From positions 1 to 33,500 of the forward strand of contig JAFUUC010000049.1 of NCBI GenBank assembly GCA_017471365.1: a stretch of 33,500 bases of DNA. The letters run 5' to 3'. The translations under genes and the position numbers were made by a program. The DNA is from a bacterium. Lineage in GTDB: Bacteria > Cyanobacteriota > Vampirovibrionia > Gastranaerophilales > Gastranaerophilaceae. The notes under the pieces were generated by a model. The model did not search any database. It worked only from the letters and a program-made list of their open reading frames with translations, and was not told where the DNA came from. Below are positions 1 to 33,500 of this stretch, one piece after another. Numbering within the stretch: position 1 is the first letter of the stretch; every line of letters starts with the position of its first letter.

Positions 1-753
1 ATTACTAAATTAAACACAGCAGACGCACTAGGACTGGGAACAGTAACTGATGAACAAGAATTTATGGCACCTGTTGCAATGGTATTAGCTGACGGTACAC
101 CAATGTTTCTTACTTATAATAAGAAATGTATATCAGATCCTGATAGTATAAAGTCTGATAACAAGAAAATACACTCATGTGTAGACGGATTGTATGACTT
201 AAATGGCAGTCGCATGCCAAATAGAGTGGGCAAAGATTTGACTGCTATGAATAAAGCTTCAATTAATATTGCAGAAGGTCCTGCTGTTGTTGGTTCTATA
301 GCTGGTTATGATTTAATAAAACTAGCAGATACACCACCGGCAAAAAACTGTGAAACTTACAAGAGTGACTTTCCTGGAATAATATCTCATTGTTCAACTT
401 CAGGAGAAAGAGATTATTGGGTAGGAGCATTGGTAACGTGTAACGAAATGGGAGGTCACTTACCTACCATGATAGAACTGTTAAACATAGCTAGAGCAGT
501 ATATCCTAGCATTGCAGGCGGCATAGGTACATACTCCGGCCACCAATCGGGAAGCTGGGATACTACAGAAGTAGCAAAACTGGGCATTGATCCTTCTTCT
601 GTTTCGGACTTCCGCCTGTGGTCGTCAGAGGAGTACTCGCCTACGAGCGGTACCTCTCGCGACCGTCGCTTCGACAGTGGTGGCACGGGCGGTGATTACA
701 CCAACGATCGCTATAGCAACGTCCCGAGGTTCGTTTGCCTGGCGGATACTTAA
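1..753 (+). CDS. Pilin-like protein with C-type-lectin-like hypervariable C-terminus (5' end missing)
   Basis: The frame is open from base 1, so the true start and any prepilin leader lie upstream; ATG 64 is internal. The N-terminal half of what is visible matches the pilin-like protein at 8847-9605: both have LADG followed by a hydrophobic stretch, then a cysteine pair, DxNGSxMPN and an acidic residue. The C-terminal part (window-frame residues about 110-250) looks like a C-type lectin/FGE-like fold: Cys/Trp spacing, then LWSSEEYS, a Gly/Arg/Asp/Ser/Tyr-rich stretch and a closing PRFVCLADT. That ending is typical of DGR target proteins, whose variable residues form an exposed ligand-binding face. 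GC rises abruptly to about 60% over the last 150 bases. Likely a surface-exposed or pilus-associated adhesin with a diversifiable tip. The pilin relationship rests on the paralogue; the DGR reading is strong inference. Confidence 0.8.
   Translation: MTKLNTADALGLGTVTDEQEFMAPVAMVLADGTPMFLTYNKKCISDPDSIKSDNKKIHSCVDGLYDLNGSRMPNRVGKDLTAMNKASINIAEGPAVVGSIAGYDLIKLADTPPAKNCETYKSDFPGIISHCSTSGERDYWVGALVTCNEMGGHLPTMIELLNIARAVYPSIAGGIGTYSGHQSGSWDTTEVAKLGIDPSSVSDFRLWSSEEYSPTSGTSRDRRFDSGGTGGDYTNDRYSNVPRFVCLADT
601..750 (+). other. Candidate DGR variable region (VR)
   Basis: I count about 90 G/C in 150 bases (60%) against roughly 30% around it. Between 634 and 723, 27 of 30 codons end in C or T (tac, agc, ggt, acc, cgc, gac, ttc, ggc and so on), although this genome prefers A/T-ending codons of all kinds. 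That is the footprint expected when AAC/AAT codons of a template repeat have their adenines randomised and the final pyrimidine is kept. The stretch lies at the extreme 3' end of a lectin-like gene and encodes the LWSSEEYS...RFVCL frame seen in DGR targets. No second copy (template repeat) or reverse transcriptase was found in the window, so activity cannot be judged. Confidence 0.72.
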
Positions 754-759
754 TACTGT

Positions 760-779
760 CAAATTATCTTTGTAATTTG
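760..779 (+). other. Hairpin just downstream of the variable region
   Basis: CAAATTA (760-766) and TAATTTG (773-779) form a perfect 7-bp stem with a 6-base loop, starting 7 bases after the stop codon. No U-tract follows, so it is a poor intrinsic terminator. In the Bordetella phage DGR, a hairpin/cruciform just 3' of the variable region is needed for target recognition, and this one is in the comparable place. It also overlaps the -35 element of the alr promoter. Confidence 0.4.
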
Positions 780-805
780 ATTACTTCATAATTTTGTCTT
801 ATAAT
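777..805 (+). promoter_or_regulatory. alr promoter
   Basis: TTGATT (777-782), a 17-base spacer and TATAAT (800-805). The -10 ends 7 bases before ATG 813, so the transcript should begin at or next to the start codon (leaderless). No Shine-Dalgarno is visible. Confidence 0.65.
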
Positions 806-812
806 AAAGATT

Positions 813-1937
813 ATGAAAAATGTTCGCCAGACAAACATAAACATACATCGCGATGCGTGGGTTGAAGTCAATATTTCCAACTTAGAACACAATATCAAGG
901 AGATCAAAAAAAATATTCCGCAAAATGTAAAACTTCTTGGGGTTGTAAAGGCGGATGCATACGGACACGGTTCTGTTATGCTTGCTCCGACGATATTGGC
1001 AAGCGGAGTTGATATGCTTGGGGTGGCATCTATAGATGAAGGTGTTGATTTACGTAATGCAAAAATTAATTGCGAAATTCTTGTTCTGGGGGCGGTTCCT
1101 GTTTGGGCGGTAGAAAGTGCCGTTAAAAACAATTTAAGTATCTCTATTTTTTCTCAAGAACACGTGAAAGCATGTAAAGAAACCTTTGAACGTACTGGTA
1201 TTAGACCAAAAGTCCATATAAAACTTGACACCGGTATGAATAGAATTGGGGTGCGTGCAGATGAAGCAATTGAGTTTATAAAATTTGTTCAGCGGTGTGA
1301 TTTTATTGATTTGAAAGGAATTTTTACTCACCTTGCAGCTGCCGAAGAATTAGACAAAACGCAAATACAATTTGAAAAATGGAACTCTGTAATAAATGGT
1401 ATAAATACAGACGGTTTACTTTTACACATTTTAAATACAGCAGGATCTATTTGTTATGATATGCCAAATTCTAATATGCGAAGAATTGGTATTTCTTTAT
1501 ATGGACTTTACCCGGATTTTCCACCTGAAGTTGAATTTCATAAACCAAATCTTAAACAACTTATTTCTTTAAAAGGGCGAATAGTCAATATTCATACGGC
1601 GAAAAAAGGTGAAGGCGTGAGTTATTGTCACACTTATACAACCAAAGAAAACCGGATAATTGCTACTATTCCGATAGGTTATGCTGATGGTGTACCGAGA
1701 CTTTTGTCAAACAAAATCAGTGGTGTTTTAAATGGTTTAGAGGTTCCGCAAGTTGGAAATATAACCATGGATCAAATGATGTTTGACATAACGGGAGTAA
1801 AAGCTAATGTTGGTGATGTTATAACTCTGCTTGATGAAAATAAATCAATAGATGAGTGGGCAAAAATTTTAAACACAATCAACTATGAGTTGACTTGCAG
1901 ATTAAAAGTGAGGTTACCGAGGGTTTATACAAGATGA
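813..1937 (+). CDS. alr: Alanine racemase
   Basis: PLP enzyme that interconverts L- and D-alanine in the cytoplasm, supplying D-Ala for peptidoglycan. The 374-aa length is normal for the family. The PLP-binding lysine is K46 in VVKADAYGHG, and the second catalytic base is Tyr271 in GVSYCHTY, followed by IPIGYADGVPR. The N-terminal (beta/alpha)8 barrel covers roughly residues 15-245 and the C-terminal beta domain the rest, ending in CRLKVRLPRVY. The gene starts right after a strong promoter with almost no leader, and its stop overlaps the start of the next gene (ATGA), so the two are probably cotranscribed. Nothing in it looks damaged. Confidence 0.96.
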   Translation: MKNVRQTNINIHRDAWVEVNISNLEHNIKEIKKNIPQNVKLLGVVKADAYGHGSVMLAPTILASGVDMLGVASIDEGVDLRNAKINCEILVLGAVPVWAVESAVKNNLSISIFSQEHVKACKETFERTGIRPKVHIKLDTGMNRIGVRADEAIEFIKFVQRCDFIDLKGIFTHLAAAEELDKTQIQFEKWNSVINGINTDGLLLHILNTAGSICYDMPNSNMRRIGISLYGLYPDFPPEVEFHKPNLKQLISLKGRIVNIHTAKKGEGVSYCHTYTTKENRIIATIPIGYADGVPRLLSNKISGVLNGLEVPQVGNITMDQMMFDITGVKANVGDVITLLDENKSIDEWAKILNTINYELTCRLKVRLPRVYTR

Positions 1938-3172
1938 CAAAACAATATGACTTGGGAATAATAGGAGCAGGACCGGCGGGATATACGGCAGCACTTCATG
2001 CCGCAATTCGAGGACAAAACGTCGTAATTTTTGAAAAAGAAAATATTGGCGGGGTTTGTCTAAATAAGGGTTGTATCCCTACAAAAACTATTTTGCATGC
2101 TTCTGAAGTTTATAAACAGACCATAAATTCCGAAGTTTTAGGAATTACTACAAGTAATGTTAAACTTGACTATTCAAAAGTTATAGAACGCAAAAATATT
2201 GTTATAGAAAAACTTAGAAAAGGTATTGAACTTGCTTTAAAAAATGCGAGAGTAACCGTTATACAAAACGAAGCTAAAATAATTGACAAATCTAAAATTC
2301 AATCTGATGGTGAAATATATGATTGCAAAAAAATAATTTGTGCAACCGGTTCAACACCTAAAATTGTTAAAGGACTTGAATTTGATCACAAATTTTTATT
2401 ATCATCGGATGATATTTTAGAGCTTAAAAATTTACCGAAAAGTATTTTAATTATCGGTTCAGGTGCAATCGGGATCGAATGGAGCAGGATATTTTCTAAT
2501 TTTGGAGTTGAAACAATTTTAATTGAATTAGCACCTCATCTTTTACCGCTTGCAGATATTGAAGTGTCTAAGCGTATTGAACGAACTTTCAAAACTGATA
2601 AAATAAAATTCTATACGGGTACAACAGTTGAACAGATTCAAAATGGCAATGTTACACTTTCAAATGGAGAAGTTTTTTCACCTGAAAAAATTCTTGTAGC
2701 AATTGGCAGAACTCCGGATTCTACCCCAAAAATTGATGGTATTTCTTATCTTGGAGATGTTTCGGGGGAAATTCAGCTTGCACATTATGCGATTAAACAA
2801 GCTATAAAAGAAGTTGACGGAATAGAATTTTACAAAGATTTTGTTCCAAGTGTGGTTTACGGTACCCCGGAAATAGCCTGGACAGGCAAACGCGAACAAG
2901 ATCTTGAAGGACAAGAATACAAAAAATCTGTTGTGTTGGTGTCTTCACTGGGTAAAGCTTGGTGTGACAATGAAACAGACGGTTTTATAAAACTTTTATC
3001 TCAAAATGATAAAATTGTTGGTGTTCATATAGTATCAAAAGAGGCTTCTGCATTACTGCAACAGATTGTTATAGCAATGCAAAATGATATTACGGTTGAC
3101 AAACTTAAAGAGGTTTGTTTTGCTCACCCTACTTATTCTGAGGGAATTTTCGACGGTTTGTTTAAAATATAG
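1934..3172 (+). CDS. Dihydrolipoamide dehydrogenase-like flavoprotein, unusually short
   Basis: Class I pyridine-nucleotide disulfide oxidoreductase of 412 aa. FAD motif GIIGAGPAG (residues 8-16), redox-active pair C42/C47 in GGVCLNKGCIPTK, NAD motif IIGSGAIG near residue 175, and the C-terminal FAHPTYSE with His398-Glu403 that completes the active site of the neighbouring subunit in a dimer. I start it at ATG 1934, which overlaps the alr stop and begins MTKQYDLGII; the 13 residues upstream of it are not family-like. It is about 50 aa shorter than usual. The main loss lies between VAIGRTPDS and SYLGDVSGEIQLAH, where some 22 residues that normally precede the FAD-binding GD are missing. No E1/E2 or glycine-cleavage genes are nearby, so the partner complex is unknown. 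Confidence 0.85.
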   Translation: MTKQYDLGIIGAGPAGYTAALHAAIRGQNVVIFEKENIGGVCLNKGCIPTKTILHASEVYKQTINSEVLGITTSNVKLDYSKVIERKNIVIEKLRKGIELALKNARVTVIQNEAKIIDKSKIQSDGEIYDCKKIICATGSTPKIVKGLEFDHKFLLSSDDILELKNLPKSILIIGSGAIGIEWSRIFSNFGVETILIELAPHLLPLADIEVSKRIERTFKTDKIKFYTGTTVEQIQNGNVTLSNGEVFSPEKILVAIGRTPDSTPKIDGISYLGDVSGEIQLAHYAIKQAIKEVDGIEFYKDFVPSVVYGTPEIAWTGKREQDLEGQEYKKSVVLVSSLGKAWCDNETDGFIKLLSQNDKIVGVHIVSKEASALLQQIVIAMQNDITVDKLKEVCFAHPTYSEGIFDGLFKI

Positions 3173-3216
3173 GTCTCTGAATTTTTTAATAATGAATAAT
3201 TATTTCATTCAATTAT

Positions 3217-3249
3217 TTGATATCATTTTAATGAAAATTATGATAAAAT
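3217..3249 (+). promoter_or_regulatory. Promoter of the tandem transporter operon
   Basis: TTGATA (3217-3222), 16 bases, then TATGAT (3239-3244); an overlapping TAAAAT (3244-3249) ends 6 bases before ATG 3256. Either -10 predicts a leader of 0-5 bases. No Shine-Dalgarno precedes the ATG. Confidence 0.5.
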
Positions 3250-3255
3250 TTTTTT

Positions 3256-4239
3256 ATGAACGAAATATTTGCAATGTTTAATGAAGTCATTAGTTTTCCG
3301 GAAGTTTTGATAAATAAATGTACTTTCCTTCCGGATTATATCAGTATGGCACTTTTAAAAAGTATTTATTTTGTACCTGTTTTGGTATTTTTATATTTGT
3401 TAGTTGAAATTTTGGAAAAATTTGTAATATCAAATATTCCATTGTTTATAAAGTTGTTAAGAAAATACGGAGCATTTTTTTCTGCTGCGACCGGAATTGT
3501 TCCGGAATGCGGTTATGCGAATGTTATTAGTGTTTTGTATTCAAGAAATATTATTTCTCGCGGAACTTTATTGGCGGCTTTAATAATGTGTAGTGATGAT
3601 GCTTTGCCACTATTATTTATTGATTTTAGTAAAGTCGGTGTAATTTTGCCAATTCTTGTATTAAAATTTATCGCAGCAATTGCGGTTGCGTACATAGCTG
3701 ACTTTTTGGAAGTAATTTTAAATTTAAGAATAAAGAAAAAAGATGATCTAAATTCAATGAATATGGATATAAATATACACGGATGTTGTTATCACGCAAT
3801 AAATACGAATGATAAACATCCTAGAATTATTAATCATACGTTGGTTCATACTTTGAATGTACTCATTTTTACGTTTTTGGTTCTTTCAGGATTATATTTT
3901 GGGATAGGAGCTTTTGGATCAACGGAAAGTTTTGCTTCTGTACTGATGATTGACAGTCCTGTGTCAGTTTTAGTAGTTGCGGCTTTGGGATTGATTTCAA
4001 ATTGTTTTATTTCAATTTTGATAGCTATAGCATTTGTTTTAGGCTTGATTAGTTTTCCTGCATTTTTGGCAGGAATGATTACTGTTACGGGGTTGGGGCT
4101 GTTTAATATGTTTAAATTTGCCGGTAAAAAGGAAGGTATTTTGATTTCATTTGTTTTATTTGTTTTGGGTACCGGTTTTGGACTGGCATTTTATTACGGT
4201 TTATTGACAGTAAATTCGACGTTTAATTTGGTAAAATAG
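3256..4239 (+). CDS. ArsP_2-type (10TM heavy-metal exporter family) membrane protein, copy 1
   Basis: A 327-aa polytopic membrane protein resembling PF11449 (annotated variously as arsenic efflux protein or putative manganese transporter). Two half-units each contain hydrophobic helices; the first has the family signature PECGYANVISVLYSR then RGTLLAALIMCSDDALPLL. A central hydrophilic loop (about residues 150-195) holds HGCCYH (C177, C178, H180), a plausible metal-binding patch. It is followed after a 10-base gap by a diverged copy of itself (4250-5254), suggesting a duplicated pair that may work as a heterodimer. No ArsR-type regulator or arsenate reductase is adjacent, so the substrate cannot be read from context. 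Confidence 0.75.
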   Translation: MNEIFAMFNEVISFPEVLINKCTFLPDYISMALLKSIYFVPVLVFLYLLVEILEKFVISNIPLFIKLLRKYGAFFSAATGIVPECGYANVISVLYSRNIISRGTLLAALIMCSDDALPLLFIDFSKVGVILPILVLKFIAAIAVAYIADFLEVILNLRIKKKDDLNSMNMDINIHGCCYHAINTNDKHPRIINHTLVHTLNVLIFTFLVLSGLYFGIGAFGSTESFASVLMIDSPVSVLVVAALGLISNCFISILIAIAFVLGLISFPAFLAGMITVTGLGLFNMFKFAGKKEGILISFVLFVLGTGFGLAFYYGLLTVNSTFNLVK

Positions 4240-4249
4240 GATGTTAATT

Positions 4250-5254
4250 ATGAATGAGTTTTGGAATTTTATATTACACGGAATAGATTTTGTTATGAAT
4301 TTGGCTGAAAATTTAATTGAACCGATAGAGTTTTTGCCGGATTTTCTTAAAGATGCGTTAATTGATAGTTTGAATTTAGTTCCGTTTTTGTTCTTAATTT
4401 TTATTTTGATAGAGGTTATTGAGCAGTATTTTACAAAGAAAAAGCATCTGTTTGTATTTTTTATCAAAAAGATAGGACCTTTATTCGGAAGTTTGTTTGC
4501 ATCCATTCCACAGTGCGGGTTTTCGGTTATCGCAAGTACGGTTTATACTCGCAGACTTTTAAGCCGTGGAACTCTTGTTTCTGTTTATCTTGCAACTTCT
4601 GATGAAGCGATTCCTGTTTTGTTAACTTATCCGCAAAATGCATATATTATTCTACCGATTATTATAATTAAAATTATTTTGGCAATTATTGTCGGTTATA
4701 TTGTAGATTGGATTATAACTTACAAGGCAAAAGAACCTGTTATTGAACAAAAAACTGTTGATGAAGAAATTAAACATGAAGAAGGTTGTTGTCATCATCA
4801 TCTTGTGAATGCGGCTCATACAAAAGATTTTTGGATTCATCCATTGAAGCATACTTTAAATATTTTTGTATTTATTTTGGGAATTTCAATTGTTTTGAGT
4901 TTCTTGCTTTCAAGAGTTGGAACAGAAGAAGCTTTTGCAAATTATTTCTTAATAAATTCCCCTTTGCAGCCGTTTTTGGTATCTTTAGTAGGATTAATTC
5001 CTAACTGTGCGATATCTGTAATGCTTGCAATGTTGTTTGTAAAAAATACGATAAGCATTGGATCTTTACTTGCAGGGCTATGTACATCGGGAGGGTTAGG
5101 TATTTTAGTATTGCTTAGGAGAAATGGCGATAAAAAAGATACGGCTTTAATTATTGCAACTCTTGTCGTAGTGGGTACCCTTGTTGGGCTTGTTTTTCAG
5201 TATAATTTGTTTCATATAAATGATGTGTTTAAAGTTATTGGTATTCAGTTATAA
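4250..5254 (+). CDS. ArsP_2-type membrane protein, copy 2
   Basis: Paralogue of the preceding gene with the same layout: MNE start, FLPDFLKDALIDSL near the first helix, PQCGFSVIASTVYTRRLLSRGTL, TSDEAIPVLL, a hydrophilic loop and a second half with PNCAISVMLAML. The loop carries EGCCHHH (C180, C181, H182-184), an even clearer metal-binding cluster than in copy 1. I prefer ATG 4250 because AGG at 4238-4240 is well placed for it and it aligns with the paralogue's MNE start; ATG 4241 is the in-frame alternative. The stop overlaps the next start by one base (TAATG). Likely a heavy-metal or metalloid exporter subunit; the exact ion is unknown. Confidence 0.75.
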   Translation: MNEFWNFILHGIDFVMNLAENLIEPIEFLPDFLKDALIDSLNLVPFLFLIFILIEVIEQYFTKKKHLFVFFIKKIGPLFGSLFASIPQCGFSVIASTVYTRRLLSRGTLVSVYLATSDEAIPVLLTYPQNAYIILPIIIIKIILAIIVGYIVDWIITYKAKEPVIEQKTVDEEIKHEEGCCHHHLVNAAHTKDFWIHPLKHTLNIFVFILGISIVLSFLLSRVGTEEAFANYFLINSPLQPFLVSLVGLIPNCAISVMLAMLFVKNTISIGSLLAGLCTSGGLGILVLLRRNGDKKDTALIIATLVVVGTLVGLVFQYNLFHINDVFKVIGIQL

Positions 5255-6729
5255 TGGTTCAATCTGAAAAATTTAAATCAGCATTTTCAATGCATAGAAA
5301 CGGGCAACTGACTCAGGCATGTGATTTGTACAAAGAAATTCTCAAGTCTGAACCTGAAAATGATGAAGTTTGGGATTTACTCGGAGTGTTGTATTGTCAG
5401 GCTGAAAGGTTTGATGAAGCAGAAGATTGTATTCTTAAAGCTATTGAAATAAGACCACTTATTTATTATATCAGTAATCTTGCTCAACTTTATCTAAAAA
5501 AAGGTGATTTTCCTGCTGCCATAAAGTATTATGGAAATTTGATTTCCGGTAAAGGCGATAATTATGAAAACAGATTTAATCTTGCAATGGCATACAAAAA
5601 CAATAACGAATTAGATAAAGCAGAAAAAGCTTATTATAAAGCTATTGATTTGAAACCGGAAAGTCATGAGGCTTATTTTAATCTGGCAGCTGTTTACATA
5701 GCACAAAATAATCCGCACAAAGCTATAGAAGCTTATAAAAAAGCTATAGAATTAAAACCGGATGATTGGGAATCTGAGTATTTTCTTTCTCTTGCTTATA
5801 TGAAATCTAAAGATTACAAAAATGGTCTTGAATGTTTTGAATCAAGACTTTGCAAACAAAGTGCAATAATGTCTCAATATAAAACATATCCTACTCTGGT
5901 TGAAAAAAAACCGCTTTGGAAAGGAGAAGATTTATCGAATAAGGTTCTTTATACATATTATGAAGCAGGTTTTGGTGATATTTTAATGTTTTATCGTTTT
6001 ATGCCTGAACTTGTTTCTAAATGTAAAAAAGTCATATTTAAACCCCAGAAAGAACTTGTAAATCTTTTCCGAGAAAATTCTTATGGTGCAGAAATAATGG
6101 ATTTGTTTTGCCCTGAAAGCGAATTTTATTTTGATTATCATATACCATTTTTGAGTATTCCGTATATTTTAGACAAAAGTGGAGATGAAATGTTTATTCA
6201 TCATGATGATGGATATATTAGAGCAAATGTTGAAAAAACTCAAAAATTCAAAAATATTTTTTTTAATAATGATAAATTTAAAATTGGGATTAAATGGCAG
6301 GGAAATACTTATTATGAAAAAAATAGAGTACTTAATGTGGAGGACTTTTTCCCTTTATTTGGAATAGAAGGAACTCAATTTTATTCCTGTCAAACTTACG
6401 AAGGATCTGAAGAATTTGAAAAAATTCGATCCCGATACAGTGTAATTGACTTAGCTCCGAGTTTTGGTGACTTTTCTGATACGGCAGCGGCAGTTGAAAA
6501 TTTAGATTTGATCATTTGTAATGATACATCACTTGCACACCTGGCGGGGGCAATGGGTAAAAAATGTTTTGTATTGCTTCCTTATTTGTATAACTGGCGT
6601 TGGCACACAGATTTGTCAAAATGTGATTGGTATGATAGCGTAAAAATCTATTACCAGAAAAGTCCTGAAAGCTGGTTTGAAGTATTTAGGTTAGTCGAAA
6701 AAGACTTGAAAAAAATTTTAAATAAATAA
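5254..6729 (+). CDS. TPR protein with glycosyltransferase-9-like C-terminal domain
   Basis: 491 aa. Residues about 1-190 are TPR repeats: successive 34-residue units with the A..Y..AI.LKP pattern, clearest around 100-180. Residues about 220-491 resemble the GT-B/ADP-heptose:LPS heptosyltransferase-like domain often fused to TPRs: a conserved KIGIKWQGN, then DLIICNDTSLAHLAGAMGKK, LLPYLYNWRWHTD and SWFEVF near the end. Such proteins are thought to glycosylate protein or envelope acceptors, but the substrate is not evident here. It is translationally coupled (TAATG) to the second transporter. Its last 12 bases overlap the convergent gene on the other strand. Confidence 0.8.
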   Translation: MVQSEKFKSAFSMHRNGQLTQACDLYKEILKSEPENDEVWDLLGVLYCQAERFDEAEDCILKAIEIRPLIYYISNLAQLYLKKGDFPAAIKYYGNLISGKGDNYENRFNLAMAYKNNNELDKAEKAYYKAIDLKPESHEAYFNLAAVYIAQNNPHKAIEAYKKAIELKPDDWESEYFLSLAYMKSKDYKNGLECFESRLCKQSAIMSQYKTYPTLVEKKPLWKGEDLSNKVLYTYYEAGFGDILMFYRFMPELVSKCKKVIFKPQKELVNLFRENSYGAEIMDLFCPESEFYFDYHIPFLSIPYILDKSGDEMFIHHDDGYIRANVEKTQKFKNIFFNNDKFKIGIKWQGNTYYEKNRVLNVEDFFPLFGIEGTQFYSCQTYEGSEEFEKIRSRYSVIDLAPSFGDFSDTAAAVENLDLIICNDTSLAHLAGAMGKKCFVLLPYLYNWRWHTDLSKCDWYDSVKIYYQKSPESWFEVFRLVEKDLKKILNK

Positions 6730-7386
6730 AAATAATACCGTACAGAGTGTGATTATTAAAAATATGCCGACAATAATCCAAAATAAAGAAACTCCGGATT
6801 TTTGAGAAATTGATTTCATTGATGACACTTGTTTTTTAGATTTTTTAGTAGTTTTTGAGGATGTTTTTTTAGGTTTAAATTTAGTGGTGGTATTTTTCTG
6901 TTTTTCTTCAAGATACTTTTCTTGCAATGTTTTTTTCGATTTTTTACCGGTTACAAGAAGATCGATATCATAATTTAAAGTTAACAGAGAATTTTGTGCA
7001 TTTTTATTATAAACAGCATAGTTAAGACCGGCTTCAAATGCTCTTTGGAGACATTCTAAAGCTACTATTGCATCTTTTTTAACTGTGCCGGAATGAACTG
7101 AGGAGTTTCCCTGTTTTTTTAAAAAATAAAGATCGTTAATAAATTCTTTTTCTTGTTCAGATCCACCAGTTTTATCTTTCAATGTTGCAAGCATTTCATC
7201 AAAAGTTATTTCTGTAGTTCTATGCTGCCCTAGAACATTACGGCAAATATGTTCTCCAAAGCGTCTTGTTTGAGTAATACTTTGTTCAAAAAATTCTCCG
7301 CGATACAGATTTTCAGCTTCTGTAATTATTTCATATAAATTTTTATCAATATCTTTTAAAAAACTAAAGTTCGTCCCGGCTTTCAT
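6718..7386 (-). CDS. Tail-anchored DUF4145-like protein
   Basis: Residues about 10-130 form a helical domain like DUF4145/the N-terminal module seen in some restriction-type proteins: FFEQSITQTRRFGEHICRNVLG and a later KKQGNSSVHSG. A Lys/Thr/Ser-rich linker (about 140-190) leads to one C-terminal hydrophobic helix (WIIVGIFLIITLCTVLFLFI), so the protein is probably membrane-anchored with the domain in the cytoplasm. I start at MKAG (7386) rather than ATG 7392 because a TAAAAT (7398-7393, minus) ends exactly 6 bases before it, the same leaderless layout as other genes here. The head-to-head gene at 7492 is an AAA ATPase, which could be a partner. Function unknown. Confidence 0.6.
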   Translation of the reverse strand: MKAGTNFSFLKDIDKNLYEIITEAENLYRGEFFEQSITQTRRFGEHICRNVLGQHRTTEITFDEMLATLKDKTGGSEQEKEFINDLYFLKKQGNSSVHSGTVKKDAIVALECLQRAFEAGLNYAVYNKNAQNSLLTLNYDIDLLVTGKKSKKTLQEKYLEEKQKNTTTKFKPKKTSSKTTKKSKKQVSSMKSISQKSGVSLFWIIVGIFLIITLCTVLFLFI

Positions 7387-7491
7387 AATCATATTTTACT
7401 ACAAATTTGTTGTGAAGTAATGTAAATTTTCCTTTTTTAATTATTTAGAAAAATTTTTATGAATTTTATTACTATCATAAATGGTAAAATT

Positions 7492-8850
7492 ATGAAAATA
7501 TTTGGAATAACAAGTACAATTAATTTTGGATATAATAAACAGCTCAATGATACTGTAAATCAAAAACTTGAACGGAATAAAGGCAATAAAGAGTTATCAC
7601 AAACTCTTTTAAGAGTTAACAGGTTTTGTAATGAGCTGGAAGATAATTTAAGAAAAGCTGAAAATAATCGTCAATATGAATTGATGGAAACATATCAGGA
7701 TATTTTTGTAACCACAAAAATTATGATTGCTGGCAAAATTGATAAACGTTTTCCACAATTAAATTACCGAAAAACCGAAATTGAAGGTTATAAATCTGAA
7801 ATAAAAAAAAGAAAGATTAAAAATGAATTACACTGGCTTCGAGAAGTTGTTGATGGTCTCGAAACAGGTGAAGAATTTAAGGATCTAATTGATGAAGTTC
7901 ATTCAAAGGCAGAAACAAAAACTTCTGCAACACAAAATAATGCAGCTACAACTGCGAAATCTAAAAATGAAACTTGTAATTATGTTGAGAAATTTGAGCC
8001 AAATGATTATTCTCCAAGGGGATTTGAAAGTTTGGGCGGTTTAGAGGATGTTAAAGAACTTTTGCGAGATAGAATTCTGGAACCGCTAAATAATCCAGAA
8101 CAAGCAAAGCGTGATGAAATTGAATATGGATTGCGAGCACCTCGTGGAGAACTTTTTTACGGACCACCGGGATGTGGAAAAACATCTATAATGGAGGCCC
8201 TTTCTATGGAAGCAGGTGTTCCACTATTTAAGCTAAAAGTAGGTAAATCCGGATCTATATATGTAAACGGTTCATCATTAAATGTCCAAAAAGCATATGA
8301 ATACGTTAAAAAAATTGCTAAAGAAACGGGGAAACCGGTATTTCTTGCAATAGATGAAATGGAAGCGATGACATCAAAACGTGATACAAAGGGCAATAGC
8401 GAGGAAACACAAAAACTTGTAGGTACACTTTTACAAATAATAGAAGATTCCAGAAGTAGCAATGTTATTATTTTAGGTGCGACAAATCTGTTTGATATGG
8501 TAGATGATGCTGTGAAAAGTCGTATGGATGATATGATTTATATTGGTCTTCCGGATGATAAAACAAGAGAAAAAGTGTTACAAATTCACTTGAATAAAAG
8601 GAAAAAAGGTCAGGCTCTTGCTTCAAATCCAGAGGAACTCCGTAAAGTCGTATTAATGACAAAAGGTTTTTCTAACAGAGATATATCAATCCTTGTAGAT
8701 GATGCTGCTAAAATTGCGAGAAAAGAAGGCTACAGAAATATCATCGCACAGGACTTTCTTATTCCTGTACAAAAAAGAGAACGATTTAAGATAAAAGAAG
8801 AATTATATAAGGATAAAAATTCCCGACCTGTAATTGGATATAATCACTAA
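7492..8850 (+). CDS. AAA-family ATPase (classic Vps4/FtsH-like clade)
   Basis: 452 aa from ATG 7492 (MKIFGITSTINFGYN); an in-frame ATG at 7459 would add 11 residues, and neither has a strong Shine-Dalgarno. The N-terminal 150 residues are charged and helical, probably coiled coil. The AAA module has FESLGGLEDVKELL, Walker A GPPGCGKT (224-231), Walker B FLAIDEME (D288/E289), sensor 1 Asn332 in GATN, and SRMDD with a putative arginine finger at R344 (one Arg where classic members have two). GFSNRDISILVDDAA is the C-terminal helical lid. It likely forms a ring that remodels proteins, but no protease domain or substrate adaptor is present. The 3' end overlaps the convergent pilin-like gene by 4 bases. 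Confidence 0.82.
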   Translation: MKIFGITSTINFGYNKQLNDTVNQKLERNKGNKELSQTLLRVNRFCNELEDNLRKAENNRQYELMETYQDIFVTTKIMIAGKIDKRFPQLNYRKTEIEGYKSEIKKRKIKNELHWLREVVDGLETGEEFKDLIDEVHSKAETKTSATQNNAATTAKSKNETCNYVEKFEPNDYSPRGFESLGGLEDVKELLRDRILEPLNNPEQAKRDEIEYGLRAPRGELFYGPPGCGKTSIMEALSMEAGVPLFKLKVGKSGSIYVNGSSLNVQKAYEYVKKIAKETGKPVFLAIDEMEAMTSKRDTKGNSEETQKLVGTLLQIIEDSRSSNVIILGATNLFDMVDDAVKSRMDDMIYIGLPDDKTREKVLQIHLNKRKKGQALASNPEELRKVVLMTKGFSNRDISILVDDAAKIARKEGYRNIIAQDFLIPVQKRERFKIKEELYKDKNSRPVIGYNH

Positions 8851-9605
8851 TCTCCTTCAGGTTCCGGTTCTGTTTCTGTTGAATTATTTGTTTTGCCGCT
8901 GCGATCAATGTTACTGTATCTTGAAGCCATAAGAACATATCTGCCGGCTTTAGTTGAAGGTTCGACTGTGCAATCGTAGAAATTTACAGGATATATATCC
9001 GTAAGATAATTTAAGTTGTCTGAAACGCTGCAATCACTTGCATTTGCATTCCCTCCGTCACAAGAAACTTCCTTATTCGGCATTGATGAACCATTTACAT
9101 CGATCCAACCTTGACAAATAGATACCTCTTTGGTGCAATTAGCCGCATCTTCAGGGAACACAAACATCGAACCGTCTGCAAGCATGTATGCATGGTATCC
9201 TACAGGTACACCATCTTCCGGTAGGTAGTCTAGACCGGAACCTTCTGCTGCTTTAGTAACTTTGTATTGAATATTTTTGTCAGTTAGTAATGTTGAAGCA
9301 TCTTCTACATACAAACTTGCGGTTAGTGTGTCGTTAAATAAGGCACATAATGTCAAAACTTCGTCGGAAGTGTCATTCGCTCCATCTGCGGTACAAGGTT
9401 CTGCGGCATCTCTGTAGCTTAAACCATTCATCGCTAATCCGCCAATAGCAACTTGTTTCAGAGTCGCAATGTCTTTTTTAAGCTGAGTTGCATATTTTAA
9501 AATTCTAATATGAGCGTGCAAAGTTGGAATAACCATTGTCGCTACAACACCGATAATACCCAGTGTTATCAACGTTTCCGCAAGAGTGAATCCTCGTTTT
9601 CCCAT
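8847..9605 (-). CDS. Prepilin-like protein (type IV pilin/pseudopilin leader)
   Basis: 252 aa. MGKRG|FTLAE is a textbook prepilin peptidase site (cleavage after Gly5, Glu at mature +5), followed by the hydrophobic helix LITLGIIGVVATMVIPTL. The globular part has several cysteines and shares LADGSMFVF and DVNGSSMPN with the gene at window position 1-753, so the two are paralogues. This one lacks a lectin-like variable tail and ends in an acidic, disordered TETEPEPEGD. A GAGG lies 8 bases before the start, unlike the leaderless genes nearby. Probably an exported pilus or type II secretion-like surface component; no assembly genes (ATPase, PilC, PilD) are adjacent. Confidence 0.85.
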   Translation of the reverse strand: MGKRGFTLAETLITLGIIGVVATMVIPTLHAHIRILKYATQLKKDIATLKQVAIGGLAMNGLSYRDAAEPCTADGANDTSDEVLTLCALFNDTLTASLYVEDASTLLTDKNIQYKVTKAAEGSGLDYLPEDGVPVGYHAYMLADGSMFVFPEDAANCTKEVSICQGWIDVNGSSMPNKEVSCDGGNANASDCSVSDNLNYLTDIYPVNFYDCTVEPSTKAGRYVLMASRYSNIDRSGKTNNSTETEPEPEGD

Positions 9606-9775
9606 TCATAATTCCTCATGTTTATAACCGCTTCAGGCACTTGTTAAAGACCATACACACATATTATGACTTATTTTTCAAATAAAGTCAAGGTTTTTAA
9701 GTATATTGTTAAATATAATAATAAAAATTACGAATAATACTCATATTTGGTAATTAAAAAATGATGTAGAAATTT

Positions 9776-9781
9776 TAAAAT
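9776..9781 (+). promoter_or_regulatory. Candidate -10 element for the gene at 9788
   Basis: TAAAAT ends 6 bases before ATG 9788; no Shine-Dalgarno precedes the start and the -35 is weak. Consistent with a leaderless transcript. The rest of 9606-9787 shows only AT-rich sequence. Confidence 0.35.
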
Positions 9782-9787
9782 ACCGGT

Positions 9788-11101
9788 ATGAACGTTGTAA
9801 ATAAATTGTTAAAATCACTAGGAGAATCAGTAAATCTTAAAACTGATAATTGGACAATAGATCATCAATATATTTCTGGGATGAGGAAATGGATTGCAGA
9901 CATTGTTCCTTCAGAATTATTAAACAGAAGTATAAAACAGGCTGTTGAATCGCTTGTTACGCTTAGTCAGGACGGAATATTTTATGAAAAATATCCAAAT
10001 AATGTAGAAACTCCTGATTATGGTGATAAATGGGGGGTGAATGCCAATTATATAGAGATAAATAACCGTGCAATTGCTCAAATGATTGATAATAAAACGA
10101 GGAACGGTATTTTAAGTACAATAAAATTATTACCGGCAATTCCGCCTTCTGCAAAAAGCTGGGCAAATTGTGTAATTTTATCTCAAATTTTCCCTAATAT
10201 ATATGGAGATGGTTATAATAAGCCTGCCGAGGAGGAAAATTCAATATATGGAATAAAATTGGGTGGTAGTTACAGTCAAAATATTATAGATTTTGATATT
10301 GCAGATAAAATTTCTCCAAGTGAACAATTTATGGCATTCAACAATTTGGCAAATTTTCATGGTTTGAAAACGGGTTTTAGAACAGTTATATCCGCGGATC
10401 AAATAAAAGTGGTTCAGCGAGATGGAAGTGATACAAACTTTAGGTGGGATAATCCTGTGCATGTTGAACTGTTTTTAAAAGAGCATGTTGATCTTGTAAA
10501 TAATGGATTTGAAGCAATTTTTATAGATTCTGCCAAACATATTGGCGGGTACGATATGGGTAATTATACAGGAGTGGGGGCTTTACCTGATTATAATCAG
10601 ATGCAATATATCATTCACGAAATAAGAAGTCGAACGGGTAAAACCCACCTTAGTTTTGTCGGTGAAAAAAGTACGGATGACTTTGCCCGTTATGAGAATT
10701 TAGGTTTGTCAACTGGTACGGGCTTCATTGAACCGGATGATTTTGATGTTGTAAAAAATGCGGCTATTCATTTTAAGTATGCAAAAAATTATTCTCCCGG
10801 AATAGAAGTTTCTAATGATAACGACGAAGGCGGACGAACCTATGAATCTAGACTTAACAGAGTGAATAATTCGCTGTTTGGCTATGAATATCCTAGTGAT
10901 AAACTTGCAAGCTTTATGCAAATGGAAGATATTTTCCCTCTAAGATACGATACAAACACACACCACCTTATGATGTCTAACCCTTCATATTCAACTGACG
11001 GAACCTCTCAAAGTCATTGGGAAAATCTTTTCGCAAAAGATGATGGTAGAGAATATAATAAAAAGGTTGCTGAATTATTTTCCCATTCACTAAATCTTTA
11101 A
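9788..11101 (+). CDS. Remote alpha-amylase-like (GH13-like) TIM-barrel protein
   Basis: 437 aa, no signal peptide or membrane helix, so probably cytoplasmic. I do not recognise a named family, but three spots resemble GH13 conserved regions in the right order. NGFEAIFIDSAKHIGG matches region II (GFRxDxxKH) with a nucleophile-like D247 and KH at 250-251. LSFVGEKS matches region III with a possible acid/base E293. GIEVSNDNDEGG (342-349) may take the place of region IV (D344 or D346). HGLKTGFRTVIS (before these) resembles the strand-2 segment. Overall similarity to typical amylases looks low, and the usual region I DxxxNH is not evident. It could be a glycan-active enzyme or a non-catalytic relative. 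Stop abuts the convergent gene with no gap. Confidence 0.5.
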   Translation: MNVVNKLLKSLGESVNLKTDNWTIDHQYISGMRKWIADIVPSELLNRSIKQAVESLVTLSQDGIFYEKYPNNVETPDYGDKWGVNANYIEINNRAIAQMIDNKTRNGILSTIKLLPAIPPSAKSWANCVILSQIFPNIYGDGYNKPAEEENSIYGIKLGGSYSQNIIDFDIADKISPSEQFMAFNNLANFHGLKTGFRTVISADQIKVVQRDGSDTNFRWDNPVHVELFLKEHVDLVNNGFEAIFIDSAKHIGGYDMGNYTGVGALPDYNQMQYIIHEIRSRTGKTHLSFVGEKSTDDFARYENLGLSTGTGFIEPDDFDVVKNAAIHFKYAKNYSPGIEVSNDNDEGGRTYESRLNRVNNSLFGYEYPSDKLASFMQMEDIFPLRYDTNTHHLMMSNPSYSTDGTSQSHWENLFAKDDGREYNKKVAELFSHSLNL

Positions 11102-11521
11102 TTATTTAATCATTCCTATTCCACGAAAAATCCCAATCATTCCTTCTGCGGCTATGTCGTTTGTGATTTTACCTTCATCATTAAAATAATAAAAATTCAT
11201 CACGCTAACAGAAATTTTGTTCCATGTTGGTGCAATGTTCATAAATTCTCCGTCATGAGTTCCAGTTAAATCCCAGTGAACGGCAACTTTTTTTTCATCT
11301 GCAACCATATCTTTAATGTGCCATTGAACGTCTGAAAATCCTTTTCTCATCCAATGAACAACCGATAAATACCCTTTGCCGCCGTATAAAGGCTCCGGAC
11401 TTGCAGGGGTATAAAATGACGCGTTAGAATCAATTAATTCTTCTGCCAAATTATCATCCGCAGTATTTATCATTTTTTCAAATTTTTGCATCAATTCTTT
11501 GTTACGTTCAATTTTATTCAT
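11102..11521 (-). CDS. SnoaL-like/NTF2-fold protein
   Basis: 139 aa, small alpha+beta cone fold of the SnoaL/nuclear-transport-factor-2 superfamily: a helical N-terminus with KFEKMINTADDNLAEELID, then a pocket-lining YGGKGYLSVVHWMRKGFSDVQWHI, and HWDLTGTHDGEFMNIAPTWNKISV, a stretch very typical of ester-cyclase-like members. The reaction is not predictable because this fold has many roles, including non-enzymatic ones. It follows the flavoprotein gene (11552-12094) by 30 bases with an AAGGA site, so the two form an operon. Confidence 0.75.
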   Translation of the reverse strand: MNKIERNKELMQKFEKMINTADDNLAEELIDSNASFYTPASPEPLYGGKGYLSVVHWMRKGFSDVQWHIKDMVADEKKVAVHWDLTGTHDGEFMNIAPTWNKISVSVMNFYYFNDEGKITNDIAAEGMIGIFRGIGMIK

Positions 11522-11551
11522 GGTGTTTTCCTTATTTTTTAATATGTTTAT

Positions 11552-12094
11552 TTATATATTTTTTCCTAATTCGTATGCTTGCTGGATATAACGGGTACTT
11601 TCAACTTCTCCTTTTTGCCAAACTCCACCGGCAAATAGGTAACCTTTCTCTATAGGATTTTCTAAACAAGCCATTAAACCGTTAAATTCGCCTAATGCAA
11701 ATTGAATGGCACTTTGTGAAGAATCAGCTGCGGTCATTATGTAATAAAATTCTTTGTTTGAAAGATGAGTATACCTTGAACACATTCTGTCAATGAATGT
11801 CTTCATTTGCCCCGATATTGAGTAAAAATAAATAGGTGTTGAAAATATTATTACATCTGAATTTTCCATTTTATCCATTAATTCATTTATGTCATCCTGT
11901 TGAGAACATTTTGTGTAATCATTTGTATTACAAAATCTGCAACCGGTACAGTAATTGATTTTTTTATCTCGTAAAAATATTTTTTCAGCTTCATGCCCTG
12001 CTTCAATGGCACCTTTTAAAGTTGCATCACATAAAATATCTGAATTTCCACCTTTTCTTGGGCTGGATGAAATAATTAAAACTTTTTTACCCAC
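11552..12094 (-). CDS. Iron-sulfur flavoprotein (NADPH-dependent FMN reductase-like)
   Basis: 180 aa from GTG 12094, chosen because AGGAGGA (12107-12101, minus) sits 6 bases upstream and the protein then starts MGKKVLIISSSPRKGGNSD, the normal FMN-phosphate loop of the family. C49-x2-C52-x2-C55-x7-C63 (YCTGCRFCNTNDYTKC) is the compact cysteine motif that binds a [4Fe-4S] cluster in iron-sulfur flavoproteins. STPIYFYSISGQMKTFIDR binds the flavin. Probably a cytosolic electron carrier or reductase used against oxidants or quinones. First gene of an operon with the SnoaL-like gene; the promoter region carries palindromes (12109-12128). Confidence 0.85.
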   Translation of the reverse strand: MGKKVLIISSSPRKGGNSDILCDATLKGAIEAGHEAEKIFLRDKKINYCTGCRFCNTNDYTKCSQQDDINELMDKMENSDVIIFSTPIYFYSISGQMKTFIDRMCSRYTHLSNKEFYYIMTAADSSQSAIQFALGEFNGLMACLENPIEKGYLFAGGVWQKGEVESTRYIQQAYELGKNI

Positions 12095-12107
12095 GATAAT
12101 TCCTCCT

Positions 12108-12128
12108 GTACAATTGTAATGTAACAAT
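12108..12128. promoter_or_regulatory. Candidate operator between divergent redox genes
   Basis: Contains the perfect palindrome TACAATTGTA (12109-12118) and, overlapping it, the imperfect palindrome ATTGTAATGTAACAAT (12113-12128). The octamer AATTGTAC lies here on the minus strand (12115-12108) and again on the plus strand at 12195-12202, just upstream of the divergent gene. A shared regulator (MarR, HxlR or similar) is possible; none is encoded next to it. Confidence 0.35.
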
Positions 12129-12131
12129 TAT

Positions 12132-12159
12132 ATTATAAATTTGATTCAAAATTATGCAA
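12132..12159 (-). promoter_or_regulatory. Promoter of flavoprotein-SnoaL operon
   Basis: On the minus strand, TTGCAT (12159-12154), 16 bases, TATAAT (12137-12132). Transcription would start within the palindromic element listed at 12108-12128, so a bound repressor would block it. Confidence 0.5.
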
Positions 12160-12176
12160 TATGTTTTTTTATTTTG

Positions 12177-12185
12177 TGCTAGAAT
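12177..12185 (+). promoter_or_regulatory. Extended -10 promoter of the C_GCAxxG_C_C gene
   Basis: TGCTAGAAT: a TGN extension followed by the -10 TAGAAT (12180-12185), with no clear -35. The predicted leader contains AATTGTAC (12195-12202), also found in the divergent control region. Confidence 0.45.
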
Positions 12186-12206
12186 ATAAGCCGGAATTGT
12201 ACGAAA

Positions 12207-12653
12207 ATGAGTGAAAAAGTAGAAAAAGCAAAAGAGTTATTTAAACAGGGTTATAATTGTTCTCAGGCTGTTTTAGGAGTATTTTGTGAAGAATTGGGAC
12301 TGAATTTTGAAACGGCAATAAAAATTTCATCTTCTTTTGGTGGCGGAATGGGACGAATGAGAGAAGTTTGTGGTACGGTTAGCGGAATGTTTATGGCTGC
12401 CGGATTGGCATTTTCTAATTCGGATAACAAAGCTGAACAGTATAAAATTGTCCAAGAACTTGCAAAAAGGTTTAAAGACAAGAATGGAAGTATTATTTGT
12501 AGAGAACTTTTAAATGGAATTGAAAATTCAAATTCTCCGATTCCAGCTCCAAGAACCAATGAATATTATAAAAAACGTCCTTGTGTAGAACTTGTCGGTG
12601 ATGCCGTTGAAATTTTGGAAAAATTTATGCAAGAAGTAAAAACTATAGTTTAA
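12207..12653 (+). CDS. C_GCAxxG_C_C family protein
   Basis: 148 aa. The family pattern is clear: YNCSQAVLGVFCEELG (C18, C27), FGGGMGRMREVCGTVSG (C55), then IICRELL and RPCVELVGDAVEIL. These small cysteine-rich cytoplasmic proteins are common in anaerobes and often encoded beside redox or transport genes; they are suspected redox or metal-binding proteins, without an established reaction. It is divergent from an iron-sulfur flavoprotein gene with which it shares the octamer AATTGTAC upstream, suggesting co-regulation. Confidence 0.88.
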   Translation: MSEKVEKAKELFKQGYNCSQAVLGVFCEELGLNFETAIKISSSFGGGMGRMREVCGTVSGMFMAAGLAFSNSDNKAEQYKIVQELAKRFKDKNGSIICRELLNGIENSNSPIPAPRTNEYYKKRPCVELVGDAVEILEKFMQEVKTIV

Positions 12654-12753
12654 ATAAAATTTCGTCGAGCTGCGAAATGATAAAAAAGTTAATATAAACT
12701 AATTATCATAGATTTTGTATTACAATTATATAGAGGGGCTTTAGAGGTTTTGT

Positions 12754-13365
12754 ATGATAAAATTTATTAAATACTATGCATTAGAAATTTATACGGTTAT
12801 TTCGATGTTAATTCTTGTAATTGCGGGAATTATGGGCGATTTATCAGTTATTCAAAAGTTTGTACTTGTTTATATTTTCTTATTTATTTTGCACGAATGG
12901 GAAGAAATGTCATATCCCGGCGGATTTGCGGATATGATTGCAAAAATGATTGAAGTTGATATTAACCCTGAAATGAAACGAGCAAGTAGAATCCCAACAA
13001 GTATTTTACTTTTAACATTTACCATTACACCTTTTATTTTGTACCAATATCCAATTACAATTTTACCTATCGCATTTTTAGGTTTATTTGAAGGATTGGT
13101 TCATATATTTGCAATTAAACTTTTCAGATGTCCTAAATTATACTCTCCCGGATTTGTAACTGCTGAAATTCAAGCTGCTGTTACAGTAGTTTTATTTACT
13201 TATTTAATCAAAAATCAGATTTTATCAGGTATGGATTATTTAATCGGTGTATTATTTATGTTTGTTTGTTTTGTTATTATGCAAAAAACTATAACTATGA
13301 TGATAGGTTATAAATATAGCGATTTACCTAAAATGTTGAAAAAACAGCTTGCAAGGGATGAATAA
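12754..13365 (+). CDS. HXXEE-domain membrane protein
   Basis: 203 aa with about six hydrophobic helices. The HXXEE signature is HEWEEMSYPGGF around residues 48-59, on a helix end facing the membrane surface. The family has no established activity; conserved His and Glu residues suggest metal binding or catalysis. GAGG lies about 7 bases before the ATG. It stands alone on the plus strand between the C_GCAxxG_C_C gene and a convergent minus-strand operon. Confidence 0.8.
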   Translation: MIKFIKYYALEIYTVISMLILVIAGIMGDLSVIQKFVLVYIFLFILHEWEEMSYPGGFADMIAKMIEVDINPEMKRASRIPTSILLLTFTITPFILYQYPITILPIAFLGLFEGLVHIFAIKLFRCPKLYSPGFVTAEIQAAVTVVLFTYLIKNQILSGMDYLIGVLFMFVCFVIMQKTITMMIGYKYSDLPKMLKKQLARDE

Positions 13366-13386
13366 CATAGGTAAATAAAAATTAAC

Positions 13387-13707
13387 TTATTGTTTTGCAA
13401 AAAGTTTTAAACCTATAACCCCGATTATTATTAAAATTATTGAAAGTATCTGTAACAGAGTTAATTTTTCATGGAAAAGCAAAACACCTAAAATTATTGT
13501 CCCGACTATTCCAAATCCGACCCACATAACATAAGCCATACCCAGTGGTAAATTTTTGAGAGCAAGTGCTAAAAATACTGCACTTAAAATATATGTTACG
13601 GCGGTAATTATAGAAGGAATGGGTATACTAAAGCCGTTTGAGTATTTCATAGCAATAGCCCAAACGACTTCAAATATTCCTGCTAATAATAACATTAACC
13701 ATTTCAT
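13387..13707 (-). CDS. SMR-family exporter, Gdx/SugE type
   Basis: 106 aa, four transmembrane helices, the normal SMR length. The essential Glu is E13, in GIFEVVWAIAMKYSNGF, which is the SugE/Gdx form (EVVWAxxxKY) rather than the EmrE form; LPLGMAYVMWVGFGIVGT is also SugE-like. Gdx proteins export guanidinium ion with proton antiport as a dimer in the inner membrane; some relatives export quaternary ammonium drugs. It follows the flavoprotein gene at 13722-14384 by 14 bases, with AAAGGA before its start. No guanidine riboswitch is visible upstream, which leaves the substrate open. Confidence 0.85.
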   Translation of the reverse strand: MKWLMLLLAGIFEVVWAIAMKYSNGFSIPIPSIITAVTYILSAVFLALALKNLPLGMAYVMWVGFGIVGTIILGVLLFHEKLTLLQILSIILIIIGVIGLKLFAKQ

Positions 13708-13721
13708 TTATATTTATCCTT

Positions 13722-14384
13722 TTACTCATTGACCAATCTTTTACCTAAATCAAAGGCTTTTTCTAAGTCTTTCGGGAATTGTTCATCTCTATGTTTTGCT
13801 TTATATTTTTCATCAAATAAATCTATGTTGTATTTTGAATAGTCAGCAAATTGGTATGTGTCATAGGCATATAAAACTTCTGCATACCCCATTATGTGAT
13901 TAAACACATTTACATTCTCACCCAGAAGCACAGGATAATTTACATCTTTAGCCATATTTTCCGGGCAGTTCATAGTAAAAATTATCCCTGTTGGAATTGT
14001 TTTATTTAACCGTCTTTTCAAACCGCCATTTTCTTTATCAACCATGTAGGTATGATTTGGGAATAATAATCTTTCCATAAAACTTCTGAATACTCCTGTC
14101 GGATAAGAAAAATACACAGGAGTCCCTATAACTATCGCATCAGCGTTTAAACATTTCTCTAAAATCGGTTTAATATCATCTTTTATTGCACAAATACCTT
14201 CTGTTGTACTTCCTTTTCTTTGGCAGGCAAAACAACTCCTGCAACCTAAAAAGTTGTAATCGTAAAGATTAAAATATTCAACTTCTGCACCTGCCTGCTC
14301 TGCTCCCTTTTGAGCTTCTTTTAACATCTTTGCCGTATTGAAATTTTTTCTTGGACCTGCGTTTAAAATAATAACTTTTTTCAT
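13722..14384 (-). CDS. Flavodoxin-fold NAD(P)H oxidoreductase with iron-sulfur-type cysteine motif
   Basis: 220 aa. N-terminal MKKVIILNAGPRKNFNT is the FMN-phosphate loop; C48-x2-C51-x2-C54-x10-C65 (LGCRSCFAC...GIC) resembles the iron-sulfur flavoprotein cluster site with a longer last spacing, so cluster binding is less sure than for the other two copies here. GTPVYFSYPTGVFRSFMERL lines the flavin site. AAGGAG precedes the start by about 10 bases. It leads a two-gene operon with the Gdx/SugE-type exporter and is divergent from rubrerythrin, which points to stress or detoxification. Confidence 0.82.
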   Translation of the reverse strand: MKKVIILNAGPRKNFNTAKMLKEAQKGAEQAGAEVEYFNLYDYNFLGCRSCFACQRKGSTTEGICAIKDDIKPILEKCLNADAIVIGTPVYFSYPTGVFRSFMERLLFPNHTYMVDKENGGLKRRLNKTIPTGIIFTMNCPENMAKDVNYPVLLGENVNVFNHIMGYAEVLYAYDTYQFADYSKYNIDLFDEKYKAKHRDEQFPKDLEKAFDLGKRLVNE

Positions 14385-14411
14385 TTATATTTACTCCTTT
14401 TAATTATTTTA

Positions 14412-14420
14412 ATTATAGCA
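14412..14420 (-). promoter_or_regulatory. Extended -10 promoter of flavoprotein-SMR operon
   Basis: On the minus strand TGCTATAAT: a TGN extension plus perfect TATAAT (14417-14412). No good -35 is seen. Confidence 0.5.
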
Positions 14421-14462
14421 AACAAATATATTTATTTATGTTATTGTAAACTAAGAAAAATA

Positions 14463-14468
14463 TATAAT
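14463..14468 (+). promoter_or_regulatory. -10 element of the rubrerythrin promoter
   Basis: Perfect TATAAT about 40 bases before ATG 14509; TTATTG at 14441-14446 could be a weak -35 with a 16-base spacer. AGGAG lies 7 bases before the start codon. Confidence 0.5.
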
Positions 14469-14508
14469 AAAGTAGATTAGACATCAAAAACAAATATAGG
14501 AGAAATAT

Positions 14509-15075
14509 ATGAGCATATTTGGACAAACAAAAGGAACAGAATTAGAAAAACAAATCGCACAATTAGCAACAGGAGAAGCAGTCGGTGGTGCTATGTATTA
14601 TGCACTCGCTAAAATTGCAAAAGAAAAATTTGGACTTGATGATGTTGCAAAAGAATTTATTGAACTTGGCAATCAAGAAACAAATCATGGTGCTTTTTAT
14701 GCATCATTGAATGGCAGATATCCGTATGACGAGAAAACATTTTGGGATATGGTTAGAGGTCTTTCAAAAGCCGAATACAAAGGCGAAGGCAACGTAAATA
14801 AATTAGCAGATAAACTTGCCGAACTCGGTGTGGATAAAGAAGCAGTAGAACAGGTAAGAGAATTTGCACTTCAGGAAAAACACCATGGCGAAGTTACGAA
14901 GGCAATTATTGACAGATACGCAGGGGGAAATGCAGAGGTAAACGAAGACAAAAAAGTTTATGTATGTAAAATTTGCGGGTTTGAATATGTTGGTGATTTA
15001 GACCAAGAACCGGATGATTACAAATGTCCACTTTGCGGTATGCCAAAAACTGCATTTGAAAGGGTAAATAAGTAA
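14509..15075 (+). CDS. Rubrerythrin-like protein
   Basis: 188 aa. Residues about 1-140 are a ferritin-like four-helix di-iron domain: GEAVGGAMYYALAKIAKE, then ELGNQETNHGAFYASL and LQEKHHGEVTKAII, each with Glu and His ligands. Residues about 150-188 are a rubredoxin-type domain with C153-x2-C156 and C173-x2-C176 (CPLC) binding one iron. Rubrerythrins reduce hydrogen peroxide in the cytoplasm of anaerobes, taking electrons through the rubredoxin iron. The domain order is the classical one. It is divergent from a flavoprotein gene, a plausible electron donor. Confidence 0.92.
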   Translation: MSIFGQTKGTELEKQIAQLATGEAVGGAMYYALAKIAKEKFGLDDVAKEFIELGNQETNHGAFYASLNGRYPYDEKTFWDMVRGLSKAEYKGEGNVNKLADKLAELGVDKEAVEQVREFALQEKHHGEVTKAIIDRYAGGNAEVNEDKKVYVCKICGFEYVGDLDQEPDDYKCPLCGMPKTAFERVNK

Positions 15076-15090
15076 CTATTTAATAAATAA

Positions 15091-15243
15091 AAACTCTCTG
15101 TTGTTTTTGAGGATAAAGCAAAAGCAAGAGAAACATTGGACAGAGTCCGTGATTTTGTCAGAGACAATAAAACAATCTACTGCTCAACTCACTGTCCGGA
15201 AGGGTATTTGAATATTGAGCAGAAGAAAATTATTGAATTATAG
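15091..15243 (+). pseudogene. 3' remnant of a metallo-beta-lactamase-fold hydrolase gene
   Basis: An open frame without any start codon encodes KLSVVFEDKAKARETLDRV, then DFVRDNKTIYCSTHCPEGY and a short tail ending in IIEL and TAG. This reads like the last 50 residues of an MBL-fold hydrolase of the lactonase type (SxxxD..A...TLxRVR, then YxSTHxPEGY). The first 200 or so residues and all zinc ligands except a possible distal His are gone. It sits directly behind rubrerythrin, so a deletion probably joined the two. The frame is still clean, so the loss looks recent, or the fragment is under-sampled by chance. Confidence 0.6.
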
Positions 15244-15253
15244 ATTATCTAAT

Positions 15254-15607
15254 TTATTTTTTAATTATTTTCACAGTATCTACATCTAAAACAGTAGAAT
15301 TAAATTTTTTCTCAATTTCGCCGGTCAATTCTAATCTATCAGTCATATTAACGGATTGTCCGGCCCATTTTTCAGTATCTATTTCTACAGTCATTGTTCC
15401 TGTTGAATCTTTAAAAATGTACTTATCATCAGAAACTCTTTTTATAATATTACCTTGGATTGTAACATAGCTGTCATCATTCATTTTCAATGCCTCGGTA
15501 ATAGTAACTTTGTTGTTTGTTCCGTCCTGGAAGCCTACATTTGGAGCCGCAAATGCAAGTGAAGATGTGACAAATACAATTGATAAAATTAAACATAGTT
15601 TTTTCAT
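15254..15607 (-). CDS. Exported bacterial OB-fold (BOF/YgiW-like) protein
   Basis: 117 aa. I start at ATG 15607 because GGAGG lies 9 bases upstream and the protein then begins with a clean signal peptide, MKKLCLILSIVFVTSSLAFA, likely cleaved before APNVGF. The mature part has the BOF pattern: VTITEALKMNDDSYVTIQGNI, then KYIFKDSTGTMTVEID and VNMTDRLELTGEI. The E. coli relatives YgiW and YdeI are periplasmic stress-tolerance proteins with an OB fold; the ligand here is unknown. Monocistronic, with its own promoter. Confidence 0.85.
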   Translation of the reverse strand: MKKLCLILSIVFVTSSLAFAAPNVGFQDGTNNKVTITEALKMNDDSYVTIQGNIIKRVSDDKYIFKDSTGTMTVEIDTEKWAGQSVNMTDRLELTGEIEKKFNSTVLDVDTVKIIKK

Positions 15608-15635
15608 TTTTAATTTCCTCCGTTTCCTAATTCGT

Positions 15636-15664
15636 AGGATAAACAACTGTTAATAAATTGTAAA
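15636..15664 (-). promoter_or_regulatory. Promoter of the BOF-protein gene
   Basis: On the minus strand TTTACA (15664-15659), a 17-base spacer, TATCCT (15641-15636). Leader of about 25-30 bases with a good GGAGG. Confidence 0.55.
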
Positions 15665-15710
15665 TAGCCAAGGTTAGTAGTAAACAATAACCAAAAAATT
15701 AACCTCTTTT

Positions 15711-16691
15711 TTATTGTTCTATCTCTTTATCCATGTTTTTCAAATATAATTCTTCAATGAATACACAAGTATCTGCGGCTATTGCAGGGGCAAAAATTGC
15801 ACCGACAGCTCCAAAATATTTTGCACAAACAAATAAGAATATATAAATTACTATTGGATGAAGATCCATAAATTTACCAAAAACGTAAGGTTTTACAACA
15901 TTATTTTCCACTACTTGTGCTAATAAAAATATTATTGCAGTAAGTATAACAACAGTCCATCCAAGTTTATACACTACTGCTATACAAATGACTAAAGCAA
16001 TTGCAGGTCCGATAATAGGAACAATATCTAAAACAGCAGAAACACAACCCAATATGATGGCAGAATCAACTTTTAAGAACAGAAGACCAACAATAACAAT
16101 CAAGCCAACACTTGCGGAAGCAATAAATTGACCTGAAACAAATCTGCTGAGTTTTTGTTCTGAAAGATCATATATTTCTTTAATTCTTTCTCTTGATCTT
16201 TTAGGGAAAAATCTTAAAGCAGTATTTAAAAGTTTATCTCGGTCTACCATTAAGAAATATGTGAAAATCATTGACACAAACAAATATAATCCGCCTTTAG
16301 AAATATTTGTAATTGAAGCCATAAGACCGCCTGAATTTGCAAACTCCTGAACAACAGGCGAATTAATAACATAATCTTTTATTTGATCAACATATTGAGG
16401 ATATTGAACGGCAAGATGTGCTAATTCTTTTCCACCAATAATTATAATCGGTAGAAACATCAACAATAAGCCGCACACAAATCCTCCAAATACAAGAGCA
16501 GCTGCAATATTCCTTTTGAATTTTTTTTCTAATTTATCAACAAAAGGATTTAATGCACAAGCTATAACATAAGTTACAAATAACATCAACGCAATATCTG
16601 TTATTGTAAATAGACAAATGCCATAAATAATAATACCAATCAAAAATATAATGTTTTGCGAGTTGCTAATCTTTTGTATAATGTTTCCCAT
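15711..16691 (-). CDS. AI-2E family transporter-like permease
   Basis: 326 aa, about eight hydrophobic segments, member of the AI-2E family (PF01594, UPF0118/PerM). Recognisable parts: LNPFVDKLEKKFKRNIAAALVFGG near the N-terminus, RFVSGQFIASASVGLIVIVGL in the middle and AVLDIVPIIGPAIALV, a strongly conserved family segment. Relatives export AI-2 or act as Na+(Li+)/H+ antiporters; most remain of unknown substrate. AGGAG lies just before the start. Divergent from the AsmA-like gene with about 85 bases between. Confidence 0.88.
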   Translation of the reverse strand: MGNIIQKISNSQNIIFLIGIIIYGICLFTITDIALMLFVTYVIACALNPFVDKLEKKFKRNIAAALVFGGFVCGLLLMFLPIIIIGGKELAHLAVQYPQYVDQIKDYVINSPVVQEFANSGGLMASITNISKGGLYLFVSMIFTYFLMVDRDKLLNTALRFFPKRSRERIKEIYDLSEQKLSRFVSGQFIASASVGLIVIVGLLFLKVDSAIILGCVSAVLDIVPIIGPAIALVICIAVVYKLGWTVVILTAIIFLLAQVVENNVVKPYVFGKFMDLHPIVIYIFLFVCAKYFGAVGAIFAPAIAADTCVFIEELYLKNMDKEIEQ

Positions 16692-16777
16692 ATAAACTCC
16701 TATTCTTTAATTCCTGTTTTATTGTAGCACAAAAATATTAATATACGTAAAATTATTTTTATGAAATAATACATTAC

Positions 16778-19366
16778 ATGAAAAAGATTTTTAAAATAAC
16801 TTTTGGAGCTTTATTACTACTCGTAATTGCTTTTTATCTTGGGATAGTATATGTATTGCCGACAATAATCAACAGTGAAACCGCAATAAATAAATTGCAA
16901 TCCTTAATTAACAATAAAACAGGAATAGAAACAAATATTACAGGATTAAATTTAAAAATATCTCCTAAACTTAATATCGTTTTAAATATTGATAGTATTG
17001 ATGCAAAAAGCAAAAATGTTACTGTTGCTAATATTAAAAATGTTTCACTAAAATATAAGTTATTACAAAAACATCTAACATTAGTTAGTGCAACTAACAT
17101 ATTTATTGACGTAAATTATTTAAAACAATTCAAAAAAGATGAGAAAAAGAAAAGGGGAAAATTAGAATTTAATAGTATCCCTGAAATTCATATACAAGAT
17201 ATTGTTTTAAAATATGACGAAGTAATTATTAATGTAGAAAATATAGATACCGATGATAACTTTATAAAGTTAAAAGCAATAATTAATACTCCATTTTTAA
17301 AACAAACAGTAAAATTGGGTGATTCAGGCTCTTTGCAAGTTGTAGAAAATGAATTAAAGGCAAATAAATTTAAAATATCATTAGGAAATTCACACCTATA
17401 TTTAGACGGAATTATAGTTGATGAAAACAGATATCCGGATCTTGCCATAAATGGTGATAAACTACCGGTATCAGAAATTATGCCGATAATATTGCATATT
17501 CAAAAATCACAAGACCCTTCCAGAAAGTTTATTGAAAATTTTAAAAATTTTAAAGGAACTGCCAACGTAAACCTTAAATTAAATAAAGATGGTATTTGGG
17601 GAACTTGTATTGGGAATAACTTAAGTGCAAATGCAATATGGTTTGATATTCCTTTATTTTTTAAAGAAGCGGTTTTTAATTTCAGAGGGCAAAAAGTTGA
17701 TTCGATTGCAGTTGGTATATTAGGGAAAGAAAAAGTTATACACACTCTCAATATTACAGATTTATTGACTCCTTCAAAAAAAGAAGTTATTGGAACAATG
17801 AAAACTACGTTAACCAAAAAATTTGATTTCGTTCCTAATCTTATTATATTGAATTCTGTTAATGCTGGTTTAGTTTATAAAATAAAAAATAAAAAACCTG
17901 ACGTATATTATAATATAGATATTCCTGCAAAAAGTGATTTAATTTATAACTCTTTTTATTTGGGATTAAGAGATTATCAAAGAAAAATATTTGGTAATAC
18001 TTTTAAAGACGATAACGATTTGTACTTAAAAAAATATAAATATTCTTATTCAGACTCAAATAAAGAAAATGTTATTCTTTTTGGTGACGGTTTATTTATA
18101 AAAAATATTGATAAAACAAACCCTGATAAATTTGTCCCTCAATACCTTACTGTTCGTACCAATGGATATGCTCCAGCTTCAGTAATCGGTTCTTTTGGAG
18201 AGAAGATAAGAGGGGGAGAGTTTAAAGGTGATTTAAAATATGATTTTAAAAATAACCAGGTTCTGGGGAATTTTGACATAATAAAAGCAAGACATCAAGC
18301 TTTCCGTATTGATCAGGCACATGTTGTATCAAAAAATGGTGTACTTAATGTAACATCAAATGGTTTATTTAAAGGTGAAAAATACACCGCAGACTTGAAT
18401 ATGAAAAATAATATTTGGGGAGATACGCTGATTTATAATATGAAGTTGTTTTTAGATAAACTTGTTCTTGAAACGACGCCTGATACCCATAAAAAGAATA
18501 AAAAAATAGACCCAAATGAGATTACAAAAAAAATAAAAGACTTTGCTATTACTATTAATAATTGGGAAATAATAATTAATGAAATTAAAAGAGAAAAATT
18601 TGTACTTCAAAATGTAAAACTGTTGGGGAGTATGAAAAATAATGTATTTGATTTCACAATGCAAGAACTAAATTTTGCAGATGGTACGGTAAATGCAAGT
18701 GGAGTTTATGATTTTGCAAAAGATCTATCAAAAATGACATTTGAAGCTAAAAATATCAATTCAAACAAAGCTGCTGAGATGACGCTTAATTTAAAAGACC
18801 AAATAGAAGGTATTGCAAATGCCAAAGTAGATATTGATGCAAAAAATATGTTTAGATTTTTAGATGTTCATTGTCTATTTGAAGTTAAAGAAGGTTTTTT
18901 GCCGAAACTCGGCGATGCAGAATTTATGTTAAAAAAATCAAAATATAAATTATCCCAAATAACTAATTTTGATTTAACGCAAAAAGATCTTATGAAAGAT
19001 GATATAAAAGGCTCATTTGATGTTCACAATACGGAAATAAATAATATCAATATTACAACATGGCATGAACTGTCCGCAGTGTATTTGGAAGGCAATTATG
19101 AAATGGAAAAACAACTTGCGGATTTACAGTTATTTTGGAAATACAGTAAAGATGCCCCGAAAGGGATAAGAATCTTCCATGTCCCATTAAGTTTGATTCT
19201 AAAAGTTGTATTCAGACCTGAAAAATCTAAGGATACGTACCAATCAAAATTTGCAAAAGTTCCTGCAATAATCAGTGATGAGAGGCACACAAATTATTAT
19301 AGAATTCAATTGAATGGCGATATAAATAATGGCAAAGTTAACTTTACACTAAAAGAAGTTAAATAA
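16778..19366 (+). CDS. AsmA-like inner-membrane-anchored protein
   Basis: 862 aa. One N-terminal membrane helix (residues about 5-27) is followed by a long periplasmic region rich in beta strands with the AsmA-type start: GIVYVLPTIINSETAINKLQ, then repeated amphipathic strand segments and NINLKI-like motifs, and a C-terminal AsmA-C-like part with GTVNASGVYDF and EGIANAKVDIDAKNM. AsmA/TamB-family proteins form hydrophobic grooves that carry phospholipids between inner and outer membranes. This implies a diderm envelope. First gene of an apparent operon with 19379, 20008 and 20714. No Shine-Dalgarno; AATAAT (16765-16770) ends 7 bases before the ATG, again a possible leaderless arrangement. Confidence 0.82.
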   Translation: MKKIFKITFGALLLLVIAFYLGIVYVLPTIINSETAINKLQSLINNKTGIETNITGLNLKISPKLNIVLNIDSIDAKSKNVTVANIKNVSLKYKLLQKHLTLVSATNIFIDVNYLKQFKKDEKKKRGKLEFNSIPEIHIQDIVLKYDEVIINVENIDTDDNFIKLKAIINTPFLKQTVKLGDSGSLQVVENELKANKFKISLGNSHLYLDGIIVDENRYPDLAINGDKLPVSEIMPIILHIQKSQDPSRKFIENFKNFKGTANVNLKLNKDGIWGTCIGNNLSANAIWFDIPLFFKEAVFNFRGQKVDSIAVGILGKEKVIHTLNITDLLTPSKKEVIGTMKTTLTKKFDFVPNLIILNSVNAGLVYKIKNKKPDVYYNIDIPAKSDLIYNSFYLGLRDYQRKIFGNTFKDDNDLYLKKYKYSYSDSNKENVILFGDGLFIKNIDKTNPDKFVPQYLTVRTNGYAPASVIGSFGEKIRGGEFKGDLKYDFKNNQVLGNFDIIKARHQAFRIDQAHVVSKNGVLNVTSNGLFKGEKYTADLNMKNNIWGDTLIYNMKLFLDKLVLETTPDTHKKNKKIDPNEITKKIKDFAITINNWEIIINEIKREKFVLQNVKLLGSMKNNVFDFTMQELNFADGTVNASGVYDFAKDLSKMTFEAKNINSNKAAEMTLNLKDQIEGIANAKVDIDAKNMFRFLDVHCLFEVKEGFLPKLGDAEFMLKKSKYKLSQITNFDLTQKDLMKDDIKGSFDVHNTEINNINITTWHELSAVYLEGNYEMEKQLADLQLFWKYSKDAPKGIRIFHVPLSLILKVVFRPEKSKDTYQSKFAKVPAIISDERHTNYYRIQLNGDINNGKVNFTLKEVK

Positions 19367-19378
19367 GTAAAGGTGAAT

Positions 19379-20011
19379 ATGAAAAAGATTGATACAATAT
19401 ATTGTGATTTTGACGGAACAATTACAAAAAGAGATTCTGTAAACGGTTTCTTCGAGATGTATGCCCCAAATTGGATGGAATCTGAAAAATTATGGATAGA
19501 GGGTAAAATCTCATCAAGAGAAAATGCAATAATTCAGGTTGGTTTGCTTAAAAATGTTTCTCAAGAACAATTGGGTGATTATATTAATTCAATTGAAATT
19601 GATGATTATTTTTTAGATTTTGTTGATTATGTGAAATCAAGAAATATTAAATTAACAATTTTGAGTGACGGATTTGATTTTTTTATTAAAAAAGTTCTTG
19701 AACGCTATAATTTAGATATCCCGTATTATGCTAATAAGCTTATTTACGAAAACGGCAAGTTCAATATTGAATTTCCATATTACAACGAAAAGTGCGATAA
19801 AAAAGCCGGAATGTGCAAATGCGAAAAGGTTAAAGAGAAATCTTTTTGCTATATAGGTGACGGAACGAGTGATTTATGTATAGCAAAAAAAGCTGATATT
19901 CTCTTTGCATCAAAAAATTTGCATGAGTATTGTGAAAAAAAATTAATAAAACATTACTATTTTGAGACTTTTAGTAATATTGTAGAGAAGTTAGATGAGG
20001 TTATTTTATGA
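19379..20011 (+). CDS. HAD-IB phosphatase (MtnX-like)
   Basis: 210 aa from ATG 19379, chosen over the in-frame GTG 19373 because AAAGG at 19369-19373 is well spaced only for the ATG. HAD motifs: I DFDGTITKRD, II LSDGFD, III a Lys in the helix before motif IV, IV GDGTSDLCIAKKAD. The family includes MtnX-type phosphatases and phosphoserine-like phosphatases acting on small phosphorylated metabolites in the cytosol. No methionine-salvage neighbours are present, so the substrate is unknown. Its stop overlaps the next start (ATGA). Confidence 0.85.
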   Translation: MKKIDTIYCDFDGTITKRDSVNGFFEMYAPNWMESEKLWIEGKISSRENAIIQVGLLKNVSQEQLGDYINSIEIDDYFLDFVDYVKSRNIKLTILSDGFDFFIKKVLERYNLDIPYYANKLIYENGKFNIEFPYYNEKCDKKAGMCKCEKVKEKSFCYIGDGTSDLCIAKKADILFASKNLHEYCEKKLIKHYYFETFSNIVEKLDEVIL

Positions 20012-20712
20012 TGAGAAAAATATTATTTATAATCGGAATTATTTTTATTATGGTTATTTCATTTGCAAAACCGTCTTATGCGTGGGATGTAAAAACCACA
20101 AACGAATTGCAGGAACGAATGAATGAAGTCGGATTTAAAATCTTGAACTCTAACCGAATAGAAAAAAGATTTATGTTTATGGCAATAAACAGAGTTTACA
20201 CAAGAGATATTTGGACCGATGTAAGTTCTGTTAATAGAATAGTATGGGTTAAACCGTCAGTAATTCCTTATATTGATGACGATAATGAGCTTGCTGCAAT
20301 TTTAAGTCATTCTCTTGCTCACGGAGTCGATACATACGATGGAGCATTAAGAGGATATATTTCAATTTTAAATTATTGGGTAGCACCTAATAAATATGAC
20401 CTCAAAGCTGACAAAAACGCAGTTGATTTTATGGTCAACGCAGGATATAATCCGCTTGCACTAATTACAGTTTTAAATAAAATTGGGAAGCAATACAGAT
20501 ATGATATATTATCCAATCACACACTTGTTTCACGAAGAATGATGCTTATTTATGAATACATTTATACAAAATATCCGTCAATTCTTGTTGAAAATGAATA
20601 CAAAGATAACATCTACTATCAAAACTTTTTGCTCACATCAAGAAATAACCGCATGTTGTTGTTACAAAAAGTGAAATCTGGTTCTACTAAAAAAGTTAAT
20701 TACAAATACTAA
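20008..20712 (+). CDS. Exported M48-like protein with a degenerate HExxH site (pseudoprotease)
   Basis: 234 aa. Signal peptide MMRKILFIIGIIFIMVISFA... probably cut before WDVKTT. The body follows M48 peptidase layout: DVSSVNRIVWVKPSVIPYI, then DDNELAAILSHSLAHGVDT where the zinc motif should be HExxH, and a downstream DLKADKNAVDFMVNAGYNPLA equivalent to the ExxAD helix. Here H101 and H105 are kept, but the catalytic Glu is Ser102 and the third zinc ligand Glu is Asp131. It is therefore probably not an active zinc protease and may bind protein or lipid as a chaperone. Overlaps the HAD gene by 4 bases and is followed after one base by another exported protein. Confidence 0.7.
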   Translation: MMRKILFIIGIIFIMVISFAKPSYAWDVKTTNELQERMNEVGFKILNSNRIEKRFMFMAINRVYTRDIWTDVSSVNRIVWVKPSVIPYIDDDNELAAILSHSLAHGVDTYDGALRGYISILNYWVAPNKYDLKADKNAVDFMVNAGYNPLALITVLNKIGKQYRYDILSNHTLVSRRMMLIYEYIYTKYPSILVENEYKDNIYYQNFLLTSRNNRMLLLQKVKSGSTKKVNYKY

Positions 20713-20713
20713 T

Positions 20714-21454
20714 ATGAAAAAACTATTTTTAATTTTAGCATTAATAATATTTTGTATGCCTGTATTTGGACAAAATACAGAATCAATTAAAGATGAACTT
20801 TTAGACCCTGCAATATATTCTGATGGTAGTGGATCTCTGTTTAAATTAGGTATTTATAAAAAAGGCGAATATCACTATATTCCGATAGAAGATGAATTAA
20901 TTGACAGTGATTATATTTCTAATGCATCAAATATAGCCCTGCCTAAAAAAGAATATTTCGATGATTATTTTCTTGAAAAACAAATTAATTTATCAAATGT
21001 TCGGCATATTAAACCAAAAACAAAATACGATTTTACAAAACCGCAGATTCCGGTTCATGTACAACTTGCAAGTCGACTAAAATCTACAAAAGGACTTCTT
21101 GAAGGTTCAATAATTCAGTTTTTGACTACTCATGATTGTGAAATTATGGGCAAAAAGTTTGAGAAAGGAACGAAAGTTTTTGGCAGAGTCGAGACCATTT
21201 CTGCCTCTGATAAAATGGGAACTCCTGAAAGTTTAAAAATTGGCAATTTTTATATAGAAAATGAAGGTAAAGAAATAAATCTTTATGGTTCAGTTTCTAA
21301 AAACGGTGCAAATCGTTCGATTTGGGTTTACCCTTTATATCAGGCAGGTAATATTACTTTTTATGTTGCAGGCTTTTTATTTGTACCTATTCACGGCGGT
21401 CGTGTAAAATTGAGTTCGGAAGAATCTTTTATCCTTTATTACGAAATGCAATAA
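20714..21454 (+). CDS. Exported protein of unknown function
   Basis: 246 aa with a signal peptide (MKKLFLILALIIFCMPVFG, likely cut before QNTES). The second half is beta-rich, with LLEGSIIQFLTTHDCEIMGKK, FEKGTKVFGRVETIS, then GKEINLYGSVSKNGANRS and a hydrophobic NITFYVAGFLFVPIHGG near the end. The pattern of a beta domain with GT.V.GRVE is seen in several envelope proteins, but I do not recognise a named family. It is the last gene of the AsmA-HAD-M48-like operon, with a one-base gap from the previous stop, so an envelope role is likely by context only. Confidence 0.7.
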   Translation: MKKLFLILALIIFCMPVFGQNTESIKDELLDPAIYSDGSGSLFKLGIYKKGEYHYIPIEDELIDSDYISNASNIALPKKEYFDDYFLEKQINLSNVRHIKPKTKYDFTKPQIPVHVQLASRLKSTKGLLEGSIIQFLTTHDCEIMGKKFEKGTKVFGRVETISASDKMGTPESLKIGNFYIENEGKEINLYGSVSKNGANRSIWVYPLYQAGNITFYVAGFLFVPIHGGRVKLSSEESFILYYEMQ

Positions 21455-21560
21455 ATTTTACACTTTTGTAATATAAATCGCAAAAAAAAATATTTTTTAT
21501 ATTTTAGTAGTAAGATAGAATTATAAAAATAAGAATAGCATTGTTGAATAGGAATGGAAA

Positions 21561-22991
21561 ATGAGTGTATTAGAAATTAAAACCAAATTAGAAAATATTA
21601 GTGAAAATGAATTAACTGAAAGAATTGAGTATACGGATGATCAATTGCGTGAAATAGGTAAGGAATACTGCTCTCACGGGGATAAAGTTTATGCAGATCC
21701 GGTTCCAAAAATTTTTAAAGATTGTAACGGGGTATATATGTACGATTCTAACGATACTCCGTATTTGGATTTGGAAATGTGGTTTGCATCCTGCAATTTG
21801 GGCTATAAAAACGAACGTATAAGAAATGCTGTTGTTGATCAAATAGACACATTGCCTCAAATTTCATCCCATTTTTTATATGATTATAAAGTTTTGTTAT
21901 CTGAAAAGATTGCAAAAGCAAATATAGAAAGATTTGGTTATAAAGGTCGTGTCCAGTATAATGTTGGAGGTTCACAGGCAACAGAAGATGCATTAAAACT
22001 TGTCAGAAATTATACTCACAAAAACAGAGTATTTTCATTTTTTGGCGGCTTTCACGGAAGGACACTTGGTGCAAGCTGTTTAACTGCCGGTTACAGATAC
22101 AGAAAGCCGTTCGGGCATTTTGGTGACGAAGCACATTTTGTTCCGTATCCTTATTGTTTTAGATGTCCTTACGGCAAAAAATGTGATTCCTGCAATTATT
22201 ATTGCGTACAACAATTAAGACGTGAATTTGAAGATAATTGTGCAGGATTGTATGATCATTCTTCAAAAGATTGTGCATTTGGTGCATTCTTTGTAGAGCC
22301 GGTTCAGGGTTCAGGTGGTTATATTGTCCCTCCGAAAGGCTACTTTAAAGAACTCAAAAAAGTTCTTGATGATTTCGGAGTGCTTTTTGTCGCCGATGAA
22401 ATTCAAATGGGATTTTATAGAACAGGTAAATTGTGGTCTATAGAACATTTTGATGTTAAACCAGATGTTATTACGTTTGGGAAATCATTGACAAACGGTC
22501 TCAATCCGCTTGCCGGCATGTGGGCAAGAGAAGAAATTATCAATCCTGAAGTGTGGCCAAACGGCAGAACTCATTCGACATTCTGCAATAATCCTATCGG
22601 TATGAGAGCAGGATACGAAGTTATGAAAACTTTTGAAGAAGAAGATTTTGAAACTCAAGTTGCAAATAAGGGTAAATACTTCCTTGACGGATTGAAAACT
22701 TTAGAAAGAAGACACAAAAGAATCGGAGCAGTTGATGGTTTAGGTCTTGCTTTGAGAATTGAATGTGTAACTGAAGATGGCTATACACCTGATTCAAAAC
22801 TCTGTCATGATATTTTGGCTGAAGGTCTTAAAGGCGATTTGATTTACAGAGGAAGAAAATGCGGTATTATCCTTAACAAAGGAAGCCACTATAATAATTC
22901 AATTACTCTTGTTCCTGCTGTTACAATTTCCTATGAGGAAATTGATATGGCGATAGACCTTATTGATCAACTGTTTACGAGGTTGTCGTAG
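21561..22991 (+). CDS. Class III PLP aminotransferase with cysteine cluster
   Basis: 476 aa, fold type I. VQYNVGGSQATEDALKLVRNY holds the phosphate-binding Gly, FGGFHGRTLGA is the usual loop, VADEIQMGFYRTGKLWS carries the PLP-ring Asp, and FGKSLTNGLNPLAG has the Schiff-base lysine K308. A 17-residue cysteine-rich segment, C199-x2-C202-x5-C208-x2-C211-x3-C215 (around YCFRCPYGKKCDSC), lies between the FHGRT loop and the PLP site. Similar RCP-type inserts occur in some archaeal-type class III enzymes. The amino donor (ornithine, diaminobutyrate, GABA or other) is not decided by sequence alone. The stop overlaps the next start. Confidence 0.85.
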   Translation: MSVLEIKTKLENISENELTERIEYTDDQLREIGKEYCSHGDKVYADPVPKIFKDCNGVYMYDSNDTPYLDLEMWFASCNLGYKNERIRNAVVDQIDTLPQISSHFLYDYKVLLSEKIAKANIERFGYKGRVQYNVGGSQATEDALKLVRNYTHKNRVFSFFGGFHGRTLGASCLTAGYRYRKPFGHFGDEAHFVPYPYCFRCPYGKKCDSCNYYCVQQLRREFEDNCAGLYDHSSKDCAFGAFFVEPVQGSGGYIVPPKGYFKELKKVLDDFGVLFVADEIQMGFYRTGKLWSIEHFDVKPDVITFGKSLTNGLNPLAGMWAREEIINPEVWPNGRTHSTFCNNPIGMRAGYEVMKTFEEEDFETQVANKGKYFLDGLKTLERRHKRIGAVDGLGLALRIECVTEDGYTPDSKLCHDILAEGLKGDLIYRGRKCGIILNKGSHYNNSITLVPAVTISYEEIDMAIDLIDQLFTRLS

Positions 22992-23833
22992 TGGCAAATA
23001 ATATAGATTTTGAATTTCTTCATATAGAAAATCAAAATAAACGAGACAGAAGGGCTGTTTTGTTGTTTCACGGATTAACAGGAAGTCCGTTTGAAATGAA
23101 AAAATACGGTGAATTTCTGTTTAAATGCGGTTATGATGTTTTTTGTTATTCGTTTCCCGGACATGGAGATAGAATTAGTGAAATAGAAACCGTAACATGG
23201 CAGGATTGGTGCAAATTTGCACAAAAAAAGTATGATAATTTACGCAAAGATTATAATCAATTTTTTGTGTCAGGTTTGTGTTTGGGTGCTGCTATGGCTA
23301 TTTACTTGGCTGAACATAATAAAGATATAACAGGTGTTGTTGCTCTTTCTACAACTTTGTTTTTAGACGGTTTCTGTATTCCATGGACAATATCATTTTT
23401 GCCTTTTGCTTTGAGTACAATCGTTAGATTTTATTTTACTTTTCCTGAAGATGATTGTTTTGGTATAAAAAATGAAAGGACAAGAAAAATTTTAGCAAAA
23501 ATTACCGCAAAGGCTGATATTGGGATGGATAATTATCCTCTTAACTGTGTTGACGGGCTTTTAAAATTATCCAAAAATGTCAGAAAAAATCTCAAAGATG
23601 TGAATTGCCCTGTTTTGTGCATTCATTCAAAATACGATAATTTATCGAGTCCTAAAAGTGCAAAAGTTGTTTTAGATGGTATTTCCTCTGAAATTAAACA
23701 ATATGTTGAACTTAATGACAGTTATCACATGGTTCTATATGATAATGAAAAAGAATTTGTAATGAATACGGTTAAAGATTTTTTGTGCAAATTTGTTTCT
23801 GTTGAAAAAGAGAAAGAGGTTGTATGTATATAG
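22991..23833 (+). CDS. Alpha/beta hydrolase with Cys at the nucleophile position
   Basis: 280 aa from GTG 22991, which overlaps the aminotransferase TAG by one base. The N-terminus has FHGLTGSPFEMKKYGEFL and SFPGHGDRISEIETVTWQDW, as in carboxylesterase/monoacylglycerol-lipase-like enzymes (Est30/YvaK type). The nucleophile elbow, usually GxSxG, reads GLCLGA with C97. D216 in HSKYDNLSSP and H246 in SYHMVLYD complete a triad. A Cys nucleophile is known in dienelactone hydrolases, so it could still be active, with altered chemistry. No signal peptide. Operon with the aminotransferase and the small membrane protein. Confidence 0.8.
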   Translation: MANNIDFEFLHIENQNKRDRRAVLLFHGLTGSPFEMKKYGEFLFKCGYDVFCYSFPGHGDRISEIETVTWQDWCKFAQKKYDNLRKDYNQFFVSGLCLGAAMAIYLAEHNKDITGVVALSTTLFLDGFCIPWTISFLPFALSTIVRFYFTFPEDDCFGIKNERTRKILAKITAKADIGMDNYPLNCVDGLLKLSKNVRKNLKDVNCPVLCIHSKYDNLSSPKSAKVVLDGISSEIKQYVELNDSYHMVLYDNEKEFVMNTVKDFLCKFVSVEKEKEVVCI

Positions 23834-24156
23834 TATTATCATCTGCAATTATTATAAATTTATTGTCTGTTGTTATACTTTTAATCGGACTTTTTTATAA
23901 TTTTAAACAACCAAAAAATAAGGCTGCATACGGTTATTTGATTATAGGATGTATGCTTTTATATATAATAGCATTAAGTTTAGTTTTAATATATGGATTC
24001 TTTGCAAAGCATTTTCTGAACAGTCTTGTTTTATTTTTATGCATAATTTCGCATTTTATAATAGGGAAACTTGTAAAATATGAAACTTTGAAAAAATATA
24101 CAACTGTTCAAATAATGTGTTACATTGTAAGTTTGATTACTCTATTATCCTTTTAA
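23824..24156 (+). CDS. Small multi-pass membrane protein, unknown
   Basis: 110 aa, about three to four hydrophobic helices with short loops (first about residues 2-22, KQPKNKAAYG loop, then the helices after it). No recognisable motif. It overlaps the hydrolase gene by 10 bases and has GAGG four bases before its ATG, so it is translated with that operon. It may be a partner of the hydrolase, but nothing in the sequence says so. Confidence 0.65.
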   Translation: MYIVLSSAIIINLLSVVILLIGLFYNFKQPKNKAAYGYLIIGCMLLYIIALSLVLIYGFFAKHFLNSLVLFLCIISHFIIGKLVKYETLKKYTTVQIMCYIVSLITLLSF

Positions 24157-24167
24157 GGTTTCATTTA

Positions 24168-24581
24168 TTATTTGTTTACAGATAACGGGGTTCGTTTTTC
24201 TCCAAGATAAAAAACAATAAGTTCAACCGGCTCATTACCGGTATTTTTACCATAGTGATATTTCCCTACTAATTCAGGTAAAACTTCGCCCTCGTGGAGT
24301 GTTATTTCTTTATTTTCATCAGTAATAACAGTTAAAGTACCTTTTTTTACATAAGCAATATTAACTAAATCATGTTTATGCATAGGTAATTCTTCATTGA
24401 CATTTATTATAATCTTTAATACGGTAGCTTCAGGAGTTTTAATTTTCAATTTTTTATATTCTGTATTATCCCAAGTAGAAGTTGTTTTTAGTAAAACTTC
24501 TTTTTCCGCTGAATACGATACATTTGTTATAAACAAAATTATTACAAATAGAACAATTATTGATTTCATTACTTTTGACAT
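24168..24581 (-). CDS. Exported cupin-domain protein
   Basis: 137 aa. Signal peptide MSKVMKSIIVLFVIILFITNVSYS, mature from about AEKEV. Cupin motif 1 is PMHKHDLVNIAYVKKGTLTV (His-His pair), and motif 2 holds HYGKNTGNEPVELIVFYLG; together they make the beta-barrel metal site, with EITLHEGEVLPE between. Such single-domain cupins bind small ligands or metals; the role in the envelope is unknown. AAGGA precedes the start. It is convergent with the preceding operon. Confidence 0.8.
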   Translation of the reverse strand: MSKVMKSIIVLFVIILFITNVSYSAEKEVLLKTTSTWDNTEYKKLKIKTPEATVLKIIINVNEELPMHKHDLVNIAYVKKGTLTVITDENKEITLHEGEVLPELVGKYHYGKNTGNEPVELIVFYLGEKRTPLSVNK

Positions 24582-24687
24582 ATCTTGAGTTCCTTAAAAA
24601 TTAAATATAAAAACTTATAATCATGTTATCACAAAGATTTATTAAAAGATAATGCTTAGCATAGAATTTGATCTTGCTTCAAAATTT

Positions 24688-24715
24688 TTGTCAATAAATA
24701 CTTTATACATAGGAT
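24688..24715 (+). promoter_or_regulatory. Promoter of the STAS-phosphatase operon
   Basis: TTGTCA (24688-24693), 16 bases, TAGGAT (24710-24715), with a leader of about 50 bases. The rest of the gap from 24582 shows no other clear signal. Confidence 0.4.
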
Positions 24716-24772
24716 ACAAAAAATAATGAATTATGAGACAATCACCAGGATGACAGTAATGAGGTTTTGGGC

Positions 24773-25087
24773 ATGGATGTAAAATTAAAAAGAACAGGAT
24801 TAGACGGTTTATATGTAGCAGCTGTTGGGAGACTAGATTTAGATAACGCAGTTGAATACGGTTCAAAAATCAAAAATTTTATTGAAGATTGCGAGGATCC
24901 TATCATAGAGGTTACTCTTGATTTTTCCGAAATTACTTTTATATCAAGTTTTGGTTTAAAAGTCATTTTAGAATTATACAAACAATTACAAGTTCAAAGT
25001 GGTGTTATAAAAATTAAAAGTATTTCAGAACAATTAAAAAATTCTTTTAAAATGGTTGGTTTTGATAAATTTTTAGTATTTGAATAA
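24773..25087 (+). CDS. STAS-domain anti-sigma factor antagonist
   Basis: 104 aa from ATG 24773, with GAGG 8 bases upstream; the in-frame TTG 24767 is less likely. Single STAS domain: GRLDLDNAVEYGSKIKNFIED, then VTLDFSEITFISSFGLKVILEL, where S58 or S59 is the phosphorylatable serine. In partner switching, the unphosphorylated form binds the anti-sigma kinase and frees its target; a SpoIIE-type phosphatase removes the phosphate. The next gene encodes exactly such a phosphatase fused to a kinase-like domain and overlaps it by one base (TAATG), so they form a module. Confidence 0.88.
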   Translation: MDVKLKRTGLDGLYVAAVGRLDLDNAVEYGSKIKNFIEDCEDPIIEVTLDFSEITFISSFGLKVILELYKQLQVQSGVIKIKSISEQLKNSFKMVGFDKFLVFE

Positions 25088-27420
25088 TGTTTAAGACTTT
25101 AAGATCAAAAATACTTGCAATAATAATATTAATGCTTGCCTTCCTCATGTTTGCATCTGTTTTTCATGTTTATTTTGCACGTATGAATACAAAGCAACTT
25201 ATGGTTCAGAATTATAAATTCTCCATAACTGCGAGTTCATTTGTACAGGAAATCAAAAACAGAATTATAACTTCAGAAGACTGTCTTAAAAGTTTATCAT
25301 TAATCGGAAGTTTGTATTATAAGACCGACAGAAGTAATGATCTTACTGATAGAGTTATTGAAAAAGTTTTTAAGAATTACCCCCAAGCTTTAGGGGGCGG
25401 GATTTGGTTTAAACCTTACATTATTGATAAGTCAAGAAAATATAATTGTTTTTATGCATTTAGAGATAAAAATAATAAAATTGTAATTGACAGAAATTTT
25501 GAAAGCGAAAAATATGATTACCCTAATCAAGAATGGTATAAGCAAATAATTTCCCAAGTTACACCTGAAGGTAATATCGTTTGGTCTAAGCCCTATTACG
25601 AAAATATGGGGAGTTATACTATGATGGTTACTGTTGGAACCGGAATATATGTTGACGGAAAATTAGTCGGGATAGTTACGGTTGATTGGGAATTAGATTC
25701 AATAATTAATGAAGTTTCCAAAATGAAACCTGTAGAAAAAACATTCTCAATGTACAAAAGCGGTAAGGAAATCAAAAATAGTTTTGCACTGTTTGGAAAT
25801 GTAAAAGATGATTTTATAATTGCGACAACCGACCCTTATCTTGATAATAAAACTATTACCGGACATTCTTTAAAAGAAATCCCTTGGTATACGAGTGCTG
25901 ATAAATTATATGCAACGACTTATATAACCTATCACAAGAAAAAGTATATACCATTTGTGAATAAATTAGATAATGGAATGGTATTAATTATTTGCCTGCC
26001 AAAGTCTGAAATGTTCAAGGATGTAAATAATTTTTATTTTCTCTTAATTTTGACGATGTTAGGTATAGCATTACTTATTCCTGCACTTTTGTATTACAGT
26101 TTAAACCGTTACATAATTAACCCGATAGATAAGTTAACAAAAATTGCTCATAAAATCGGTAAGGGCGAAGATATTCAGATAAAAATTGAAAAACCTGAAG
26201 AATTTGCACATTTGGCCTCTACGTTTGATAAAATGACAAAAGATATTAAACTTATTACAAATGAAAGAGCAAAAATAACTTCTGAACTATCTGTTGCAAA
26301 ATCAATACAATCATCAAGTTTACCGAATGTATTTCCACCGTTTCCTAACAAAAATGAATTTGATATTTATGCATCAATGGAGCCTGCTAAAGAAGTTGGC
26401 GGAGATTTTTATGATTTCTTTTTCATTGATAAAACAAAGTTCATGTTTTTAATAGCAGATGTTTCAGGTAAAGGAATTCCTGCTGCGTTGTTTATGATGA
26501 CAGTAAAAACACTTATTAATAATATTGCACAGCTAAATTATTCCCCAAAACAGCTTATAGAAATTATAAATAATAAAATATGCCAAACAAATAAGCAGGG
26601 ATTTTTCGTTACTGTTTTATTAGGAATAACTGATATAAATACGGGAGAAACGAGTATAATAAACTGCGGTCATAACCTTCCGCTAATAAAACGTAAAGAC
26701 GGAAATTTTGAATATTTACAATTAGAATCTAATATCGCATTGGGTGTTTTTGAGGATAGCAAATTTGAAGTATACGAAACTGTAATGAACGTAGGAGATA
26801 TAATTTTTACCTATACTGACGGTGTTACAGAAGCAATAAATAAAAATGATGAAGTTTATGGAGAAACAAGATTGTACGATTGCTTAAACAGTATTGATAC
26901 TCCTGAACCAATTGAAATTGTACAAAGAGTAAAAACATCTATTAATGAATACTCTGATTCAAATCTTCAAAGCGATGATATTACAATGTTAGTATTTAAA
27001 TATAACGGAAGAAATAATACAAAAATATTCAAAGAAACTGCAAAGCAAGAAAATTATAAACAATTTTATAATTGGCTTCATACTGCTTGTGATGAATGGT
27101 GCATAAACGAAGAATTATCAAATAAACTTGATATGAGTGCAGAAGAAATTTTTGCAAATATTGCATTTTATGCTTATCGTGAAAAAGCAGGTATGTTGGA
27201 AGCTACTTTAACAAAATCAGATGAAAATATAATCTTTAAATTTATAGATGAAGGGATAGAATATAACCCCCTTGAAAAACCTGATCCAAATATTGATTTG
27301 CCACCGGAAGAACGTCCACTTGGCGGATTAGGGGTTTACATGGTTAAAAATATGGCAGATGAACTTTTTTATAAAAGAGAAAATGGGAAAAACATATTAA
27401 CTCTTGTATTCAAATTATAA
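25087..27420 (+). CDS. Sensor: Cache-HAMP-SpoIIE phosphatase fused to an anti-sigma-type HATPase
   Basis: 777 aa. TM1 (about 8-31), an extracytoplasmic Cache-like sensor (about 35-310; FKPYIID... and YTMMVTVGTGIYVDGKLVGIVTVDWEL), TM2 (about 316-340), HAMP (about 340-392), SpoIIE/PP2C-like phosphatase (about 395-640; GGDFYDFF at 438-445, ADVSGKGIPAALFM, TYTDGVTEA, DDITMLVF) and a C-terminal RsbW/SpoIIAB-like ATPase (about 650-777; EEIFANIAFYAY, FIDEGIEYNP, GGLGVYMVKNMADE). One protein thus holds both the phosphatase and the opposing serine-kinase-like domain of a partner switch. The STAS partner is encoded just upstream; no sigma factor is adjacent, so the output is unknown. Confidence 0.9.
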   Translation: MFKTLRSKILAIIILMLAFLMFASVFHVYFARMNTKQLMVQNYKFSITASSFVQEIKNRIITSEDCLKSLSLIGSLYYKTDRSNDLTDRVIEKVFKNYPQALGGGIWFKPYIIDKSRKYNCFYAFRDKNNKIVIDRNFESEKYDYPNQEWYKQIISQVTPEGNIVWSKPYYENMGSYTMMVTVGTGIYVDGKLVGIVTVDWELDSIINEVSKMKPVEKTFSMYKSGKEIKNSFALFGNVKDDFIIATTDPYLDNKTITGHSLKEIPWYTSADKLYATTYITYHKKKYIPFVNKLDNGMVLIICLPKSEMFKDVNNFYFLLILTMLGIALLIPALLYYSLNRYIINPIDKLTKIAHKIGKGEDIQIKIEKPEEFAHLASTFDKMTKDIKLITNERAKITSELSVAKSIQSSSLPNVFPPFPNKNEFDIYASMEPAKEVGGDFYDFFFIDKTKFMFLIADVSGKGIPAALFMMTVKTLINNIAQLNYSPKQLIEIINNKICQTNKQGFFVTVLLGITDINTGETSIINCGHNLPLIKRKDGNFEYLQLESNIALGVFEDSKFEVYETVMNVGDIIFTYTDGVTEAINKNDEVYGETRLYDCLNSIDTPEPIEIVQRVKTSINEYSDSNLQSDDITMLVFKYNGRNNTKIFKETAKQENYKQFYNWLHTACDEWCINEELSNKLDMSAEEIFANIAFYAYREKAGMLEATLTKSDENIIFKFIDEGIEYNPLEKPDPNIDLPPEERPLGGLGVYMVKNMADELFYKRENGKNILTLVFKL

Positions 27421-27439
27421 TTAAGTAATTATAAATGTT

Positions 27440-27468
27440 TTGCAGGAAATCAAAATTCTGCATATAAT
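27440..27468 (+). promoter_or_regulatory. Promoter of the CstA-like gene
   Basis: TTGCAG (27440-27445), 17 bases, perfect TATAAT (27463-27468), ending 6 bases before ATG 27475. The mRNA is predicted to be leaderless, with no Shine-Dalgarno. Confidence 0.62.
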
Positions 27469-27474
27469 GTAAGT

Positions 27475-28902
27475 ATGGTTACTTTTATTTTAGGCATAAT
27501 AATATTAATTTTAGGTTATATTTTTTATTCAAGGTACATAGAAAGGATTTTTACTCCTGAAGATATACCAACTCCCGCACACAAATATAAAGATGATGTA
27601 GATTATGTTCCGATGTCAAAAAATCGAAATGCTCTCATTCATCTTTTGAATATTGCAGGAATGGGACCCATTATTGGTGCAATTCAGGGAATTTTATTTG
27701 GACCTATTGCTTTTATTTTGATCCCTTTAGGTTGTATTTTTGCAGGTGGGGTTCACGATTATTTTGCCGGAATGCTTTCTATTCGCAATCGTGGTTCTCA
27801 AATCACAGGACTTATTCACAAATATTTAGGCAAGAACGCTTTTAAAATTTTTATGGTTATTGTTGCCATAATGCTTCTTTTACTTGCGACTGTTTTTGTA
27901 TACACAGCAGGAGATCTTTTTGCTGAAAGATTTATGGGGGTCAAAGATTTTTTAATTACTGATCCAAAAGTTTTATCTACGTATGTTGTTATTCTTTCAT
28001 ATTTTGTAATGGCAACCTTATTCCCGATTGATAAGATTATTGGGAAATTTTATCCTGTATTGGGTTTGATGTTGATTATCGGAACGGGTTTTGTACTTGT
28101 TGGTTTTATGATTAACGGAGTTCATTTGCAAAACCTAAGTTTATCAAATTTCAATATACATCCACATAATCTACCCTTGATTCCGATGTTTTTTATGACT
28201 GTAAGCTGTGGTTTGTTGTCTGGATTTCATTCAACTCAGGCAACAATAATTTCAAGAACTGTCGATAAAGAACGAGACGGAAGACGAATTTTTTATGGAA
28301 TGATGTGTTTGGAATCATTAATCGCAATTATATGGGCAGCAGCAGCAATGGATGTGTATAGCACAAATCTTGTTCCTCAAAATATTATCGGAACTGTTAA
28401 TGTCGTGAATATTATTGCAAATAAATTTGTACCACTAAATTTAGCATTTTTAGTAACAATAGCAATCATTATTCTTCCGATTACATCCGGTGATACTGCT
28501 TTAAGAGGTTTGAGAATTACGATAGCTGAAGCATTAAATATTGAACAAAAAAATATATTAAAAAGACTTGTAATAGTTGTTCCTATTGTTATATGCGTTT
28601 TAGCAATACTTGTTTGGGCAAAAACAAACGCAAACAGCTTTTCTTTAATTTGGCGATATTTTACATTTTTCAATCAATTAATTGCAATTCCGATATTATG
28701 TTGTGCAACTATATTTTTAGCAAAAGTAAAGAAAAACTATCTGGTATCATTATTGCCGGCATTGTTTTATATATTCATAACAATGTCATTTATATTCAGT
28801 GAAAAAATAGGATTTAATCTTCCGTTAAAGTATGCAGAAATAATTGGTCTGCTTATAGCATTTATTGTACTATTTTTTGTAATAAAAAAGACTAAAATTT
28901 AA
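27475..28902 (+). CDS. CstA-like carbon starvation permease
   Basis: 475 aa, more than ten hydrophobic helices. N-terminal family signature: FYSRYIERIF, TPAHKYKDDVDYVPMSKN, then HLLNIAGMGPIIGAIQGILFGP and FAGGVHDYFAGMLSIRNRG; CGLLSGFHSTQATIISRTV lies in the middle and ITSGDTALRGLR in the second half. CstA/BtsT proteins take up peptides or pyruvate under carbon limitation; this short form lacks the C-terminal extension of E. coli CstA. Gap of 11 bases to the PreA-like gene suggests an operon. Confidence 0.9.
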   Translation: MVTFILGIIILILGYIFYSRYIERIFTPEDIPTPAHKYKDDVDYVPMSKNRNALIHLLNIAGMGPIIGAIQGILFGPIAFILIPLGCIFAGGVHDYFAGMLSIRNRGSQITGLIHKYLGKNAFKIFMVIVAIMLLLLATVFVYTAGDLFAERFMGVKDFLITDPKVLSTYVVILSYFVMATLFPIDKIIGKFYPVLGLMLIIGTGFVLVGFMINGVHLQNLSLSNFNIHPHNLPLIPMFFMTVSCGLLSGFHSTQATIISRTVDKERDGRRIFYGMMCLESLIAIIWAAAAMDVYSTNLVPQNIIGTVNVVNIIANKFVPLNLAFLVTIAIIILPITSGDTALRGLRITIAEALNIEQKNILKRLVIVVPIVICVLAILVWAKTNANSFSLIWRYFTFFNQLIAIPILCCATIFLAKVKKNYLVSLLPALFYIFITMSFIFSEKIGFNLPLKYAEIIGLLIAFIVLFFVIKKTKI

Positions 28903-28913
28903 GGATTATATGT

Positions 28914-30095
28914 ATGCCGACATTAAAAACATCAGTATTAGGAATAGAATTTGAAAATCCGTTTTTACTCGCTTCAGCTCCCCCTACCGCATCAATTGAA
29001 AGTATAGATAAAGCATTTGAAATGGGTTGGGGTGGTGCTGTATTAAAAACAATTACACCTGACGATCTGGAAATGACCGAAGTAAGTCCTCGTTATGCAA
29101 CTATTAAAGCAAAAGGTAAAGTCATTTGTCTTCAAAATATAGAGTTATTGAGTCATAAAACAATACAATATTGGGTGGATGGGATTAAGTATCTTAAGAA
29201 AAAACACCCGACAAAGGTTATTATCGCAAGTATAATGTCCCCTGTGGATAGAATGGCTTGGCATGAACTTGTATTAAGGCTAAATGAAACTCCTGTTGAT
29301 GCTTATGAATTGAATTTTTCCTGCCCTCATGGAATGCCTGAAAAAGGTATAGGTATGGCGATAGGGACTACAACAGAAATCTCATCTCTTATTACCAGCT
29401 GGGTAAAAGATGTTGCAACAAAACCTGTTTTTGTAAAACTTACCCCGAATGTAACGGATATAACAAGAATCGCAAAAGCTGTCGAACAAGCTAATGCTGA
29501 CGGATTTGCTGCAATAAATACCGTTCAGGGGTTTATGGGGATAAATCTTGAAACTCTTGAACCTGTTCTTAATGTAGATGGACAATCAACTTACGGAGGA
29601 TTATCAGGCGAAGCTGTTAAACCTATTGGTTTTAGGTGCGTTGCTCAATTAAGACAAAATTCAAATTTACCTATTTTAGGTATGGGTGGGATTACAAACT
29701 GGCAAGATGCAGCACAATATATAGCACTTGGTTCGGATGCTGTACAAATTTGTACGGAAGTAATGATAAATGGCTATGAAATTATTAACGGGCTTAAGTC
29801 CGGATTACTTAATTATATGGAATCGAAAGGATTTAACAATATATCAGAATTAAAGAATATCGCAATCCCAAAAATTACATCACATGAAAAACTCAATAAA
29901 AAGCATTACGTTTATCCGTTAATAGATAAAGAAAAATGCGTATCCTGTGGTAAATGCGTAAAAATATGCTCTGAATCAGAATATCACGCATTAAACTTTG
30001 AAAAAGGATGTTTAAATTTAAATCAAGAAATTTGTGTAGGATGTTCCTTATGCAGCCATGTTTGCCCTAAAGAAGCTATAAAAATGTGCTGTTAA
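28914..30095 (+). CDS. preA: PreA-like dihydropyrimidine dehydrogenase subunit
   Basis: 393 aa. Residues about 1-310 are an FMN-binding TIM barrel of the dihydroorotate dehydrogenase type: LGIEFENPFLLASAPPTA, NFSCPHGMPEKGIGMAIG with C137 as the active-site Cys, VKLTPNVTDI, GMGGITNWQDAAQ. Residues about 335-393 are a ferredoxin module with C342-x2-C345-x2-C348-x3-C352 and C374-x2-C377-x2-C380-x3-C384, giving two [4Fe-4S] clusters. PreA works with PreT (FAD, NAD(H)) to reduce uracil and thymine; no preT is seen nearby, so the partner or electron donor may lie elsewhere. Substrate is inferred from family. Confidence 0.85.
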   Translation: MPTLKTSVLGIEFENPFLLASAPPTASIESIDKAFEMGWGGAVLKTITPDDLEMTEVSPRYATIKAKGKVICLQNIELLSHKTIQYWVDGIKYLKKKHPTKVIIASIMSPVDRMAWHELVLRLNETPVDAYELNFSCPHGMPEKGIGMAIGTTTEISSLITSWVKDVATKPVFVKLTPNVTDITRIAKAVEQANADGFAAINTVQGFMGINLETLEPVLNVDGQSTYGGLSGEAVKPIGFRCVAQLRQNSNLPILGMGGITNWQDAAQYIALGSDAVQICTEVMINGYEIINGLKSGLLNYMESKGFNNISELKNIAIPKITSHEKLNKKHYVYPLIDKEKCVSCGKCVKICSESEYHALNFEKGCLNLNQEICVGCSLCSHVCPKEAIKMCC

Positions 30096-30115
30096 AAATA
30101 CCTGTAAATAAAATA

Positions 30116-31111
30116 TTATGATTTTGAGTGATTATATTTTTCTGTTAATTTTGTAAAAATAATAGGATATATTAGTGTAATTGTAATACCAATCAAAAAA
30201 GTTATTGTTAGAGCGTACCGTATTCTTATGCAATTCATTAGTATATAGCCAAATAAAAACTTAGTTAATATTATTATACCAATTGCACCTATTAATCCTC
30301 TTATAACACGTTGCTTTACAGAACTATCTTTAGGATTAAATGGGAAATATCTTTTACATAAATAACAGCCGTTTATAAGTCCTAATGCATATCCAAATTC
30401 TACAACATTTACATATCTTAGTTTTTGAGGATCTACTAGTAATATACCTGAAACATAATCCATCCTATATGTAGCAAAAAAGTATGTATAAACCAATGCA
30501 GATAACACTAATATATTAATTATTGCAAGTAGGTAAATATATCTTTTACTATCTTTTTCTGCCCAAGTAACCATGGATTCTACTGTAAAAACAAGAACAA
30601 CTCCAATTAATAATCCACAAATAACATCTTGTGGTGTATGAACCCCTAACCATAAACGAGAAAAACCTATAAGCAGAACTAAACAAATCAAAGAAATGCT
30701 TACTAATTTATTTTTTCTTAAAAGATATGCAATACCCCCAAAAACAGATGAACTCATAGCCGAATGTCCACTAGGAAAAGAATAACCTTTAGCAAAAGGA
30801 ACTGCAAGCTCTGATGGTTGTATTCTGTTATCCAATACCCAAGGTCTATAAACACAGGCTATCATTTTAAAAAAATGGGCAACAAATCTATTAAAACTTT
30901 CAAGAGACAGTAAATATACTCCAATTTCGAAATCTATGCACCAGTATATTATCGAACATATTAGTGTTGGCAACCAAATTTCACCAAATATTGTAATTGT
31001 CAAAAACAATTTGTCAAAAATTATTGAACTATTTACTCTTATATTTTGTAAAAAAAACAAAAAATCCATTTGAGGATTAAGCCACTCGGGGTTAGATAAA
31101 CAATCTATCAT
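30116..31111 (-). CDS. PAP2-family membrane phosphatase
   Basis: 331 aa from ATG 31111, chosen because GGAG sits about 5 bases upstream and because the -10 (31140-31135) lies between this start and the in-frame GTG 31144, so the longer form would not be transcribed whole. Multi-pass membrane protein with the three-part phosphatase signature: KMIACVYRPW, then SFPSGHSAMS and SRLWLGVHTPQDV. The site faces the outer side of the membrane in relatives. Likely dephosphorylates a lipid phosphate such as undecaprenyl or phosphatidate; the substrate is not shown. Confidence 0.85.
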   Translation of the reverse strand: MIDCLSNPEWLNPQMDFLFFLQNIRVNSSIIFDKLFLTITIFGEIWLPTLICSIIYWCIDFEIGVYLLSLESFNRFVAHFFKMIACVYRPWVLDNRIQPSELAVPFAKGYSFPSGHSAMSSSVFGGIAYLLRKNKLVSISLICLVLLIGFSRLWLGVHTPQDVICGLLIGVVLVFTVESMVTWAEKDSKRYIYLLAIINILVLSALVYTYFFATYRMDYVSGILLVDPQKLRYVNVVEFGYALGLINGCYLCKRYFPFNPKDSSVKQRVIRGLIGAIGIIILTKFLFGYILMNCIRIRYALTITFLIGITITLIYPIIFTKLTEKYNHSKS

Positions 31112-31134
31112 ACTATCTCCATGTTCTTTTTTAT

Positions 31135-31143
31135 ATTTTAGCA
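31135..31143 (-). promoter_or_regulatory. Extended -10 of the PAP2 gene
   Basis: On the minus strand TGCTAAAAT: a TGN extension and TAAAAT (31140-31135). No good -35. Confidence 0.45.
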
Positions 31144-31162
31144 CAAATTATATATGATATAA

Positions 31163-31985
<823 letters not shown>

Positions 31986-31995
31986 ATTTCCTCCT

Positions 31996-32826
31996 TTATT
32001 TTTCAGGTCTTAACCCGCCGTAAAAATACGCTGCCGTTGCACCGCCGTCTATTAAGAAATCACTTCCTGTTATAAAATCGGCTTTTTCTGTTAATAAAAG
32101 TTCTGCGACATTTGCAACTTCATCAGCAGTTCCCGGTCTGCCTGCTGGACATTTTGCAAACATATTTTTGTAAAAATCACCTCTAATTCCGTTAAATTCA
32201 TCTATTGCAAGAGGGGTTACAATAATTCCCGGTGAAATTGAATTAAGCCTTGCTCCTCTTTTACCCCATTTAACTGCCTCTGCCATAACTCTTTTAACAT
32301 TACATCTTTTTGCCATTTGATAAGCGTGAAGTGTATCTTTTATGTTTTTAGGTTGTAAAACTTCAAGATTTAAAAGTTCTTCTGTCGGTGTTGTTGCAAG
32401 TTGTTCATCAATTTCGGGTGTCAAAGCTGGCATTCTATGTCCGCTTTGAGAGGAAATCGTTACACCACGACCGCCTTTTTTGATTACTTTTCCGACTTCT
32501 TCAAGTAATACAGCCGTTCCGTATAAATCTACTTTTAATATAACCTCAATCGGTGCTTGCGAAGGTGAAACCCCTGCGGCATTAATAAGAGTTGCAATTT
32601 CACCGTATTCTTGACCTTTTTTAATAAGATTAAGTATTGATTCACGATTTGAAATATCACATTCAACAGGCTCAATATCAAATCCGGCTTCCGTCATAAT
32701 TTTTGCGATATTTTTTGCGTTTTCAATATTTTTATCACCGACTATTATTTTTTGATTAAATCCTACTCTGCGAGCAATCGCCATTCCGATTTGCCCTGCA
32801 CCAAGCCACAACATAACGTCTTTCAT
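31996..32826 (-). CDS. Short-chain dehydrogenase/reductase
   Basis: 276 aa, classical SDR. Rossmann motif GAGQIG (9-14), NAAG at 82-85, catalytic triad in TISSQSG (about S125-S128), Tyr169 and Lys173 (YQMAK), then ISPGIIVTPLA and the C-terminal ITGSDFLIDGG. The N-terminal LWLGAGQIG replaces the common TGGxxGIG, which is less usual. The substrate is unknown; the operon context (TetR, iron-sulfur flavoprotein, AKR) suggests reduction of a reactive carbonyl or xenobiotic. AGGAG about 8 bases before the start. Confidence 0.85.
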   Translation of the reverse strand: MKDVMLWLGAGQIGMAIARRVGFNQKIIVGDKNIENAKNIAKIMTEAGFDIEPVECDISNRESILNLIKKGQEYGEIATLINAAGVSPSQAPIEVILKVDLYGTAVLLEEVGKVIKKGGRGVTISSQSGHRMPALTPEIDEQLATTPTEELLNLEVLQPKNIKDTLHAYQMAKRCNVKRVMAEAVKWGKRGARLNSISPGIIVTPLAIDEFNGIRGDFYKNMFAKCPAGRPGTADEVANVAELLLTEKADFITGSDFLIDGGATAAYFYGGLRPEK

Positions 32827-32837
32827 AAATTATTCTC

Positions 32838-33440
32838 CTATATTTTGTACTTAGTTATAATTGGTTTTAATTGTATATCTGAAAACTCTTTTATTGCTCT
32901 TTCAGGGTTAAAATCCCCGCCCGACATACACCAACAAGTTAACATCCCGTACATTTGAGTTAATATAATTTCGCATAATTTATTTATTGGCGTATTTGAT
33001 TTTAATTCTTTGTTTTCAACTGCTTCGGAAATAATATTGTTTAGCATTTCAAAATCATACTGCCACTTAATATTTCCCATGCTTTCGTTGTTTTGGTTTT
33101 GTTCAACAAGACCTTTTATCCATTCTCTTACGATATGGAGTTTATAGCTTTGCACCTCTTTTATAAAACAGTCAAAATAAAGACAAAGTCTTTGCGATAT
33201 ATCAGAATTTTTACTTTGTTCCAATTTTAATTGAGTTTCTTTGAATAAATTTTTGCAGATTTCTAAAACAATTTCTTCCTTGTGCTTAAAATAAGTGTAG
33301 AAAGTTCCTGTTGCAACATCTGCTCTTTGAGTAATATCAGTAACATTCAGGTTATAAAATCCTTTTTCTTTTATCAAAGCATTAGTTACATCAAGAAGTT
33401 TTTGTCTTGTTTTTAAAGCATTCTCTTGTCTTGTTGGCAT
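32838..33440 (-). CDS. TetR-family transcriptional regulator
   Basis: 200 aa from ATG 33440, with AAGGGG about 8 bases upstream; the in-frame TTG 33464 is less likely. The N-terminal HTH is clear: RQENALKTRQKLLDVTNALI, GFYNLNVTDITQRADVATGTFYTYFKHKEEIVLEI. The C-terminal ligand domain is not close to a named subtype. It leads the operon with SDR, flavoprotein and broken AKR, and a 17-base palindrome overlaps its promoter, which suggests autorepression. The inducer is unknown. Confidence 0.9.
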   Translation of the reverse strand: MPTRQENALKTRQKLLDVTNALIKEKGFYNLNVTDITQRADVATGTFYTYFKHKEEIVLEICKNLFKETQLKLEQSKNSDISQRLCLYFDCFIKEVQSYKLHIVREWIKGLVEQNQNNESMGNIKWQYDFEMLNNIISEAVENKELKSNTPINKLCEIILTQMYGMLTCWCMSGGDFNPERAIKEFSDIQLKPIITKYKI

Positions 33441-33466
33441 ATCAACCCCTTCACTACCCCACAAAA

Positions 33467-33495
33467 AATATATTACAAAATTGAATAATATTCAA
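33467..33495 (-). promoter_or_regulatory. Promoter of the TetR operon
   Basis: On the minus strand TTGAAT (33495-33490), a 17-base spacer, TATATT (33472-33467). Leader of about 20 bases. Confidence 0.55.
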
Positions 33496-33496
33496 T
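33480..33496. promoter_or_regulatory. Candidate TetR operator
   Basis: ATTGAATAATATTCAAT is a perfect 8-1-8 palindrome covering the -35 of the operon promoter; TetR proteins usually bind such sites as dimers. It lies at the window edge, so a divergent gene to the right may share it. Confidence 0.55.
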
Positions 33497-33500
33497 GAAT

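Follow-up and report, generated by a model that had tools for sequence, protein, structure and literature searches.

A GC-rich gene end with C- or T-ending codons

Which process has shaped the end of the first gene in the window, the 33.5-kb stretch of DNA analysed here (33,500 nucleotides, contig C50 of the source assembly)? The open frame of this prepilin-like gene (1..753, + strand) comprises 250 codons plus a stop and reaches the contig start, which truncates the gene and leaves its N-terminus outside the window. A sequence-only reading had proposed that its 3' end is a variable region (VR) of the diversity-generating retroelement (DGR) type, derived from an AAY-rich template by adenine mutagenesis.

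The GC content of positions 601-750 was 0.60, against 0.39 for positions 1-600 and 0.31 for the whole window, in agreement with the ~60% GC that had been noted for the last 150 bases of the gene in low-GC surroundings. Segments of 150 bp with a GC content of 0.60 started at positions 595-601 and nowhere else in the 33.5 kb. Our recount of codons ending in C or T between positions 634 and 723 also returned the reported 27/30, compared to 98/200 in the remaining gene (binomial p = 3e-6), and the translated C-terminal end, LWSSEEYSPTSGTSRDRRFDSGGTGGDYTNDRYSNVPRFVCLADT, was of the LWSSEEYS...PRFVCLADT type previously read from the sequence. The window contains a second prepilin-like gene (8847-9605, - strand), with an N_methyl motif over the cut-off and without a lectin-like VR tail.

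Identification of the template repeat

The source assembly (own genome, G000) has 1.81 Mb in 109 contigs and is 97% complete. The alignment of 21 copies of the gene end, ungapped at the 3' end, revealed a fixed scaffold with variable codons that were near-random at bases 1 and 2 and fixed as C or T at the third. We have predicted a template from the columns of these 21 copies by writing every variable codon as AAC or AAT. This prediction was then used to search the genome. The best match (94%) was found at G000:C101:30231-30370 (- strand), all other sites being at or below 87%. The sequence of this template repeat (TR), SVSNFNLWSSEENSSTSNNSRNRNFNSGNTNGNNNNNRNNNNPRFVCLGD, carries asparagine codons where the genes vary.

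The window VR (592..742, + strand) aligned to the TR without gaps, with 26/49 template adenines and 2/102 other bases changed. For the VR core, this bias towards adenines had a Fisher p of 6e-13. According to the TR-window alignment and the per-position change counts over the close VRs defined below, the 19 template AAC/AAT codons span 607..723 (+ strand), with their first bases at 607, 613, 634, 649, 652, 661, 667, 673, 682, 688, 694, 697, 700, 703, 706, 712, 715, 718 and 721. Because of their NNY form, these variable codons are unable to become stops.

An initiation-of-mutagenic-homing (IMH) site is expected at the VR 3' end. In the window, this end (719..742, + strand) is of the '..C CCG AGG TTC GTT TGC CT' type, the same as in the TR found, and the homology with the TR stops here, before the stop codon. 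The VR ends share ..AGGTTCGTTTGCCT. A BPP-1-like hairpin common to all VRs was sought downstream of 45 copies and not found. Stems of at least 8 bp were present downstream of 21/45 copies, with differing sequences, many being terminator-like or dispersed-repeat-like. Directly 3' of the window gene lies the inverted repeat TCAAATTA-TCTTTG-TAATTTGA (759..780, + strand), which is absent from the other copies.

An Avd ORF of 113 aa starts ~55 bp after the TR and is followed by secA. Its product matched PF22296 (Pfam bAvd) over the cut-off (E = 1.6e-12) and NF033474 (DivGenRetAVD) under its cut-off (1.1e-14). The TR and the avd gene share one open frame of 190 codons (G000:C101:29837-30406, - strand), and read-through from the TR into Avd could occur.

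The near-copy of 601-750 differing at its own adenines, which the sequence-only reading had anticipated, thus exists on C101, and the TR/VR pair with the adjoining avd gene bears out the proposed origin of the gene end. The expectation that this copy would lie beside a reverse transcriptase (RT) gene held in part: the TR adjoins avd, but the RT is absent from the assembly, being present with TR, Avd and prepilin targets in same-genus genomes. We are therefore highly confident that the last ~50 codons of the prepilin-like window gene are a DGR variable region, rewritten from a template with mutation at its adenines during copying.

The VR family across the genome

The window protein had 113 matching stretches in its own genome, a figure that counts the halves of contig-split genes separately and so exceeds the gene number. 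At least 45 VRs could be aligned to the C101 TR over the whole genome, and the variation described here is that between these paralogues. Pooling these 45, 1067/2124 adenines were changed, against 370/4328 other bases. We have classed as close those with at most four non-adenine changes outside TR columns 126-135, the segment that distinguishes the template types (see below). By this definition, 24 of the 45 are close. Three VRs (on C66, C69 and C92) had no non-adenine change in 102 positions while carrying 18-22 adenine changes, and eight had none outside the type segment, which argues for recent rewriting.

Across the 24 close VRs, 9/407 third bases of AAY codons were changed, a pattern that amino-acid selection without a template is unable to explain. 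Pairs of close VRs were 97% identical at the non-adenine VR positions versus 81% over the upstream 150 bases, a contrast that repeated copying of VRs from one template would be expected to produce. The reading frame was intact through the VR in 42/42 tested copies, with the stop 47-52 codons after the VR start. The VRs of these 42 copies are at the 3' ends of intact target genes.

That the copies represent one locus assembled many times was considered and rejected, since most downstream flanks differ, having nothing in common but short stretches or dispersed repeats. In a few pairs of copies, 60-150 bp are shared, and these pairs may be recent duplicates. One target is shortened (L103, G000:C23:10017-10156 and upstream): it lacks a large part of the middle region, so that the prepilin signal leads into the VR tail. 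The product measures 195 aa counted from the motif, and its VR frame is intact.

Dispersed intergenic repeats with CCCTCCCTGACTAGGGAGGG and CCCTTCCCTTGTTAGGGAAGGG hairpins occur near the TR and VR genes (L097:2570-2990, G000:C101) and also after several VRs, e.g., at L101, L112 and L114. Similar-looking translated repeats, ..PPLVAKAAFTLAE and ..GLFPARGKAAFTLAE, run into prepilin leaders. Such dispersed repeats might have helped the prepilin genes to spread. Searches of viral contigs returned neither the exact TR pattern nor relatives of the window protein.

Mutation spectrum

In 21 close VRs, 58% of the adenines in AAY codons were changed, compared to 5/189 of the isolated template adenines (TCA, GAG, ACG, AGT, AGC, AGG). 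Any change at the third base of TCA is silent and it was changed in 0/24 close VRs; protein selection is therefore unable to explain its sparing. The RT of the C101-type DGR may prefer an AA context. In related genomes, nine TR/VR pairs had changes at 21/83 isolated versus 125/236 paired adenines, i.e., changes at the isolated ones were rarer, not rare.

The first A of AAC mostly became T and that of AAT mostly G (p = 2e-7), the same direction as measured for the BPP-1 RT (PMC12875486). The BPP-1 enzyme also yields an excess of C at the second A of AAC (PMC12875486), which was absent from the VR error spectrum obtained here.

Two template types

The VR 3' ends fall into two types, CCG AGG (the window type, for which the TR was found) and TCC GGT NNC AGG. 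Among the 24 close VRs, 9 are of the former and 11 of the latter type, with 4 unassigned. A template for the TCC GGT NNC AGG VRs was sought in the assembly and not found. This leaves two options: the assembly lacks a second TR, or the TR has itself been altered. For this reason, the use of one template by all 24 is secure for the first type only. One template has rewritten at least 9 prepilin paralogues scattered through the genome, the more likely number being 24 to 45, and most of these lie far away from it.

Prepilin signal and tail of the target proteins

Full-length copies measured ~350-365 aa from the prepilin motif and were composed of a class III prepilin signal (FTLAE followed by a hydrophobic helix), a middle region and the VR tail. 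One full-length paralogue matched PF07963 (N_methyl) with 27.7 bits, against a cut-off of 21.2. The description of the window gene as pilin-like was sustained by this signal in its full-length paralogues; in the window copy itself, which has no N-terminus, it is presumed. A prepilin peptidase candidate on C15 was below the cut-off. The family profile aligned over 189 columns (probability 96.7%) with the RT-linked prepilin target of genome G008, which adjoins an intact TR and RT.

The tail resembles the C-type-lectin-like tails of DGR targets. Its match to Pfam Lectin_C was weak (E = 0.08-0.13), as was its profile match to an Lcl_C DGR target. The family profile had no match among solved structures, and single-sequence structure prediction of the window protein gave an unusable model (pLDDT 38). 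We infer that the target products are exported as pilus-like subunits and displayed at the surface, where their variable face would bind ligands, and that the DGR may be presently active.

Cassettes of related genomes and the missing RT

We have searched the 97%-complete, 109-contig assembly for an RT by profile and with a same-genus RT sequence, and found none. C101 has the order target - TR - Avd and stops inside the target, where relatives place the RT. The analysis of genomes took in the stretches around matches. Among same-genus genomes, those whose cassette is most like that of C101 include G042, with the order RT - prepilin target - TR - Avd. This order was pieced together from two contigs, the ends of which join within the target gene, and 23/24 of the G042 TR/VR mismatches were at adenine. 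The gene order of G004 was consistent with that of G042. In G008, a single contig contained the prepilin VR, Avd, TR and RT, with 19/20 mismatches at adenine. Further complete DGR cassettes with adenine-only TR/VR differences were observed in other genomes of the same taxonomic order, namely G002 (L140, L141), G026 (L138), G049 (L202, L209) and G055 (L206), some having phage-like or Lcl_C targets.

Other relatives have expanded prepilin VR families in parallel. The same-genus genome G034 has an independent prepilin family with the same NNC pattern and at least 12 VRs; no RT or Avd was detected in it and no template was recognised. G043, another relative with such an expansion, has RT fragments only. 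An avd search of genome contigs yielded a single isolated Avd, from a different Gastranaerophilales MAG; neither an RT nor a TR/VR pair was present within 5 kb of it.

The simplest reading places an RT just past the C101 break: many copies share the sequence at this point, and a short contig with the RT could have stayed unbinned. We thus consider it probable that the RT falls in a gap of the assembly next to the C101 target gene, rather than being recently lost. Contigs break inside repeated target genes, and short-read assemblies can for that reason hide both DGR targets and RT genes.

Alternative origins of the variable tails

The data were weighed against three other origins, of which a fossil DGR is the least unlikely. 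In such a case, the RT would have been lost from the species, the VRs would record past rewriting, and the family would now change by ordinary mutation and recombination. The lack of an RT in the assembly would be compatible with this, as would the RT fragments of G043 and the VRs of G034 with neither detected RT or Avd nor a recognised template; Treponema denticola isolates having VRs without RT or TR have been published (PMC4891356). Speaking against it are the intact TR and Avd, the end of C101 exactly at the expected RT site, and the VRs free of non-adenine change in all 102 positions (three) or outside the type segment (eight), suggestive of recent rewriting. Hence, we regard a fossil DGR as possible but rather doubtful.

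Gene conversion among pilin paralogues, resembling pilE/pilS and producing a mosaic tail with no DGR involved, would fit the many dispersed pilin-like copies and the two 3' types. But recombination reshuffles existing sequence, whereas the new bases here are confined to the adenine positions of one non-coding copy beside Avd, and the copies are open genes instead of silent fragments, making this origin very improbable. Strong positive selection on a duplicated adhesin gene, acting with no special mutation mechanism, would account for variable codons being changed mostly at their first two positions. It is hardly credible, given that the silent third positions of the same codons changed at the 9/407 rate reported above while the upstream sequence diverged by 19%, and that each variable codon is AAY in one template.

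Returning to the DGR reading, an RT prone to errors at template adenines would make cDNA from the RNA of the single template beside the avd gene, and this cDNA would replace the 3' ends of the target genes. The NNY codons would then vary without generating stops and the lectin-like scaffold would stay fixed. We lean slightly towards a single, still-active template acting in trans on 24-45 dispersed prepilin genes of the 1.8-Mb genome, so that each cell would carry dozens of independently mutating fibre tips. If true, no other single genome that we have found would have as many separate DGR target genes. If active, the system would lend itself to asking, in a natural setting, what many self-mutating surface proteins bring to a bacterium (adhesion, escape from phages, choice of partners) and how a single template reaches many targets.

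Comparison with known systems

A literature search, with most subscription papers outside its scope, found no report of DGRs in Melainabacteria or of retroelements in Gastranaerophilales. Multi-target DGRs have been described elsewhere: the TvpA family of T. denticola has 2-7 targets per isolate (PMC4891356), Thiohalocapsa PB-PSB1 has 15 targets over nine loci (PMC10907252), Trichodesmium has 18 loci with TR/VR homology (PMC8867640), and 76 remote targets are distributed across a set of cyanobacterial genomes (PMC7517822). According to one survey, the VR copies of a single TR can number from a dozen to hundreds; its detailed example has 21 merged VRs in one gene (PMC6642488). The system described here shares with TvpA, Trichodesmium and Thiohalocapsa one AAY-rich template with an Avd or accessory gene, and VRs with adenine-limited changes at the 3' ends of remote paralogues. 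It differs from these three in the number of VRs related to one template sequence (24 close and 45 detectable) and in an assembly without RT. In addition, the T. denticola targets are lipoproteins, whereas those found here have type IV prepilin signals.

The cassettes of G042, G004 and G008 likewise combine a prepilin target with a WSS...C tail, a TR and Avd. A DGR-type RT is present in these genomes, and the window protein matches them rarely or not at all, unlike the window's own genome with its 113 stretches and no RT in the assembly. In the pilE/pilS system, too, a type IV pilin-like protein varies in its C-terminal part, but there the variation arises by recombination from silent copies and here it follows an adenine-templated pattern in open genes.

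The BPP-1 DGR (Mtd, brt, avd) has in common with the present one the Avd family, the TR/VR logic and the preference for T at the first A of AAC, not of AAT. It acts on one target, a phage tail protein, in contrast to the dispersed prepilin genes found here, and its RT mutates adenines in all contexts (PMC12875486), whereas isolated adenines are spared in our VRs, which also lack its C excess. The kind of system is thus known, and the target class and target number look new: the cellular DGRs that we have found in published work serve one to ~18 genes, and here dozens of pilin-like genes of a small-genome gut bacterium would be served by one template.
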